Below are positions 1 through 64,000 of a DNA stretch of 64,000 nt, piece after piece (position 1 is the first letter of the stretch; each line of letters opens with the position of its first letter). Both the position numbers and the translations under genes were made by a program. Source of the DNA: Anaeromyxobacter dehalogenans 2CP-1 (GTDB taxonomy: Bacteria; Myxococcota; Myxococcia; Myxococcales; Anaeromyxobacteraceae); NCBI RefSeq assembly GCF_000022145.1, contig NC_011891.1, positions 1,178,001 to 1,242,000 on the forward strand, written 5' to 3'. The notes under the pieces are model-generated. The model ran no database searches. It saw only the letters and a program-made list of their open reading frames with translations, and was not told where the DNA came from.

Positions 1-1
1 G

Positions 2-751
2 GTGCGCGCAGCCACCTACACGATCCAGGCGCCCCCGCCGACGGATCCCACGCTGGCGCAGAAGCTCCAGGCGCTCGCGTCGAAGCGGCAGCTCCTCGCG
101 CACCAGAGCGTCGGCAACAACATCCTGTACGGGAACGGGGCCGGCGGGCTCGACGGGCTCCTGGACGCCAACCCGGGCAGCGGGGTCACGATCGCGTATC
201 ACCCTGCCAGCGCGGCAGCGGTACCGGTGGGCGCCGTGGCCGACACCGCGATCGGCGTGAACGGGCAGCCGGTCGGGAAGGTCCTGGACTTCGACGCGCA
301 GGTCCGCACGCGCTTCGGCGGCGCCCTGGACTACTTCGGCTTCAAGTTCTGCTTCACCGACATCTGGACGGCGCAGGACGTCTCCGACACATGGGCCCAG
401 TACCAGGCCACCATGGATGCCCTCGAGGCCGCATATCCGGGGAAGATCATCTACTGGACCGTGCCGCTCATGCCCGACGTGACCGACGTCGACGGCAACA
501 CGCAGCGTGAGGCGCTGAGCAACCTCATCCGCGAGAAGTACCGAGGCACCGGGCGGGTGTTCGACCTCGCGTACCACGAGTCGCATGACGCGCAGGGCAA
601 CCCGTTCACGCTGGGAGGCGTGCCCGCGCTGGCCCACGACTGGAGCGCCGACGGCGGGCATGACGCCCATCTCAATGCCGTGGGCGCCACGATGGTCGCG
701 ACCCGGTGGGTCGAGTTCATGTACCGGGTGGCCACCGGCGCAGCGCCGTGA
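2..751 (+). CDS. SGNH/GDSL-type hydrolase, partial (5' end outside window)
   Basis: About 249 residues are visible and the frame is open to the window edge, so the true start and any signal peptide probably lie to the left. The C-terminal part contains a D-x-H arrangement (DAHLN, near residue 222) followed by a helical GATMVATRW segment, the usual place of the catalytic Asp-His pair of SGNH hydrolases. The early stretch HQSVGNNI and the FGFKFCFTDI and IIYWTVPLMPD strands fit the flavodoxin-like fold of that family. The substrate cannot be read from the sequence. The nucleophilic Ser block is not obvious in the visible part. The stop at 751 is followed by about 390 bp without a convincing gene. 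Family assignment is an inference from weak motifs. Confidence 0.55.
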   Translation: MRAATYTIQAPPPTDPTLAQKLQALASKRQLLAHQSVGNNILYGNGAGGLDGLLDANPGSGVTIAYHPASAAAVPVGAVADTAIGVNGQPVGKVLDFDAQVRTRFGGALDYFGFKFCFTDIWTAQDVSDTWAQYQATMDALEAAYPGKIIYWTVPLMPDVTDVDGNTQREALSNLIREKYRGTGRVFDLAYHESHDAQGNPFTLGGVPALAHDWSADGGHDAHLNAVGATMVATRWVEFMYRVATGAAP

Positions 752-1138
752 GCGCGCTGCCGGCGCCCGGCCGGTCCGCCGGCTGATCCCGGCTGCCCGC
801 GCGAGCGATCCCATCGGGAGCAGCCGCGGGGCGCTTCCAGGATCTGCACGCCGGCCATGGCGAGCGATGTGAGGACCGCCGGCGGGCGACCTCGAGCTCC
901 CTCGAGCTCGAGCCACGCGACCGGTCGCGTCGCGGCGTGCTTCGGGAGGAGCGCGGTCGCCGCGTCCTCTCCCCCGCGTCCACCACCGCGCCGGCGAGCG
1001 TCCCGCGAGCGGGTCCTCGCGATCGGTCCGCCCTGCGACGACGGGGCCCCCGCGCGCCAGGCGGCGGCGCCGCACGGTGCCCCTGTCACGGACGCCCGGT
1101 CGAGCCCTCCCAACGGAGGGGAGCACAGAGGACCCGTC

Positions 1139-3760
1139 TTGAAGCCGAACGCCGTCGCCATCACCTGCCTGCTCGCCGCCTCGGCCGCCGCCGCGGCGCC
1201 GGAGAACGCGCCGACCGGGGACGCCGTCGTGGCGGCGCGGACCCCGCGGCCCATCTCCCTGGACGGCCGCCTCGACGAGGAGGAGTGGGCCGCCGCGCCG
1301 GCGTACTCGCGGTTCGTGGAGAGCTTCCCGAACCCCGGGCTGCCCGCGAGCTTCCGCACCGAGGTCCGGGTCCTGTACGACGACGCCATGCTGTACGTCG
1401 GCGTGGTCTGCTTCGACCCGCAGCCCCGCGCCATCGTGCGTCAGCTCGCCCGCCGCGACACCGACACCACGGCGGACCGGGTGGAGGTCGCGATCGACTC
1501 GGGAGGGGGCGGGCGCACCGCCTACGTCTTCACCGTGAACGCCGCGGGCGTGCTCCGCGACCAGCTCGTCTACGCGGACGTGAACACCACCGACAGCTGG
1601 GATGCGGTCTGGGACGCGGCGGTCGCCGGCGACGCGCGCGGCTGGTCGGTCGAGCTCGCCATCCCGCTCCGGCAGCTCCGCTTCTCCTCGGCGCCCGAGC
1701 AGCAGTGGGGGTTCGTGGTGCGCCGGCACGTGCCGCGGACGCACCAGGTGTTCGGCTCGGTGCTGGTGCCCCGGGAGGCGAACCCGCTCAACCCGGGCAA
1801 CCTGGTGGTCTCGCGGTTCGGGCGCCTGGAGGGGCTCTCGGAGCTGGACCCGCCGCGCGGCCTCGAGCTCCTGCCGTACGTCGCGGCGCGCGCCACCGTC
1901 CGGCCGCAGTACTCCGACCCGGCCCGGCCCGAGCCGCGGCTGGTGGACCCCCTGGTGGACGTCGGGCTCGACCTGAAGTCGCCGCTCGGCTCGGGGCTGA
2001 CGCTCACCGGCGCGATCAACCCCGACTTCGGCCAGGTCGAGAGCGACCAGATCATCCAGAACCTCCAGAACTCGGAGCCGTTCTTCCCGGAGAAGCGGCC
2101 GTTCTTCATGGAGGGGCTCGACGTGTTCGAGCCGGTGGGCAGCGAGTACGGCGTGCAGCAGCAGCTGTTCTACTCGCGCCGCATCGGCCTCGACGCCCCC
2201 ATCCTCGGCGCCGTCAAGGTCACCGGCAGCGCGCGCCGCGGGCTCGAGCTGGGCGTGCTCGACTCGGTGGTGATGGGCGCCGGGAACGCGGCGCTCGTGC
2301 CGCTCGGCTACGGGAACCCGGATCCCGCCGCGCTCGCGCCGGTCGAGCAGGATCCGGACCGCAGCTGGCGCTTCCGCCTGCGGCAGCCGTTCCGGTTCGG
2401 CCCGGAGAACGCGCTGCCGTCCGCGCACCCGGTCAGCACCAACTACTTCGCCGCGGTGGGCCGGCAGCGGCTCGGGGGCGGAGCGACCGCGGGCGCCATG
2501 TTCACCGCCGCGACGCCGCTCGAGCCGCGCTGCCGGCGCCACGAGTTCGCGAACGACGCGGACTACCGTGCGGCCGGGTGCGACTCGCGCGGCTCGAACG
2601 CGCTCGGGCTGGACCTCTCCGTGCCCGGCGAGTGGGGCGGCTTCGCGCAGGTGGAGGTCTCGCAGGCGGTCGGCGGACCCGACGGCGGGCGCAGGCTTCG
2701 CGACGGCACGGTGCTGCGGGCGGGAGACCTCGGGTTCGGCGGCCACATGCGCTGGGGCAAGCTCGGCGGCGAGCCGTGGCGCTTCGAGGTGCAGTACCTC
2801 TACGAGGACGCGAAGCTCGATCTCAACGACGTCGGGTACCAGCCGCTGTCCGACTTCCAGTGGGTGGACCTGGTCGGCCGCTACGTCCGGCCCAACGGGT
2901 TCGGCCCGTTCCACTCGTTCAAGGCGGACACCACGCTCGACGTGAACTGGGACGCCGACGGGAAGATGGCGCGGAGCCTCAACTGGTGGACCTCGTCGAA
3001 GCTCCAGCTCCCCGGCTACCAGGAGCTGCAGGTGCGCCTCAACGTGGAGCACCCGCAGTGGGACACGCGCGAGATCGCGCGATCGGGCATCGCGTTCGAG
3101 CGCACCGGCCACTGGTACGTCACCGCGAGCCTGGCCTCGGATCCGCACCGCGAGCTGCAGGGCAAGCTCGACGTCGTCTACTTCCGCACCATGGACGAGG
3201 GCCCGTTCGGCCCCGCGAGCGGCTGGTCCAGCTCGCTCACCGGGAGCTGGCGGCCGCACCCGCGCCTCGAGACGAAGCTCGAGGCGGGGTACGAGCACAA
3301 GCCGCAGGGGCCGCGCTGGCTGGAGACGCTCCCCGACGGCACCGCGGTGTTCGGCGTGCAGGATCCGCGGTTCGTGTCGGTGACGCTCCGCCAGCAGCTC
3401 GTCTTCACCCCGCGGCTCAGCGCCCAGCTGTACGCGCAGGCGTTCAGCTCCGCCATCCGCTGGGGCGACACGTTCTACGGCGCCTCGGTGAACGGCCGCC
3501 GCCGCCTGTCCTGGGCCGACCTCGCGCCGGTCGCCTACGCGGGCAATCCCGCCTCGCACGACGCGACGGTGAACCTGAACGCGGTGGTCCGGTGGGAATA
3601 CCGGCTCGGCTCGACGCTGTACGCCGTCTACACGCGCTCGCAGAGCGAGCTGCCCGCGCGCGACGGCGACGTGCCGAGCGGCCTGGGCTCGCCCGATCTG
3701 TTCCGCGGCCGGGCGGTGGACACGTTCCTGGTGAAGTGGAGCTGGTGGCGGGGCGGGTGA
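1139..3760 (+). CDS. DUF5916 outer-membrane protein with N-terminal CBM9-like domain
   Basis: The frame is open from 857, but TTG at 1139 is the likely start: AGAGGA lies 6 nt upstream and translation gives a typical signal peptide (LKPNAVAITCLLAASAAAAA). The product is then 873 aa. After the signal peptide come a carbohydrate-binding-family-9-like domain (residues about 30-230, beginning RPISLDGRLDEEEW) and a long C-terminal part rich in alternating aromatic/polar strands with a terminal aromatic residue region, as in the DUF5916 family. Proteins of this layout are predicted outer-membrane beta-barrels; the CBM9-like part suggests contact with carbohydrate or another surface ligand, but no substrate is known. 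It stands alone, with a convergent neighbour 192 bp downstream. Confidence 0.8.
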   Translation: MKPNAVAITCLLAASAAAAAPENAPTGDAVVAARTPRPISLDGRLDEEEWAAAPAYSRFVESFPNPGLPASFRTEVRVLYDDAMLYVGVVCFDPQPRAIVRQLARRDTDTTADRVEVAIDSGGGGRTAYVFTVNAAGVLRDQLVYADVNTTDSWDAVWDAAVAGDARGWSVELAIPLRQLRFSSAPEQQWGFVVRRHVPRTHQVFGSVLVPREANPLNPGNLVVSRFGRLEGLSELDPPRGLELLPYVAARATVRPQYSDPARPEPRLVDPLVDVGLDLKSPLGSGLTLTGAINPDFGQVESDQIIQNLQNSEPFFPEKRPFFMEGLDVFEPVGSEYGVQQQLFYSRRIGLDAPILGAVKVTGSARRGLELGVLDSVVMGAGNAALVPLGYGNPDPAALAPVEQDPDRSWRFRLRQPFRFGPENALPSAHPVSTNYFAAVGRQRLGGGATAGAMFTAATPLEPRCRRHEFANDADYRAAGCDSRGSNALGLDLSVPGEWGGFAQVEVSQAVGGPDGGRRLRDGTVLRAGDLGFGGHMRWGKLGGEPWRFEVQYLYEDAKLDLNDVGYQPLSDFQWVDLVGRYVRPNGFGPFHSFKADTTLDVNWDADGKMARSLNWWTSSKLQLPGYQELQVRLNVEHPQWDTREIARSGIAFERTGHWYVTASLASDPHRELQGKLDVVYFRTMDEGPFGPASGWSSSLTGSWRPHPRLETKLEAGYEHKPQGPRWLETLPDGTAVFGVQDPRFVSVTLRQQLVFTPRLSAQLYAQAFSSAIRWGDTFYGASVNGRRRLSWADLAPVAYAGNPASHDATVNLNAVVRWEYRLGSTLYAVYTRSQSELPARDGDVPSGLGSPDLFRGRAVDTFLVKWSWWRGG

Positions 3761-3952
3761 GCGTCCGGCGCGAACGGGTGGGCGGCATCCGGCTGCAACC
3801 CTTCGCAGGCGTGGACAGGGGCGGAACCCGGACACACCGTCGAGGCGTGTCTCCCGCCGCGGGAGGACCCGCGGGCGAGCGCCCTGGCCGGCGTCCCTTC
3901 CCCCCGGGTCCGCCGGCCTTCTTGCGTCCGCCGGCGGGCGCGGCGCGCTGGC

Positions 3953-6106
3953 TCAGGGCACCACGCGCACCGGGACCAGGGCGCTCACGGTCCCATCGCC
4001 CAGCTGGCCGAACGCGGACTGGCCGAACGACCAGAGCGTGCCGTCGGCCTTCACGATCAGCGTGTGCGACCCGCCGGCCGCGACCTGCGCGGCGCCGGCC
4101 CCGACCTGCGCCGGCGCGCTGCGCCAGCCGAAGCCCCCGTCGGCCAGCTCGCCCCGGATCCCGGAGCCCCAGGACCAGACGGTCCCGTCCGCCTTGATCG
4201 CGACGGTGTGGGTCTCCCCCGCGGAGACCGCGGCGAAGCCGCCCCCGAGGCCGACCAGGACCTCGCGCGACGTGGTGGTCCCGTCGCCGAGCTGCCCGGC
4301 TCCGTTCTCGCCGCAGGCCCACAGGGTCCCGTCGGCCTTCATCGCCATCGTATGGTAGGCGCCCGCCGAGACGTGCGTGAAGCCGGTGCCCACCTGCACC
4401 GGGGCGACCCGTTGATCGAGCGTCCCGTCGCAGAGCTGGCCGAAGAGGTTGTTCCCCCAGGTCCAGAGCGTTCCGTCCTCCGCGAGCGCCACGGTGTGCT
4501 CGTGGCCGGCGGCGACCTCGACGAACCCGCTTCCCACCTGCACCGGCGTGTCGAAGCTCCCGGAGACGTCGCCGCCCCAGAGCCAGAGCGTGCCGTCGGT
4601 CTTCACGCCCGCCGAGTGCCACCTTCCCGCCGCGGCGTGGGCGAACCCGGAGCCGATCTGCCCGGGCGTGGACCGGAACGCGATGGACGGGACGCCGAGC
4701 TGCCCCGAGAAGTTGCTACCCCAGCTCCACAGCGTCCCGTCGGCCGCGACGGCGAGCGAATGCTGGTAGCCCGCGGCGACCTCTGCGAAGCCCTCGCCGA
4801 TGCGGATGGGCGCGCCGCGCTGGGGAGCGTCGGTGCCGTCCCCGGCCTGCCCCAGGTCGTTCAGCCCCCAGCCCCAGAGCGTGCCGTCGGTCTTCACGCC
4901 GAGGCTGTGGCCGAAGCCGGCGGCCACGCGGGCGAAGCCGCTGCCGACCTGCGTCGCGACGGCGCTCCGGCTCCAGCTTCCGTCGCCGGCCTGGCCGAAG
5001 TCGTCGTTCCCCCACGCCCAGCGCGAGCCGTCGGTCGCAATGGCCGCCATGTGGCGGGAGCCCGCCGCGACCTGTGCGAACCCCGAGCCGATGCGCGTGA
5101 ACGCGCTGCGGCTCGCGAAGGTGCCATCCCCGAGCTGCCCGTACTCGTTTGCGCCACAGGTCCACAGCGTCCCATCCGCCCTCAGCGCGGCGGTGTGGTT
5201 GGCGGTCGCGGCGATCTGGACGACGCCGCCGAAGCCCATCGCCACCGGCGTCCGCCGCCCCGTGGTGGTCCCGTCCCCGAGCTGACCGTCGCCGTTCGCG
5301 CCCCAGGCCAGGAGCGAGCCATCCGACCGGAGGACGACCGTGTGCGCCGCGCCCGCCGCGACGTCGGCGGCGCTGCTCGCCGGGAGCACCTGGACCGGCG
5401 TGGTGCGAGGCGTGATCGCGATGCTCCCGTCGCCGAGCTGCCCGGACGTGTTCGAGCCCCAGGTCCACGCCGAGCCGTCCGCCTTCACCGCAGCGGCGTG
5501 CCAGTCGCCCACCGCGATCCGGGTGAAGCCGGTGCCGATCTGCACGGGGGCGTGCTGGTCGAGCCCGGAGCCGTCGCCGACCTGACCGTTGCGGTTGCTC
5601 CCCCAGGCCCAGAGCGTCCCGTCGGTCTTGATCGCCAGCGACACGGGCTGCAGCCAGTTCCGGCTCGCGGCCACCTGCGCGAACCCCGTCCCGATCTGCA
5701 CCGGCGCGGCGCGGAGGATGGTCGTACCGTCGCCGAGCTGGCCGGATGCGTTGTCGCCCCAGGACCACAGCGTCCCGTCCGCCTTCACCGCCAACGTGTA
5801 CCCGGTGCCGGCGGCGGCACTGGCGAAGCCGGTGCCGATCCGCACCGGCGTGGCGCGGTCGACGAACGTGCCGTCGCCGAGCTGGCCGGATGCGTTGTCG
5901 CCCCATGCCCACAACGTCCCGTCCTTCGCGATCGCCACGCTGTGGGAGGCGGGAGCGGAGATGCGGGCCCACTCGACCGCGGGCGTGGGCGCCGTGCCGC
6001 CACCTCCGGAGCCTCCGCACCCCGACCCCGCGATCACGGCGGCTGCGAGCGCGAGTGCGAACGAGTGGCGAGGGGCAGGGCGGCTCGAGACGGGCGGAAC
6101 GTTCAT
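3953..6106 (-). CDS. RCC1-repeat lipoprotein, 14 repeats
   Basis: A 717-aa secreted protein made almost wholly of RCC1-type repeats with the core GTLWxWGxNxxGQLGDGT. I count 14 repeats, i.e. enough for two seven-bladed propellers; repeats 9, 10 and 13 have degenerate cores. ATG at 6106 is preferred over the upstream in-frame start at 6196 because CGGAGG lies 8 nt upstream and translation then begins with a lipoprotein-like signal ending in GSGC followed by a Gly-rich linker. Bacterial secreted RCC1 proteins are thought to be surface or periplasmic interaction scaffolds; the partner is unknown. The near-identical units should make this locus prone to repeat-number change. It is convergent with the DUF5916 gene and has no operon partner. 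Confidence 0.9.
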   Translation of the reverse strand: MNVPPVSSRPAPRHSFALALAAAVIAGSGCGGSGGGGTAPTPAVEWARISAPASHSVAIAKDGTLWAWGDNASGQLGDGTFVDRATPVRIGTGFASAAAGTGYTLAVKADGTLWSWGDNASGQLGDGTTILRAAPVQIGTGFAQVAASRNWLQPVSLAIKTDGTLWAWGSNRNGQVGDGSGLDQHAPVQIGTGFTRIAVGDWHAAAVKADGSAWTWGSNTSGQLGDGSIAITPRTTPVQVLPASSAADVAAGAAHTVVLRSDGSLLAWGANGDGQLGDGTTTGRRTPVAMGFGGVVQIAATANHTAALRADGTLWTCGANEYGQLGDGTFASRSAFTRIGSGFAQVAAGSRHMAAIATDGSRWAWGNDDFGQAGDGSWSRSAVATQVGSGFARVAAGFGHSLGVKTDGTLWGWGLNDLGQAGDGTDAPQRGAPIRIGEGFAEVAAGYQHSLAVAADGTLWSWGSNFSGQLGVPSIAFRSTPGQIGSGFAHAAAGRWHSAGVKTDGTLWLWGGDVSGSFDTPVQVGSGFVEVAAGHEHTVALAEDGTLWTWGNNLFGQLCDGTLDQRVAPVQVGTGFTHVSAGAYHTMAMKADGTLWACGENGAGQLGDGTTTSREVLVGLGGGFAAVSAGETHTVAIKADGTVWSWGSGIRGELADGGFGWRSAPAQVGAGAAQVAAGGSHTLIVKADGTLWSFGQSAFGQLGDGTVSALVPVRVVP

Positions 6107-6243
6107 GGGCGCGACCTCCGGGCGGGCACGGGACGGCGACCGCCCGCGACCGGAGGCCGCGCGGCCGCGACTCGCCGTCGCGAGCGGTGCACCCACGGTA
6201 AGAAGAAGGTGCGCTCCGAGTCAAGGACCGCGCGCCCGGGACC

Positions 6244-6723
6244 TCAGGCCTGCGGCGCCGGATGCTCGTGCGCGAGGTGGCGCCGGAAGAACCCGTGGAA
6301 CCGGTGCGGGAACGCGGTGCCGGTCAGCACCATGAACGGGCAGAGGTCGTGCACCGGCTCGACGCCGCTGGCGCGGCACAGGGCCAGCGCGCCCGGGGTG
6401 GCCGACCCGGCGCCGGCCCCGCGGTGCAGCCAGATGCGCCGGATGCCGGCGCGCAGGGCATCCGCCACCACGGCCTCCGTCGCGGAGCGCGGGGTGAGGA
6501 TCAGCGCGGCCTCGACCGGCGGCTCGACCTCGGCGAGGGACGCGAAGGCGCGGCGCCCGTCCACCTCGGCGAGCGCCGGGTTCACCGGCACGGCGTCGTA
6601 CCCGCGGGCGACGAGCTCGCCGAACAGGTAGCGGCTGAAGTCCTTCTCGTCGCGGGACACGCCGGCGACGGCGATGCGCCTGGCCGCGAGGAACTCGCGG
6701 GCACGATCGAGGGAGAGCGTCAT
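6244..6723 (-). CDS. CoA-binding domain protein
   Basis: A 159-aa single-domain Rossmann protein of the CoA_binding_2 family (YccU-like). The N-terminal IAVAGVSRDEKDFSRYLF carries the nucleotide-binding turn, followed by VPVNP (beta-2 region), a LILTPRSAT strand and IWLHRGAGA; these are the family's usual landmarks. The length matches the family's usual 130-160 residues. The biochemical role is not established; family members bind CoA and resemble the N-terminal domain of succinyl-CoA synthetase alpha. It is divergent from the DUF2199/GNAT fusion gene, with 219 bp between them that should hold both promoters. Confidence 0.85.
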   Translation of the reverse strand: MTLSLDRAREFLAARRIAVAGVSRDEKDFSRYLFGELVARGYDAVPVNPALAEVDGRRAFASLAEVEPPVEAALILTPRSATEAVVADALRAGIRRIWLHRGAGAGSATPGALALCRASGVEPVHDLCPFMVLTGTAFPHRFHGFFRRHLAHEHPAPQA

Positions 6724-6942
6724 GGGAGCCTCCTCGAGCCCTGTCTACACCCGCCGCGCGCGGTGGGGGGCACCGGCTTCTCGGGGACGCCCGTTCGATC
6801 CGTGTCGCCGCACGCGAGGGAGGGGGCGCCCCCGCGGCCGCCTTCTCGGGGGCGCACTCGAGGTTTCGCGGAGCGTGATGGGCGCCTGGGCTAAATTGGG
6901 CCGCATCGGGCGTCCGGCGGCGCCGCGCGCGCGGAGGTGGAC

Positions 6943-8847
6943 ATGGAGCGGGGGCGCTGCGCCGACTGCGGCGAGGAGCACGACGAGCTGGAGCCGGGGT
7001 TCCGGCGGCCGGACGCGGTGTTCGCCGTCCCCGAGGAGGAGCGGGCCGCGCGGGTCAGCGAGTCGGACGACCTCGTCTCGATCGACGGCGAGGCGTTCTT
7101 CATCCGCTGCGTGGCGCCCATCCCCGTCCGCGGGCGCGAGGCGCCGTACTCCTGGGGCTTCTGGGTGAAGATCGCGCGGGACGACTTCGAGGCGTACCGC
7201 CGGGCGTTCGACGACGACGGCCCCACCGACCACCCGGGCTTCCGCGGCACGATCGCGAACCAGTCGCACGTCCTCCCGCCCACGCTCGGCCTCGAGGTGC
7301 ACGTCCACCTCGGCCGCGGCAGGCAGCGGCCGCACCTGATGCTGCTGGACGAGTCGCACCTGCTCACGAGGGCGCAGGAGCTCGGCGTCGCTCCCGCCGT
7401 GGTCCACGCCTGGTCCGCGCAGTGCGCCCCCGGCGCCGCGCGGCCGCCGCCGGAGCCGGACGCGCGCGAGCGCGCGGCCACCCTCGAGGCGGAGGGCTGG
7501 ACGCTGCTCCTGCCAGGCGAGGTGGGCCGCGAGGTCGAGGCGTTGCCGTCCGCGCCCGAGCCCGGCGACCTCGTGAAGGCGCCGTTCGCGTTCCTGGCCG
7601 CGGGTCCGCACGGCGAGATCACCCGGCGGACCGAGTTCATGTGGGTCCTGCTCGACGTGGTGCGCGGGGACGGCTGGTGGGGCGGGGCGCTCGAGAACCA
7701 GCCGTTCGTGCCTGGGCCGCTCGCGGCCGGCACGCGCGTGTGGCTGCGGCCGGAGCACGTCCTCGCGTTCCTCCGCGGAGAGCAGGGCGGCCCGGGCGGC
7801 TCGGTCCCCTCCGCGCCTGGCTGCGCCGGCAGCGCGGGGAGGCGTGACCCGTTGCCCGAGGTCGCCATCCTCCAGCTCCCGCGGAGCTCCGCCACGTACG
7901 AGGCGCTCGCGGCGCTGCGCAACCGGGTGTGGCCGGAGTCGCCCACGTGCGCCGCGTGGCTCGTGCGCTCCGACGCCGAGCGCGAGCCCGGGGCCGCCTT
8001 CGAGCGCGTGGCCGTGCTCGACCCGGGCGATCCGTCCCGGCTCGCGGCGGTCGCGGAGCGGTGGCGCCTCCGGACGACCTCCGCCGAGCCGCGCCGCTTC
8101 TTCTCGGTGGAGGTGGACCCGGCGCATCGTCGCCGCGGGCTCGGGACGGCGCTGCTCGACCGCGTGCTCGAGGACCTGCCCGCGGGCACGCCGTGCGTGA
8201 TGGGCTGCGAGACCACCGAGGACCGTCCCGAGGCGATGGCGTTCCTCGAGCGGCGCGGGTTCCGGCCGATCCTCCGCACCGCCAGCTCCGAGCTGGACCT
8301 CGCGGCCTTCGACCCGGCCCGCCTCGGCGACGCCGCGGGTCGGGCCCAGGCCGCCGGGATCGTGCTGCGCGCGCTCGGCGCGGGCGGCGCGCGCGACGAG
8401 CGGCTCCTCCGCGGGCTCCACGCGCTGCACGCGGCGGTCCTCCGCGACGTCCCCGGCGCAGCCGACGCCGTGTGCGATCCGTTCGAGGTCTGGCGGCGCG
8501 CCTACCACGAGAACCCTGACCTGCTGCCCGAGGCGCACGGGGTCGCGCTCGACGGCGAGGAGGTGGTCGGCATGACGCAGCTCTGGGCGAGCCAGGCCAG
8601 CGACGCCATCCTCTACACCGGGTTCACCGGCGTGGCCCGCTCGCACCGGCGCCACGGCCTCGCGACCGCGCTCAAGGTCGCCTCGCTGGCGTGGGCGCGC
8701 ACGCTGCGGACCGCCTCGGGGCGGCCTCCGGTGGTGCGCACGTCCAACGCGGACACGAACCCGATGCTCGGCATCAACCTGCGGCTCGGGTTCGTCGAGC
8801 GTGCGGCGCGGGTCCGGTACGAGCGGACGCTGGCGAGGACGGCGTGA
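6943..8847 (+). CDS. Multidomain fusion: DUF2199 + unnamed domain + two GNAT acetyltransferase domains
   Basis: A 634-aa open frame starting at ATG 6943 (GGAGG 5 nt upstream; GTG 6937 is an alternative). Residues about 4-150 form a DUF2199 domain with a CADCGEEH zinc-ribbon-like start and the strand FWVKI. Residues 165-275 are a separate unit (PGDLVKAPF, FMWVLLDVV) resembling small uncharacterised DUF2314-like domains. The rest contains two GNAT folds: the first acetyl-CoA loop is HRRRGLGTALLD (near residue 398), the second SHRRHGLATAL (near 570), followed by N-x-N/NxRLGF near the end. No stop or frameshift separates the parts, so a true fusion is likely, though two ancestral genes that lost a stop codon is possible. 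Substrates are unknown. Confidence 0.75.
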   Translation: MERGRCADCGEEHDELEPGFRRPDAVFAVPEEERAARVSESDDLVSIDGEAFFIRCVAPIPVRGREAPYSWGFWVKIARDDFEAYRRAFDDDGPTDHPGFRGTIANQSHVLPPTLGLEVHVHLGRGRQRPHLMLLDESHLLTRAQELGVAPAVVHAWSAQCAPGAARPPPEPDARERAATLEAEGWTLLLPGEVGREVEALPSAPEPGDLVKAPFAFLAAGPHGEITRRTEFMWVLLDVVRGDGWWGGALENQPFVPGPLAAGTRVWLRPEHVLAFLRGEQGGPGGSVPSAPGCAGSAGRRDPLPEVAILQLPRSSATYEALAALRNRVWPESPTCAAWLVRSDAEREPGAAFERVAVLDPGDPSRLAAVAERWRLRTTSAEPRRFFSVEVDPAHRRRGLGTALLDRVLEDLPAGTPCVMGCETTEDRPEAMAFLERRGFRPILRTASSELDLAAFDPARLGDAAGRAQAAGIVLRALGAGGARDERLLRGLHALHAAVLRDVPGAADAVCDPFEVWRRAYHENPDLLPEAHGVALDGEEVVGMTQLWASQASDAILYTGFTGVARSHRRHGLATALKVASLAWARTLRTASGRPPVVRTSNADTNPMLGINLRLGFVERAARVRYERTLARTA

Positions 8848-8856
8848 GCCCGCCGC

Positions 8857-10050
8857 TCACGCTCGGTTGATCCGGAACCGTCGCGGCAGGACCACGCGCC
8901 GGGCGCCGCACGCCGCCGCGTGGCGCTCCAGGCACGCGAGGAGGTCGGCGCGGTCGAGGGCCGCGCCGGGTTCCACCCACACCGCGCGGACGCGGAGCAC
9001 GCCGTCCCTCAGCGCGCCGTCGAGCCGGCCCACCAGCGCGTCGCCCTGGAGCAGCGGGCACACGTACCAGCCGAAGCGCCGCAGGTGCGCGGGGCGGTAG
9101 ACCTCCCAGGTGTAGTCGAAGCCGAACGCGGCGCGGACGAGGCCGCGATCCCAGAGCAGCGGGTCGAGCGGGCCGAGCAGGCGGACGCGGCCGTCGGGCG
9201 GCGGGTGACGGCGGCTCGCGAAGCCGCGCGGCGCGAGGAACGTCCGCCGCGAGCCGGCGACCTGCACCGCCTCCACCGCGCCCTCGGCCACGAGCGCCTC
9301 CGGGATCCGCGCGCGGCGCGCCGGCTCCAGCATCGACCAGGTCGAGCCGCCCGCGGTCGAGAGCAGGCCGGCGGCCTCCACCCGCTCGACCACCGCCCAG
9401 CGGTGGAACGCCTCGGCGCGCCGCGCCCGCGAACGGCCGCGCGCGTGGACGCGCGTCCCGGCCGCGCCGGGCAGGGCACGCTCCGGCACGTCGTAGACCT
9501 TGCCGCGCGCGGAGCGGCCGCACACCACCACCTCGCAGCGCGTCTGCAGGACCTCGAGCGCCATCTTCGCGGCGCGCGGCGTGCCCTTCCAGCCGCTCCA
9601 GTCGAGCCGCTCCACCGGGCCGTGGTCGGTGAGGTCGTCGGCCGCGACGGGGCCGCGGGCCCGGACCTCCTCGAGGACCTTCTCCACCACGCCGGGCGGG
9701 AGGCGCCGCAGCCGCTCGGCGTGCGACCACCACGGCGCCTCGATGGCGAGCTCGTCGCGGTACCACGGGAAGGCGCCGGCGGGCAGGAGGCACCGCTCCT
9801 TCGCGAAGTGCTCGAACGCGTGGCCGGGCAGGAGGTGCCGGTACACGTCGCCCTTCGCGATGCCGTCCACGCGCGCCAGCGCCACCAGGTCCGCGTTCGT
9901 CCCGAGTGGATCGAGCGGGTCGAGCTGGATGCAGCGGAGGCGCTCGAGCAGCGCGCGGAGGCCGGCCGCGCCGGGCGGGAGCTCCGGCGCGCGGAGCAGG
10001 TGGTGGCCGACGAGGAAGGCCCGGGCCTCGGTGGGCGTGAGGATCGTCAT
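8857..10050 (-). CDS. YcaQ/AlkX-family winged-helix DNA glycosylase-like protein
   Basis: A 397-aa protein of the HTH_42 (YcaQ, formerly DUF1006) family, whose studied members remove interstrand crosslink or bulky alkyl lesions from DNA. The region LRCIQLDPLDPLG (about residues 45-57) corresponds to the conserved Q-x-D catalytic segment of the family. Further downstream are several winged-helix units (for example DLTDHGPVERLDWSGWKG) and the conserved FGFDYTWEVYRP block. ATG at 10050 begins MTILTPTEARAFL, the typical N-terminal helix; a longer reading to 10134 has no support. The gene ends 9 bp from the convergent fusion gene and follows modC on the same strand after an 80-bp gap. Confidence 0.82.
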   Translation of the reverse strand: MTILTPTEARAFLVGHHLLRAPELPPGAAGLRALLERLRCIQLDPLDPLGTNADLVALARVDGIAKGDVYRHLLPGHAFEHFAKERCLLPAGAFPWYRDELAIEAPWWSHAERLRRLPPGVVEKVLEEVRARGPVAADDLTDHGPVERLDWSGWKGTPRAAKMALEVLQTRCEVVVCGRSARGKVYDVPERALPGAAGTRVHARGRSRARRAEAFHRWAVVERVEAAGLLSTAGGSTWSMLEPARRARIPEALVAEGAVEAVQVAGSRRTFLAPRGFASRRHPPPDGRVRLLGPLDPLLWDRGLVRAAFGFDYTWEVYRPAHLRRFGWYVCPLLQGDALVGRLDGALRDGVLRVRAVWVEPGAALDRADLLACLERHAAACGARRVVLPRRFRINRA

Positions 10051-10130
10051 GCGGTCGCCGCATCCTGGACCGGGGGTATGACGCGGGGCGCGCCGGTGCG
10101 CCAGCCGGGGTGAGCGCCGCCAGGGGCCGC

Positions 10131-11225
10131 TCACGCCCGGCGCGGAACGACGCGGACGCTGGGCGCCTTCACCATGGCGGTGACCTCGCGCCCGGCGACG
10201 AGGCCGAGGCGCTCGGCGCTGGCGCGGGTGACGAGCGCGACCAGCCGGACGCCGACGTCCACGGTGATCCGGACGAGCGGGCCCTCGTCGCGGCGCGCCA
10301 CCACCACGCCCGCGAGCCGGTTCTGCGCGGAGGTGGGGTGCTCGCCGTCCTGCGGCTCGAGCACCACGTCCTCGGCCCGGACGCAGGCGTACGCCTCGTC
10401 CTCCATGCCGCCCGGGTCGAGCGCGACGAGCTCGGCAGCGCCCGCGCGCACCACGACGAGGCCGTCGCGGCGGCGGAGCAGGCGCGAGGGGAACACGTTC
10501 TCCGTCCCGACCACCCGGGCCACCTCGGCGTCCACCGGGGCCGAGAAGACCTCGTGGACCGGGCCGACCTGGCGCACCGTGCCGTCGAGGAGCACGGCCA
10601 GCCGGTCGCCGAGCGCGAGCGCCTCGGTGCGATCGTGGGTCACGACCACGGCGGGCACGCCCGAGGCCTCCAGCAGGTGGCGGAGCTCGCCGCGCAGCGC
10701 CTCGCGGGCCGGCGCGTCGAGCGCGGAGAGCGGCTCGTCGAGGAGCAGCAGCCGCGGCCGCGGCGCGAGCGCGCGGGCGAGCGCCACCCGCTGGCGCTGG
10801 CCGCCGGAGAGCTGGCCGGGGCGGCGCGGCAGGAGGTCCCGGATCCCGAACCGCTCCGCGACCTCGGTCACGCGCGCCTCCCGCGCCGCGCGCGGCAGGC
10901 GGTGAAGGCCGTACCCGACGTTCGAGGCCACCGAGAGGTGCGGGAACAGCGCGTGGTCCTGGAACAGCAGCCCGATGCCGCGCGCCTGCGGCGGGACGAA
11001 CACCCGCCGGCCCGCGTCGAACCAGGTCTCGCCGTCGAACGCGATGGCGCCGGCCTCGGGCCGGTCGAGGCCGGCGAGCGCGCGCAGCACGGTGGTCTTG
11101 CCCGACCCCGAGGGCCCGAAGAGCACGGTGACCGCGTCGCGCCCGAGCGGCCAGCTCGCGCGCGCCCGGATGGTGGGGCCGCGCGAGAACCGCCGGACGA
11201 CGTCGAACGTCAGCGCTCGTTCCAT
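10131..11225 (-). CDS. modC: Molybdate ABC transporter ATP-binding protein ModC
   Basis: A 364-aa ATPase that energises molybdate import. Residues 1-230 are the nucleotide-binding domain: Walker A GPSGSGKTT, Q-loop LFQDHALFPH, signature LSGGQRQR, Walker B LLLLDEPLSALD and switch His in VVVTHD. Residues about 235-364 carry TOBE-type modules (VFPSRLLRR; LAGVVVARRDEGPLVRITVDVG), as is usual for ModC. It overlaps the 3' end of the permease gene by 16 nt, so translation is probably coupled. The order on this strand is modA-modB-modC, the standard arrangement. Confidence 0.93.
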   Translation of the reverse strand: MERALTFDVVRRFSRGPTIRARASWPLGRDAVTVLFGPSGSGKTTVLRALAGLDRPEAGAIAFDGETWFDAGRRVFVPPQARGIGLLFQDHALFPHLSVASNVGYGLHRLPRAAREARVTEVAERFGIRDLLPRRPGQLSGGQRQRVALARALAPRPRLLLLDEPLSALDAPAREALRGELRHLLEASGVPAVVVTHDRTEALALGDRLAVLLDGTVRQVGPVHEVFSAPVDAEVARVVGTENVFPSRLLRRRDGLVVVRAGAAELVALDPGGMEDEAYACVRAEDVVLEPQDGEHPTSAQNRLAGVVVARRDEGPLVRITVDVGVRLVALVTRASAERLGLVAGREVTAMVKAPSVRVVPRRA

Positions 11226-11884
11226 CGGAAGGCGGGCCGGCGCTGGAGCGCGTAGACGATCGTGAGCACGCCGAAGGAGATCGCGAGCAGGAGCGCCGCG
11301 GTGCGGTGCGCGGCGCCGTACTCGAGCGCCTCGACGTGGTCGAAGATGGCGACCGCCAGCGTGCGCGTCCGGCCGGGGATGTTGCCGCCCACCATCAGGA
11401 CCACGCCGAACTCGCCCAGCGTGTGCGCGAAGCTCAGCACCGCGCCGGCGAGCACGCCCGGCCAGGCGAGCGGCAGCGTCACGCGCAGGAACGTCCCGAT
11501 CCGCGAGACGCCGAGGCTGTGCGACGCCTCGACGAGTCGCCGGTCCACGCCGGCCAGGGCCGCCGCGAAGGGCTGGACGGCGAAGGGGAGGCTGTAGAGC
11601 ACCGAGGCGACGAGCAGCCCGGCGAAGGAGAACGGGAACGGGTGGCCGGCGACGGCCTCGAAGACGCGGCCCGCCGGGCTCCGCGGGCCGAGCCCGGTGA
11701 GCAGGTAGAACCCGAGCACCGTGGGCGGGAGCACGAGCGGGAGCGCCACCACCGCCTCGACCAGGAACTTCGCGCGGAAGCGGCTCACCGTGAGCCACCA
11801 CGCGAGCGGCAGCCCCAGGACGAGCAGGGCGAGCGTGGTCAGCCCGGCGAGCCTCAGCGAGAGCGCGAGCGCGGCGGCGTCCAT
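11210..11884 (-). CDS. modB: Molybdate ABC transporter permease ModB
   Basis: A 224-aa inner-membrane permease with about five hydrophobic helices. The EAA-type loop is seen in VEASHSLGVSRIGTFLRVTLPLAWPG, which contacts the ModC ATPase. The segment LPLVLPPTVLGFYLL and GEFGVVLMVGGNIPG are hallmarks of ModB/CysW-type permeases. ATG at 11884 lies 2 bp beyond the modA stop, so the two are cotranscribed. Length agrees with the usual 225-230 residues. Confidence 0.93.
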   Translation of the reverse strand: MDAAALALSLRLAGLTTLALLVLGLPLAWWLTVSRFRAKFLVEAVVALPLVLPPTVLGFYLLTGLGPRSPAGRVFEAVAGHPFPFSFAGLLVASVLYSLPFAVQPFAAALAGVDRRLVEASHSLGVSRIGTFLRVTLPLAWPGVLAGAVLSFAHTLGEFGVVLMVGGNIPGRTRTLAVAIFDHVEALEYGAAHRTAALLLAISFGVLTIVYALQRRPAFRWNER

Positions 11885-11886
11885 GG

Positions 11887-12657
11887 CTAGGGGAGCCCGT
11901 ACCCGTACTTCGCGAGGACCGCGCGGCCCTTCGGGCCGGTCAAGAACGCGAGGAACGCGCGGGCGAGGGCCGGGTCCCGGGCCGTCCGGAGGACGATGCC
12001 GCTCTGCTCGATCCGGGGGTAGAGCGCCTCGGGGACGGGCACCACCTTGCCGGCCGCGAGCGCCTTCCCGAGCGTGAGCGAGTACGGGAGGAACGCCACG
12101 TCGGCGGCGCCGGTGGTGGCGAACTGCGCCGCCTGCCCGGCGCTGGTGCCGAGGACGAGCCGCCCTTGCACCGCGTCCCAGACGCCGGCCGCCCGGAGCG
12201 CGCGCTCGGTGGCGCGGCCGAACGGGGCGAGCGCAGGGTTGGCGATCGCGATCCGCCGGACGCCGGGGACGGTCAGCGCCGCGAGGCCGCGCCGCTCGAG
12301 CGGCACCGCAGAGCCGGGCGGGAGCCAAGCCACCAGCCTCCCGAACGCGTAGACCTCCTCGTCCGCGGCTGCGCCGAGCCCCGCGGCGATCACCTTGGCC
12401 GGGTAGTCCCGGTCCGCCGAGAGGAACACGTCGAAGGGGGCGCCGTTCCGGATCTGCGCGAAGAACGCGCCGGACGCGCCGAAGGTGAGCGCCACCCGGA
12501 CGCCCGGGCGCTCCGCCTCGAACGCCTGCTTCAGCTCCTCGGCGGCGTCCTTGAGGCTCGCCGCGGCGGCGACCGCGAGCGTGGCCGCGGTCGGCCGCGC
12601 CGGCGCGGCCGCGAGGAGCGCCGGGAGGGCGACGGCGAGCAGGATGCGGCGGATCAC
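11887..12657 (-). CDS. modA: Molybdate-binding periplasmic protein ModA
   Basis: A 256-aa periplasmic binding protein for molybdate/tungstate. GTG at 12657 is chosen because it gives a compact signal peptide (MIRRILLAVALPALLAAAP); a TTG at 12690 in the same frame is possible. Family landmarks: AAASLKDAAEELKQAFE with the oxyanion-binding Ser, FGASGAFFAQIRNGAPFDVFLSAD, and IAIANPALAPFGRA. First gene of modABC. A divergent regulator gene begins 131 bp upstream of the GTG, and that interval should hold the operon promoter. Confidence 0.93.
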   Translation of the reverse strand: MIRRILLAVALPALLAAAPARPTAATLAVAAAASLKDAAEELKQAFEAERPGVRVALTFGASGAFFAQIRNGAPFDVFLSADRDYPAKVIAAGLGAAADEEVYAFGRLVAWLPPGSAVPLERRGLAALTVPGVRRIAIANPALAPFGRATERALRAAGVWDAVQGRLVLGTSAGQAAQFATTGAADVAFLPYSLTLGKALAAGKVVPVPEALYPRIEQSGIVLRTARDPALARAFLAFLTGPKGRAVLAKYGYGLP

Positions 12658-12697
12658 GGAGGCACTCCGGCTGGGACGTACGGGTAACAACAGGGAA

Positions 12698-12780
12698 CCC
12701 TATACTCCGGACAAGCTGCATACGGCAACCAGCGTCGGCCGGCCCGGTTCGCCAGGGGACGCCGCGGCCGCTATACTCGG
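12698..12780 (+). promoter_or_regulatory. modA/regulator intergenic control region with repeated CTATACTC
   Basis: Two copies of CTATACTC followed by a GC-rich triplet occur at 12700-12707 and 12771-12778, 71 bp apart on the same strand. The second contains TATACT, one mismatch from a -10 element, ending 11 nt before the regulator's ATG, which would make that mRNA almost leaderless. The first could act as a -10 or as half of an operator. No good -35 hexamer is visible. Whether the repeats are promoters or binding sites for the neighbouring HTH protein is inference. Confidence 0.4.
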
Positions 12781-12788
12781 GGGCACGC

Positions 12789-13664
12789 ATGCCCGATCAG
12801 CTGCTCACGACCGCCGAGGTCGCCGAGGTCCTCCGGGTCCACCCGAAGCACGTGTACCGGCTGCTGAAGCGCGGGCTCCCGGCCCGCCGCGTCGGCGCCG
12901 AGTGGCGCTTCTCGCGCGAGGACGTGCTGGCCTGGTCGAGCGGCAGGACCGGCGACGCGCGGCTCGAGACGGCGCCCGCGCCCACCCCGTCGGGCGCGCT
13001 CGACGCGGCGCCGGCGCTCGTCGCCGCGAACGGCGACGTGGCCCTGCTGTCGCTGCTGGCGCTCGCCGCGGCCCAGGGCCCTCCGCTCGTCGGCTTCGTG
13101 CAGGCCGACATGGCCGAGGCCGCCGACCTGCTGCGGCGGCGGGCAGTGCTCGCCGCGGGCGCGCACGCCGGCGGGTTCCCGAGCCACGTCGGCGACGACC
13201 GCGTGGCGCGGATCCACCTCGTGACCCGCGAGATCGGGCTCGTCCACCCGCCGGGCCGGCCGGTGACGCTCGAGGAGCTGGCCCGGCGCCGGCTCGCGTC
13301 GCGTCCCGGGAGCGCCGGCGTCCGCAGGCACCTCGACGAGGCGCTCCGCGCCCGGAGGCTCGACCCGGCGCGCGTTCACCGGAAGGCGCTCCTGCTGCGC
13401 TCGCACCTCGAGGTGGCGCTGGCCGTGGTGGCGGGGCGCGCCGACGTGGGCCTCTGCTCGCGCGCGTGGGGCGAGCGCGCCGGGCTGGCGTTCCGGCCGA
13501 TCGCCACCGAGCCGTACGGGCTCATCGTGAAGGCGCGCGACCTCGGCGACGCGCGCGTGGTCCGGCTGTGCGAGACGGCGCAGGGCAGGGCGTTCCGGGC
13601 CGAGGCCGGCGCGATCCCCGGCTACGACGTCGAGGGCGCGGGCGACATCCGCTACGACGCCTGA
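12789..13664 (+). CDS. Excisionase-type HTH regulator fused to periplasmic-binding-like (molybdate-binding-like) domain
   Basis: A 291-aa protein. Residues 5-52 are a MerR/excisionase-type helix-turn-helix (LLTTAEVAEVLRVHPKHVYRLLKRG, then LPARRVGAEWRFSREDVLAW). Residues about 85-290 form a PBP-like domain of the COG1910 type, with GFVQADMAEAADLL, AGAHAGG, GRADVGLCSRAWGERAGLAF and a Y-G-L-I-V strand. No signal peptide is present, so this domain acts in the cytoplasm as a ligand sensor. Divergence from modABC makes it the likely molybdate- or tungstate-responsive regulator of that operon in place of ModE. It is convergent with the BMP operon, with a hairpin between the two. Confidence 0.85.
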   Translation: MPDQLLTTAEVAEVLRVHPKHVYRLLKRGLPARRVGAEWRFSREDVLAWSSGRTGDARLETAPAPTPSGALDAAPALVAANGDVALLSLLALAAAQGPPLVGFVQADMAEAADLLRRRAVLAAGAHAGGFPSHVGDDRVARIHLVTREIGLVHPPGRPVTLEELARRRLASRPGSAGVRRHLDEALRARRLDPARVHRKALLLRSHLEVALAVVAGRADVGLCSRAWGERAGLAFRPIATEPYGLIVKARDLGDARVVRLCETAQGRAFRAEAGAIPGYDVEGAGDIRYDA

Positions 13665-13700
13665 GGCGCGCGCCGGACCGGCACCGCGAACCGAAAAGGA

Positions 13701-13733
13701 ACGGCCGCGCCCGGCGGTGCCGGACGCGGCCGT
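13701..13733 (-). terminator. Rho-independent terminator of the purine-transport operon
   Basis: A perfect 9-bp stem (ACGGCCGCG / CGCGGCCGT) with a 15-nt loop lies between two convergent genes. On the minus strand it is followed by TTCCTTTT, so it should terminate transcription of the BMP operon. The plus-strand side has no T-tract, though the hairpin may also help there. Confidence 0.7.
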
Positions 13734-13753
13734 GGGGTGCTCCGACGCGACGG

Positions 13754-14887
<1,134 letters not shown>

Positions 14888-14946
14888 GGTGTCGATCTCC
14901 CCCTCTGTCAGGGTCTGGATGACTGCAGGTGCTTCGGGGTGCGGCT

Positions 14947-15867
14947 TCAGGCGCCGGGGAAGAACGGCTTCCCCAGCGAGGCGGGCATGTTGAGCCGGAT
15001 CCACAGCGGGTTCCGGGAGATGAGCGCGAGGACCACGACGGTCGAGACGTAGGGCAGCATCGCCATGAACTGGCTCGGCACGTGGACGCCCCGCGCCTGG
15101 AGGTGCAGCTGGAGCATGGTCACGCCGCCGAACAGGTACGCGCCGAGGAGGATGCGCCCCGGCCGCCAGGTGGCGAACACGGTGAGCGCCAGCGCGATCC
15201 ACCCGCGGCCGGCGACCATGCCCTCCACCCACAGCGGCGTGTACACCACCGACAGGTACGCGCCGGCGATCCCGCACAGCGCGCCGCCCGTCACCACCGC
15301 CGCGAACCGGATGCGCCGGACGCCGTACCCGAGCGCGTGGGCGGACTGCGGTGACTCGCCGATGGCGCGCAGGAGGAGCCCGGCGCGCGTGCGGTACAGG
15401 AAGAACGCGGCGGCCGCGACGAGCGCGATGGCGAGGTAGACGACGGGGTGGTGCCGGAACAGCGCCGGCCCGACGAACGGCAGGTCGGCGAGGAACGGCA
15501 CGCGGTGCGGCGGCTGCTCCCCGAGCTGCTTGCCCACGTAGCCGATGCCCACGAACGCCGAGAAGCCCGAGCCGAACAGGCTGACCGCGAGCCCGGTCGC
15601 GTACTGGTTGGTGTTGAGCCACACCACCAGCCAGCCGAACACGGCGGCCACCGCCGCGCCGCCGGCCGCGCCGGCCAGGAAGCCGAGCCACTCGCTCCCG
15701 CCGTCGTGGGCGGCGGCGAAGCCGGCCACGGCGGACACGAGCAGCATGCCCTCGGCGCCGAGGTTGACCACGCCGGCGCGCTCGTTCAGCAGCAGGCCCA
15801 GGCCGGCGATGGCGAGCGGCGTCCCGGCCGCGAGCGTCGCGGCGATGAGCAGGGCGAGCTCGTTCAC
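14947..15867 (-). CDS. ABC transporter permease (BMP-type, second subunit)
   Basis: A 306-aa inner-membrane permease starting at GTG 15867 (VNELALLIAATLAAG). It has many hydrophobic helices and the family segment LNERAGVVNLGAEGMLLVSAV, plus HALGYGVRRIRFAAVVTGGALCGIAGAYL near the cytoplasmic coupling region. It overlaps the first permease gene by 4 nt (15864-15867), so the two are translationally coupled. Together with the ATPase and lipoprotein it forms a nucleoside or purine-base importer. Confidence 0.9.
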   Translation of the reverse strand: MNELALLIAATLAAGTPLAIAGLGLLLNERAGVVNLGAEGMLLVSAVAGFAAAHDGGSEWLGFLAGAAGGAAVAAVFGWLVVWLNTNQYATGLAVSLFGSGFSAFVGIGYVGKQLGEQPPHRVPFLADLPFVGPALFRHHPVVYLAIALVAAAAFFLYRTRAGLLLRAIGESPQSAHALGYGVRRIRFAAVVTGGALCGIAGAYLSVVYTPLWVEGMVAGRGWIALALTVFATWRPGRILLGAYLFGGVTMLQLHLQARGVHVPSQFMAMLPYVSTVVVLALISRNPLWIRLNMPASLGKPFFPGA

Positions 15868-16952
15868 GGCGCGGTCCTCCGGCCCCAGCCGACCAGCCGG
15901 AGCCGGTGGTGGATGAGCGTGTCGCAGGCGAGCAGCGAGAGCAGCAGGATGCCCTGAAAGACGCCGCTCACCGACGCCGGCAGCCCGACGCGCGACTGCG
16001 CGAGCTGCCCGCCGATGACGAGCGCCGAGAGCACCACGCTCCCGAGCAGCGCGCCGATGGGGTGGAGCCTGCCCACGAACGCGACGATGACGGCGGTGAA
16101 CCCGTAGCCGCTCGCCACGTGGGGGGTGAGCTGGCCCATCGGGCCCGCGGCCTCGAAGGCGCCGGCGATCCCGGCGAGCGCGCCCGACAGGAGGAGCGTC
16201 GTCCAGATGGCGCCGCTCGCCGAGAAGCCGGCGTAGCGCGCCGCGGCCGGCGCGGGGCCGCCGATCTGGAGCCGGACGCCGCGGTAGGTCCGGAACATGA
16301 ACAGCCACATGAGGACCGCCGCGACCAGCGCGAACGCGAAGCCCCAGTGCAGCCGCAGGCCGGGCACGACGCGCGGGAGCTCGGTGGCCGCCGAGAAGTT
16401 CACCGTCTGCGGGAAGTTGAAGCCGCGCGGGTCCTTCCACGGCCCGAACACGAGCCAGGAGAGCAGCAGGTCCGCGACGTACACCAGCATCAGGCTGACG
16501 AGGATCTCGTTCGCGTGGAACCGATCCCGGAGCAGCGCCACGATGCCCGCCCAGGCGGCGCCGCCGGCCGCGCCCGCCACCACCACCAGCGGGAAGAACG
16601 CCCACGGCGAGAGCGCGAGCTGCGCGTTCGTCACCCACAGCGCGAGCCCGCCCCCGGTGATGGCGCCCATCAGGAACTGCCCCTCGGCGCCGATGTTCCA
16701 CACGTTCGCGCGGAAGCAGAGCCCGAGCCCCAGCGCGCAGAGGATGAGCGGGGTGCACTTCAGGCCCAGCTCGGTGAGCGCGCGCGCGCCGTTGAAGGGC
16801 TCGAACAGGAACATCGAGAGCACGCGCCCCGGCTCCTGGCCGAGCGCGAGGAACAGCAGGCCGCCCAGCGTGACCGTCACGCTCAGCGCGATGACCGGCG
16901 ACAGCACGCTCATCGCGAGCGACGGGGTGGGGCGGACGTCGAGGCGGATCAC
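15864..16952 (-). CDS. ABC transporter permease (BMP-type, first subunit)
   Basis: A 362-aa permease starting at GTG 16952, which overlaps the stop of the ATPase gene by 4 nt. It shows FRANVWNIGAEGQFLMGAI, the hallmark of this permease family, then several further membrane helices and ARYAGFSASGAIWTTLLLSGALAGIAGAFE in the coupling region. It pairs with the 306-aa permease encoded immediately downstream. The length fits the usual 350-370 residues of this larger subunit. Confidence 0.9.
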   Translation of the reverse strand: MIRLDVRPTPSLAMSVLSPVIALSVTVTLGGLLFLALGQEPGRVLSMFLFEPFNGARALTELGLKCTPLILCALGLGLCFRANVWNIGAEGQFLMGAITGGGLALWVTNAQLALSPWAFFPLVVVAGAAGGAAWAGIVALLRDRFHANEILVSLMLVYVADLLLSWLVFGPWKDPRGFNFPQTVNFSAATELPRVVPGLRLHWGFAFALVAAVLMWLFMFRTYRGVRLQIGGPAPAAARYAGFSASGAIWTTLLLSGALAGIAGAFEAAGPMGQLTPHVASGYGFTAVIVAFVGRLHPIGALLGSVVLSALVIGGQLAQSRVGLPASVSGVFQGILLLSLLACDTLIHHRLRLVGWGRRTAP

Positions 16953-18487
16953 GCGGGCCCTCCGGCGACGGCTTCCGGGCGGCCCGGGCCGCCGGCCCAC
17001 AGCCCGCTCATCCACTCCCCGATGCGCTCGACGGTGGCGTCGGCGGCGGGCAGCGGCGGCGAGAGGCGGCCCTTCGCGATGACGTGGAGCCGGTCGGCCA
17101 GCGCGAACAGCTCCTCCAGCTCCTCCGAGACCACCAGCACCGCGGCGCCGGCGTCGCGCAGGCGGAGCAGCTCGGCGTGGATCTGCGCGGCCGCGCCGAC
17201 GTCCACGCCCCAGGTCGGCTGCGCCACCACGAGCACCTTCGGCACCGCGTCGAGCTCGCGCCCCACGATGTACTTCTGGAGGTTGCCGCCCGACAGGCTC
17301 CGCGCCACCGCGCCCGGGCCGGCCGCCTTGACCCAGTAGCGCCGCAGCACGCCCGACGCCTGGTCGCGGAGCGCGGCGCGATCGATCCAGCCGAACGCGC
17401 GCAGCGCCTCCTGCCGCGTGAGGAGCATGTTGGTGGCGAGCGAGAGCGACGGCACCGCCCCGCGCCCGAGCCGCTCCTCCGGGACGAAGTGCAGCCCGCG
17501 GCGGCGGCGGCCGGCCGCGCCGGTGCGGCCGATGGGCTCGCCGAACAGCCGGATGGCGCCGGCCTCCGCGCGCGGGTCCTCGCCGGACAGCGCGGCGAGC
17601 AGCTCCTGCTGCCCGTTGCCGGACACGCCGGCGATCCCGACGATCTCGCCCCCGTGGACCTCGAGCGACACGTCGTCGAGCGCGACGCCGAACCGATCGT
17701 GGCAGGGGAGGGCGAGCCGCTCGACCGAGAGCGCGACCGGGCCGAGCTTCGCCTCGCGCCGCTCCAGCCTCGGCGGCTCCGCGCCGATCATCATGCGCGA
17801 GAGGCTGGCGGTGCTCTCCCGCGTGGGATCGCAGGTCGCGACCACCCGGCCGCCGCGCAGCACCGTGCACGCGTGGCACAGCTCCAGGATCTCGTCGAGC
17901 TTGTGGCTGATGTAGAGGATGGAGCAGCCGTTCGCGGCCACCTGGCGCAGCGTCTCGAACAGCTTGTCCACCGCCTGCGGCGTGAGCACCGCGGTCGGCT
18001 CGTCCAGGATGAGGAGCCGCGGGTCGGCGAGCAGCGCGCGGACGATCTCGACGCGCTGGCGCTCGCCCACCGACAGCACGTGCACCGGCCGGAGCGGGTC
18101 CACGTCGAGGCCGTACTCCGCCGCCTTGGCGCGGATCCGCTCGGTGACGTCGCGCAGCGCCACCTTGCGCGAGAGCCCGAGCCAGACGTTCTCGGCGACG
18201 GTGAGCGAGTCGAACAGCGAGAAGTGCTGGAACACCATCGCGACGCCCAGCGCGCGCGCGTCGTGCGGGGTGCGCACCTCGGCCGGCCGCCCGTCCCAGA
18301 GGATCTCGCCGGCGTCGGGGGCCACCGCGCCGTAGACGACCTTCATGAGCGTGGACTTGCCGGCGCCGTTCTCGCCCAGGACGGCGTGGATCTCCCCCGG
18401 CGCGACGGAGAGCGCCACGTCGTCGTTCGCGACGACGTCCCCGTAGCGCTTGGTGACGTGCCTCAGCTCGAGGCGCGGAACGCTCAC
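16949..18487 (-). CDS. ABC transporter ATPase with two nucleotide-binding domains (BMP/ribose type)
   Basis: A 512-aa protein with two ABC domains in one chain. The first has Walker A GENGAGKST, signature LSVGERQRVEI and Walker B LLILDEPTAVLTP. The second has a degenerate Walker A region (GVSGNGQQE), signature LSGGNLQK, and VAQPTWGVDVG in place of a canonical Walker B, as is normal for RbsA/YufO-type ATPases, where one site is weak. The start is GTG 18487, 9 bp after the phosphoribosyltransferase gene. It energises the two-permease importer encoded downstream. Confidence 0.92.
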   Translation of the reverse strand: MSVPRLELRHVTKRYGDVVANDDVALSVAPGEIHAVLGENGAGKSTLMKVVYGAVAPDAGEILWDGRPAEVRTPHDARALGVAMVFQHFSLFDSLTVAENVWLGLSRKVALRDVTERIRAKAAEYGLDVDPLRPVHVLSVGERQRVEIVRALLADPRLLILDEPTAVLTPQAVDKLFETLRQVAANGCSILYISHKLDEILELCHACTVLRGGRVVATCDPTRESTASLSRMMIGAEPPRLERREAKLGPVALSVERLALPCHDRFGVALDDVSLEVHGGEIVGIAGVSGNGQQELLAALSGEDPRAEAGAIRLFGEPIGRTGAAGRRRRGLHFVPEERLGRGAVPSLSLATNMLLTRQEALRAFGWIDRAALRDQASGVLRRYWVKAAGPGAVARSLSGGNLQKYIVGRELDAVPKVLVVAQPTWGVDVGAAAQIHAELLRLRDAGAAVLVVSEELEELFALADRLHVIAKGRLSPPLPAADATVERIGEWMSGLWAGGPGRPEAVAGGPA

Positions 18488-18496
18488 GTCGGGCCC

Positions 18497-19063
18497 CTAG
18501 TCCTTCGCGCCCCGCTGGCGGATCGGCGTGACGAACCGGTAGTCGATGTCCCACGGGAAGTAGATCCACTTCTCCTGGCGGAACTCCTTCACGAACGTGT
18601 CCACCACCGGGCGGCCGAGCGGCTTCGCGTACAGCGTGGCGAAGTGTGCCTTCGGCAGCTTCTCCCGCACCGCGGCGGCGGTCCGGCCCGTGTCCACCAG
18701 GTCGTCGATGAGCAGCCAGCCCTCGCCGTCCCCCGGGACCGTCTTCAGCCACTGCAGCGCGCCCTGCTTCGCCTCCGCGCCGCCCGTCTCGGCGGCGCCG
18801 TAGCTGACCACGCAGACGGTGTCGATGAGGCGGATGTCGAGCTCGCGCGCCACCAGCGCCGCCGGCACGAGGCCGCCGCGCGTGATGGCGATGATGCCCT
18901 TCCAGTCGCCGAGCTCGTGGAGCACGCGCGACAGGTAGCGAGCGTCGCGGTGCAGCTCGGGCCAGGAGATGACGATCTCGTCCTGGTACGGACCGGGCCC
19001 CGAGCCAGCATGGACCTCACCCTCCCCGCCGCCGGGAGGGCCCTTCGTCGCGTCTGCCGCCAT
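18497..19063 (-). CDS. gpt: Xanthine-guanine phosphoribosyltransferase
   Basis: A 188-aa protein whose body closely follows E. coli Gpt: WKGIIAITRGGLVPAALVAREL, the PRPP-binding loop WLLIDDLVDTGRTA, KAHFATLYAKPLGRPVVDTFV and a final PWDIDYRFVTPI. It converts xanthine, guanine or hypoxanthine plus PRPP to the nucleotide. About 25 extra N-terminal residues are Gly/Pro-rich and may be untranslated if an internal start is used. It is the first gene of a five-gene operon with a BMP-type importer, so purine bases brought in can be trapped directly as nucleotides. Confidence 0.92.
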   Translation of the reverse strand: MAADATKGPPGGGEGEVHAGSGPGPYQDEIVISWPELHRDARYLSRVLHELGDWKGIIAITRGGLVPAALVARELDIRLIDTVCVVSYGAAETGGAEAKQGALQWLKTVPGDGEGWLLIDDLVDTGRTAAAVREKLPKAHFATLYAKPLGRPVVDTFVKEFRQEKWIYFPWDIDYRFVTPIRQRGAKD

Positions 19064-19142
19064 GGCACCTTGTACTGGAAGGGGCTGACGCAGGGGAGGG
19101 GGAATTCACCTCCCCGGATTTACGGGCGATTTCGGGGCGGCG

Positions 19143-19514
19143 CTACGGCGCGGGCTCGTACTCCTCGATCGGCCGCACCTCGCACTCCCCCTCGAACCCG
19201 GGCCAGTGCTTCCGGTGGAGCTCCATGAACTCCGTCGCGACGGCCAGCGCCTCGGCGCGCGTCGCGGTCTTCAGGACGGCCCAGCCGCCGATGACCTCCT
19301 TCGCCTCGGAGAACGGGCCGTCGGTCACGGCGAGCTTGCCGTTCGCCAGCCGGATCCGGAACCCTTCCTTGCTGGGCAGCAGGCCGCCCGTGTCCACGAG
19401 CACGCCGTCCTTGAACGAGCGCTCGACGAACTGCCCCATGGCCTGCATGAGCGCGGGCGGCGGCAGCGTGGCGCGGTACGACTCGGAGCTTCGCATGAAC
19501 GTCAGGTACTTCAT
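19143..19514 (-). CDS. YCII-related (YciI/DGPF-like) protein
   Basis: A 123-aa protein of the YCII-related (DGPF) family: MKYLTFMRSSE at the start, GVLVDTGGLLPSKEG, and the defining VTDGPFSEAKEVIGGWAVL. The family adopts a ferredoxin-like fold; its function is mostly unknown, and in actinobacteria and myxobacteria the genes often lie beside sigma factors. ATG at 19514 has GGAGGTG 7 nt upstream, which decides the start over the longer reading to 19847. No sigma-factor gene is adjacent here. Confidence 0.9.
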   Translation of the reverse strand: MKYLTFMRSSESYRATLPPPALMQAMGQFVERSFKDGVLVDTGGLLPSKEGFRIRLANGKLAVTDGPFSEAKEVIGGWAVLKTATRAEALAVATEFMELHRKHWPGFEGECEVRPIEEYEPAP

Positions 19515-19711
19515 GGCAGGCACCTCCGGTGGTTTGGCCTGGCGACGAACGAGCCCGGGCCGGATCGACATGACGCCCCGCGAAGGCGCGATCCAGGTCC
19601 CGAGGCGTTTGCGGCCCTTGCGGGGCGGCGCTCGCGGCGGAGCAGGGTGTAGGGTCCGGGCGCCCGTCCGGAGCGGGTTCCACGCGCCGGGCCGGGCCGA
19701 GGAGGCCGCGC

Positions 19712-20611
19712 GTGACGATCGACCCGCCGAGCCCATCGGACCTCGAAGCCTTCGAGGAGGGCCGCGAGCCGCTGCGCGTGACGCGCCTCGAGGCGCACGC
19801 GCGGCGGGCCGGCCCCGCGACGCGGCGGGCCGGCGGCGGGTTCGCACACGCCTACGCCGTCGTGGTGCTGCTCACCGCGGGACGCTCGCGGGTCGAGCAC
19901 GCGGGCGCGCTCGAGCTGCGGCCCGGCGACGTCCACGTCATCCCGCCCGGCGACGCGCACTCGCGGGCGCACTTCGAGGACGCCGAGGGGTACGGGCTCG
20001 CCTTCTGGCCGGAGGAGTCCGGCCACTCGCTGCGGCTGTTCTCGCAGGTGCGCGGCGGCTGCCACCCGGTGCTCCGGCCGCCGCCGGCGCGGCGCCGGCG
20101 GATCGAGCGGTGGCTGCGGGCCATCGAGGAGGAGGCCTCGAGCCGGGACGAGGGGCGCGACGAGGCGCTCGCCGCGCTGCTCCGCCTCGTCCTGCTCGAG
20201 CTGGTCCGCGCCAGCGCGGCCACGCTGCACCCCCGGACCGAGGGATCGAGCCTGGCGCGCCGGGCGCTCGCGTTCGTGGAGGGGAGCGCGCTCCGCCCGC
20301 TGTCGCTGTCCGACGTGGCGCGGGCGGTGGGGCGGACGCCGGCGCACGTCGCCACCGTGGTGCGGAGCGAGACCGGGCGGACCGTGGGGGAGTGGATCCT
20401 CGCGCAGCGCATGGCCGAGGCCCGCCTTCGCCTGCGCGCCACCGGCGGATCCGTGGAGGCGATCGCGGGGCAGGTGGGCTACGCCGACGTGACGCACTTC
20501 ATCCGCCAGTTCCGCCGCGTGCACGGCCGGACGCCGGCGCAGTGGCGGCGCGTACAGGGCCTGGCGCCCGCCCGCCGGCCGCGGCCCCGGCGCCGCGCCG
20601 TCCCGGACTGA
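19712..20611 (+). CDS. AraC-family transcriptional regulator with cupin domain
   Basis: A 299-aa regulator starting at GTG 19712. Residues about 30-110 form an AraC-type cupin ligand-binding domain (LELRPGDVHVIPPGDAHS). Residues about 185-285 carry two HTH units: LSLSDVARAVGRTPAHVATVVRSETGRT and VEAIAGQVGYADVTHFIRQFRRVHGRTPAQWRR, the latter the AraC signature. The effector and targets are unknown. It is convergent with the 164-aa hypothetical gene and divergent from the YCII gene across about 200 bp. Confidence 0.92.
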   Translation: MTIDPPSPSDLEAFEEGREPLRVTRLEAHARRAGPATRRAGGGFAHAYAVVVLLTAGRSRVEHAGALELRPGDVHVIPPGDAHSRAHFEDAEGYGLAFWPEESGHSLRLFSQVRGGCHPVLRPPPARRRRIERWLRAIEEEASSRDEGRDEALAALLRLVLLELVRASAATLHPRTEGSSLARRALAFVEGSALRPLSLSDVARAVGRTPAHVATVVRSETGRTVGEWILAQRMAEARLRLRATGGSVEAIAGQVGYADVTHFIRQFRRVHGRTPAQWRRVQGLAPARRPRPRRRAVPD

Positions 20612-20632
20612 CCGGCGCCCGACCGGCGCGCG

Positions 20633-21127
20633 TCAGGACGTCGCGTCCCCGCCCGCCACGGCCAGGAAGGCCGCGTACGCGTCGCGGTACCAGGGGCGGA
20701 GCGCCTCCGGCGGGATGCCGCGCCTCCGCAGGCTCGCGTGGAACCGCTCCAGCTCCGCGAGGTCCTCCGGAGATCCCGGGTTCGGTGCGCGATCGGCGAG
20801 GCCCCGCTTCGCGGACAGGCGCGCGCTCACCGCGACGTCGATCTCGGCGCGCGTCGGTGGCGTGCCGTCCTCGTGATCCGGGAGCCACCAGCACGGCCGC
20901 GCCTGCACGAGGGAGAGGTACAGCCCCCGCGCCGCCTGCTCGAGCGTGGGCTCCCCGCCGTCGGCGCCCTCGGCCTGCCACCACGCGCGCGTCGCCGGGC
21001 TGTGCTGCTGCGTGGCGAGCAGCGCGTCGTAGTCGGCCCGCGAGAACCACGGGTACAGCCGCGCCAGGTCCGGCTCGTCCGAGCGCGCGGCGCTGGCTGT
21101 CGGGTCCCCGGCTGCGGCCTCGGTCAT
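20633..21127 (-). CDS. Hypothetical protein, 164 aa
   Basis: No family is recognised with certainty. The product is a soluble, acidic protein, rich in Ala and Trp, with YPWFSRADYDALLATQQHSPATRAWW near the N-terminus and RPWYRDAYAAFLA near the C-terminus; the two halves bracket a central region with conserved-looking WWLPDHEDG. There is no signal peptide or membrane segment. ATG at 21127 begins MTEAAAGD; longer readings on the same frame run into a low-complexity stretch. It ends 21 bp from the convergent AraC gene. Good codon bias supports a real gene. Confidence 0.6.
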   Translation of the reverse strand: MTEAAAGDPTASAARSDEPDLARLYPWFSRADYDALLATQQHSPATRAWWQAEGADGGEPTLEQAARGLYLSLVQARPCWWLPDHEDGTPPTRAEIDVAVSARLSAKRGLADRAPNPGSPEDLAELERFHASLRRRGIPPEALRPWYRDAYAAFLAVAGGDATS

Positions 21128-21278
21128 CCCGTCCCCCGCCCCCGAGCTTAGGGTGCGGAGGCCGGGCGAGGCCAGATCCTCGTCGCCGGGTCGCGTCGAG
21201 CGCCGGCGACCGGCCGTGCGCGCCCGCGCCGCGCCCCCGGATGGGCGCGGCATCGTGGCAGGGCGTCCGCGCCGCCCA

Positions 21279-21822
21279 TCAGTACGGGTGGTCCCCCTTC
21301 ACGAGGCCGAAGGGCGACGGCGGCGCGAACACGCCGTCGACGGTGGTCCCGCCGTTGTGGATGCCGGGAAGATGGGCTGCATGCTCTGCGGAAGCCGAAC
21401 GCCGGCTGGGTGAGCGCGTCGAGCCGAGCGCGATCCTCGGCGGTGAGCTCGACGTTCAGCGACGAGAGGTTGTCCTCGAGCTGCTCCCACCGGCGCGCGC
21501 CGATGATGGTCGAGGTCACACCGGGCCGCTGCCGCACCCAGGCCAGCGCCACGCGTGCCACGGTCGAGTCGTGCGCCCGGGCGACGGCCTCGAGCGCGTC
21601 CACCACGGCGTAGGTCCGCTCGTTCAGGACCCCCTCGATGAACGCGGCCCTGCCCGCCTGCACCTGGCCGGCGTTGCGCCGCGTGTACTTGCCGCTCAGC
21701 ACGCCGCTCTTGAGCGGCGACCAGGGGGTGATCCCGAGGCCGAGCTCGAGCGCCATCGGCACCAGCTCCTGCTCCACGGTGCGCTCGAGCAGCGAGTACT
21801 CGATCTGCAGCCCGATGAACGC
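21279..21822 (-). pseudogene. Aldo/keto reductase, C-terminal half only, two frameshifts
   Basis: The minus strand encodes the second half of an aldo/keto reductase: IGLQIEYSLLERTVEQELVPMALELGLGITPWSPL with the conserved pre-NADP region, then VTSTIIGARRWEQLEDNL, the NADP-phosphate-binding signature. The first half, including the catalytic Tyr/Lys/His, is absent; homology stops abruptly near 21820, where marR homology begins on the other strand. Near the C-terminus one C appears missing after TTC (around 21385) and another around 21361; reading across both gives LTQPAFGF-PQSMQPIFPA-IHNGG and a natural stop at 21279. Gene loss is clear; whether the two single-base changes are decay or sequencing error cannot be told. 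Confidence 0.85.
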
Positions 21823-22183
21823 TCACGCGTCGGTGATCACCGCCGCGGCGCCCGGCATCGCGGCGATCGGGCTCGAGCCGAAGGAGCTGTTCGTCCTCGG
21901 TGAGGTGGAGCAGCACCCGTATCCGGCGGAGCGCGCGGCCACCCCGTGCATGCCGAAGCCCAGCGTGACCGTGTACGTGAAGCGGCTCGAGGCCGCCGCC
22001 CTCCTGCGCCGGGAGATCGACTCCGCCGACCTGCGGCGGCACCGGCTGGTGGTGACGCCGGCCGGGCGCAAGGCCTCGGCCCAGGGCAAGGCGCTGCTCT
22101 CCCGGGCGTACAGCGATCGGCTGGGGCGGCTCGGCGCGGCGGAGCAGGCGAGCCTCCTCGCCCTCCTCGAGAAGATGAGCTGA
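21815..22183 (+). pseudogene. MarR-family regulator, 5' truncated
   Basis: From about 21822 the plus strand encodes the end of a MarR-type winged-helix regulator: GLEPKELFVLGEVEQHPYPAERA, VTVYVKRLEAAALLRREID as recognition helix region, RRHRLVVTPAGRKASAQGKALL as the wing, and a final AEQASLLALLEKM. The N-terminal dimerisation helix is missing. An ATG at 21815 would give a 122-aa truncated product, but it derives from the antisense of the adjoining aldo/keto reductase remnant and has no ribosome-binding site. A single deletion that removed both 5' ends of a divergent pair explains the structure. Confidence 0.8.
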
Positions 22184-22294
22184 GGCGCCTCGCCGGCACC
22201 GGAGGGTGTGCCATGGATGCTGAAGCGGTGGACGAGCTGGAGGCCTCGCTGCGCCGGCGCGACCCGAGTGCTTCCAGGGCGCCGACGCCCGCCG

Positions 22295-22960
22295 TCAGCG
22301 CCGCGCCCCCGGAGGCTGCGGCGCCTCGAAGTGGCGCGTCTCCTGGCCCACCTCCACCTCGCCGTAGCGCAGCCGCCCCGCCCGCTCGTAGACGTGCAGC
22401 ACCGCGCCGGGCGCGGTCTGCTGCGTCTCGACCCGCCGGAACGCGAGCGGAAGGGTGCCGTCGCCGAACAGCCGCTTGCCCGTGCCGAGCACGACCGGGA
22501 ACTGCCAGATGCGCAGCGCGTCCACGAGGTCATGGCGGAGCAGGGTCTGCAGCAGGTCGAAGCTGCCGTGCACCTGGAGCTCCCCGCCGTCATTCGCCTT
22601 CAGCCTCGCGACCTCCCCCGCCACGTCGTCGCCCAGCAGGTGCGAGTCGTGCCAGCGCAGCTCGGTGAGCGTCCGCGACGCCACGTACTTCGGCCGGCCG
22701 TTGAGCGCCGCCGCCGCCTCGTCGGCCGGGTCGGTCGCGTTCGGCCAGGAGGCGGCGAACATCTCGTAGGTCTTGCGTCCCAGCACGAAGGCGCCGGCGC
22801 GCTTCGTCCACTCGGCCATGAGCCGGCCGAACGTCTCGTCGAAGTACGGCACCAGCCAGCCGCCGTGCTGGAACCCGCCGTCTCGATCCTCGTCCGGACC
22901 GCCCGGTGCCTGGACCACGCCGTCCAGCGTCGTGAACGCGCCCACGATCAGCTTTCGCAT
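22295..22960 (-). CDS. Dihydrofolate reductase-fold (RibD C-terminal) family protein
   Basis: A 221-aa protein of the RibD C-terminal/DHFR-like family, common next to AraC, YCII and similar genes in soil bacteria. It begins MRKLIVGAFTTLDGVVQAPGGPDED, and contains VLGRKTYEMFAASWP, the NADPH-region strand DGGELQVHGSFDLLQTLL, and the PVVLGTGKRLFGDG motif near the end. The physiological substrate is unknown; the fold binds NADPH. ATG at 22960 has AAGGAG about 9 nt upstream. Confidence 0.9.
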   Translation of the reverse strand: MRKLIVGAFTTLDGVVQAPGGPDEDRDGGFQHGGWLVPYFDETFGRLMAEWTKRAGAFVLGRKTYEMFAASWPNATDPADEAAAALNGRPKYVASRTLTELRWHDSHLLGDDVAGEVARLKANDGGELQVHGSFDLLQTLLRHDLVDALRIWQFPVVLGTGKRLFGDGTLPLAFRRVETQQTAPGAVLHVYERAGRLRYGEVEVGQETRHFEAPQPPGARR

Positions 22961-23097
22961 GGTCCCGCTCCTTTCGAGGTCGAGGCTCCATAGCCGGGCC
23001 GCGGACGCGGTGCACCGACCGCTGACGCTGGATACCCGGAGCGGTAGGTCCGCCGCCGGGGTGGACGACCCTGCACCGCGCGTGATGTGCTGGGGAC

Positions 23098-23520
23098 ATG
23101 CCCAGGCTGCTCCTCCCCGCGCTGGCGCTCGCCCTCGCGTGCTCCCACTCGGCCTCGTCCCCCGCGCCTTCCTCCCCGGCACCGCGTTGCGACCTCGAGG
23201 CAGCCGCGGCGATCCCGGCCGGCGTCGACATCCGCTGGCGCGAGGCTGGCGACGAGCCGCCGAGGGTGACGCCCGACCTGTGCTTCCTGAGGGCCTTCCG
23301 GATACCGTCCGGCCTTCGCGGGCCGCGCGATTGGATCGTCCAGTTCGCGGTCCTGGCCGACGGCCGGCTCGCGGGGTTCCAGATGCTCACGGACGGCATC
23401 GAGCCGGAGCTCGCCTGCGCGGTGTGGCGATCGTTGACCGGATGCCGCTGGACCCCCGGCCGCGATGCGGCGGGCCGCCCGACCGCGTTCTGGGTCAAGA
23501 TTCCGATGCGAATCCGCTGA
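23098..23520 (+). CDS. Small lipoprotein, TonB/energy-transducer-like C-terminal half, function unknown
   Basis: A 140-aa predicted lipoprotein: hydrophobic signal MPRLLLPALALALAC with the lipid-accepting Cys at 15, then a Ser/Pro-rich spacer. The mature part carries four Cys residues (CDLE, LCFLR, LACAVW, TGCRW), perhaps two disulfides, and the pattern WIVQFAVLADGRLAGFQMLTDG ... LACAVWRSLTGCRWTPG that weakly recalls the C-terminal fold of TonB-like proteins. That comparison is only suggestive. It is convergent with the HNH endonuclease gene 18 bp away. Confidence 0.6.
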   Translation: MPRLLLPALALALACSHSASSPAPSSPAPRCDLEAAAAIPAGVDIRWREAGDEPPRVTPDLCFLRAFRIPSGLRGPRDWIVQFAVLADGRLAGFQMLTDGIEPELACAVWRSLTGCRWTPGRDAAGRPTAFWVKIPMRIR

Positions 23521-23538
23521 TGGCCTTCGCAGGCCCGC

Positions 23539-25215
23539 TCACCCCTCCGCCATCCCGCGGAATGGCGCGCCGTCGAGCAGCCAGGTGAGCCCGTCCGGCG
23601 CGCGCCCGAAGACGGTCAGGTGGCCGCCGTGGACGCAGCGGAGGTGGTGGAAGGCGCAGAGCGCCACCTGGTTCTCCGCCTCGTCCCCGCCGCCGTGCGA
23701 GCGGAACAGCACGTGGTGCGCGTGGGCCGCGCGGTGGCTGCAGCCCGGGACCTGGCACCAGCCCAGGTCGCGCTCCCGCACGCGCTGCGCGCGGCTCGGC
23801 GAGCGCTTCAGCACGTCCCCCCACTGCCCCAGGAAGTGCGCGCCCAGGATGGCGAGGCACGATCCGGCCGGCACGAGCCGTCCCACGCGCTTCCGGACCG
23901 TCTCGAGCGCGGCCGCGAGGAGCACCGCCACCCGGCGGGGCAGCGGGACCGAGACCTTCCGCTGCGCACGCAGCTGCCGCTCCCGCTCGCCGTCGACCGC
24001 GCGCCGGAGCGCCACGCAGGTCATCGCCTTCGCCCGCGGGATCCAGGACGCGATCTCGTCCTCGGGAAGCCGCGCCAGGATCCGGCGCCGCTCGTAGGAG
24101 ACCTTCTGCCGCCGCGCCTCGCGGAGCCCGGCCGACCGCGCCAGCCGCTCCTCGTGCTCGGCGCGCTGCTCCACCGCGCGCGGCGGCAAGCGCAGCCGCT
24201 CCTCCACGTAGTGGCGGAACGTGGCGAATCCCAGGCGCAGGTGCATGCCGCTCCGGCGGATCGCGTACGCGCAGTCGCCGATGACGTCCTCCAGGGTGGA
24301 GCGCGCCGCCGCGAGCTCGCGCAGCGTCCGGTCGATCTCCTGCGCCGACGCGCCCTCGTCGAAGCGCACGTCCGGCGCCGGCCAGTCCTCCACCGGCGGG
24401 AGCAGCGGCCAGCGCTCCGGCTCGGCCTCGAGCGCCGCGCGGCGCGACCGCTCGCCCGCCGGCGACAGTCGCAGCTCCGGCCCCAGTGGGCGAGCCCCGT
24501 CGTGATCCCCGTCCGTCGAGAACTCCGCCAGGTACTCCTGCGCCAGCGCCTCCAGCCGCTCGGACCGGGTCGAGCCCGGCATGTTCCGCCCCGCGGCCTC
24601 GAGCGCGGCGTCCACGACGAGCCGCTCGTGCTCGGGCAGCTGCGTGCGCAGCGTCACCCAGGCGTCGTCGCCGTCCTCGAGGCCGGCGTCCTCCGGGCCG
24701 GCGCGCCCCGCCCGCCTGACCCCGTCCTCCAGCTCCCGCACCGTCTGCCGCGCCGCGCGCTCCACCCAGAACGCCTCCGCGTCGCCGGTCGCCACCGCGA
24801 GCACCGTCTCCGCCGCGCGGAGCCCCACCCGCCCCGACCGCAGCGCCTCGCGCAGCCGCGGGCGTGCGGGCAGCTCCGTCCCCAGCCGCGCCAGGCCCTC
24901 CGCCGCGCGCTTCCCGATCCCGAGGACCTCGCGCGCGTAGTCGTCGAGGTGGAACCCGAGGGACGCGAGCCGCTGGCCGCGGCGGAGCGCCGCCAGCCCC
25001 TCGGCGACGGCGAGGTCGATCGCGCCGCGCCCCCGCGACGCCCGCGCCAGCACTCGCTCGAGCTCGTCGGCCTCCGGCTCGCCACCCCGGAACCAGCGGT
25101 CCAGGTCCGCGCGACTGAACGGAACCAGCTCGCGAAGCGGCAGGGACGCGCGCTCCGCCGCGGCGGTGCCCGGCAGGTCCGCGGCCCCGAGGCCAGCGAA
25201 GGGAGCGGCGTCCAT
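23539..25215 (-). CDS. HNH endonuclease, DUF222-like
   Basis: A 558-aa protein with an HNH nuclease motif close to the C-terminus: CQVPGCSHRAAHAHHVLFRSHGGGDE then ENQVALCAFHH, with the usual metal-binding His and Asn residues and paired Cys. The rest is a long helical region (FSRADLDRWFRGGEPEADE onward) rich in Arg and Ala, like the DUF222 or MSMEG-type proteins present in many copies in high-GC genomes. These are often associated with mobile elements but may be resident. ATG at 25215 begins MDAAPFAGLG. No partner gene is adjacent, so a restriction system is not indicated. Confidence 0.85.
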   Translation of the reverse strand: MDAAPFAGLGAADLPGTAAAERASLPLRELVPFSRADLDRWFRGGEPEADELERVLARASRGRGAIDLAVAEGLAALRRGQRLASLGFHLDDYAREVLGIGKRAAEGLARLGTELPARPRLREALRSGRVGLRAAETVLAVATGDAEAFWVERAARQTVRELEDGVRRAGRAGPEDAGLEDGDDAWVTLRTQLPEHERLVVDAALEAAGRNMPGSTRSERLEALAQEYLAEFSTDGDHDGARPLGPELRLSPAGERSRRAALEAEPERWPLLPPVEDWPAPDVRFDEGASAQEIDRTLRELAAARSTLEDVIGDCAYAIRRSGMHLRLGFATFRHYVEERLRLPPRAVEQRAEHEERLARSAGLREARRQKVSYERRRILARLPEDEIASWIPRAKAMTCVALRRAVDGERERQLRAQRKVSVPLPRRVAVLLAAALETVRKRVGRLVPAGSCLAILGAHFLGQWGDVLKRSPSRAQRVRERDLGWCQVPGCSHRAAHAHHVLFRSHGGGDEAENQVALCAFHHLRCVHGGHLTVFGRAPDGLTWLLDGAPFRGMAEG

Positions 25216-25340
25216 GCGCGAATCGTCGCACGCGCGTCTGACACTGCCCGTGAACCCAGGTGGAGCGTGCCTCCTCGAACAGGCGCAACAGCGGGCGCGA
25301 CGGGTGCGGCAGGGGTGCGTGAGGACGCCCCCGGCCCCCC

Positions 25341-27101
25341 TCACATCGAGATCGAGCCCTTCCGGAACTCGCTCCGGCGCAGGTGGACGTTGATGCAGAC
25401 CGGCCGGCCGGCGCGCGCCGCCTCCCGCGCGCGGTCGAGGGTCTCGTCGATCCCGGCGTCCTCGGTCAGCAGCAGCCCGACGCCGCCGTAGCCCTCGGCG
25501 ACGCGGTGGTAGTCGCAGCGCGAGAGCACCGTCCCGACGTCGTCGCCCAGCATGTCCACCTGCTCCCGCGCGATCTGCTGCCACGAGCCGTCGTTGCCGA
25601 TCACGGCGATGGGCGCGAGGCCGTGGCGCGCGAACGTGTCGAACTCGGCGAGGCTGTAGGCGCACGAGCCGTCGCCGTAGAGCAGCCACACCTCGCGCCC
25701 GGGCCGGGCGAGCGCGGCCGCGGTCGCGAACCCGCCGCCGACGCCGAGCGTCCCGAAGACGCCCGGGTCGAGCCAGGCGAGCGGCGCGCGCGGGCGGAGC
25801 GTGTAGGCGGCCGTCGCGACGAAGTCACCGCCGTCCACCACCAGCGCCGCGTCCTCGGCCATCTTCTCCTCGAGCCGGAGCAGGAAGCGCAGCGGGTTGA
25901 CGAGCTCGCCGGTCGCCTCCGCGCCGGCGGCGATCTCGCGGTCCCGCGCGGCCTCGCGCTCGCGGAGCGCGCCGAACCAGGCGTCCCGTGCCTGCGGCTT
26001 GCCCGCCTTCGCGGCCAGCGCCACCAGGAGCTCCCCGGGGTGCATCTCCACCGCGACGTCGGGGCTGCGGTTCTTGCGGAGCTCGGCCGCGGAGAGGTTC
26101 GCCGCCGCGATGAACGCGCCGCGCCCGAAGCCGCGGCCGTAGCCGAGGCGGAAGTCGAACGGGAACCCGGCCACGACGACGACGTCCGCCTCCTTGAGCG
26201 CGCGCCCGCGCGCGTGGCGGAACTGGAGGGCGTCGCGCCGGCCGAGCAGGCCGCGCGCCATGCCGCCGAGGTAGACCGGCACGCCGAGCGCGCGCACCGC
26301 GGCGGCGAGGCGTTCAGGGTCCTCGCAGCCCGCCAGCGCCTGGCTGCCGAGGATCAGCACCGGACGCTCCGCGCGCGAGAGCCGCTCGGCGATCCGCTCG
26401 ACGCGTCCCGACGTGCCTCGCCGCAGGTCGATCCGCTCCGCGATCCGCGCCGGGAGGTCCTCGAGCGAGGGCAGCGCGGGCGCCCGGAACTGCCGCGCGA
26501 GGTGCGCCTCCAGGTAGAGCCGCAGCGCCGTGCCGGCGACGCCGCTCACCCGGTCGGCGCCCGACTCGCGCCGGTACAGGTCGCGGACGAGCGCCTCGTC
26601 GTAGAGCAGGTCCACCGGGACCTCGACGAACACCGGCCCCGGCACGCCGCCGCGCGCCAGCGCGAGCGCGCGCTCGAGCGTGGGGCGCAGCCCGCCGACG
26701 GTGGTGACGCGCGTGGCCCACTTGGCGATGGGGCGCATGAGGGCGAGCTGGTCGATGTCCTGCAGCGCGCCGCGGCCGCGGAGCAGCGTCGCGGTCGCGC
26801 CGCCGAGGAGCACCACCGGCGACTGCGCGAGCCGCGCGTTCTCGAGCGCGGTGACGGCGTTCGTGACGCCGGGGCCCGCCGTGACCGCGGCCACGCCGGG
26901 CCGGCCGGTGAGGCGCGCCATGGCGTCGGCCGCGAACACCGCGTTCGCCTCGTCGCGCGCGTCCACCACGCGAAGCCCGCGCCGCTTGCACTCCACGAGG
27001 ATGGGCGAGATGTGGCCGCCGCACAGCGTGAAGAGGTGGCCCACACCGGCGCGCTGCAGCGCCGCCGCGATCACCGCGCCTCCGTTCGTGGCCTCCGCCA
27101 T
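25341..27101 (-). CDS. Thiamine-diphosphate-dependent enzyme, acetolactate synthase-like
   Basis: A 586-aa enzyme with the three domains of the pyruvate-oxidase/acetolactate-synthase family. The N-terminal pyrimidine domain contains the catalytic Glu in [25 protein letters not shown] and [16 protein letters not shown]; the central domain carries [13 protein letters not shown]; the C-terminal ThDP site is [19 protein letters not shown] with NDGSW about 27 residues later. The sequence recalls animal ILVBL/2-hydroxyacyl-CoA-lyase-like members more than anabolic IlvB, and no ilvN is nearby. The substrate is therefore uncertain. ATG at 27101 gives [15 protein letters not shown], a normal start. 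Confidence 0.85.
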
Positions 27102-27246
27102 GGATCCTCCGGGCCGCGGGCGCCGCGGCGTCCACCTTCTCGCTGCGGACGCTACCATCCGGGCGGGACGAGCGGTGGGCCCGCGACGGGGCCGGGGGTC
27201 GAGACGTGCACGTGCGCCGGGCTCCGCGCGCGGCGCCCCCGGCCGC

Positions 27247-29319
27247 TCAGAGGCTGGGCACGCGGGCCGCCGCCGGTCCGGCGCGCGCGCTCCAGCGGCG
27301 CGGCACCGGCAGCACGGCCCGCCATGCCGGCCGGTCGCGGGCGCCCCACGCGTGCTTGTAGGGCTCGGGGCCGCGGAGGAAGTCCAGCTCCCGGGCGCCC
27401 TCGGCGATGGCCGACGCGGCCGCGTGCGCGACGATCACGGCGCCCGGGCTCGCGGCGCGGTGCGCGGGGTCGAAGCCGCCGACGTAGTAGTAGGCGCGGT
27501 CACCATCGACGAAGCCGTGGAACGCCGCCGCGGGGCGGCCGCCGACCCACAGCACGTGCAGCCGCAGCAGCCCGCGCGCGAGCAGGCCGCGCGCAGCCTC
27601 GAGGTGGAAGCGGCGGATCGCGTCGCCCGCGAGCACGCCGCGCTCCCCGCGCGCGCCCCAGCGCGCCGCGTGCAGCGAGAACAGCGCCTCGAGGTGGCGT
27701 TCGAGATCCCCGGGGCCCGCCGTGGTGAAGGTCGCCCCGGCGCGCGCGAGGCGGCGCCGGCCATACCGCACGTTCTCCGCGAGGCGCGGCGCGAGGCTCC
27801 GGTCGAGCGCGTCCGGATCCGCCGGGAGCGCCAGCACCGGGCAGACGCCGTCGGGCGCCGCCGCGCCGGCGCCTCGCCACTGTCCCAGCGCAGCCCGCAG
27901 CGGGGACCGGTCAGGGAGGTGCTCGAGGAGCAGCGCGTCCGCGCCCGCCGCGGCGCCCAGCAGCGCGCCGACGAGCGCCGCGCCGTCCGGACCGTCGCCG
28001 GGGTCCACCACCGCGTCCTGGTAGTCGGAGAGACCGGACCCGAGCAGCGTGACCATCCGCCGGCCTGCGTCCTCGTACTGCACGAGCGGAGCGAGCGCGA
28101 CCAGCCGCCCGGCGCGGCGGGCCACGACCGCCCGCGGGCTCGCGACCCCGAACGCACGGCACCAGGGCAGCAGCCACTCGGGCCGCTGGAACGGCGTGGC
28201 CGCGGCGCGATCGCACAGCGCGGACCACTCGCCGCGCAGCGCCTCCAGCGCCCCGGCGCCGGCCACCGTCTCGAGCCGCGTCGCGCGGGGCCGCGGGCGC
28301 CGCGCGAGCCGCTCGACGAGCGCCACCCATCTCCCACCGCTCACCGCCGCCGAGAACCGGCGCTCGGCCGCGGCCCGGCAGTCGGCGGCCGACAGGCGCG
28401 CGGCGTCGCGCATGGCCGGTCCGAGCTCGTCGTCCCGGTCCACCAGGAACCCGGTGCGCCCGTCCTCGACGATCTCCGGCAGCGCGCCGATCCGCCGCGC
28501 CACCACCGGCGTGCCCGAGGCGAGCGCCTCCATGGCCACGAGCGACGAGGTCTCCGGCGCCAGGCTCGGGACGACCACGCACCGCGCCGCGCGGAGCAGG
28601 AGGGCCTTCTCGGCGCGGCCGACGGGGCCGAGCAGGCGCCGGTCGCGATCGAGGAGCGGCTTCACCTCCTCCTCCAGGTAGCGGAGGTGCTCGGGGTACG
28701 GGAACGCGATCCCGCCGACGAGCAGCGGCAGCCCGGCCGCGCGCGCGGCCGCGAGGGCCGGCGCGACGCCCTTCTCCGGGCAGATCCGCGCCAGCACCAG
28801 CGCGAACGCGCCGCGGTCGCCGCCCGGCCGGTAGGCGTCGAGCGGGACGCCGTTCGGGATCACCTCGTGCGCGCGGACGCCCTCGGGCAGCGCGCGCGCC
28901 TGCGACTCCGAGACGCACACGAGCGGCGCGCCGGCCCGGAGCGCCGCCTCGGGATAACAGGCGGGGTGGAGGTGGAGCGCGACCACCGGCGGCGGGCCCA
29001 CCGGGAGCATCGCCCCGAAGCCGAGGCCGTGCAGGTGGACGAGATCGACCCGCTCCGCGGCGAGCGCGCGCTGGACCGCGTCGCGGTGCACCTGCTCGGC
29101 GCGCGCGCGAGCGCCGGCGTCGAACGGGCCGGGCGGCGCCTCCGTCGCGACGAGCCGCCCGGCGACGTCGGAGCCGCGCGGCGCGACCACGATCGAGCGG
29201 TGGCCGCGGCGCGCGAGCGCGCCGGCGACGAGCGCCAGCACCTGCTCGGCACCGCCGATCGCGTCGGGGCCGACCGGCGGCGCGAGCGCATACGAGACCC
29301 CGAGGATCGTCAGCGCCAC
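27247..29319 (-). CDS. Family-4 glycosyltransferase fused to BioF2/FemAB-like GNAT acyltransferase
   Basis: A 690-aa two-enzyme chain starting at GTG 29319. Residues 1-350 are a GT-B glycosyltransferase: [57 protein letters not shown] and the donor-site motif [31 protein letters not shown]. Residues about 360-690 are a CelD/BioF2-type acyltransferase: [17 protein letters not shown] at its start, [13 protein letters not shown], and [15 protein letters not shown] near the end. The two parts are in one frame with no internal stop. It overlaps the deacetylase gene by 10 nt. Joint action on a sugar (deacetylate, glycosylate, acylate) in a cell-surface glycan or glycolipid is inferred from the fusion and neighbour. 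Confidence 0.85.
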
Positions 29320-30086
29320 GCGGCCTCCCCGAGGCCGAGCGCGGCGGCCGCCCGGCGCGCGTGCGCCGCGAGCGCGCCGAAGGTTCCCCAGCCCATCGCC
29401 TCGTAGTGCAGCGCGCCCGGGTGCGGGCGCCGGCCGGGGTCGAGCGGCGGCGCCGACCGGAACCGCTCGACGTCCGCCCCGAACGCCGCCAGCGTCTCGC
29501 GCTGGCTCGCGTACGCCGCGAGCATCCGGCGCTTCGCCTCCCGGGCGTCGGGCTCGAGCCAGCGGACGCGCTCGGCGGCGCGCGAGGGCAGGAACGTGCC
29601 GGTGACGACCGCGCCGTCCGGGCCCCGGTGGTAGCTCGTCATCTCCGCGAGCGCCGGGGCGCCGCCCGGCGTCCGCGCCAGCAGCGCCCGCGCCGAGCGC
29701 ACCGCCAGCGCGGTCGCGTCGTGATCCGGGTGGCCGCCCTCGAACGCGTGCGTCACCACGAGGCGGGGCCGGAGCGACCGGACCAGCGCCGCCAGCTCCC
29801 TCGCCACGGCGGCGATGGCCTCGCTCGCCTCCTGGTCCACCACGCCCAGCCCGATGACGTCCGCGGCGCGGAGGCTCGCCTCGGCGAGCGCGGCGAGCGC
29901 CTCGTCGCGGCGGAGCCGGGCGTAGGCCTCGCGGCCGTTCGCGGCGCCGCCCGCCCGCAGCGCGGGATCCCGCGGCGCACCGTCCGTCACGTGGACGACG
30001 GCCGCCCGGTGGCGGAGGAGCAGGCTCGCCGCGCCGATCGTCTCGTCGTCCGGATGGGCGGCGATCACCAGGAGCAGCGGGGGCAT
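29310..30086 (-). CDS. PIG-L family N-acetylglucosamine deacetylase-like protein
   Basis: A 258-aa LmbE/PIG-L fold enzyme with both zinc motifs: [10 protein letters not shown] near the N-terminus (residues 10-19) and [14 protein letters not shown] about 120 residues on. Family members remove acetyl groups from N-acetylglucosaminyl or related amino sugars. ATG at 30086 ([15 protein letters not shown]) is chosen; GTG 30107 would add seven residues. The stop overlaps the start of the glycosyltransferase-GNAT gene, so the three activities are likely made together. Confidence 0.88.
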
Positions 30087-30176
30087 GCGTGCAGCAACTC
30101 TCGTCACGCGGGCCAGGCCGCGCCAGCGCCGCGCGCCGAGACCAGGCCGATGCCCGGCAGCACGCGCAGGCGGCGG

Positions 30177-31412
30177 TCACCTGCCGTCCCGGGTGACGAG
30201 CCGCTCGGACCCGGCGGCCCGGGCCAGGGCGGCCTCGGCCGCGGCGAGCTCCTCGAGCGCCTCGACGTGATCGCGCCTCGCCTCGACCGCGCTCCGCCGC
30301 ATGAGGAGGAGGTCGGCGAGGCCGATCTTGCCCGCCTCGTAGGCGCGCGTGGAAAGCGCGAGGTTCTCCTCCGCGCCGGAGACCGCGCCGTCGTCGAAGG
30401 CGCTGGCCGCCTCGGTGGCCGCCCGGAGCCGCGCCAGCGCGAGCTGCACCTCCTCCCCGGCGCGCCGGGTCGCCGCGGCGAGCTCGACCCCGGCGCGGGC
30501 CGCCCGTGCGGAGGCGGCGCCGCGGCCGGCCTGGTTGCGGTCGAACAGGGGCAGCTCGAACGAGAGGGTTCCGAGGAGCACGTCGGCACGCTCCTCGCGC
30601 GCGTAGCGGGCGCCCAGCACCGGGGAAGGGAGCGCCTCGCGGCGGGCCAGGCGCTGCTCGGCCTCTGCCGCCGCGAGCGAGCGGCGCGCGGCGGCCACGT
30701 CGCCCCGCCGCTCGGCCGCGGCGCGCACGAGCGCCTCGCCGTCCGCCGGGCGGACGTCCGAGGGACGCGGCAGCTCGCCCGCGAGCGGGAGGCCTTCCCC
30801 CGGCTCCGCCGCGAGCAGGGTCCGCAGCGCCGCCTGCGCCGCGGCCAAGCGGCTCGCGGTCGTCCCGACGGCCCGGGCCGCTCGCCCGACCTCCCCGCGG
30901 GCCGCGTTCACCTCGAGGCGCGAGGCGCTCCCGAGCTCCGCCCGCCGCTCCGCGGCCCGCGCGGCCTCGCGCGCGACCGCGAGCTCCTCGCGCGCCAGCG
31001 CGGCCAGGCGTTCCGCCGCGAGGGCGCGGGCGTGAGCCTCCCGGGCGGAGGCCGCGAGCTCGACGCGCCGCGCGGCCAGGCGCGCCGACGCGGCGTCGCG
31101 CTCGCCGGCGGCGACGTCGATGCGCGCGCTCCGCTCGCCGAAGATCTCGAGGCGCTGCGACAGCCCGAGCTCGACGTCGGTGGTGCGCTCGCCGCCGGAC
31201 CGCCGCGGCCCGAGCGCGGCCGAGAGCTCCGGATTGGACGGCAGCGGGGCGCGGGCCCCTTCCAGCCGCGCCTCCGCGGCGCGCGCCTCGGCGGCCAGCG
31301 CCGCGAGCTCGGGGTTGCGCTCGAGCGCGAGCGCCACCGCACGCTCCGAGGTCAGGGCATCGGCGCCGGCGGTCGCCAGGAGGAGCGTGGCTGCGAGGGT
31401 GGCCGGGGTCAT
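30177..31412 (-). CDS. Outer-membrane efflux channel (TolC/CzcC-like)
   Basis: A 411-aa outer-membrane factor. A signal peptide (MTPATLAATLLLATAGADA) precedes two OEP repeats of long amphipathic helices: TSERAVALALERNPELAALAAEARAAEARLEGARAP, then LGSASRLEVNAARGEV and a second YEAGKIGLADLLLMRR. These are the CzcC/TolC hallmarks. Its ATG overlaps the RND pump stop by 4 nt (31409-31412). It completes a tripartite metal exporter as the channel through the outer membrane. Confidence 0.9.
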   Translation of the reverse strand: MTPATLAATLLLATAGADALTSERAVALALERNPELAALAAEARAAEARLEGARAPLPSNPELSAALGPRRSGGERTTDVELGLSQRLEIFGERSARIDVAAGERDAASARLAARRVELAASAREAHARALAAERLAALAREELAVAREAARAAERRAELGSASRLEVNAARGEVGRAARAVGTTASRLAAAQAALRTLLAAEPGEGLPLAGELPRPSDVRPADGEALVRAAAERRGDVAAARRSLAAAEAEQRLARREALPSPVLGARYAREERADVLLGTLSFELPLFDRNQAGRGAASARAARAGVELAAATRRAGEEVQLALARLRAATEAASAFDDGAVSGAEENLALSTRAYEAGKIGLADLLLMRRSAVEARRDHVEALEELAAAEAALARAAGSERLVTRDGR

Positions 31413-34400
31413 GCGTCCCCCCGCGGCATGGCCGCGGCGCGCGGCGGCGCGGGATCGCGCGCCGGCTCGGGTCCCCCGGCGCTCGCGCCCTCCTCGACGG
31501 CCTCGCCAGGCCCGGCGCCGGTCGCCCGGAGCCGCGTGAACAGCACCGGCAGGACCAGGAGCGTGAGCGCCGTGGACGAGAGGACCCCGCCGATGACCAC
31601 GGTCGCGAGCGGGCGCTGCACCTCCGCGCCCGGCCCGGTGGCGAGCGCCATGGGCACGAACCCGAGCGACGCGACCGAGGCGGTCATGAGCACCGGGCGG
31701 AGCCGCGAGAGAGCGGCCTCCCGGATCGCCTGCGACGGCGCCAGGCCGCGATCGAGGAGCTGCCGCACGCGCGAGACCAGCACGAGCCCGTTCAGCACGG
31801 CGACGCCGAACAGCGCCACGAAGCCCACCGCCGCCGAGATGGAGAAGGGCAGGCCGCGCGCGAGCAGGGCGGCCACGCCGCCGACCAGCGCGAACGGGAC
31901 GCCGCTGAAGATCCGCAAGGTGTCGGCGAGGCGGCCGCTCGACAGGTGCACGAGGAGGAACACCAGGGCGAGCGCCAGCGGGACGACGACGAGCAGGCGG
32001 GTCCGGGCCCGCTCGAGGTGGGTGAACTGCCCGCCGAACCGGACGAAGTAGCCGGCCGGGAGCTCCACCTGCGCGGCGATCGCGCTCCGGGCGGCCTCCA
32101 CGAAGCCGCCGAGATCCCGCCCCCGGACGTTCGCCTGGACCACCACGCGGCGCTTGCCCCACTCGCGCTGGATCGTCGTCGGGCCGGACCGCTCCGCGAT
32201 CCGCGCCAAGTCTCGGAGCGGGATCCGCGCGCCGTCCGCGCCGGCGACGAGGACCGACCCGAGCGCCGCCGGGTCGCGGAACTCCTCGGACAGCCGGACG
32301 CCGAGGTCGAACCGCCGGTCGCCCTCGCGGACCTCTCCGACCTGGCGGACGCCGACGGCCTCCACCACGTCGAGGACGTCGCGGGTCGCGATGCCGTACC
32401 GCCCGATCGCGTCCGGATCGACCGTGATCTCTAGGACGGGCTGACCGGTGACCTGCTCGAGCGTGACGTCCGCGGCGCCCGGCAGGCCGCGGAGCACCGC
32501 CTCGATCTCGCGGGCCTTCGCGCGCAGGAGCTCGAGGTCGTCGCCGAACAGCTTCACGCCGACGTCGCTGCGCACGCCCGCGACCAGCTCGTTCACGCGC
32601 ATCTCGATGGGCTGGAGGAAGGACTTGCGCATGCCGGGCAGGTCCTCGAGCTCCGCCTGCATCGCGGCGACCAGCTCCGCCTGCGTGGAGGCGCGCGTCC
32701 AGCCTTCGCGCGGCTTCAAGGTCACGAACACGTCGGTGAGCTCGACCCCCATCGGATCCGTGGCGACCTCGGGCGTGCCCGTCCGCGACCAGATGCGATC
32801 CACCTCGTCCGGGAACTTCGCGAGCAGCACCTTCTCGACCTGCGTGCCCGTTCGCACCGACTCTGCCAGCGAGACCTCCGCCAGGCGTACCAGGTTGACG
32901 ACGACGGTCCCCTCCGACAGGCGGGGGATGAACTCGCTCCCCAGCCTCGAGGCGCCGGCGCCGGCGAGGACGAGGAGCGCGGCGGCGCCGCCCACCACCC
33001 ACCGCGCGTGGGCCAGGACCCACCCCAGCACCGGGTCGTAGCCGCGCTTCAGCCAGCGCACCAGCCGCGGCTCGGGACGGGCTCCCCCGCGCAGCGCGAA
33101 GGACGCCAGGACCGGGGCGAGCGTCATCGAGAGCAGGACCGAGCCGAGCAGCGCGAGCACCACGGTGAGCGCCATGGGGCGGAACATCTTCCCCTCGATC
33201 CCCTCGAGCGTGAGGATCGGCAGGTACACGAGGGCGATCACGAGCTCGCCGAACAGCGTGGGCTTGCGGACCTCGACCGAGGCGTCGCGCACCACCTCGA
33301 GGACGCTGCGCCTCCCCGCGCTGGCGCCCAGCCGGCGCTCGGCGTTCTCCACCAGGATGACGGAGCTGTCCACCACCAGGCCGAAGTCGATCGCGCCGAG
33401 GGACATGAGCGTTCCCGCGATGCCGAACCGGAGCATGCCGTTGAAGGCGAACAGCAGCGAGAGCGGGATCGCGCTCGCGACGACGAGGCCGGCGCGGAAG
33501 TTGCCGAGGAACGCGAACAGCACGGCCACCACCAGGATCGCGCCCTCGAACAGGTTGTTCCGCACGGTGCGGAGCACGTGCTCCACGAGGTCCGTCCGCT
33601 CGTAGACCGGCTCGGCCGTGATGCCGGGGGGGAGCGATGCCTGGAGCTCGGAGAGCCGCGCCGCGAGCGCCTTCGTCACGGTCCCGCTGTTCTCGCCGAT
33701 GAGCATGAAGCCGAGGCCGAGCACCGCCTCGCCGCGGCCGTCCGCGGTCACCGCGGCGCGCCGGATCTCGTGCCCGACCTCGACGTGCGCGACGTCGCGG
33801 ATGCGCACCGGCACCCCGTCCCGCGCGGCGATCACCACGTCCGCGACGGCGTCGCCGCTGCCGAGCGCGCCGATGCCGAGCACGAGCCGCCCGGTGCCGC
33901 CGCGCTCGAGGACGCCCCCGCCCACGTTGGCGTTGTTCCGCTCCAGCGCCTGGTAGACGTCGCCGAGCGCGAGCTCGAACTTCTGGAGCCGCCGCGGGTC
34001 CACGACCACGTGCCACTGCTTCTCGTTCCCGCCCCAGGCGTTCACCTCCGCCACCCCGGGCACGCTCCGGAGCTGCGGCGCGACGATCCAGTCGTGGACG
34101 GTGCGGAGCTCCTCGAGCGACTTCCCCTCGCCCTTCAGCAGGTAGTGGAAGACCTCGCCGAGGCCGGTCGCGACCGGTCCGAGCGCCGGCCGCTCGATCC
34201 CGGCGGGCAGCTCGACGCGCGCGAGGCGCTCGGAGATCTGCTGGCGGGCGAACCAGAGATCGGTCCCGTCCGCGAACTGCAGCGTGATCTGCGAGAGGCC
34301 GAACTTGGAGATGGACCTGAGCTCGTCCACCTTCGGAAGCCCCGCGAGCGCCTGCTCGAGCGGGATCGTGAGCTGGCGCTCGACCTCGAGCGGCGCGAGC

Positions 34401-34564
34401 GCGGGCGCGACGGTGTTCACCTGGACCTGGACCGGGGTCGTGTCCGGGAACGCGTCCATGGGCAGCGCGCGGAACGACAGCAGCCCCGCGATCGCGATCG
34501 CGCCCCAGGTCGCGAGCACCAGCCAGCGGTGGCGGAGCGAGAGGTCGATGATCCTCGTCAGCAT
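31409..34564 (-). CDS. Heavy-metal efflux RND pump, CzcA/CusA family
   Basis: A 1051-aa proton-driven inner-membrane pump, the usual length for HME-RND proteins, with N-terminal MLTRIIDLSLRHRWLVLATWG and two six-helix bundles separated by large periplasmic loops. The transmembrane-helix-4 segment reads AIDFGLVVDSSVILVEN, the D-F-G...D pattern typical of divalent-cation pumps such as CzcA and CnrA, rather than the A-x-G-x-x-x-D form of the copper/silver pump CusA. Zn, Co, Ni or Cd is therefore the likely substrate class (inference from motif). It sits between adaptor and channel genes. Confidence 0.92.
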   Translation of the reverse strand: MLTRIIDLSLRHRWLVLATWGAIAIAGLLSFRALPMDAFPDTTPVQVQVNTVAPALAPLEVERQLTIPLEQALAGLPKVDELRSISKFGLSQITLQFADGTDLWFARQQISERLARVELPAGIERPALGPVATGLGEVFHYLLKGEGKSLEELRTVHDWIVAPQLRSVPGVAEVNAWGGNEKQWHVVVDPRRLQKFELALGDVYQALERNNANVGGGVLERGGTGRLVLGIGALGSGDAVADVVIAARDGVPVRIRDVAHVEVGHEIRRAAVTADGRGEAVLGLGFMLIGENSGTVTKALAARLSELQASLPPGITAEPVYERTDLVEHVLRTVRNNLFEGAILVVAVLFAFLGNFRAGLVVASAIPLSLLFAFNGMLRFGIAGTLMSLGAIDFGLVVDSSVILVENAERRLGASAGRRSVLEVVRDASVEVRKPTLFGELVIALVYLPILTLEGIEGKMFRPMALTVVLALLGSVLLSMTLAPVLASFALRGGARPEPRLVRWLKRGYDPVLGWVLAHARWVVGGAAALLVLAGAGASRLGSEFIPRLSEGTVVVNLVRLAEVSLAESVRTGTQVEKVLLAKFPDEVDRIWSRTGTPEVATDPMGVELTDVFVTLKPREGWTRASTQAELVAAMQAELEDLPGMRKSFLQPIEMRVNELVAGVRSDVGVKLFGDDLELLRAKAREIEAVLRGLPGAADVTLEQVTGQPVLEITVDPDAIGRYGIATRDVLDVVEAVGVRQVGEVREGDRRFDLGVRLSEEFRDPAALGSVLVAGADGARIPLRDLARIAERSGPTTIQREWGKRRVVVQANVRGRDLGGFVEAARSAIAAQVELPAGYFVRFGGQFTHLERARTRLLVVVPLALALVFLLVHLSSGRLADTLRIFSGVPFALVGGVAALLARGLPFSISAAVGFVALFGVAVLNGLVLVSRVRQLLDRGLAPSQAIREAALSRLRPVLMTASVASLGFVPMALATGPGAEVQRPLATVVIGGVLSSTALTLLVLPVLFTRLRATGAGPGEAVEEGASAGGPEPARDPAPPRAAAMPRGDA

Positions 34565-34573
34565 GGGCCGCCC

Positions 34574-35980
34574 CTAGTGCCCGTCGGCGCAGCCTGCGCC
34601 GATCGAGTCCTTCAGGATCTCGGTCTTGAGGACGAACGCGCCGGCCGTCACCACCTCGGCCCCGGGCGTCAGGCCGGCGACCACCTCGACCTCGTCGCGC
34701 GTGCGGACGCCGAGGCGGACCTCCACCGGGTCGTACTCGCCCGGCCTCGTCCGGACGAACACGAGGTCGTGCTCCTGCGCGCGCTGGACCGCGTCGCGCG
34801 GGAGGAGCAGCGCGCCGCGCGGCGCGCTCACCTCGATGGACGCGCGCAGGAAGGACCCCGCGCGCAGCGTCCGGTCCTCGTTCGCGACGTCCACCCGCAC
34901 GCGGACGGTGCGGGTCCGGCGGTCGACCGCCGGGCTCACGCGGGTGACGCGCGCCTCCCGGCGCTCACCGCTCCCGTCCACGGTCAGGGCCACGCGCTGC
35001 CCGGGCCGGACGCTCCCCGCCTGCTCCTCGGGGACCTCGAGGACGGCCCAGAGCGTCCGGACGTCCGCGATCTCGAGGAGGACGTCGTCCTCGCCCACGC
35101 TCCGCCCGGCGACGGCGTCGCGGGCGATCACCGTGCCGGCGAACGGCGCGACCAGCGCATAGCGGCCGCCCCGGCCCGACTCGGCGGCGCCGGCGGCGCG
35201 AAGCGCGGCGCGGGCGGCGTCGCGCTCCGCCTCTGCCGACGCGAGCTGGGCGCGGGCCCGTTCCACGTCCTGCCGTGGGCTGATCCCGCTCTGCGCGAGC
35301 TGCTCCTCGCGCTCGAGCGCGCTCCTGGCCGCCTCGACGCGCGCCTCCGCCGCCACGCGACTCGACTGCGCCCCGCCCACCGCGCCCGACGCGAGCACGA
35401 CGAGCGGCTGTCCCCGGCGGACGTCCTCGCCGGCGTCCACCTTCAGCTCGACCACCGTCGCGTCACCGCGCGCGGAGAGGCGGGCCAGGCGGTTCTGGTC
35501 GAGCTCGAGCTGACCGACCACGTCCACCGTGCCCGCGAAGGGGCGCACCTCGGCGCGCACCGTCTCGATCCCCGCCTCCTGCTCGGTCTCGGGGCCCGCG
35601 AGGCGGATCTTCGTGCCGGGCGCGGGGAACGCCGGCAGCGGGTGCCCGGCCGCGGTCACCAGCTCCGGGTGACAGTAGGGGCACGCCGACTCCGGGAACC
35701 CGTGCTCGCGGCAGTAGTCCCCCGCGGCGATGAACTGCTCGATGAGCCGCGGGTTGCACTTCGTGCACTTCGCCTCGGGGACCGCGTGCTCCCCGCACCA
35801 GGCCTCGGTCGCCTCGCGGGCAGCGGGTGCCGGGGTCGCGGGGGCCGGCGCGGCGGTCGTGGGGGCGGGCGCGGCGACCGCGCGCTCGAGCGGCGATGCG
35901 TCGCGCGCGCAGCCCTGGAGCGCGATGGCCGCGGCGACCACGGCGGACAGGAGGGGACCAGCGGAAGGGAACGGACGCAT
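34574..35980 (-). CDS. RND efflux periplasmic adaptor with N-terminal Cys-rich metal-binding segment
   Basis: A 468-aa membrane-fusion protein: lipoprotein signal ending ALQGC (Cys 24), an Ala/Pro linker, then two C-x(n)-H...C-x2-C units (WCGEHAVPEAKCTKC and YCREHGFPESACPYC), the heavy-metal-binding domain found before some Czc/Cus-type adaptors. After this come the lipoyl/hairpin part (VVELKVDAGEDVRRGQPLVVL and a coiled coil from about 225 to 285) and beta-barrel and membrane-proximal domains. It links the RND pump to the channel and may hand metal to it. The gap to the pump gene is 9 bp, so they form one operon. Confidence 0.92.
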   Translation of the reverse strand: MRPFPSAGPLLSAVVAAAIALQGCARDASPLERAVAAPAPTTAAPAPATPAPAAREATEAWCGEHAVPEAKCTKCNPRLIEQFIAAGDYCREHGFPESACPYCHPELVTAAGHPLPAFPAPGTKIRLAGPETEQEAGIETVRAEVRPFAGTVDVVGQLELDQNRLARLSARGDATVVELKVDAGEDVRRGQPLVVLASGAVGGAQSSRVAAEARVEAARSALEREEQLAQSGISPRQDVERARAQLASAEAERDAARAALRAAGAAESGRGGRYALVAPFAGTVIARDAVAGRSVGEDDVLLEIADVRTLWAVLEVPEEQAGSVRPGQRVALTVDGSGERREARVTRVSPAVDRRTRTVRVRVDVANEDRTLRAGSFLRASIEVSAPRGALLLPRDAVQRAQEHDLVFVRTRPGEYDPVEVRLGVRTRDEVEVVAGLTPGAEVVTAGAFVLKTEILKDSIGAGCADGH

Positions 35981-36115
35981 GACGGCTTCTCCCGCCGCGC
36001 ACGCGGGCGCGGCGACGTGGCGCGCGCGACGCTTCGCGCGCACCGAGCGGCTGCACGGGGCTGGAAGGGACGGCCCTGCGGACGCAGGGCACACTGCTCC
36101 CAGGACGGGAGCGGA

Positions 36116-36427
36116 TCAGGCTCGCGGCGGGTGGAACACGCCGGAGGTGACGACCGGGAGCACGGGCTGCGCGTCGCGGGCCACAGACGCCCGGCCGATC
36201 TCGATCGGAGCATCGAGGCCAGGCGTTCCGCGCGGGTCCACCGCCGGACGCACCTTGGCGCAGTCCCCGACGTTGCACGTCGGCGGGCAGCCGCCGTCGT
36301 CGCGGCCGCCGCGCTCGCACTCGTCGCCGCAGCAGGCCGCGGAGGCGGCTGACATGGCCTGGGGCGCGCCCGAGAGCAGGACGAAGATCCCGGCGACGAT
36401 CGCGATGCGGAGCGCGCGGAAGCGCAT
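36116..36427 (-). CDS. Small secreted cysteine-rich protein upstream of metal efflux operon
   Basis: A 103-aa product from ATG 36427 (GGAGCAGG upstream) with a signal peptide MRFRALRIAIVAGIFVLLSGAPQAMSA. The mature N-terminus is packed with Cys and acidic residues: CCGDECERGGRDDGG then CPPTCNVGDC, six or seven thiols within about 25 residues, which suggests metal coordination or disulfides. The C-terminal half is plain. It lies 135 bp before the adaptor gene on the same strand and is probably cotranscribed. A role as a periplasmic metal sensor or chaperone, comparable in position to CzcI or CzcE, is inference; I do not recognise the family. Confidence 0.65.
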   Translation of the reverse strand: MRFRALRIAIVAGIFVLLSGAPQAMSAASAACCGDECERGGRDDGGCPPTCNVGDCAKVRPAVDPRGTPGLDAPIEIGRASVARDAQPVLPVVTSGVFHPPRA

Positions 36428-36535
36428 CGGCCTGCTCCGGGTCGAGGCGGGGATCACGGCCCGAACGTACAGAAGGGTCCGGTGGGCGTCAATCCTGCCC
36501 CGGCCCCGCCCGGCCGCCCGCTCGCTGGACCGCGG

Positions 36536-37204
36536 TCACGCCTCCACGGGCCGGGGCGCGCCGAGCGTCCGCAGATGACGGTGGTGCGCGGCCACCGCGG
36601 CCCAGAGCGACGGCGGCGCGAGGTACGGCAACCCGTGCGTGCGGCACGTCTCCTCGACGATGCCGGCGAGCGCCGGGGAGTGCACGTGGCAGGCGCCGGG
36701 GAAGAGGTGGTGCTCGATCTGGAAGTCCAGGGCCGCCCAGGTACCACGCGAGCACGCGGCTGGAGCGGGCGAAGTCCACCGTGGTCCGGACCTGGTGCTC
36801 CGCCCAGCCGGTCGGCGCGCGGGCGTCCGCGCCGGGCGCGCCCTGGAGCTGCGCCTCGGGCACGGCGTGGACGAGCTGGAACACGGCCGCCATCACGACG
36901 CCGAGCACGAGCGAGCCGGAGACGAAGAAGGCGAGGGGCCACGCGCTGCGGTGGACGAGGACCGGGACCGCGACCGCCCAGGCGAGGAGCCCCGCCGCGA
37001 GCCAGGCCGACGCGTCGCCGACGACGAGGAGCAGGCCGTACGACGCGGCGAACCACGCCAGGATGGCGGCGGTCTTCACGTGCATGGCGAGCCCGCCCTG
37101 CGCCGACGTGCCGGTGCGCGCGAAGTACGCGGCGGCGCCGCGCCTCAGTTCCGCGTGGAAGCCGTCGTCGCGGGGGAAGCGGGGGTGGGGGCCGGTGCGG
37201 TCAT
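36536..37204 (-). pseudogene. Acyl-CoA/fatty-acid desaturase, internally deleted and frameshifted
   Basis: The remains of a membrane desaturase can be read in three frames. The N-terminus from ATG 37204 (MTAPAPTP) needs one extra C near 37181 to continue as FPRDDGFHAELRRGAAAYFARTG and on through MHVKTAAILAWFAA. A second shift (one surplus C near 36731) is needed to go from RSSRVLAWYLGG to LDFQIEHHLFPGACHVHSPAL, which carries the third histidine box (EHH), and then to the stop at 36536. The first two histidine boxes are missing altogether: the chain passes from LLAWAVA directly to VPVLVHRSAWPL, so roughly 100-120 residues have been lost. It cannot make an active enzyme. Confidence 0.82.
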
Positions 37205-37301
37205 CGCGAGACCCTGCGTGCCGGATGTCACCCGCGCGACATGGCGGACGGGGCGACCCAGCTTCGCCGTGGGCGCCCGGCCCGGCCGCCCTCCGTCCCG
37301 G

Positions 37302-38201
37302 CTAGCGGGGGAGGTGCTTCACCATGCAGACCGCGGCGGCCGGGCAGAGCGATCGGAACTCGGTGCTCGCGGCCAGCGCCGCCGGGACGCTCGCGCGGTC
37401 GATCCTCGAGAAGCCCGCGCGCGCGAAGAACCGCGCCGCCGTCGTCGTGAGCAGGTACAGCGCGCGCACGCCCTGCCGCTCGGCCTCGGCGATCGCCTCG
37501 GCATGGAGCGCCTTGCCGACGCCTGAACCCTGCAGGCGCGGGACGACCCCGAGCGAGCGGAGCAGCGCGTCCTCGCCGTACCGCTCCAGCGCCACGCAGC
37601 CCACCACGTCGGCGCCGGAGCGCGCCACCAGGAACGTCTGGTGCGGCGCCCCGACGTCCGCCGCCGGGAGGTGCAGCCGCTCGAGCAGCGCGCGAACGGC
37701 GCCGAGCTCCTCCGGCGTCGCCGGCCCGTACCGGATCGCGTCGCCGTCCGGCTGGCGGAACACGGCCGCGAGCCGGGTGCGAAGCTCGTCCCGGACCCGG
37801 CGGAAGGCCTCCAGCCGTGCAGGTTCGTCGCCCGCCTGCGCCGCCGGATCAGGCAGGCCCCAGTGCAGCCGCATCGCCTTGCCCAGCCAGACGGGGCAGA
37901 CCTCCTCCTGGCACAGCGTGATCACCGCGTCCACGTCGGGCGCGATCTCCTGCAGCCCCTTCGAGCGCTGGCCGGAGATCTCGATCCCGATCTCGGCGAG
38001 CGCCGCGACGGCGAGCGGGTTCACCTGCGTCGGGCGGGATCCCGCGGACGAGATCCGGGTGGACGCGGGCGCGAGCGCGCGCGCGATGCCCTCGGCCATC
38101 TGGCTGCGCGCCGAGTTCGCGACGCAGAGGAACAGCAGGTGGCGCGGCGGCGCCGCCCGGAGCCGCGCCGCCTCCTCCTGCCAGGCCGCGTCCGCGCTCA
38201 C
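37302..38201 (-). CDS. arsC: Arsenate reductase (low-MW phosphatase type) fused to ArsN-like GNAT domain
   Basis: A 299-aa bifunctional protein starting at GTG 38201. Residues 20-140 are a thioredoxin-coupled arsenate reductase: [17 protein letters not shown] with the C-x5-R loop, ISGQRSKGL, and [17 protein letters not shown] with the resolving Cys pair. Residues about 155-290 are a GNAT fold: [38 protein letters not shown] and [16 protein letters not shown], as in ArsN2 proteins. The reductase makes arsenite for the Acr3 pump; the acetyltransferase may modify an arsenic compound, which is inference. It overlaps acr3 by 4 nt. Confidence 0.9.
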
Positions 38202-39343
38202 CGGCCCCTCCCGGCCGCCGGGCCGTCCACCGCCACGGCGCAGTTCGCCACCCGCGCGATCTCGCCCGCCTCGCCGGGGAACCAGCGGTCGCGCAGGCGG
38301 AGCGCCACGTTCACGAGGCCGATGAGGACCGGCACCTCGACGAGCGGGCCGATCACCGCGGCGAACGCCGCGCCGTGCGCCATCCCGAACGTCGCCACCG
38401 CCACCGCGATGGCCAGCTCGAAGTTGTTGGAGGCCGCGGTGAACGAGAGCGTGGCCGTCTGGCCATAGGTGGCGCCGACCTTCCGGCTCATCCAGAAAGA
38501 GACGAAGAACATGAGCAGGAAGTAGACGAGGAGCGGGATCGCGATCCGGACCACGTCGAAGGGCACCTGCACGATGGTCTCGCCCTTCAGCGAGAACATC
38601 ACCACGATGGTGAAGAGCAGGGCGACGAGGGTGATCGGGGAGATCCGCGGGATGAACACCCGGCGGTACCACGCCTCGCCCTTGAGCGCCCGCAGGCCGA
38701 ACCGGCTCGCCATGCCGGCCAGGAACGGGACGCCGAGGTAGACGAAGACGCTCCGGGCGATCTCGCCGATGGTGATGTGGACCTCGGCGCCGCGCAGCCC
38801 GAGCCACCCCGGCAGCACCGTGATGAAGACCCACGCGTAGACCGAGAAGAACAGCACCTGGAAGATCGAGTTGAACGCGACCAGGCCGGCGCAGTACTCG
38901 GTGTCCCCCTTCGCGAGGTCGTTCCACACGATCACCATGGCGATGCAGCGCGCCAGGCCGATGAGGATCAGGCCGACCATGTACTCGGGACGGTCGCGCA
39001 GGAAGATCACCGCCAGCGCGAACATGAGCACCGGCCCGACGATCCAGTTCTGCACGAGGGAGAGCGCCAGGACCTTGCCGTTCCGGAAGACGCGCGGCAG
39101 CTCCTCGTAGCGGACCTTCGCGAGCGGCGGGTACATCATCAGGATGAGCCCCACCGCGATCGGGATCGAGGTGGTGCCCACGCTCAGGCGGTCGAGCGCG
39201 GGGACGATCCCCGGGGCCGCCCAGCCGAGCAGGATGCCCGCGCCCATGGCAAGGAAGATCCAGACGGTCAGGAAGCGGTCGAGGAAGGAGAGGCGGCGGG
39301 CGACGCTCGCGCGCGCCGGGGCGGAGGAGAGGGCGTCAGGCAT
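38198..39343 (-). CDS. acr3: Arsenite efflux permease Acr3
   Basis: A 381-aa inner-membrane arsenite exporter with ten predicted helices. It contains the Acr3 landmarks: [73 protein letters not shown] with the essential Cys, and [26 protein letters not shown] at 39343 lies 8 bp downstream of arsR. It works with ArsC encoded next: arsenate is reduced, then exported as arsenite. Confidence 0.95.
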
Positions 39344-39351
39344 GGGGGCTC

Positions 39352-39702
39352 CTAGAGGCTTCCGACGAGCGCCTTCAGGCGGCGGAGGGTGCGGGGCTCC
39401 ACGCAGTAGCAGACGCGCGGCCCGTCGATCTCGCCGCGGACGATGCCCGCGTCCTTCAGCACCTTCAGGTGCTGGGAGACGGTGGACTGCGCCAGCGGCA
39501 GCTCGTCCACGATGTCGCCGCAAATGCAGGCCTCGCGCCGCACGAGGAGGCGGACGATCTGCACGCGGGCCGGGTGGCCGAGCGCCTTCGCGAGCGCCGC
39601 GAGCTCCTCGTCCGCCTCGGAGCCCTCCACCGGGCGCAGGTCCGGGCCGACGTCGGCGTTCGTCACCGGGGCGCACGGGTCCTTCTTCAGGGCAACGGGC
39701 AT
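39352..39702 (-). CDS. arsR: ArsR-family arsenic-responsive repressor
   Basis: A 116-aa winged-helix repressor: [59 protein letters not shown]. The ACICG pair in helix 3 resembles the arsenite-binding C-x-C of classic ArsR. It heads arsR-acr3-arsC on the minus strand and is divergent from the thioredoxin-ccdA-arsP operon, so it probably controls both from the 164-bp spacer. Confidence 0.93.
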
Positions 39703-39724
39703 GCGCCGCTTCTTACGATGAAGC

Positions 39725-39767
39725 GACGTTTCGTTTCAACCCGGTGCGCGGGCTTCGCAGAAACGTC
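39725..39767. promoter_or_regulatory. Inverted repeat in ars intergenic region, candidate ArsR site
   Basis: A perfect 8-bp inverted repeat, GACGTTTC at 39725-39732 and GAAACGTC at 39760-39767, lies between the divergent arsR and thioredoxin genes. A GTTTC direct copy follows the left arm. The position suits an operator for ArsR, but the 27-bp spacing is longer than usual for a single dimer site. Confidence 0.35.
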
Positions 39768-39807
39768 ACCGCAGCCCGTCCGCGACATCGGGCCGCATCG
39801 GCCGCCC

Positions 39808-39836
39808 TTGCCGTCAAATCGTCAGCGTGCGATAAG
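39808..39836 (+). promoter_or_regulatory. Putative sigma-70-like promoter of the thioredoxin-ccdA-arsP operon
   Basis: TTGCCG (39808-39813), a 17-bp spacer and GATAAG (39831-39836) stand 30 bp before the thioredoxin ATG, which itself has GGGAGG upstream. Good spacing but imperfect hexamers. Confidence 0.4.
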
Positions 39837-39866
39837 CCGCACCCGATCGACCCCGGGAGGTGTGAG

Positions 39867-40256
39867 ATGCGCACGAAGGCCTGGCTGAAGGGAATCCTGC
39901 TCGTCGCGGTCCTGGGCGCGCCGGTGTGGGCGACGGCGGCGGACGCCGCGCCGGCCGCGGGCAGGGCGGGCGGGAAGGCGATCCCGCGGCTGGTCGACCT
40001 CGGGGCCGGAGCGTGCGTTCCCTGCAAGGCGATGGCGCCCATCCTGGAGGGGCTCCGGGCCGAGTACGCCGGCCGGATGGACGTGGTGTTCATCGACGTC
40101 TGGAAGGACCGCGCGGCCGCCGAGGCGCACCGGGTCCGCATGATCCCGACCCAGATCTTCTACGGCGCGGACGGCAAGGAGCTGGCGCGGCACGAGGGGT
40201 TCATCGACCGCGCGGGGATCCTGGCGCGGTGGAAGGCCCTCGGCGTCCGGCTCTGA
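39867..40256 (+). CDS. Secreted thioredoxin-fold protein
   Basis: A 129-aa protein with signal peptide (MRTKAWLKGILLVAVLGAPVWATA) and a thioredoxin domain with redox site GACVPCKAM, then MDVVFIDVWKD and the cis-Pro loop MIPTQIFY. GGGAGG precedes the ATG. It starts a plus-strand operon with a CcdA-like membrane reductant carrier, an ArsP-type permease and a second small thioredoxin, so it is probably an extracytoplasmic thiol reductant fed by CcdA and linked to arsenic handling. Confidence 0.9.
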   Translation: MRTKAWLKGILLVAVLGAPVWATAADAAPAAGRAGGKAIPRLVDLGAGACVPCKAMAPILEGLRAEYAGRMDVVFIDVWKDRAAAEAHRVRMIPTQIFYGADGKELARHEGFIDRAGILARWKALGVRL

Positions 40257-40265
40257 GAGGGCGCG

Positions 40266-40964
40266 GTGGTCGGGCTCCTCACCGCGTTCGGGAACGCCTT
40301 CGAGGCCTCGCTGGCGTTCGCGCTGCCGGCGGCGCTCCTCTGGGGCCTGCTCTCGGTGGCGCTGTCCCCGTGCCACCTCTCGAGCATCCCGCTCGTCGTC
40401 GCCTACATGAACGGCGGGCGCGAGCCGCCGTCGGTCCGCGCGGCGCTGGGCCTGTCCACGAGCTTCGCGCTCGGCATCCTCGCCAGCATCGCCGCCGTCG
40501 GGGTCGCGACCGTGCTCCTCGGGCGGATGGCCGGCGACGTCGGACCGGCCGGGAACTACGCGCTCGCGGCGGTCTTCTTCGCCGTCGGCCTGAACCTCCT
40601 CGGCGTGCTGCCGCTGCCGTCCTGGAGCGTGCCCCGATCCGCGGGCCGGCGCGGCCCGCTGGGCGCCCTCGTCCTCGGCGCGATCTTCGGCGCGGCGCTC
40701 GGACCGTGCACCTTCGCCTTCATGGCCCCGCTCCTCGGCCTCGCCTTCCGGGCGAGCGGCGCCGACGCGGCCCGCGGCGGCCTGCTCGTCGCCGCCTATG
40801 CGATCGGCCACACGATCGCCATCGTGGTCGCCGGCGCGTCGGTGCAGGGCGTGCAGCGCTGGCTCTCGTGGAGCGCCGGCGGCCGCGCCGCCGCCGTCCT
40901 CCGCTCCGTCGCCGGCGTCGCCGTGATCGCGGGCGGCGCCTGGTTCGTCCACACCGCGACCTGA
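40266..40964 (+). CDS. CcdA/DsbD-type membrane thiol-electron carrier
   Basis: A 232-aa membrane protein with six helices, starting at GTG 40266, 9 bp after the thioredoxin gene. The paired redox Cys residues in LSPCHLSSIPLVVAYMNGG and ALGPCTFAFMAPLLG, one in each three-helix half, are the signature of CcdA. It would carry electrons from cytoplasmic thioredoxin across the membrane to the secreted thioredoxin encoded just upstream. Such CcdA variants are common in ars clusters. Confidence 0.88.
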   Translation: MVGLLTAFGNAFEASLAFALPAALLWGLLSVALSPCHLSSIPLVVAYMNGGREPPSVRAALGLSTSFALGILASIAAVGVATVLLGRMAGDVGPAGNYALAAVFFAVGLNLLGVLPLPSWSVPRSAGRRGPLGALVLGAIFGAALGPCTFAFMAPLLGLAFRASGADAARGGLLVAAYAIGHTIAIVVAGASVQGVQRWLSWSAGGRAAAVLRSVAGVAVIAGGAWFVHTAT

Positions 40965-40985
40965 CCGCCGCATCGCAGGGTATCC

Positions 40986-42086
40986 ATGAGCCTCTCCGTC
41001 CTCGACGCACCCGCATCTCAGCCATGCTGCCCCACCGGCGTCACGCCGGAGCCCTCCTCGCGCGGCCCGTCCGCCGGGCGCGTCGCGCTCCTGCTGGCGG
41101 GCGCGCTCGTCGCGTGGATCGCCGCGTACGCCGCGGCCCACCCGCTCTCCCGCTGGCTCACCTTCGGCCTCCTCGGCCTCGCCGAGGGCTCGCACCTCGG
41201 CGAGAGCGTCGCGTTCTTCCTCTACGACGTGCCGAAGGTGCTGCTGCTGCTCACGCTCATCGTCTTCCTGGTGGGCATCGTCCGCTCGTTCTTCACGGCC
41301 GAGCGGACCCGGGCGATCCTCGTCGGCAAGCGCGAGTCGGTCGGGAACGTGGTCGCCGCGTTGCTCGGGGTCGTGACCCCGTTCTGCTCCTGCTCCGCCA
41401 TCCCGCTCTTCCTCGGCTTCGTCGAGGTCGGCGTCCCGCTCGGCGTCACGTTCTCCTTCCTCGTGTCAGCGCCCATGGTGAACGAGGTCGCCCTGGTGCT
41501 CCTGCTCGGGCTGTTCGGGTGGAAGGTGGCGGCGCTCTACCTCGTCACCGGGCTCACCATCGCCATCCTGGCCGGCTTCGTGCTCGGGCGCATGAAGCTG
41601 GAGCGGCACGTGGAGCCGTGGGTGTACGAGTCGATGAAGGGCGAGGCGCGGTTCGAGAAGGAGCACCTCGGCTTCACCGGGCGCGTCGAGCGCGGCCTCC
41701 AGGCGGTGCGCGAGGTGGTCGGCAAGGTGTGGCCCTGGGTCGTGGCCGGCATCGCGGTCGGCGCCGGCATCCACGGCTACGTGCCCGAGGGGCTGCTCGC
41801 CTCGTTCATGGGCAAGTCCGCCTGGTGGTCGGTGCCCGCCGCGGTGGCCCTGGGCGTGCCCATGTACTCGAACGCCGCCGGCATCATCCCCGTGGTCGAG
41901 GCGCTCCTCGGCAAGGGCGCCGCGCTCGGCACCGTGCTCGCGTTCATGATGGCGGTCATCGGCCTGTCGCTGCCGGAGATCGTGATCCTGCGGAAGGTGC
42001 TGCGGCCGCCGCTCATCCTCGCGTTCGTGGGCGTGGTGGCGTCCGGGATCCTGCTGGTCGGCTGGCTGTTCAACGCGGTCCTCTGA
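40986..42086 (+). CDS. arsP: ArsP-like permease (DUF318 family)
   Basis: A 366-aa membrane protein with about eight helices. The conserved segment VTPFCSCSAIPLFLGFVEVG with its Cys pair, and FSFLVSAPMVNEVALVLL, define the ArsP/DUF318 permease family, whose studied members export trivalent organoarsenicals such as methylarsenite. A second conserved half, ALGVPMYSNAAGIIPVVEALLGKG, is also present. The context with ars genes and a methyltransferase fits arsenic or another thiophilic metalloid. Confidence 0.88.
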   Translation: MSLSVLDAPASQPCCPTGVTPEPSSRGPSAGRVALLLAGALVAWIAAYAAAHPLSRWLTFGLLGLAEGSHLGESVAFFLYDVPKVLLLLTLIVFLVGIVRSFFTAERTRAILVGKRESVGNVVAALLGVVTPFCSCSAIPLFLGFVEVGVPLGVTFSFLVSAPMVNEVALVLLLGLFGWKVAALYLVTGLTIAILAGFVLGRMKLERHVEPWVYESMKGEARFEKEHLGFTGRVERGLQAVREVVGKVWPWVVAGIAVGAGIHGYVPEGLLASFMGKSAWWSVPAAVALGVPMYSNAAGIIPVVEALLGKGAALGTVLAFMMAVIGLSLPEIVILRKVLRPPLILAFVGVVASGILLVGWLFNAVL

Positions 42087-42124
42087 GGCCGCGAAGCGAC
42101 GAACCCTGACGGAGGAAGACGACG

Positions 42125-42358
42125 ATGAAGATCCAGGTGCTCGGGACCGGGTGCGCGAAGTGCAAGCAGCTCACCGCGAACGCGGAGCAGGCCGTCGCGG
42201 CGCTGGGGCTCGAGGCGAAGGTCGAGAAGGTGGAGGACCTCCGCGAGATCATGAAGCTCGGCGTCATGACCACCCCCGCGCTGGTGGTGGACGGCGTGGT
42301 GAAGTCGGCCGGCAAGGTGCTGTCGCCCGACGCGGTGCGGGCGCTGCTCGGGTCGTGA
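42125..42358 (+). CDS. Small thioredoxin/glutaredoxin-like protein (TM0996 type)
   Basis: A 77-aa single-domain protein: MKIQVLGTGCAKCKQLTANAEQAVAALG with a C-x2-C redox site, VEDLREIMKLGVMTTPALVVDGVV with the cis-Pro, and a C-terminal helix. This is the redox_disulf_1/MTH895 family, very often encoded next to ArsP-type permeases. It may reduce cysteines or metalloid-thiol adducts on the permease. GGAGGAAG stands 7 nt upstream. Confidence 0.9.
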   Translation: MKIQVLGTGCAKCKQLTANAEQAVAALGLEAKVEKVEDLREIMKLGVMTTPALVVDGVVKSAGKVLSPDAVRALLGS

Positions 42359-42375
42359 TCGGGTAGATTGGCCGC

Positions 42376-43008
42376 GTGAGCGACACGGATACAGCAAGCG
42401 GAAGGCGCTACTGGGAGCGCCACGCGGCGAGGTACGACCGCTCGATGCGCGTGCTCGGTGGCCCGCTCCCGCGGATGCTCGAGCTCGTCGCGCAGGAGGT
42501 CCGCGGGGCGGGCGAGGTGCTCGAGGTCGCGGCGGGCACGGGCCTCGTGACCACCGCGATCGCGCCCGTCGTGGGCAGCGTCGTCGCGACCGACTACGCC
42601 GGCGCGATGGTCCGGCTGCTCCGCGGCCGCGTCCAGGCCGACGGGCTCGGGAACGTGGAGTGCATCGAGCGCGACGTGTACGCGCTCGGCATGCCGCCCC
42701 GATCGTTCGACGCCGTCGTCTGCGCGAACGTGCTCCACCTGCTCCCGGAGCTCGAGGCCGCGCTGCGTGCGCTCCGTGCGGTGCTCCGGCCCGGTGGAAC
42801 GCTCGTCGCGCCGACGTACGCGCACGACGAGACGCGGACCTCGAGGCTCGTCTCGCGCGTCCTCGGGGCGACCGGGTTTCCCGGTGCGCGCAGGTTCACG
42901 GCGGCGTCGCTTTCGGCGGCCATCTCGGCGGCCGGGTTCGAGGTGCGGCGTACCGAGATGATCCCCGGGCTCATCCCCGTCGCGTTCGTCGCCGCCACCG
43001 CGCCCTGA
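42376..43008 (+). CDS. SAM-dependent class I methyltransferase
   Basis: A 210-aa methyltransferase starting at GTG 42376: RYWERHAARYDRSMRVLGG, SAM motif I VLEVAAGTGLVTTAIAP, ATDYAGAMVRLL (motif II), and SFDAVVCANVLHLLPELEAALRALRAVLRPGG (motifs III-IV). This resembles the UbiE/Methyltransf_11 group. It lacks the conserved cysteines of the arsenite methyltransferase ArsM, so arsenic methylation is not supported despite the neighbours. It follows the small thioredoxin gene by 17 bp and may share its transcript. Confidence 0.85.
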   Translation: MSDTDTASGRRYWERHAARYDRSMRVLGGPLPRMLELVAQEVRGAGEVLEVAAGTGLVTTAIAPVVGSVVATDYAGAMVRLLRGRVQADGLGNVECIERDVYALGMPPRSFDAVVCANVLHLLPELEAALRALRAVLRPGGTLVAPTYAHDETRTSRLVSRVLGATGFPGARRFTAASLSAAISAAGFEVRRTEMIPGLIPVAFVAATAP

Positions 43009-43256
43009 GGCGACGCGACGGCCGCGACTCGCCGAGTGCGTCGAGAGAGCGAATGCCGAGGAGGGGCAGGCGCCGCCGAGCTCCAGGGGTGGCGCGAGGA
43101 TGATCGCCCGTGTTCCGACTCCGTCCCGCCGAGGAGTGCGTCCCCCGTGCGATCCACGCCGGCGCGTCTTCGTCCAGAGCAGGGATCAGCCTAGTATGGG
43201 CGTAGAGTCGGCAGGTCGCTCGGTTCCTGAACCGTCCAACCGGAGGACGCGCTCAC

Positions 43257-44168
43257 ATGTCAGCCCGCACGTGCCGTGGCAGGTCCCGCAGGTTCACCCT
43301 CGCTTCACTGCTCCTCCTCGCGGTGCTCGGCGCGTGCGCCCAGACGACGGCGCGGCGAGCGACGAGCGTCGTCAACTACCTGTATCCGGCCGGACAGTCG
43401 GAGCCGGTACAGCCGTCCGTCCCGAAGCTCACGCTTCCGCTCCGCGTCGGGATCGCCTTCGTCCCGCCGGCGGCGAGGGAGGTGACGCCGGCGGCGTACG
43501 TCGGCGACCGCGACGGTGCCGCCCCCGAGACCGAGCGGGTCCGCCTCATGGAGACGATCGCCGCGCACTTCCGCGAGCGGCCGTACGTCAAGTCGGTCGA
43601 GATCATCCCGACCGCGTACTTGACGCCCGGCGGCGGGTTCACGAACCTGGACCAGCTCCGGAACATGTTCGGCGTCGACGAGATCGTCCTCATCGCCTTC
43701 GACCAGGTGCAGTTCAAGGACCAGGGCGTGGCGACGCTCACCTACTGGACGCTCGTCGGCGCGTACGTCGTGCAGGGTGAGAAGCACGACACGCGCACGC
43801 TGATGGACGCCGTCGTGCTCGACATCCCGAGCCGCAAGCTCCTCTTCCGTGCGCCGGGGACGAGCGTGGTGAAGGGCAGCTCGACGCCGGTGAACGAGTC
43901 GGAGGAGCTGCGCCAGGACCGGCAGCAGGGCTTCAAGCTCGCGACGGCGGAGCTGGTCACCGCGCTCGACGCGCAGCTCGCCGCGTTCCAGGAGCGCCTG
44001 AAGGCGCAGCCCGAGGAGATCCAAGTCGTGCGGACGCCGGAGTATGAAAAGCGCGCCGCGGCCAGCGGCGGCGGCGCCATCGACCCGGCGACGCTCGCCA
44101 TCCTCGCGGCGCTCGCGGGCGGCGCCATGGCCGGCTCGCTGCGGTGGAGGCGCTCGGGGACGCGGTGA
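43257..44168 (+). CDS. Rhombotarget-type lipoprotein with GlyGly-CTERM-like sorting tail
   Basis: A 303-aa secreted protein: Arg-rich signal then lipobox VLGAC (Cys 27), a globular domain (LPLRVGIAFVPPAA, FGVDEIVLIAFDQVQFKDQGV, KLLFRAPGTSVV), and a C-terminal tail of Gly-Gly-Gly, AIDPATLAILAALAGGAMAG as a membrane helix and RWRR. This tail is the rhombosortase recognition form. CGGAGGA lies 8 nt before ATG 43257. The next gene encodes the matching rhombosortase, overlapping by one base, which identifies this as the dedicated 'rhombotarget' protein. It should be cleaved near the Gly-Gly and held at or released from the surface. Confidence 0.88.
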   Translation: MSARTCRGRSRRFTLASLLLLAVLGACAQTTARRATSVVNYLYPAGQSEPVQPSVPKLTLPLRVGIAFVPPAAREVTPAAYVGDRDGAAPETERVRLMETIAAHFRERPYVKSVEIIPTAYLTPGGGFTNLDQLRNMFGVDEIVLIAFDQVQFKDQGVATLTYWTLVGAYVVQGEKHDTRTLMDAVVLDIPSRKLLFRAPGTSVVKGSSTPVNESEELRQDRQQGFKLATAELVTALDAQLAAFQERLKAQPEEIQVVRTPEYEKRAAASGGGAIDPATLAILAALAGGAMAGSLRWRRSGTR

Positions 44169-44764
44169 TGCGGCGCGTCCCCTGGGTCACCGTCGCGGTG
44201 CTCGCGGTTGCCCTCGGCGCGTATCTCGTGCCGGCGCTGGGCGAGCTGCTGATCCTCGACCGCGCGCGCGTCGAGGGCGGCGAGGGCTGGCGCGTGCTCA
44301 CGGGGAGCCTCGTGCACTTCTCCGCGTCGCACCTCGCGGCCGACGCCCTCGCGTTCGGCGTCGCCGGCGCGATGCTGGAGCGCCGCGGCCGCGCGAGGTT
44401 CGCGGTCCTGGCGCTCGCGTCGGCGCTCGCCGTCGGCCTCGCGGTGCTCTGGCTCGAGCCCACGCTCCAGCGCTTCGCCGGGCTCTCCGGGGTGGCGTAC
44501 GCGGCGATCGTTGCGCTCGCGCTCGTGGGGCTGCGCGAGGGCGGAGCGATGGCGACGCTCTCCGGCGTCGCGCTCGCGGCGTGCGTCGCGAAGCTGGCAT
44601 GGGAGCTCTCCACCGGGCGGATGCTCCTCGTCGGCGCGCCGCCGGGCATCGTCGCGGTCCCGCTCGCCCATCTCGCAGGCGCGATCGCGGCGGTCGCCGT
44701 CACCGGGACCGGGCGACGCCCCGGCGCGGCGCGCCCCGTCGCAGGGAGTCCAGCAGCGCGGTGA
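44168..44764 (+). CDS. Rhombosortase (rhomboid-family intramembrane protease)
   Basis: A 198-aa polytopic protein whose ATG overlaps the previous stop (TGATG). Catalytic residues of the rhomboid type are visible: Ser in RFAGLSGVAYAAIV and His in PLAHLAGAIAAV; the N-terminal part has WRVLTGSLVHFSASHLAADALAFG, as in rhombosortases. It cleaves GlyGly-CTERM substrates; here the adjacent lipoprotein is the obvious one. Its 3' end overlaps the convergent lysR gene by 65 nt. Confidence 0.88.
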   Translation: MRRVPWVTVAVLAVALGAYLVPALGELLILDRARVEGGEGWRVLTGSLVHFSASHLAADALAFGVAGAMLERRGRARFAVLALASALAVGLAVLWLEPTLQRFAGLSGVAYAAIVALALVGLREGGAMATLSGVALAACVAKLAWELSTGRMLLVGAPPGIVAVPLAHLAGAIAAVAVTGTGRRPGAARPVAGSPAAR

Positions 44765-45605
44765 GCTCCGGGCTCGCGCGCTCGCCCCGCCACAGCAGCG
44801 CCACGCGGTGCGTGAGCGCGGGCTCCCGCAGCGGGAGGAAGCGCGTGTTCGACGCCCGCGTCCGCACGAACGAGGGCGCCGCCAGCAGGAGCCCCTTGCC
44901 CCGCGCGACCAGGATCGGGCAGCTCTCGTCCGGCCGCTTCGTGACGATCCGGTAGCGGATGCCCGCGGCGCGGAGCGCCCGCTGCTGGCTCTCGTACAGG
45001 TGGGCGTGCTCGTGGCGCGGGTGGACCACGAAGGTCTCGCCCTCGAGGTCGCGCAGGCGCAGCGCACGGCGCCGCGCGAGCCGGTGCGTGGCCGGCAGCA
45101 GCACGCCGATAGCGTCCTCGGCGACCACCCAGCGCTCGAGGCCCGGCGCCTCCTCGTCGGCCATCTCCGCGCAGACCGCGTCGAGACGACCGAGCTGCAG
45201 GTCGCGGAGCAGGCGGTCCGGGACGTTCGAGGTGAGCTCGACCCCGCGGCCCTCGCCTTGCGCCTCGAAGCGCGCGATCCGCTCCGGCACCCAGGTCGCG
45301 AAGCCCGCGGTCGACAGCCCGATCCGCAGCGGCTGCCCGGAGCGTCGCCCGCGCTCGCGCACCCGGGACTCCAGCGCCTCCGCGCGCTCCAGGACCGCCG
45401 GCCCCTCGCGGAAGAGGAGCGCGCCCGCCGCCGTGAGCGAGACGGACCGCGTGCTGCGGTCCAGGAGGCGCACGCGGAGGTCGCGCTCGAGCCCCGCGAT
45501 GAGGCGGCTCAGCGGCGGCTGGCTCATGTGCAGCCGCTCCGCGGCGCGGCGGAAGCTCAGCTCCGCGGCAACCACCAGGAACGCGCGCAGCTCGCGGAGG
45601 TCCAT
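44700..45605 (-). CDS. LysR-family transcriptional regulator
   Basis: A 301-aa regulator with the LysR N-terminal HTH (MDLRELRAFLVVAAELSFRRAAERLHMSQPPLSRLIAGLERDL) and a C-terminal periplasmic-binding-like effector domain (LRIGLSTAGFATWVPERIARFEA and later segments). It is divergent from the DUF1360 gene across 131 bp containing a T-N11-A palindrome. The effector is unknown. Confidence 0.93.
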   Translation of the reverse strand: MDLRELRAFLVVAAELSFRRAAERLHMSQPPLSRLIAGLERDLRVRLLDRSTRSVSLTAAGALLFREGPAVLERAEALESRVRERGRRSGQPLRIGLSTAGFATWVPERIARFEAQGEGRGVELTSNVPDRLLRDLQLGRLDAVCAEMADEEAPGLERWVVAEDAIGVLLPATHRLARRRALRLRDLEGETFVVHPRHEHAHLYESQQRALRAAGIRYRIVTKRPDESCPILVARGKGLLLAAPSFVRTRASNTRFLPLREPALTHRVALLWRGERASPELTALLDSLRRGAPRRGVARSR

Positions 45606-45614
45606 GCCGTGGGT

Positions 45615-45631
45615 GATACCGGCCAGGTATC
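45615..45631. promoter_or_regulatory. LysR-type operator palindrome
   Basis: GATACC-N5-GGTATC, a perfect 6-bp inverted repeat that contains the LysR consensus T-N11-A (T at 45617, A at 45629). It begins 10 bp upstream of the lysR start and lies between that gene and the divergent DUF1360 gene, so autoregulation and control of the neighbour are both plausible. Confidence 0.65.
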
Positions 45632-45736
45632 AATCGGGCAACGCGAATCGCAAAGCACCGACGGCTGCCGCCCGGGCATGACTGCGTCGCACCGCGCCGG
45701 CCCCGTCGGCCGCGCCGGAACGGAGGAGGAGATCCC

Positions 45737-46180
45737 ATGCCGCTGCCAGTCGAAGCCCTGTGGACCTGCGCCGTCCTCGCCATGGTCGTGAGCGGGACGT
45801 CGTTCACCATCACCGGAACCGAGGTCTTCGAGCCGATGCGGAGGTTCCTCTCCGCGCGGAGCGAGTGGCTCGGCCACCTGACCGCGTGCTTCTACTGCAC
45901 CAGCCACTGGGTCACGTTCCTGCTCGTCGCGCTGTGCCGCCCCGTGCTCGTCTCGACCGGCTTCCTGATCGTGGACCTCGCCATCAGCGCGTTCTTCGTG
46001 GTCCAGCTCGCCGCGTACCTCACCGGCCTGCTGTTCAAGTCGTACTCGGTGATCATCCCGGTGAAGGCCGCCATGCAGCAGGCGATGGAGGCCGCGAGGG
46101 CGGCGCATCGCGCGCCGCGGACGGGCACGGTGGGTGCCGCCTCCGACGCCGACGTGCCGGGTGCGCAGGAAGCGGGGTGA
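45737..46180 (+). CDS. DUF1360 membrane protein
   Basis: A 147-aa inner-membrane protein with three hydrophobic helices and the DUF1360 signature around HLTACFYCTSHWVTFLLVALC, which holds two Cys of a C-x2-C-like pair facing a His. GGAGGAGGAG precedes the ATG. Function unknown in the family; DUF1360 proteins are found near sporulation and surface genes in other phyla. The last 30 residues are disordered. Probably controlled by the divergent LysR protein. Confidence 0.8.
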   Translation: MPLPVEALWTCAVLAMVVSGTSFTITGTEVFEPMRRFLSARSEWLGHLTACFYCTSHWVTFLLVALCRPVLVSTGFLIVDLAISAFFVVQLAAYLTGLLFKSYSVIIPVKAAMQQAMEAARAAHRAPRTGTVGAASDADVPGAQEAG

Positions 46181-46292
46181 GGCCGGCCGGACCGCGATCG
46201 GGCCGACCGAACGCCGGGAGCCGTTCCCCTGGGCGCTGCGGTCGGCCTGTCATCGGCGCTTCCTGTGCGGAACTACGCAGAATCTCGACGGG

Positions 46293-46682
46293 TCAACGGG
46301 CAGCGACCAGGACGAAGAGCGACCCGCACGCGAGATGGTACGCGACCACCCCGAGCGAGAGCAGGAGTGTGGCTCGAGCACGGGCCGACCAGCTCATGCG
46401 CGCTGCGCCGGACCACCCAGCCACGCCGAACGCCACGGCGGGCAGGCCCCACACGACGAGGAGGAACCCGAGCGTCCACCGCCAGGAGAGGCCGCAGTGA
46501 TCCAACTCGTAGCAGCCGGCCGGGCTCTGGCCCAACCGACGACCCAGGTCGCCTGCGCCGAGCCACCTCGCGGAGAGTGATGCGACGACCAGTCCGATCG
46601 CCGCGGAGATGGCCGCGAGCAAGGCTCGACTCGCAACATCCGGAAGGCGCTGACGACGGGCAGCATCGGTGCGGCGGGGCAC
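46293..46682 (-). CDS. Hypothetical membrane protein, 129 aa
   Basis: A small protein starting at GTG 46682, with about four hydrophobic helices: ALLAAISAAIGLVVASLSA, WTLGFLLVVWGLPAVAFGVAG, and TLLLSLGVVAYHLACGSLFV. A loop AGCYELDHCGLSW between the first and second helices carries two Cys that could form a disulfide outside the membrane. No family recognised. It is convergent with the DUF1360 gene; the start is uncertain because in-frame codons continue to 46811. Confidence 0.55.
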   Translation of the reverse strand: MPRRTDAARRQRLPDVASRALLAAISAAIGLVVASLSARWLGAGDLGRRLGQSPAGCYELDHCGLSWRWTLGFLLVVWGLPAVAFGVAGWSGAARMSWSARARATLLLSLGVVAYHLACGSLFVLVAAR

Positions 46683-46794
46683 GGGGCAACCGTACCGGCG
46701 ATGGACGCGCCCCAGCGTGACCCGGGTCAAGACGGGTTTCGCGGATGGTAAAGCACGATCGCCCGGGGGCGCTTCGCGGCACGGGGACACTGGG

Positions 46795-46998
46795 GCACCT
46801 GGCGCGCGCACGATTTCGAGCGCGTCCTCGGGGACCTGGTGCCGGAGTCAGTCGGGACCTGGGGACCTGGTGCCGGAGTCAGTCGGACCTGGTGCCGGAG
46901 TCAGTCGCGGACCTGGTGCCGGAGTCAGTCGGCAAGAATCGGCAGTTCGGACGGGACCTGGTGCCGGAGTCAGTCGGCAAGAATCGGCAGTTCGGACG
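46795..46998 (+). repeat. Array of 22-bp direct repeats plus 36-bp copy of transposase coding sequence
   Basis: Five copies of a 22-bp unit ending CCTGGTGCCGGAGTCAGTCG begin at 46833, 46864, 46886, 46910 and 46955. Copies 4 and 5 are each followed by the same 23-bp tail beginning GGCAAGAATCGGCAG (46931-46953, 46976-46998), so a larger 45-bp unit has duplicated. Immediately upstream, 46795-46830 is identical over 36 bp to 47150-47185 inside the following transposase gene. Spacers are 0-23 bp and no leader or cas gene is present, so it is not a CRISPR array. Location next to a RAYT-like gene suggests REP-like repeats of that transposase. Confidence 0.85.
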
Positions 46999-47097
46999 CG
47001 CCGCGGACCTCGGTCCGTTCTGCGGCCGCGCCTCACGGTGCGACTCCCACGAACATCCCGTCAGGTCGTTGGCACCCGAGTTGCGTAGCGCCCGGGG

Positions 47098-47766
47098 ATG
47101 GCCCGCATTCCGCGCTTCGCGCTGGTGGAGCGCGACTCGAGCAATCACTGCACCTGGCGCGCGCACGATTTCGAGCGCGTCCTCGAGGAGGCCGGCGCGA
47201 CGGACAAGTTCCTCGAGCTGCTCGGTCGGTACAAGGAGAAGTACGGGATCGAGATCAACTCGTACTGCCTGATGGGCACGCACCCGCACGTCACGTGCAC
47301 GACGAGGCGCGACCAGGAGCAGTTCAGCCGCTTCTGGCAGGTGGTGAACGGGCAGTTCGCGCGCTGGTACAACAGGCGACGCGACCGGCGCGGCCAGGTG
47401 GTCATGGAGCGGATGCGTTCGCCGCGGATCCAGGCCGAGGGCGCGCATCAGCTGACCGTGATGCGGTATGGCGACCTCAACCCGGTCCGCGCCGGGCTGG
47501 TGAGGAGTCCGAAGGACTGGAAGTGGTCGAGCTACCGGCACTACGCCTTCGGTGAGCCGGATCCGCTCATCGATGACGCGCCGGAGTACCTCGCGCTCGG
47601 AAAGACCGGGCCTCAACGCCGGAAGGCCTACCAGGCGCTGTTCGCGCTGCCGCTCTCGGAGTCGCTGCGCACGAGGCGGATCGACCTGGTCGAGTATCCG
47701 TTCGTCGGCGACGCCCACTGGGTGATGCATCGGCTGGACGTGGCCGGGCTGTCGCCTCCGGATTGA
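47098..47766 (+). CDS. IS200-like/REP-associated tyrosine (RAYT-type) transposase
   Basis: A 222-aa Y1 transposase-like protein. It begins MARIPRFALVERDSSNHCTWR and contains MGTHPHVTC, the H-x-H (HUH) metal-binding motif, QFSRFWQVVNGQFARWYNRR, and YGDLNPVRAGLVRSPKDWKWSSYRHY, which carries the family's NP-x-RAG-x-V and SSY elements. These proteins nick single-stranded DNA at short repeats. No terminal inverted repeats of an IS are visible, and an array of repeats lies directly upstream, as is usual for domesticated RAYT genes. Confidence 0.85.
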   Translation: MARIPRFALVERDSSNHCTWRAHDFERVLEEAGATDKFLELLGRYKEKYGIEINSYCLMGTHPHVTCTTRRDQEQFSRFWQVVNGQFARWYNRRRDRRGQVVMERMRSPRIQAEGAHQLTVMRYGDLNPVRAGLVRSPKDWKWSSYRHYAFGEPDPLIDDAPEYLALGKTGPQRRKAYQALFALPLSESLRTRRIDLVEYPFVGDAHWVMHRLDVAGLSPPD

Positions 47767-48154
47767 TCGGCGCTCGTCCGCTCAGCGATGCAGAACTCTG
47801 CCTGCTCCAGAATGGCTTGGAGCGGGGCGTGAGCATTCCATGAATCGCGTCCTTGGCCGGACGAAGGCGGCCGTGCGTCCTTTCGCGACCGGGTGATGCT
47901 GGTGATCGGACGCGGCTCTCGGGCCAGCAGCATTCACTTCTGGCGTCGGCGGCGGCCGTTGCGAGTGAACACCCGCGGCAGCGGTTTCAAGCTGCTGATC
48001 CGCCCCGGGTTTTGCTCCGGCACCGTGACCCGGCACCGTGACCCCGAGTACCGGCGGCTGTTCGGCGCGCCGCCGTCGTCGGATTCGTTCCTGGCTCCGA
48101 CCGAGCGTTCGTAGGAGCTGGCGGCCCGAGGGCCGTCGGGGAGGGCTCGATGGG
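47767..48154. repeat. Gap after the transposase with a 13-bp tandem repeat; no gene seen
   Basis: No credible coding region. The only structure noted is a tandem duplication of CCGGCACCGTGAC at 48017-48029 and 48030-48042. Its CTCCGGCACC lead-in (48015-48024) equals 10 bases of the reverse complement of the 22-bp repeat found upstream of the transposase, so repeats may flank the gene in opposite orientation; this match is short. Confidence 0.45.
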
Positions 48155-48646
48155 CTACGGCCGATACACGGACTTCCCCTCGGTGCACGGGCGCAGCCAG
48201 AGGACGAACGGCTCGCGCTCCTTCGGGATCATGTCCGCCCCATACGTGATCGAGCAGCGGTCGCCAAGGCGCGCCCGGAAGTGGAACGCACGCAGCCAGC
48301 GCGCGCAGCCGTCCGAACTGCCGACGACCAGCGTAGTGGCGACCTGCTGGCCGAACGTGGCCTCCCGCCGGCAGACGTCGATCCGCAGGCTGAAATGGCC
48401 GCTCTCGTCGATGGTCGCCTTGGGCGTGTATGCAGGATCGTCCGTCCAAGTCTCAATTACGGCGCGGGGCTCGGCGCGAAAGCTGACAAAATCCCGGATT
48501 TCGCCTTCGACCAGCAGTGCGTGCGGGGGCTCCTCCTCCGGCGCGTACACGTCGAGGCCGTTGGCGTCCTTTCCAATGGGCCGGTTCACAAAAAGCCCGC
48601 AACCGCACAGGGTGGCCAGGAGAACAGAGATCGGAGCGCGGCGCAT
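48155..48646 (-). CDS. Hypothetical lipoprotein, 163 aa
   Basis: Short lipoprotein signal MRRAPISVLLATLCGC (Cys 16) followed by a mature domain of beta-rich character: HALLVEGEIRDFVSFRAEPRAVIETW, ATIDESGHFSLRIDVCRREATFGQQVATTLVVGSS. The pattern (domain with D-x-x-G-x-F turns and two Cys) resembles carboxypeptidase-regulatory-like or transthyretin-like folds, but no family is certain. ATG at 48646 is the only reasonable start. Confidence 0.6.
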   Translation of the reverse strand: MRRAPISVLLATLCGCGLFVNRPIGKDANGLDVYAPEEEPPHALLVEGEIRDFVSFRAEPRAVIETWTDDPAYTPKATIDESGHFSLRIDVCRREATFGQQVATTLVVGSSDGCARWLRAFHFRARLGDRCSITYGADMIPKEREPFVLWLRPCTEGKSVYRP

Positions 48647-49180
48647 GCGTAGCCGTGCTGCAAGGGGGGTGCCTCGAAGACTCGGCCTGTTCCCGCAGTA
48701 GCTTGGTCGGGGTGGTGCCGGCGGTTCACAGTAACGTGCGTTGAGGGCACGCCACCCGCTGGCCTGAGTAGTAACCGGCGTACCCAGGCTCCTCCCGAAG
48801 TTCCCCTTCGACCGGAACAGGCTCTGGGACGTGATGTACTGACGTCATGATCCGAGCGGGGCCGCGGTCTTGGTAGCCGGAAGTCTGCACGTCGGGCCCA
48901 TCCTCAGCTCGAACGGAGCTTCGACGGGGGCTGCACCGCTGGCGCCCGCGAGTGCGCTTGCGGCCCGGACGCACCCACTCACCGTCCTCGTCGTCCTCGT
49001 CGTCTGGGACAGCGGCGGGCGCTGGCGCAGCTCCGGTTTCGGCTGCCGACGGGGAACGAAATGGGCGTCGCGCCGGCGTCGGGCGCACCCACGGGCGGGG
49101 AGGCCCGGTGGGCTGGAGCCCATGCGCCCATACCCTCAGTGGATGGGCCGATGGGCGCTTGCTCGCTCAGGCCGCCGCTG
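48647..49180. other. Stretch without a convincing gene
   Basis: Several overlapping open frames of 60-120 codons exist on both strands, but they are Arg/Ser/Pro-rich, lack ribosome-binding sites and resemble no family. One minus-strand frame (48726-49088) has a short acidic run DDEDDEDGEW and a plausible-looking C-terminus, so a decayed gene is possible. No RNA gene or terminator seen. Confidence 0.4.
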
Positions 49181-49780
49181 CTAGTAGGCGACGATGGTCA
49201 GCGTCGCGGCGGTGCTGTCGCCGAAGAGGAGCGCCTCCTGAGGGCGCTCCACGACGACTCGCCATGAGCCGGCTGGCAGGAGGTCGCTCTGCTTCATGTT
49301 GAGGACGGACCTGGCAGATGGCGCTTGCCGATACGTGAACTTGCCGCCCGTCACCTTCTGGCGGGCCTTGCTGTACGCCTGCCAGTCCTGCTCATCCATC
49401 AGGTAGACGTTCACCGACTTCGGCGCCGCGGCGACCGTTACCTCGACCTTTCCCTGCGTCGGGAGCGAGAAGCCGTAGTACTTGGCTGCGCCCTCATCAA
49501 GCGACACGGTTTCTGAAACGACTGTCTCCGGGCCGGCAATCGCGCTGCGCACGCTCGCGCCCTGGTTCACGACCTTGAACGCGACGTAGCCTGCGCCAGC
49601 GAGCAGCAGGAACAGGACTAGGGTGAATGGCCGAATGCCGTTCTTGGCCTTCACGGGTTTCACGGGCGAGGGGGAGGCCGCGGCAGACGCCACCGTCGGC
49701 ACGGGCGCGCCGCATTACGGGCACGCCGCCGCCTTGTCCGAAACGTCCCGCCCACACTCCGAGCACCTCACGAGCGCCAT
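49181..49780 (-). pseudogene. Zinc-ribbon membrane protein with in-frame TAA at codon 22
   Basis: From ATG 49780 (GGAGGG about 9 nt upstream) the frame reads MALVRCSECGRDVSDKAAACP, then TAA (49717-49715), then CGAPVPTVASAAASPSP and on to 49181. The two Cys pairs (CSEC and CP-stop-CG) are a normal zinc ribbon with one residue replaced by a stop. Downstream come a linker, one transmembrane helix (FTLVLFLLLAGAGYVAF) and a 115-residue external domain. A TAC, AAA, CAA or GAA codon could have become TAA by one substitution. Reinitiation at GTG 49702 would give a 173-aa protein lacking the ribbon. Sequencing error cannot be excluded. Confidence 0.75.
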
Positions 49781-49844
49781 CTAGTCTGCCCTCCGTCGCA
49801 ATGGAGTTTGAACCGACGCAGCTCCTCGTGTTTACTATGAGAGC

Positions 49845-49934
49845 ATGTCGAATGTGAAGCTGTCCGACCAGAGGCTTCGTCGTAGAGCGACGGCACACGG
49901 ACTCAAGTCCGTAGCGACTAGGAGTCCTTGTTGA
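49845..49934 (+). other. Possible gene remnant (29 codons)
   Basis: ATG 49845 opens a short frame, MSNVKLSDQRLRRRATAHGL then KSVATRSPC and TGA. The RLRRRA...HGLK pattern resembles the N-terminus of small chromosomal hypothetical proteins that usually continue for another 40-50 residues. No ribosome-binding site is obvious. It overlaps the end of the split zinc-ribbon gene. Confidence 0.2.
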
Positions 49935-50802
49935 ATTTGGCGGAGCCACGGTCGCGATGGTCCGCGAGCGGCTCACTGCACTCGCGGAGAACCTCGCCAG
50001 TCGCGGTGCCCACGACTTTCTCGTAGTACCAGGGCGGGTCGCGGTTGCAATCGATGTACCAAGTCTTATGCACCACGCGACCCGAGCCATCCCGGCTCTG
50101 CTCGCGACCGACCTTCTCCTCGGCGACGGGCTCCTTCATGCCGGGACGTTTCAGCTTGAACGCGAGGCCATCGCTAACCGTGCACCTCTCCTCGTAATCG
50201 ACGTGCCAGTTTCGGATGGTGCTCCCGCAGTGTGGGCACGGCGTACGGCCCCGCTGTGCTCGCCTCGGTCGAGGAGGCGTTGCGCGAGGCCTTCGGTGAT
50301 CCGAGGTACGTACCCGCCGGCGTCGAGCTGCGGACCGACCACGGCCCGCAGTACACGGGCGCCGACTGCGCCGCGCTCGTCGAGAAGTGGGGCCTCGTCC
50401 ACACGTTCGCACCGGTGGGCCGCCCGACCGGCAACGCCGTCGCCGAGCGGGTCATCCGGACGATGAAGGAGGAGGTCGTCTGGCTGCGGGACTGGGAGGG
50501 CGCCGACGAGCTGCGCGAGGCGCTCCTCGCCTGGCAGCACCGCTACAACACCCAGCGACCGCATCAGGCACTGGGCTGGAAGACGCCGTCCGAGCACCGC
50601 GCCGAGAAGCTCGGGGGCGGCGTCGAGAGAGCTGCGTAAGAAGTGAAGACCGTGCCGCTCAACTTGCCCGATTTCCGCCGGCGGCACTGTCTTGACAGAG
50701 GGTGGACACTACACAGTGTGGGCACGGCGCCGGCTCGGGAGTCTCCCGGATGTCGGAGGGCAGCGTCGCATGGCACCCGCTGCATTCAGTCCATTCGGCC
50801 AT
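49918..50802 (-). pseudogene. Zinc-ribbon protein gene interrupted by an IS3-family fragment
   Basis: The 5' part runs from ATG 50802 to 50714: MAEWTECSGCHATLPSDIRE then TPEPAPCPH. The 3' part runs from 50243 down to 49918, beginning PCPHCGSTIRNWHVDYEERC and ending SAKFNKDS. Joining them at the shared 16 bases restores one frame of about 132 codons with two C-x2-C pairs (CSGC and CPHC), a small zinc ribbon, and a charged C-terminal domain. The transposase fragment sits between the parts on the opposite strand. This gene and the preceding zinc-ribbon gene lie in tandem on the same strand and may have been functionally related. Confidence 0.85.
50244..50713 (+). mobile_element. IS3-family insertion sequence, 3' remnant (orfB C-terminus)
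   Basis: The frame to 50639 encodes the end of an IS3-type DDE integrase: VELRTDHGPQYTG with the second Asp, GRPTGNAVAERVIRTMKEEV with the catalytic Glu, and YNTQRPHQALGWKTPSEHRA. The first Asp and everything upstream are missing. A terminal sequence GTCTTGACAGAGGGTGGACA ending ACTACA at 50713 looks like the right inverted repeat (ends in CA). The left end is absent: the element starts abruptly at 50244 after 16 bases duplicated on its right side. It is not autonomous. Confidence 0.88.
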
Positions 50803-50889
50803 GGCAGGATGCATCCCGCCCGAAGGCAGGCCCAGCCGAGGCCGCCGAATCGCGACACGGCGCGGCGGCTGCTACCCCGAAAAGAGGAC

Positions 50890-50925
50890 GCCCGTCATCG
50901 CTTTCTCGTGCGATGACGGGCGTTT
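50890..50925 (-). terminator. Intrinsic terminator downstream of tRNA-Pro
   Basis: A perfect 12-bp stem, CGCCCGTCATCG / CGATGACGGGCG, with a 9-10-nt loop. On the minus strand it is followed by CCTCTTTT. It stands about 6 bp beyond the 3' end of the tRNA-Pro segment, and so is that gene's terminator and marks original chromosome. Confidence 0.8.
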
Positions 50926-50930
50926 GAAAG

Positions 50931-50979
50931 TCGGGGCGACTGGATTTGAACCAGCGACCACTTGCACCCCAAGCAGTCG
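50931..50979 (-). other. 3' half of tRNA-Pro(GGG): attachment site (att) of the genomic island
   Basis: On the minus strand the sequence TGCTTGGGGTGCAAG (anticodon GGG with its loop and 3' stem) continues through GTGGTCGCTGGTTCAAATCC (T arm) to CGCCCCGAC (acceptor 3' side). This matches bacterial tRNA-Pro(GGG). Upstream of the anticodon arm the match ends: there is no CGGGGCG 5' acceptor strand and no D arm at the right distance. Only the 3' half is therefore present, as expected at one end of an element that integrated into the tRNA gene. The intact tRNA should lie at the other end, outside this window. The integrase gene starts about 200 bp away. Confidence 0.85.
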
Positions 50980-51178
50980 TACCACTCGGACGCAACCTGC
51001 CGTCACGCTTTGTGAGTAGTATAACACCCGGCGATCATCGGTGATTTCAGCTAGTCTCGCGTCGTCTCACGAGCGCTCGCGTGATACACGAAAAGCGCAC
51101 CCCGGGCGCACCCCGCACCCCAAACGCACCCCGGGTCGGCGGTGGAAGTGGTCGCTCCGAACGCGAAAGTGGTCGCCC

Positions 51179-52579
51179 ATGAAGCACGTGGATCTGTCGA
51201 GCGAGTGGCTGGCGAACTGGAATCCGCGGCGGCGCGAGGAGGTGACGGACCGTCGGTGCCGCGGGCTCGTGGTCCGCGCCGGTCCGAGCGGCGCCAAGAC
51301 GTTCTACCGCTTCACCGACGTTCGTGACCCGGACACGGGCAAGGCGAAGCGCAAGCGCATCGCCCTCGGCAGGTGGTCGGTGGACGGCGGGCGGGGCACG
51401 CTGACTCTGAGCGCTGCGCGCGATGCGTTCCTGAAGGCCCAGGAGGAGAAGCGCGGCGAGGTGGACGGCACCGCAGAGCGGACCGTCGCGCAGATCGCGC
51501 AGCAGTACCGGACTGACATTCTCTCCCACCGCGAGCGCGCGGACGAGGCGTGGAACGTGATCCGCGTGCACGTCGTGGAGGCGCAGCCCGATCCCAAACG
51601 GTTGTCGTTCGGGGAGTGGGTCGCCCGTCAGGTGAAGGCGTCCGATGTGGCGACGGTGGTGCGGCACGCGAAGCGCCAGCGGATGGTCCCCGCTACCACG
51701 CGCAAAGGAGAGATGATGACCCGGCGCATCGGCGGCGCGGGCGCCGCGCGTGTTGTGCTGCGCGAGTTGAAATCGATCTTCGCCCACGCGGTCGAGACGG
51801 GGGATCTCGACGCCTCGCCCGCCGTCGTCGCCAAAACCCGGACGTTCGGCATCCGCGCCACCTCGCGCAGCCGTTACTTGAAGGCAGGGGAGGTGAAGGC
51901 GTTCTTCGACGCGCTCGAACTGACGGCGCTGCTCGACGGCACAGCGAAGCGGCAGCGGCTCTCGCCGACGATGCGGCTGGCGCTCGCGTTCCAACTCTAC
52001 GTGCCGCTCCGGTCACAGTCTCTCATCGGCGCGCAGTGGATCGAGATCGATCTCGACGCGAAGCGGTGGACGGTGCCGCCCGTGGCGGGCCGACTGAAGA
52101 TGCGGAAGGAGGAGCGGGAGGAGGCGGAGGGCTTCGTGGTGCCGCTCCCGTCGACCGCGGTGGCGATGCTAAAGCGGCTGCGCGAGGAGGCGGGCGATAG
52201 CCCGTGGGTCCTGGCGAGCCCGCTCGATCGCAAGCGCCACATCGAGGCCAAGGCGGTCGTCCGCGCCTTGAGCCGCCTCCAGACGGGCGATCGGCTCGCG
52301 CTCGGCTCTCGAGTCACAGTTCATGATCTTCGCCGCACCTGGCGCACGTTCGCGATGGACCTTGGCGTCGACAACGTGACCGCGGAGCGATCGTTGGGCC
52401 ACGTTGCCGTGCTGCGCGCGTCGGGGTTCGGCGGTGCTGCCGACGTATACGGGCGCGCTCAGATGGTCGAGCAGCGTGCGGCAGCGGCGGAGCTTGTGGC
52501 CGCCGCGTTCGATCGCATCCGGCTCGGCAAGGACGCCACTGTGGTGCCGCTGACCGAGCGGGGCGTGATGCCCGCCTGA
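51179..52579 (+). CDS. int: Tyrosine-type site-specific integrase
   Basis: A 466-aa recombinase. Catalytic residues are in place: Arg in LYVPLRSQSLIG (about residue 278), His-x-x-Arg in VTVHDLRRTWRTF (about 382-385), a later His in ERSLGHV, and the nucleophile Tyr in ADVYGRAQM (about 424). The N-terminal part resembles the arm-binding domain of P4-type island integrases (GLVVRAGPSGAKTFYRF, KRKRIALG). ATG 51179 is chosen; the frame is open to 51041 but lacks a good ribosome-binding site. Next to a tRNA 3' end, it is the enzyme that inserted the island. Confidence 0.88.
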   Translation: MKHVDLSSEWLANWNPRRREEVTDRRCRGLVVRAGPSGAKTFYRFTDVRDPDTGKAKRKRIALGRWSVDGGRGTLTLSAARDAFLKAQEEKRGEVDGTAERTVAQIAQQYRTDILSHRERADEAWNVIRVHVVEAQPDPKRLSFGEWVARQVKASDVATVVRHAKRQRMVPATTRKGEMMTRRIGGAGAARVVLRELKSIFAHAVETGDLDASPAVVAKTRTFGIRATSRSRYLKAGEVKAFFDALELTALLDGTAKRQRLSPTMRLALAFQLYVPLRSQSLIGAQWIEIDLDAKRWTVPPVAGRLKMRKEEREEAEGFVVPLPSTAVAMLKRLREEAGDSPWVLASPLDRKRHIEAKAVVRALSRLQTGDRLALGSRVTVHDLRRTWRTFAMDLGVDNVTAERSLGHVAVLRASGFGGAADVYGRAQMVEQRAAAAELVAAAFDRIRLGKDATVVPLTERGVMPA

Positions 52580-53090
52580 CCGCTGCTGCCGGCGCGTCCA
52601 CCGCGAGGAGCGCCGTAGACAGCGCCGCTGCGAGAGGAGCGCGCCCGCCGCACAGCCCTTCGCGACCGATGCGACTCGGCACAGCACCTTCGCCGGGCCG
52701 CCGGTGCCCGTTGCGATCCGGTCTCGGAGGCTCATTTGGCGGCGTCCCTGCGGCGGGGCTCGTCGCCGTGACGACGCACACTGAATCGCTGTGCCTCTTG
52801 GCGATCGAACGAGTGGCTCTTAACGGCTGACCGGGACGTAACGCAGAGGACCAGCCCGGTGACTCCCCCGCCTCGTTCTTTCGCGCGCCGCGTGTGAATG
52901 GGTCTGGTGAGAGACGGGTCGCCGCCGTGCGCGCGGCCGCGCACGAACGACGCAGGAAGGTGTAACCGCGAGATCGGTAGTCCGCCGGTAGGCGTATAAC
53001 TTAGGCGACGGATGACGAGTCTACGCACGCGGCGCTCGGCGCGTGCTTTCGCCTTGTCTGGTGCTACGGGCAGTGTAGACTCTGCTATCA
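52580..53090. other. Gap between integrase and SIR2 gene; no gene seen
   Basis: Open frames on the minus strand here are antisense or poorly biased and have no ribosome-binding site or recognisable product. The last 60 bp before the SIR2 gene include AT-richer sequence (GTGTAGACTCTGCTATCA) that probably contains its promoter. Confidence 0.4.
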
Positions 53091-54788
53091 GTGGATGCAG
53101 GGCGCGCAACGCTGACCGAGGCACTTGACGAGCTGTGTGGCCGTCGGGCGCAGCTCACTGATGCCATTTTCCGCGGCCAGTTCGCCCTGTGGGTCGGCTC
53201 TGGAATCTCTCGTGAGCGCTTTCAGCCTGTTGCTGCGCTCATGACCAGGCTTGTAACCAGTCTCGCGGCGCACGTTGATGTTACGGACCCTGAGTGCCCG
53301 TACCGTGCGGCTCTCGAAAAGATTGCTCGGCATGCCACGACGAAATGTGCGGACTTCACTAATCCGCCGCAAGCGTTCATCGATCAACTGTGCCCGCACT
53401 ACTCGAAGGTTCTTGAGGAGGACGTTCACCTTGCGGCAGGAGATCGCTCGCTAGTCTTTGATGTGCTCGACCTTCCGCGCATGTACAGCGAGCCGGCTGT
53501 ACTCCCAGACGCGGAACATCGGTTCATTGCGCTACTTGTCATGGAGGGCGTGGTTCCGCGCATCCTGACTACCAATTGGGATGGGCTAATCGAGGCGGCG
53601 TACCGGGATGCTCAGGATGGCCACGCGCCGCCTCTTCCGGTAGTCATCTCGCCTGCCGACCTCGACGGAGTCGAACCGGGCCCGCGCCTCGTCAAGTTTC
53701 ATGGATGCGCGGTTCGAGCCGCGAAACATCCCGACGCAAAGCAGCATTTTGTGGCCACTCAGAAGCGGATCAACGAGTGGAACATGTCTGAGCAGTTTCT
53801 CGCAATCCGCGACGAGGTTCGGACGGCTGTACGGTACTTCCCTGCGCTCTTGGTCGGGCTCTCCGCTCAAGATGTAAACATTCAAATGCAGTTCGAGCAG
53901 GCCGTCGTAGGTCGCGAGCCGTGGGCGACGTGGGCTCCTTCGCGCGCGGCGTTCGCGCAAGCTGAAGCGGGAGAGGCTCAGGAACGAATTCTCAAGACGC
54001 TGTACGGCAAGCACTACGCTGGGGCCAACGCAGGCCAAATCGAACGAGCGGCGACGATTGGGCTGTACGCGAAGCCGCTTTTCGGCGCGCTTTACTTCGA
54101 GCTCGTATTTCGAAAGCTGCTCGCGATCTGCGACGCGGGACAAGAGGCATTCACGCCTGAGCAGCTTCAATTCGTGCGGGCGTGGTTACTTAATACGCAG
54201 AACCGGATCCGCGATCACTACGACCGCTTGCCTCCGTCCGAGCGATGGGTGCGACTCTCGGAATGTCTCCCGAGCCACATCGCGCATGCTCACGGCCTAT
54301 ATAGGCACTACAGACCGATTTCGCGGGAGACTGCATACGTTCCCGTGTCGCGAATCCAACTCGGTCACCCGCAGGGTGCGCCGGAGGACGCCAGGGCTCT
54401 CCTTTGCCTTGCCGCGCTGTCACACGGAGACACGCTTGGTGCATGGTCGGCAGAGCCGCCACGCCCGGGCAGCGACGCTTTTCATGCGTTCCTGAAGATC
54501 GGCCTTAGGCAATGGCGCATAGTTGTGGTTCGCGACTCGCTGCTCGCGATGCATCGTCTGGAAGCCTCTATGCTGTCGGCTCACGCGGCGGAAACCGTTG
54601 CTGTATACCCGACCGGGTCGAGGCCGCGAAAGCGTAGGAGGGGACTAGGGGCGACGCTTCCTTCTCGGGGCCGTTCGGCCGGCCCCTACGAAGTGTGGTT
54701 CGACGAAATCGCGTCTGAGCCTTACACACCTGCTCAGATGGTTGAAGAGCTGAAGCTCGAGCTGCTCGGACTGCCCCATGCACCATAG
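53091..54788 (+). CDS. lmuA: SIR2-domain effector protein, Lamassu LmuA-like
   Basis: A 565-aa protein starting at GTG 53091. An N-terminal SIR2-like domain is visible: NAD-binding loop GSGIS (36-40), TTNWD (160-164) with the conserved Asn and Asp, and KFHG (202-205) with the catalytic His. Bacterial SIR2 effectors of this kind destroy NAD+ to stop phage growth. The remaining 350 residues are mainly helical and lack a recognised motif. It overlaps the next gene by 11 nt; the order effector, small protein, SMC-like ATPase matches Lamassu (DdmABC) loci, so this is read as a Lamassu-Sir2 effector. The assignment rests on architecture, not on alignment. Confidence 0.78.
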   Translation: MDAGRATLTEALDELCGRRAQLTDAIFRGQFALWVGSGISRERFQPVAALMTRLVTSLAAHVDVTDPECPYRAALEKIARHATTKCADFTNPPQAFIDQLCPHYSKVLEEDVHLAAGDRSLVFDVLDLPRMYSEPAVLPDAEHRFIALLVMEGVVPRILTTNWDGLIEAAYRDAQDGHAPPLPVVISPADLDGVEPGPRLVKFHGCAVRAAKHPDAKQHFVATQKRINEWNMSEQFLAIRDEVRTAVRYFPALLVGLSAQDVNIQMQFEQAVVGREPWATWAPSRAAFAQAEAGEAQERILKTLYGKHYAGANAGQIERAATIGLYAKPLFGALYFELVFRKLLAICDAGQEAFTPEQLQFVRAWLLNTQNRIRDHYDRLPPSERWVRLSECLPSHIAHAHGLYRHYRPISRETAYVPVSRIQLGHPQGAPEDARALLCLAALSHGDTLGAWSAEPPRPGSDAFHAFLKIGLRQWRIVVVRDSLLAMHRLEASMLSAHAAETVAVYPTGSRPRKRRRGLGATLPSRGRSAGPYEVWFDEIASEPYTPAQMVEELKLELLGLPHAP

Positions 54789-55332
54789 AGATCCCATCGA
54801 GATTCTGGTCGAGGCCGGATACCGGCGCCTGACGGAGCCGATTCGGATCGAGGATGTGGCGTTGCGTTTCGATGACGTCCTCATCGGGCCGGGGACCGAG
54901 CGGGACCTGATTCTTGTCGAACGCAAGAAGCGCCTGCCGACGTCTTTGGCGCGGTTGACACGAGCGCTTCTTGCCGCGCTTGAAACGCGGCAGTCGTGGC
55001 GTCCCGTGTCGCTCGTCGTCGTGTCCGAGGATCAGGATGCGGATCTGATGCGAGACTACGAAGATATCAGGCGCATCTGCCCCGTATATATCGTCACGCG
55101 TGGAGCGGACGCGCTGCGCGTTCTTCGACCTTTGTTGCCGCTCGTATTGCCGACGCACTCGCCCGAAACTCGATCCGCCGATGTCGTTCTGTCCCGCAAA
55201 CTGGGCGAGCATGCGAATGCTCCGCTCGTCATCAGTCTCCTTTCTGCGGCCCGCGATGGCAGTGCCGCTGTGGACAGGGCAATGCTCGAGGCTGTAGACG
55301 ACGCGGCCGCCGTCGATTCGGAGGAACCGTGA
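54778..55332 (+). CDS. lmuC: Small accessory protein between SIR2 and SMC-like genes, LmuC-like
   Basis: A 184-aa soluble protein whose ATG lies inside the end of the SIR2 gene and whose stop overlaps the GTG of the SMC gene by 4 nt. It reads HRDPIEILVEAGYRRLTEP, IEDVALRFDDVLIG, then DLILVERKKRLPTSLARL and RPVSLVVVSEDQDADLM, PVYIVTRG. The D-x-x-L-V-E-x-K element recalls a PD-(D/E)XK-like core, but catalytic activity is not established. In Lamassu systems the third component has this size and position and is required for complex function. Confidence 0.65.
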   Translation: MHHRDPIEILVEAGYRRLTEPIRIEDVALRFDDVLIGPGTERDLILVERKKRLPTSLARLTRALLAALETRQSWRPVSLVVVSEDQDADLMRDYEDIRRICPVYIVTRGADALRVLRPLLPLVLPTHSPETRSADVVLSRKLGEHANAPLVISLLSAARDGSAAVDRAMLEAVDDAAAVDSEEP

Positions 55333-57755
55333 TCGCCCGCCTAAAACGGCTAAGCATCAAGGGCTTTCGCCGATTTGAGGTCGAAGCGACGGTTCCGCTC
55401 GATGCGGACGTAATTCTCGTTCACGGACCGAACGGCACCGGCAAGAGTTCAGTGCTGAATGCTATAGAATTCGGTCTCACCGGACACGTTCGCGATCTCG
55501 AACTCTACCGTGCGGATTACCCTCGGTCGCTGAGAAACGTGAAGGCCGACGCCGGTGAGGTCGGTCTGAGTTGGGCTGACAGCAAGGGGGAGGTCTATTC
55601 GTCGCGTCTGCACGTTGGTTCAGACAATCTCGTCAAGGGAGTTCCCGCTGTAGCGGGAGAGGACGCTCGCTTTTTTCAGGAGCGGTGCTACCTCTCTCAG
55701 CCCCGTCTCACGCGGCTGCTCGAGACGTATCAGACCCCGAGCGAGGAGGATGACGAGGCCCCGCTCGTGCGCTTCGTCCGAGAGTTACTCCGCTTGGATG
55801 TCACGAGTAACTTGGTCGATGGACTCAATGACGCCTTAGATATCCGACGCCTTCGAAAGCGCTCTACCGCGCTGGCCCGCCTCGACGCGAACGAAAAGGA
55901 CGTTCAGCAGCAACTAGACGTTGCAGGCCCGGCGCTGAAGGCGGCCGAAGCTCGTGCGATCGAACTGCGCGCGCGAGTCGCCGAGAAGCTCGGAGCTGCG
56001 GCCGCACTGGGCGACGCGTTCACCGCGGACGAGGAGCCCGCTCGCCTACGTGACCAACTGGGCGTGCTAATCGCAGCCGCTCGCGAGGAGTACAACGTAG
56101 TGCAGAGCGTACGGGCGCGCGTCGCAGGCACGGTGTCGTCTGCTGCGGTCTCAGTCCCGGCCATGTCGGCCGACCTCCCTGCGCGACTTGCGGAGGCAAG
56201 TTCTGCGCTTAAAGCAGTCGACGCTGAGTTGACGCGAGCCGTAGACGAAAGTGTTCGCTCGGCCGCACTCGCTGGAGTGTCTGCGGCGCTACTTCCCGGC
56301 GAGAGCGATCCTTCCGCTCGCGTCCGAGGCGTCCACGAGGCCATTTCGCAGGCCGTATCGCGCGTGCGTGTGGTGGACGCGACGCGTGCCGAGCTGCGTG
56401 GCCGCATCGACGTTATCGAGCAGCGGAAGCGAGCTATCAACTCCGCGCGACAAGAAGCCGTTATAGTCGACCAACAAGCGGCAGCGTCGCGAAAGGACCT
56501 GTTGTCGCTCCTGCAGCGGGCGCTTCCGCATGTTGAAACGTCCAATCACTGCCCGGTGTGCGCTCGCGACTACGGTGAACTGGAACGCGGATCGCTTGCG
56601 GAAGGCGTGCGGCGACAAATTGGGCTGCTTGGAGGAATGACGGCGGCGGACGACGCGGCGCTCCGGCAGGAGCGCGCTTTACGTGCCGAAGGTGATCAGC
56701 TCGACCGCGAACTGTCAGCGCTTCGAGTTCAATACGACAAACTCGGCGCGGCTCTGTTGCCGGAAACCCATGCTGCGCTGCAAAGCGCGGCTGAACGGAT
56801 CGACGCTGCCGTGGCGCTGGTGGAACGGCGGGCCGCCCTCGTTCGCGGCCAGGCGGTCTTGTTGAATGAGCAGGCTCGCGCGAATACGCTGTCGCTCCGG
56901 CAAGAATGGACCGTATCCGAAATTGCTCGACTTGCGAACGAACTGGGTATGGCGGCGCCTGCTGAGGCAACCCTCGATGCCGTGGGCCTCGTCATCGAGG
57001 AACGCTCCCGCGTTGCGAAGCTGCGCGAAGGGCAGCTTCTCTCGGCGCTTGCTTCCGTTGGTGAGCTCGAGGCGGCGCAAGAAGCACACGTGCGAGCGCG
57101 CCGATCTGCGGAAAGAGCGACGGCCCAGGCGAATGCGGTGGCAGTTGCTCGCAAGCGCGTTCAAAAAACCGTCGGCCAGGTGAAAGCGGTATTCGACGCC
57201 GCGAAGGAGACGACGAAAGAGCTGGTAGCGCACGTCTTTTCTGCGGAGCTGAACGCGATATGGGTCGAACTGTTCTCACGTCTAGCGCCAAGCGAGGTAT
57301 TTGCTCCTCGTCTAAGTGCCCCAGAGATCGAGCGGCGCAACATTGTGGTTTCCGCGCAAGCGGTTGCCGATGGTGTGACGCCGTTCGCTCAGCTCGCCTC
57401 TGTCCTCAGCGCCGGGAATCTCAACACGGCTGCGTTGAGTCTGTTCCTCGCTCTGCATCTCGTCGAGCGTCCGAAGATGCGCGTTCTGCTTCTCGATGAT
57501 CCCGTTCAGAGTATGGATGACGTGCATGTCATTCAGCTCTCTGCGCTGTTGCGAGCCTTGGTGCGCCAGCAGCATCGCCAGATTGTGCTGGCAGTTCATG
57601 AACGCGCTCTGTACGACTTCTTGTACAGTGAGCTCGGCCCATCTCGAGAAGGTCTCAAGCTTGTCGGAATCGAGCTGAGCCACGCTACGGATCCGTGGCG
57701 GGTGACCGTGTCCGAGTCGCGCCAAGAGTACGTTGCTGACGGACTTCCGTTATAG
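55329..57755 (+). CDS. lmuB: SMC/Rad50-like ATPase with zinc hook, Lamassu LmuB-like
   Basis: An 808-aa protein from GTG 55329. It begins with the SMC/RecF-type IARLKRLSIKGFRRF, followed by Walker A GPNGTGKSS (33-41) and the Q-loop region RCYLSQPRLTRLL. Two long coiled-coil arms flank a central CPVC (408-411), the Rad50-type zinc hook. The C-terminal head has the signature-like VLSAGNLNTAALSLFLALHLV and Walker B LLLDDPVQSMDD (about 718-729). Such ATPases sense or bind DNA ends or foreign replicons and, in Lamassu, control the effector. Last gene of the three-gene operon. Confidence 0.85.
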   Translation: MIARLKRLSIKGFRRFEVEATVPLDADVILVHGPNGTGKSSVLNAIEFGLTGHVRDLELYRADYPRSLRNVKADAGEVGLSWADSKGEVYSSRLHVGSDNLVKGVPAVAGEDARFFQERCYLSQPRLTRLLETYQTPSEEDDEAPLVRFVRELLRLDVTSNLVDGLNDALDIRRLRKRSTALARLDANEKDVQQQLDVAGPALKAAEARAIELRARVAEKLGAAAALGDAFTADEEPARLRDQLGVLIAAAREEYNVVQSVRARVAGTVSSAAVSVPAMSADLPARLAEASSALKAVDAELTRAVDESVRSAALAGVSAALLPGESDPSARVRGVHEAISQAVSRVRVVDATRAELRGRIDVIEQRKRAINSARQEAVIVDQQAAASRKDLLSLLQRALPHVETSNHCPVCARDYGELERGSLAEGVRRQIGLLGGMTAADDAALRQERALRAEGDQLDRELSALRVQYDKLGAALLPETHAALQSAAERIDAAVALVERRAALVRGQAVLLNEQARANTLSLRQEWTVSEIARLANELGMAAPAEATLDAVGLVIEERSRVAKLREGQLLSALASVGELEAAQEAHVRARRSAERATAQANAVAVARKRVQKTVGQVKAVFDAAKETTKELVAHVFSAELNAIWVELFSRLAPSEVFAPRLSAPEIERRNIVVSAQAVADGVTPFAQLASVLSAGNLNTAALSLFLALHLVERPKMRVLLLDDPVQSMDDVHVIQLSALLRALVRQQHRQIVLAVHERALYDFLYSELGPSREGLKLVGIELSHATDPWRVTVSESRQEYVADGLPL

Positions 57756-57912
57756 TGCCTCAAATGTGATTATCGTACGGCGGCCTTGTCGCGCGCAGGC
57801 ACTGCGCGCGCCGGGATGCCTGGCTCGGCTCGCGCGGCGATGAAGCCTCCGCATCTCGCAACATCCGTTAGGCCCTGACTGCGCGGGCTTCCTCCTTGTC
57901 ACGCGCGTTCGC

Positions 57913-58092
57913 TCACTTCCATCTAGCGTCAGGACACGGTGCCGCGTCGCCCTCGCCGTCTGCGCGTATGCGACGGGTTCGAGTCCGCGCGCGGACGAGC
58001 TGCTCGACCTCGGCGCGCTGGTTCTCGACCGTCTGCCACCCGTCGTCGGTCGACACCCTCAGGTACACGGCTGCCCAGTTCGTCGTTGTCAT
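57913..58092 (-). pseudogene. Serine recombinase (resolvase), N-terminal fragment
   Basis: A 59-codon minus-strand frame starting at ATG 58092 with GAGG nearby: MTTTNWAAVYLRVSTDDGWQ then TVENQRAEVEQLVRART. The Y-x-R-V-S-T with catalytic Ser and the TVENQ...L helix are the opening of serine recombinases. After about residue 38 the reading degenerates and stops; the rest of the enzyme (at least 150 residues) is missing. A remnant of a transposon or integrative element. Confidence 0.7.
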
Positions 58093-58268
58093 CGGATCCT
58101 CAGGCGTGTGACCATCAGTGGAGCGCCACCCGCCGTCCTCGAGCGGTTCGCCTGCGCGTGACCCTTTCGCGCGTGCGTCACGTACTGCCGATACGATGAA
58201 CGAATAGTTGGTATCGCGCTATCACGCCGGGTCAGCGAGATCCGACCGGCCAAACCCGGGCACTGACC

Positions 58269-58690
58269 TTATCGGCGCTCAAGGTCGAGCGCCGCGTACT
58301 TGGCGTGCTCACGCGTGACTGCGGCGGGGAGGCGTGCGATGTCGTCGGTATAGATGCGCGCCTCCAACCGCGCCCGGCTGATCGCGACGTAGTACACCTC
58401 CTGCGACGTCGTCCTGCTTCTCGTCGTCGCGTCGATGAGGACGCGCTCGGCGGTCATTCCCTGGCTGGCGTGGACGGTCGTGGCTTAGCCGTGGTCGAGG
58501 TGGAGCGGCTTGTCGGCGGGGAGCTCGACCGCGCGTCTTCCATCTGAGCGTGACGGTCTCGCGCGTCACGTCGGCCACGACGAACCGATCGCCGTTCGCG
58601 AGGTGGCGGGCGGCGTCGTTCCGGGTTACCCGGACGCGGTCCCCGGCGGCGAGTTCCGAGCGCTCCGGCTCGTAGGCGTACCTACGGTGA
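58269..58690 (-). pseudogene. MobF-type relaxase/TraI helicase C-terminal remnant with stop and frameshift
   Basis: The last part of a TraI/MobF relaxase-helicase. One frame encodes RYAYEPERSELAAGDRVRVT and DRFVVADVTRETVTLRWK; after a frameshift near 58540 another gives VELPADKPLHLDHG, an in-frame TAA (58487-58485) where a Tyr is expected, ATTVHASQGMTAERVLIDAT and TSQEVYYVAISRARLEARIY, ending at 58269. The VHASQG and YVAISRAR blocks are UvrD/TraI helicase motifs V and VI. The relaxase domain itself is gone. It shows that a conjugative element contributed to the island. Confidence 0.78.
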
Positions 58691-58761
58691 ACAGCAGACG
58701 GCGGACTGACAGTGAGTGTCAAGAAACTTACGTGATTGCCGCGATTCCGATGCGTGCAACG

Positions 58762-58780
58762 GGGTACCCCGGGGTTCCCG
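58762..58780. repeat. First copy of a 19-bp near-palindromic motif
   Basis: GGGTACCCNNGGGTTCCCG occurs here (NN = CG) and at 60151-60169 (NN = GA). The left half is itself a palindrome. One copy stands about 70 bp upstream of the relaxase remnant, the other 65 bp upstream of the 139-aa gene, both on the side from which minus-strand genes are read, so a shared regulatory site is possible. Confidence 0.5.
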
Positions 58781-58944
58781 AGTGCACGCATGGATGGATG
58801 AGATCTAGATGAAGTCCGCATGAGGACGGTTCGCGGACCCGAGATTGCCTTCTCAGCATTGTGCACGCGAGTGCACGCAAACATGCATCAGATAAACGAC
58901 CTCATCTATGGACGACACTATCTGGCTTAACGCGCGCTGAGCGC

Positions 58945-59193
58945 CTACTTCTTCGGGTGCGTGATCCGCTCCACTACGGCCGTAGCGGGTCGCCTCTCCG
59001 CCTCGCGAACGGTGATGAACTCGCCCGTCCGGGCGTCCCGGCCCCGCGGGGAGGACGATTCCGCGCCCTGTCCCGGGATCGGAACCCGCTCGACGGTCGA
59101 GGTACTGGGCCGACCCCTAGCCTCACGAACGGTGATGAACTCGCCCGTCCGGGCATCCCGGCCTCTCAACGACGAAGAACCATGCTTACTCAT
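58945..59193 (-). CDS. Small protein with internal tandem duplication (RDARTGEFITVREA motif)
   Basis: An 82-aa protein starting at ATG 59193, with AAGGAG 6 nt upstream. It consists of two copies of GRDARTGEFITVREA followed by a Pro-Ser/Ala-Thr and VER segment; the copies are about 42 residues apart and are nearly identical at DNA level too. Single-copy proteins with an RD-x-x-TG-x-F motif followed by a P-x-T-T-V-E-like tail are widespread on plasmids and islands and have no known role. The tandem form here is less usual. Confidence 0.65.
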   Translation of the reverse strand: MSKHGSSSLRGRDARTGEFITVREARGRPSTSTVERVPIPGQGAESSSPRGRDARTGEFITVREAERRPATAVVERITHPKK

Positions 59194-59263
59194 CGCACGC
59201 TCCTTGGGCCCGAACTGACACTACTTCTGACGTTAGTTGCCCCCTCTGACAACGCCACCGCGC

Positions 59264-59515
59264 CTACTCGACCGGAAGAACCTCTTTCGGAACGAGCTTC
59301 TCGAGCGCCGTGCTCCCGCGTCGCTGGAACGTCACAGCTTGGGTCGTCGGGTCGTAATCCTTGAGCAGCACCGGCGGCGTGATCATGTCGTCCACCACGA
59401 CCGCGCCTCCGCTGATACCTCGGTCCACCGCGTAGACGATGCGAACAAGCCTACCAACCATCAAATGAAGCTCGCTGGACTTGATCATAAAGACACCATT
59501 GCAAAAACCGTTCAT
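59264..59515 (-). CDS. Hypothetical protein, up to 83 aa
   Basis: A small frame with no recognised family: MIKSSELHLMVGRLVRIVYA, then GGAVVVDDMITPPVLLKDYD and FQRRGSTALEKLVPKEVL. It looks like a compact beta-strand-rich domain. Two starts are possible (59515, or the internal ATG at 59488, giving 74 aa). Codon use is mixed as elsewhere in the island. It lies 70 bp upstream of the duplicated-motif gene on the same strand. Confidence 0.45.
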   Translation of the reverse strand: MNGFCNGVFMIKSSELHLMVGRLVRIVYAVDRGISGGAVVVDDMITPPVLLKDYDPTTQAVTFQRRGSTALEKLVPKEVLPVE

Positions 59516-59666
59516 CTGGTCGAATGGAACTCCTCATCGAAGTTCCGAATCATGGTTCGAAAACGTGATCGATCACTGTCGCCGCGTTGCTGAACCTCCG
59601 CCGCGCGCACCGGGACTGGCCCGGGAGCCGGTGCCAAGCATCGATAAAGCGCTCTGCGCGAAGTAG

Positions 59667-60086
59667 TCACTGCGGGCCGATACGGATGTGTATCTCCTGT
59701 TCCGCTCGCCCGTCTACGAGGGCTCGACGCACGGACACCTCGGCTCGCGATACGAGGTCCGGCGAGAGTCCTACGATCTCAACTTGGAGAGCCTGCTCGT
59801 CGATGCCGCTCGCAATGTGTATCTTCGCGAGCGGCTTGCGCCCGAGAGCATGGACGCTGTTGCGGAGGTACGTCCACAGCGAGTCGAATGACTTGTCGCG
59901 CGCCCACTCCACGAGCCCGAGCGACTGCAACGCAACGACGATGCTCCAGAGGTCTGCGCTCGCGAAGATCCCTTCGGATTTCGACAGCGGCTCTATAAGC
60001 TGAACCGAGTAGTGCTCGTCCGGCTTCGAGACGCTCCACACCCCACGTAGAGGGTTATTCGATTCGAGGCGAATCGAGTGCATCAT
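59667..60086 (-). CDS. Hypothetical protein, 139 aa
   Basis: A soluble protein starting at the ATG-ATG pair at 60086, with GGGAGG 8 nt upstream. Notable segments: VWSVSKPDEHYSVQLIEPLS, SADLWSIVVALQSLGLVEWA, KSFDSLWTYLRNSVHALGRK and a charged end RALVDGRAEQEIHIRIGPQ. No family is recognised. It follows the four-gene operon on the same strand after about 145 bp that contain one copy of the 19-bp motif, so it may have its own promoter. Confidence 0.55.
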   Translation of the reverse strand: MMHSIRLESNNPLRGVWSVSKPDEHYSVQLIEPLSKSEGIFASADLWSIVVALQSLGLVEWARDKSFDSLWTYLRNSVHALGRKPLAKIHIASGIDEQALQVEIVGLSPDLVSRAEVSVRRALVDGRAEQEIHIRIGPQ

Positions 60087-60231
60087 CTCCTCGTCCTCCC
60101 AGGTTTCCCGATCGTCAGTAATGTTGACCTGCCCCCAACAATGGACGACAGGGTACCCGAGGGTTCCCGGCGTTGGACAGCGTTCCGTGTTGCGCGCGGC
60201 GTAATGCGACCCGGCGACCGGCCTCTTGCCG

Positions 60232-60783
60232 TCACTCGCGGCCATGGAGATCCCAAAACCACCCGTTGTTTGCATCGGTGCGGGGGGGCTCGAAGCTTCC
60301 GCGCGATCGAAGATCGCGGAGTAGCGCTCTGATCGTTTCCCGATCGAGGGCCAGTGCCTCGGTCGCTTGGCGTACGAGCGAGAGCGTCGAAACAACTTCC
60401 ACGTGAGGAAACAGCCGATTGCAGACGCGTCGCTCCTTCCCGTCATCGGTGACCAGGGGGACGCGGAGCGTTGCCGCCAGCGCCACGGTCGCCGCGTCGT
60501 TGTCGGTGAGCTCAGCTGCTGCCGCGACGAACGCATCGGCAGCGTCATCACCGATTTCGACGACGCGAAGTAGACCGTTCGCTTCGAGCGGCGAGATGTC
60601 GATGAGCTCTCGCGTCGGCTCTCCCGTCTCATTCGGCGGTCCGTCCAGATACACGGCCTCTACGCGCACGCCGGGCGCCACCACAAGGCGCACCTGTAGG
60701 GCGCGGATGAGATCCTGTTCCCGCCGCGTGGCGAAGAGGTTCAGCAGGCTACAGGCGTCGATGATCGCGTCGCCCGGGTTCAC
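60232..60783 (-). CDS. PIN-like domain protein (putative ribonuclease)
   Basis: A 183-aa protein from GTG 60783, overlapping the XRE-ImmA gene by 4 nt. PIN-type acidic residues are placed as in active nucleases: Asp 9 in AIIDACSLLNLFAT, Glu 42 in GVRVEAVYL, Asp 94/96 in ELTDNDAATVALAATL, and Asp 113/114 in PLVTDDGKERR. PIN proteins are Mg2+-dependent RNases, often toxins. It is the last gene of a four-gene overlapping operon; regulation by the XRE-ImmA partner is inferred from coupling. Substrate unknown. Confidence 0.75.
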   Translation of the reverse strand: MNPGDAIIDACSLLNLFATRREQDLIRALQVRLVVAPGVRVEAVYLDGPPNETGEPTRELIDISPLEANGLLRVVEIGDDAADAFVAAAAELTDNDAATVALAATLRVPLVTDDGKERRVCNRLFPHVEVVSTLSLVRQATEALALDRETIRALLRDLRSRGSFEPPRTDANNGWFWDLHGRE

Positions 60784-62012
60784 GGTTCGTGGCCCGCCTG
60801 GGTGACGAACTCGCGCCCGAGATCCAGTTCGACGACCATTCCGTCCTCAACCTGGGACTGGCGGCGGCTCTGGTAGACGCGCCGGGCAGTCACGCGATCG
60901 ACCTCTAGGTACGAAGCGAACTCAGTCTCGGAGATGAGTTCCTTCTCGTAGGCTTGAGCCGCCAAGCTTATGAACCTGTCAGGGAGCAGTTCGGGACGTG
61001 GCTGGGTGATCGACTGCAACCCCAGGCTCTCGGCAGCTTCCGATGCCTTGAACTTCTTCTCCGCGAGCCCTTCGTAGGTTCCACTGGGAAGGAGTTCGAG
61101 ATCCTCGAGTCGCAGGGTCATCGCCTGGAACGACACCTGGTACAGGTGAGCCATCCAGAGGATGTCCGCGATCGTGAACCGTCCGTTCGCTCGCACGCGT
61201 TCGGAGAACCGGCGCGCGATCGCTCCGGAGGGCATTAGGAACTCTTGGGCGAACGACTCTGCGAACACCTCAGCAGGATCCGTGCGCCGCGCCAAATGCA
61301 GTGGCAGGACCTCTCCCTCTTCGCGGTCTCGTAGGAAGTGTGCGGTCTCGTGACTCAGGGACCACCGTCGTCGTTCGAGGGGGTGCCCCCTGTTGATCGC
61401 AACGCACGCTCCGAGCTCATCGCTCCAGATGAGCATGGCTGCGATCGCGTTAGGCATCGGAAGATGGAAGATCCTCAAACCCGCCTGAAGCTCGAGCTGC
61501 TGCTCAAGCGAGAGCGCCGGACCGTCTCCAACATCAAGCGCGTTTCGCACCGTGCGTGCCGCATCTTGGCCCAGGAGTCTCATCGCGTTGGGTGCGCCGG
61601 AAACCCAGCCAGCTCCGGCCCGATCGGCTCGATAGGCCTCGATCGACTCCAGCGGCGCCGGAATCCGACGAAGCCCGAGCAGTTGCTCCAACTCTGCGTA
61701 TCTCGAGCCGAGCGACTGAAGCCTCTTCACGACGGCGTTGGCCTCAGTGGCGTTCCCTGGTGGCGCCGTCATGCGGAACCGCGGTGACACTTCGCCGGTC
61801 ACTGCGTGTTCGCGAAGCAGATCGTGAACAGAGACCTTCAGAAAGCCGGCGAGCTTGATCAGTTCTGCGTTCGACGGTCGCCGCTCGCCCTTCTCCACTG
61901 CGACGAGCGTCGTACGAGCGACTCCGATCTTAGCGGCAAGGTCCGCCTGGGTGAGGTTAGCGTTCTTTCTCGCGAACGCGATCCGTTCTCCGAGCTTCTG
62001 TGACGAGATCAT
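60780..62012 (-). CDS. XRE-type HTH fused to ImmA/IrrE metallopeptidase
   Basis: A 410-aa regulator-protease. Residues 7-62 are an XRE helix-turn-helix (IAFARKNANLTQADLAAKIGVARTTLVAVEKGERRPSNAELIKLA). Residues about 170-300 hold the ImmA/IrrE zinc protease with HETAH (221-225) and the downstream helix AEVFAESFAQEFLMP supplying the third ligand. The last 90 residues are helical. Such proteins bind their own promoter and cleave a partner or repressor on a signal, as ImmA does in ICEBs1. ATG overlaps the QueC-like stop by 4 nt. Confidence 0.9.
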   Translation of the reverse strand: MISSQKLGERIAFARKNANLTQADLAAKIGVARTTLVAVEKGERRPSNAELIKLAGFLKVSVHDLLREHAVTGEVSPRFRMTAPPGNATEANAVVKRLQSLGSRYAELEQLLGLRRIPAPLESIEAYRADRAGAGWVSGAPNAMRLLGQDAARTVRNALDVGDGPALSLEQQLELQAGLRIFHLPMPNAIAAMLIWSDELGACVAINRGHPLERRRWSLSHETAHFLRDREEGEVLPLHLARRTDPAEVFAESFAQEFLMPSGAIARRFSERVRANGRFTIADILWMAHLYQVSFQAMTLRLEDLELLPSGTYEGLAEKKFKASEAAESLGLQSITQPRPELLPDRFISLAAQAYEKELISETEFASYLEVDRVTARRVYQSRRQSQVEDGMVVELDLGREFVTQAGHEP

Positions 62013-63352
62013 ACGCGTTCCTCGGAGCTGGCAATCTTGGGGCGCGGCCTGCGAGCGGCATAGAAGCTGTCGAGTTCCGCGCGATGCCGCCCGAACAGGT
62101 CGCGGATGCGATCGGCGACAACGGCGGGAGCGGTTCCCCGCCGCTTCGAATAGCTCGCGATGAGGGCAAGGCTCGGATCCGACCGCAGGAGAGTCGACCA
62201 GTCCTGCATCCCTCCGAAGCGGCGAGCCTGCTGCTCGAACGCGAGCACGTCGTAATCGTCGTGCGACGACGTGCGGTTCCGGTACGGGGTAGGATCCTTA
62301 TCCCCCAGCGCGGCGAAGAGCGCGCTTCGGCGCAGTAAACAGGAAGTGCAGAGGCCGCAGTGCTCGGCCGGGTCGGGCTTGCCGTGCTCGCCTTCGTCGC
62401 ATGAGTTAGATGCTTGCGCGAGCGGAATCAAGTGTTCGCGCGCGTCACGGCACATCTCTCCCTTGGTGCTGAACAGGAACGGAGCCTCGAGTCGAACGGG
62501 ATCGTCCTGGACGACTTCGAGGATCCCTTCAAGCGAGGCCAAGGTGCCGGGGTGCATGGCGCGCGTGTTCTGCGCACCAACCTGAGCCAGGTTCATCGGA
62601 GGGTTCAATGCCCCGATACCGTTTTCGTACGTGTGGAGCGTGGAGGCGCCCACCGTCCTCGCGACGGCAGCTCCAATCGAGAGGAACAGGAAGCCGCGGC
62701 ACCGCTGCGACTTCTCCGGAGGGTGCGCGTGCCGCAACTGATGGTCGAAGCTGACCCAGTGAAGCGGAACGGAGAAGAAACTCGCGCGCTGAAGCATGGT
62801 GATCGCGCGCTGCTGTGCAGACGCTCGAACCTGGATGCCATGTACAGAGACAACGATCAGCTTCTTTGCGGTTCGAGACCGAAGGTACGTTCCCACGATT
62901 GAATCAAGGCCTCCGCTGAACAGCCCCACCTCGGCATTCTCGCAGTTCTCGGTGAACAGGGGCTGGGGCCGCAAATGGTCGCTGCAACTCGCAAAGGTCA
63001 GGTTCCACTCGTCGTCCGTCATGAACGCGAGTAGCCGAGCGACTCGCTCGCGCGCCGCTGCCCAGCGGTCGGGATCCTCGACGGCCAGCTTTACGTGTAG
63101 CCTGCGCTGCCAGTGCAGTTCGCGCTCGAGCCCCTTCGTGCCTTGAGGGATACGCCGCGAGAGTCGGTCGACGGAGTGGATTGCCGCCGCGACGCGAATG
63201 AGGTCACGCTCGGGACGCGCGAATGGCGCCAGCCACGAGCGCTCGACCGTGTCGGCAGTCAGCTTCGGGGTCAGGATGTGAGTGCCGCCGCCGTGACTCA
63301 CGACGATGCGACCACCGCCATCGACTTCGTACCTGTACGCCGGACTCTTCAC
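62009..63352 (-). CDS. QueC-like ATP-pyrophosphatase (QatC/Cap9-type paralogue)
   Basis: A 447-aa protein from GTG 63352. The PP-loop SGGLDS (146-151) is intact, as are four Cys of the QueC zinc site (C318, C332, C335, C338: CGLCTSC with one distal Cys). Relative to housekeeping QueC (about 230 aa) it has a 140-residue N-terminal extension and a longer C-terminus. This enlarged form matches defence-linked QueC paralogues (Qat, type IV CBASS), some of which attach a deazaguanine or related group to a protein. No other queuosine gene is nearby, so a base-biosynthesis role is unlikely. It overlaps both neighbours by 4 nt. Confidence 0.85.
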   Translation of the reverse strand: MKSPAYRYEVDGGGRIVVSHGGGTHILTPKLTADTVERSWLAPFARPERDLIRVAAAIHSVDRLSRRIPQGTKGLERELHWQRRLHVKLAVEDPDRWAAARERVARLLAFMTDDEWNLTFASCSDHLRPQPLFTENCENAEVGLFSGGLDSIVGTYLRSRTAKKLIVVSVHGIQVRASAQQRAITMLQRASFFSVPLHWVSFDHQLRHAHPPEKSQRCRGFLFLSIGAAVARTVGASTLHTYENGIGALNPPMNLAQVGAQNTRAMHPGTLASLEGILEVVQDDPVRLEAPFLFSTKGEMCRDAREHLIPLAQASNSCDEGEHGKPDPAEHCGLCTSCLLRRSALFAALGDKDPTPYRNRTSSHDDYDVLAFEQQARRFGGMQDWSTLLRSDPSLALIASYSKRRGTAPAVVADRIRDLFGRHRAELDSFYAARRPRPKIASSEERV

Positions 63353-63933
63353 GGGTGGACTCCTCTAAGGTCCGCGTGGAGGTCGACGGGAGTAGGCGCC
63401 GACCGCAGTTTCAACGCCCGAGCCGAAGGCCGCCGAGCCAGTTCTTGCGCAGCTCTCTTCATCACTGACCGGATCGGCCGGAGTAACTGGTCCGAGGTTG
63501 CGTCGATGCCACGAGCCGCGAGTGAGGGGATTACGCCCTCCCGCGCCTCCAAGACAAAGTGCGACACCGCATCCTCGAGAGTCGATGCGATGATCTCGGG
63601 AACGTCGATCCTGCCGGTCAGCACAGCCGCGGCGGCGGAGCGCTCCAGGACCTTGTCGAGTTTCCCCTCGCCATGCGCGCCCACGGCATCGCGGATCCGC
63701 TCCAGCGCCCCAAGCTCATCGAGCGAGCCGAAAAGCTCGGCTTGCCGCACGCCGTGGACCGTTTCGATCACAGCTTCGAGGCTGGGAATCCCGCCCGAGG
63801 ATGCAACGAGGCGTCGAAGAGCCTTTTCCACAACGCCAACGTCGGGCGGCGCACCTCCAACCATTCGCTCGAACATCGCGCTCAGCGACTTGAACGCCCG
63901 TGGTCGGCGGCTGAACTCATCGCGATCCGGCAT
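63349..63933 (-). CDS. Uncharacterised 194-aa protein heading the QueC-like operon
   Basis: First gene of the operon, ATG 63933 with a promoter upstream. The product is soluble and helical: RRPRAFKSLSAMFERMVGG, VVEKALRRLVASSGGIPSLE, GEGKLDKVLERSAAAAVLTG, SQLLRP-like ATSDQLLRPIRSVMKRAAQE. It ends VDLHADLRGVHP, where HADLRG-VHP might be an exposed tail. No family, catalytic motif, signal peptide or membrane segment is recognised. It could be the protein that the QueC-like enzyme modifies, as small first genes are in related loci, but this is inference. Confidence 0.7.
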   Translation of the reverse strand: MPDRDEFSRRPRAFKSLSAMFERMVGGAPPDVGVVEKALRRLVASSGGIPSLEAVIETVHGVRQAELFGSLDELGALERIRDAVGAHGEGKLDKVLERSAAAAVLTGRIDVPEIIASTLEDAVSHFVLEAREGVIPSLAARGIDATSDQLLRPIRSVMKRAAQELARRPSARALKLRSAPTPVDLHADLRGVHP

Positions 63934-63951
63934 ACGCGCCCCCCGCCGATT

Positions 63952-63980
63952 CTGATACGCCTCGCGTCTGACAAAGTCAA
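63952..63980 (-). promoter_or_regulatory. Promoter of the four-gene QueC-like operon
   Basis: On the minus strand, TTGACT (63980-63975), 17 bp, then TATCAG (63957-63952) form a good sigma-70-type promoter 19 bp before the ATG at 63933. It shows that the operon starts with the 194-aa gene, so no upstream member needs to be sought in the part beyond the window. Confidence 0.6.
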
Positions 63981-64000
63981 CACCGATGGCTTAAACGGCG

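Follow-up and report, generated by a model that had tools for sequence, protein, structure and literature searches.

A 16-bp direct repeat around an IS3-type remnant in a zinc-ribbon gene of Anaeromyxobacter dehalogenans, and the target duplications of related elements

How does a remnant of an IS3-type element come to lie between two exact copies of a 16-bp sequence, when the duplications made by IS3 elements are given, according to subgroup (IS2, IS3, IS51, IS150 and IS407 are those named), as 3, 4 or 5 bp (PMC10045372)? The question is raised by a zinc-ribbon gene in the window, by which we mean a stretch of 64,000 nucleotides from the genome of Anaeromyxobacter dehalogenans 2CP-1 (NC_011891.1, positions 1,178,001 to 1,242,000; a complete genome of 5.03 Mb in a single contig). 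A sequence-only reading had described the repeat, which proved to be exact as described, and had taken its length to mean that no simple insertion could have been involved. The features of the locus are listed in Table 1.

Table 1. Features of the split zinc-ribbon gene and its insert, in window coordinates
Feature	Position	Strand	Basis
Zinc-ribbon gene, split, 136 codons	49918..50814	-	Frame restored by joining the flanks
Zinc-ribbon gene, codons 1-28	50730-50814	-	
Zinc-ribbon gene, remaining codons	49918-50243	-	
Left target-duplication copy, CAGTGTGGGCACGGCG (plus-strand letters), 16 bp	50228..50243	.	Sequence
IS remnant, 470 bp	50244..50713	+	Sequence; full L035 element is 1452 bp
Probable IS left tip, TAC or TACGG, fused to transposase interior	50244..50248	+	Left tips of L035 and L039
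OrfB transposase, C-terminal 130 codons	50247..50639	+	rve_3 match; relatives
51-codon ORF left by the break	50659..50814	-	Two CxxC pairs kept; the final 17 residues are read from the IS
IS right end TGTCTTGACAGAGGGTGGACACTACA, abuts the repeat	50688..50713	+	Similar ends in L002 and L035-L038
Right target-duplication copy, 16 bp	50714..50729	.	Sequence

The split gene, its insert and its neighbours

When the insert and one copy of the repeat are removed, the joined flanks give a frame of 136 codons from the ATG at 50814, or of 132 codons from an alternative internal ATG at 50802; a full frame is therefore restored as had been proposed, the length of about 132 codons given for it being that from the internal start. 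Two CxxC pairs are present in the joined protein, and the repeat includes the second, CPHC (codons 29-34, APCPHC, are inside the duplicated 16 bp). The best Pfam match of the protein is Zn_ribbon_9 (E 0.0036), no Pfam family being matched at cut-off. Since CPHC is part of the duplication, both pairs survive in the 51-codon ORF that the break leaves, and this ORF matches Zn_ribbon_9 only at E 0.02, under the cut-off. We conclude that the broken zinc-ribbon gene is an ordinary IS casualty.

Two plasmid records were matched by the zinc-ribbon protein. In one, a Thermomicrobium roseum plasmid, a frame can be aligned with residues 11-131, across the join and with the insert absent (32.5% identity over 89%); the gene as annotated there (WP_012643296.1) has a start that falls after the join, and the aligned part before the join is in the same open frame, where upstream ATGs are present. 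On a Rhodococcus qingshengii plasmid, an unannotated frame (L051:2001-2234) near IS110 and IS30 transposase genes matches residues 60-134, the C-terminal half, at 43.8% identity. The whole protein had no relative in the other 194 of the 195 phylum genomes searched, its C-terminal part matched only the window's own genome among 60 near genomes, and comparison with viral contigs and phages gave zero matches. A homologue containing the insert, which the sequence-only reading had named as evidence that would count against it, was not found in these searches, and the one relative that spans the join does so without the insert.

The insert carries a PF13683 (rve_3) domain, and the IS3 model was its best match; the earlier view that the gene is split by an IS3-type remnant was right. 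Of the motif residues, as we assign them, the OrfB fragment retains D (in TDHG) and E (in AERV), and the part with the first D is gone. No second DNA-level copy of the insert was found in the complete 5.03-Mb genome, in which the insert itself is the sole match.

The right end of the element reads ...CACTACA, and the same sequence or a variant of it is present at L035-L038 and at L002 (right end ...GGGTGGACACAACA), a locus of G016, which is a genome of the window's family. Since these right ends are alike, the window element stops at 50713 and the repeat is flush with it from 50714. Dinucleotide shuffles of the 2-kb region contained a 16-bp direct repeat in 5 of 1000 cases, so that length alone would give a frequency of only about 0.5%; it is because the repeat is flush at the right end of the IS that chance is excluded. 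At the nucleotide level 39 of the 60 relatives searched had matches, almost all of them short GC-rich stretches, and G016 alone was used. L002 has about 0.35 kb extra between the transposase and the right end (L002:311-592), with a 93-codon open frame; this may represent either a passenger gene or an insert of unrelated origin.

At the left junction the sequence reads GGCG/TACGGCCCC. In all six relatives compared, the residue before GPAVLA is H, Q, D, A or E and never Y, and the simplest reading is therefore that TAC, or perhaps TACGG, represents the element's left tip. These bases, which match the left tip of L035, are probably what remains of the left end of the IS, and the earlier statement that this end was missing is thus probably not wholly correct. 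That the left bases of the repeat belong to the IS interior was also considered and was rejected, as relatives encode KDQ, KSQ, KAQ or KPQ ahead of this point, and L039 encodes TQQ.

The next gene downstream of the zinc-ribbon gene (49181-49780, minus strand) is likewise a zinc-ribbon gene, and its second CxxC is interrupted by an in-frame TAA (CP-stop-CG); its product, with X at the stop, matches Zn_Ribbon_1 just above the cut-off, and two adjoining zinc-ribbon genes are broken by different means. On the other side, a perfect 14-bp inverted repeat with an 8-bp loop (50888-50923), terminator-like by eye, separates the zinc-ribbon gene from a tRNA-Pro 3' fragment (50915-50975) that lies beside a tyrosine integrase gene (51041-52579). 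An intact, equally oriented tRNA-Pro(GGG) at a distance of about 77 kb (G000:C1 near 1306205) suggests that the fragment and the intact gene are the two att sites of a genomic island. Near the integrase is a gene for a SIR2_2 domain protein (53091-54788, plus strand); SIR2_2-type genes are often found in defence islands. The region 46795-47189 contains tandem repeats of GGACCTGGTGCCGGAGTCAGTCG, of which two 45-nt copies are identical, and a 40-nt repeat with copies 355 bp apart, the second copy falling within a gene that matches Y1_Tnp (IS200-like) weakly at 47098-47766, slightly under the cut-off.

Long and short duplications around related elements

The nearest full-length relative of the window remnant, 69-72% identical over the shared part, is at L035 (VGRA01000144.1, a Deltaproteobacteria MAG that recurs, at an identical contig position and score, as G133 of the window's order). 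It is a complete element with the left start TACGGTGATCCC, and it is flanked on both sides by CACCAACTACCAGCTG, matching at 16/16 positions and flush. At L039 (a Planctomycetota MAG; left start TACCCTGTTGCC) the duplication is inexact, 14/16, and at L037 and L038, two of the four full-length members of the near subfamily, it is absent. The near subfamily is small, with one or two matches in each of seven genomes; it was found in three of 147 class genomes and four of 195 phylum genomes (both counts including the window's own), and in two of 392 genomes drawn from the phylum of G199. Terminal inverted repeats, compared ungapped, are weak (9/22 in L035, 12/22 in L094 and 16/22 in L095), and L035 and L039 escaped a search for ends in which such repeats were a condition.

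Element ends were surveyed at 24 loci, comprising the four near relatives, 16 plasmid loci and four further loci. Further loci outside the 24 were scanned for long repeats only, with ends not fixed; from one of these scans the loci cut by contig ends (L049, L058, L063, L066, L072, L084 and L087) were left out. Exact flush duplications of 14-16 bp were seen at four of the 24 (L035, L094, L095 and L103) and the 14/16 duplication at one (L039). Duplications of 4 bp were seen at 11 (L096, L101, L106, L108, L109, L110, L112, L113, L071, L107 and L111) and of 3 bp at two (L104 and L077), single calls of 3-4 bp being weak alone because for the 4-bp elements the ends were placed at the point where related copies cease to align and by a leading T. 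The remaining six (L037, L038, L097, L105, L086 and L089) had 2 bp or less. An IS left end starting with the 16 bases of the window repeat, likewise named beforehand as contrary evidence, was present at none of the 24.

Among the plasmid loci, the duplications are 14 bp at L094, on a Skermanella mucosa plasmid, and at L095, on a Caballeronia plasmid; L103 and L097 are two copies on the Rhodobacter xanthinilyticus plasmid pEJ01. This plasmid has six full copies, all identical. As a segment that includes two of the insertion sites is duplicated, they represent four distinct sites, with duplications of 15 bp (CGAAATCGTCGACGA), 14 bp (CGTGCTGGACCAGC), none and none. The separate insertions with 14-16 bp, including that of the window, thus number seven. 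When the left flank of one locus was set against the right flank of another, a 14-bp repeat occurred in 2 of 1260 pairs and none was longer, the repeat test to which this control belongs having taken in L066 with a wrong span; in a second mismatched-locus control 0 of 272 pairs had a repeat of at least 14 bp. Loss of the duplication through recombination between copies or adjacent deletion is described as common (PMC11708052), and may be the cause at the loci without one.

The plasmid records found with L094 numbered 18 (38 places), of which 15 were read, at one place each except for pEJ01. The plasmid relatives that were read are 43.6-52.2% identical to L094, the long and the short class alike. 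The window fragment and the L035 OrfB each matched at least 5000 plasmid records, all those listed being below 60% identity, and no transposase relatives in viral contigs were confirmed.

It can be seen that full-length relatives have flush duplications of 14-16 bp, and the earlier inference from 16 bp to something other than a simple insertion therefore does not hold. The same relatives bear on two other ways of producing the locus. A broken end with 16-base overhangs could, after fill-in, have captured a stray IS fragment through non-homologous end joining; the element does lack its left part, and the window genome has Ku beside a LigD primase-polymerase domain protein (L060:3856-5718), so that end joining may be available to the host. 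However, such a capture predicts neither the exact right end nor the flush 14-16-bp duplications of relatives with complete ends, and with L035 and pEJ01 both disfavouring it we rejected it as very unlikely. Alternatively, a usual 3-5-bp insertion could have been followed by template switching during an aborted precise excision, which lengthened the repeat to 16 bp and took the left part away. This could leave the observed structure, with the repeat beginning exactly at the right end of the IS, but it needs two switches and the relatives with a complete left end already show 14-16 bp; we give it very little credence.

Deletion between the repeats would give the exact frame, in agreement with the earlier proposal that recombination could restore the gene, and might be taken to mean that the repeat is a site of programmed, reversible excision that switches the zinc-ribbon gene on and off. 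The transposase is truncated, however, and the two other related transposases found in the genome are 27% and 30% identical to it; moreover the duplications of the relatives, at the loci with ends read, are mutually unrelated in sequence. On these grounds we rejected this idea, which seems barely credible. The two repeats, 486 bp apart, would rather be a passive substrate, with restoration amounting to no more than the rare slippage that any such repeat allows.

The transposase lineage and known families

With the IS3 model (NCBIfam NF033516, cut-off 160) the L035 OrfB scored 182.3 bits, and L038 (166.0) and L094 (167.7) also passed; L103 (156.1), L109 (148.2), L095 (144.1) and L106 (125.2, partial) fell under the cut-off, and the window OrfB fragment, which is partial, scored 96.1. 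The IS481 cut-off of 224 was reached by none, the top score being 122.1 (L038), and for L095, L103, L109 and L106 the IS3 score was still above the IS481 score. All four full-length near relatives have two overlapping frames with OrfB at -1 to OrfA, and in L035 OrfA has HTH_Tnp_1 and OrfB has HTH_21 and rve. In these respects the lineage resembles the IS3 family and, judged by its transposase, it is IS3-type. It differs from that family in its duplications of 14-16 bp (16 bp in the window and L035, 14/16 in L039) rather than 3, 4 or 5 bp. With respect to the 5'-TG...CA-3' ends of the family, the right ends finish CA, and the left tips are TAC, not TG, in L035 and L039 and TG in L094, L095 and L103.

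In an OrfB tree of 31 rows (L066, L067 and L069 excluded), the window, whose row fills 42% of the columns, groups with L035, L037, L038 and L039 (support 95/99); the branch length of L075, 10, is absurd. One set of 17 rows (83/100, drawn open) takes in both the 14-15-bp plasmid elements and the elements with 4 bp, and within it eight Methylobacterium and Roseomonas elements form a set (98/97, drawn open) made up of six with 4 bp, L104 with 3 bp and L105 with none; L107, L111 and L071, all with 4 bp, stand beside it. The near subfamily and the plasmid group have no supported joining branch, so that either one or two origins of the long class would be compatible with the tree.

IS481 elements have a single frame, whereas this lineage has two, and the L035 OrfB scored only 113.8 against the IS481 cut-off. 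There is nevertheless a likeness in the duplications, as most IS481 elements are recorded with 6 bp and some with about 15 (ISMac4 and ISA0963-1, 15 bp), and IS1202 duplications are listed as 5-6, 15-17 and 24-29 bp (PMC10045372). The paper on ISAjo2 splits IS1202 by duplication into 3-5 bp, over 15 bp and none, and thus, as in our lineage, short and long classes occur within one family; as described there, the ISAjo2 group has a single transposase of 441-457 aa and 5'-TGT ends, which sets it apart (PMC10132070). IS481EU of parabasalids has discrete classes of about 4, 15 and 25 bp, in a eukaryotic host, and some of its families are recorded as mixing classes (PMC10045372), unlike the copies at the four pEJ01 sites. 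A literature search of limited reach brought up no IS3-family element described as having duplications of 14-16 bp. The lineage is unusual in that its transposases score as IS3 while its duplications fall into two classes, 4 bp and 14-16 bp, separated by roughly a helical turn, and it would add IS3-type transposases to the discrete-class pattern recorded for IS481 and IS1202.

Origin of the repeat and its significance

We consider it very probable that an IS3-type element, from a lineage that would cut its target with a stagger of 14-16 bp, landed in the zinc-ribbon gene with duplication of 16 bp of the target, and that it later lost about 980 bp internally (1452 less 470, given a parent of the length of L035), so that the outermost 3-5 bp of its left end came to adjoin the central part of the transposase gene. 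The outcome would be a dead 470-bp remnant between intact duplications. Insertion of this kind is suggested by the relatives, namely L035 (16 bp, flush), L039 (14/16), L094 and L095 (14 bp) and pEJ01 (15 and 14 bp), and is favoured by the flush right end and the TACGG of the left junction. Against it, TAC could by chance be interior sequence, duplications are absent in L037 and L038 and at two of the pEJ01 sites, that of L039 is inexact, the terminal inverted repeats are weak, and the near subfamily is small. We conclude that the length of the repeat is a trait of a little-known IS3-type lineage.

For DDE transposases the two strand-transfer points are established to lie as far apart as the duplication is long. 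The classes of 4 and 14-16 bp differ by 10-12 bp, which would correspond to about one turn of B-DNA, and the strand-transfer points would accordingly be spaced about one helical turn wider here than in the 4-bp relatives. On balance we favour the view that the spacing of target cuts by IS3-type transposases moves by whole helical turns, such that the rule seen in IS481, IS1202 and IS481EU extends to them as a shared property of the strand-transfer complex.

A long repeat flanking an IS3-type remnant need not, then, signal an odd recombination event. Duplication length is used in sorting IS families and mirrors the geometry of strand transfer, and IS3-type elements whose transposases are about half identical but which fall into the 4-bp and 14-16-bp classes are natural pairs, which could serve to locate the residues or domains that add a helical turn of target DNA.
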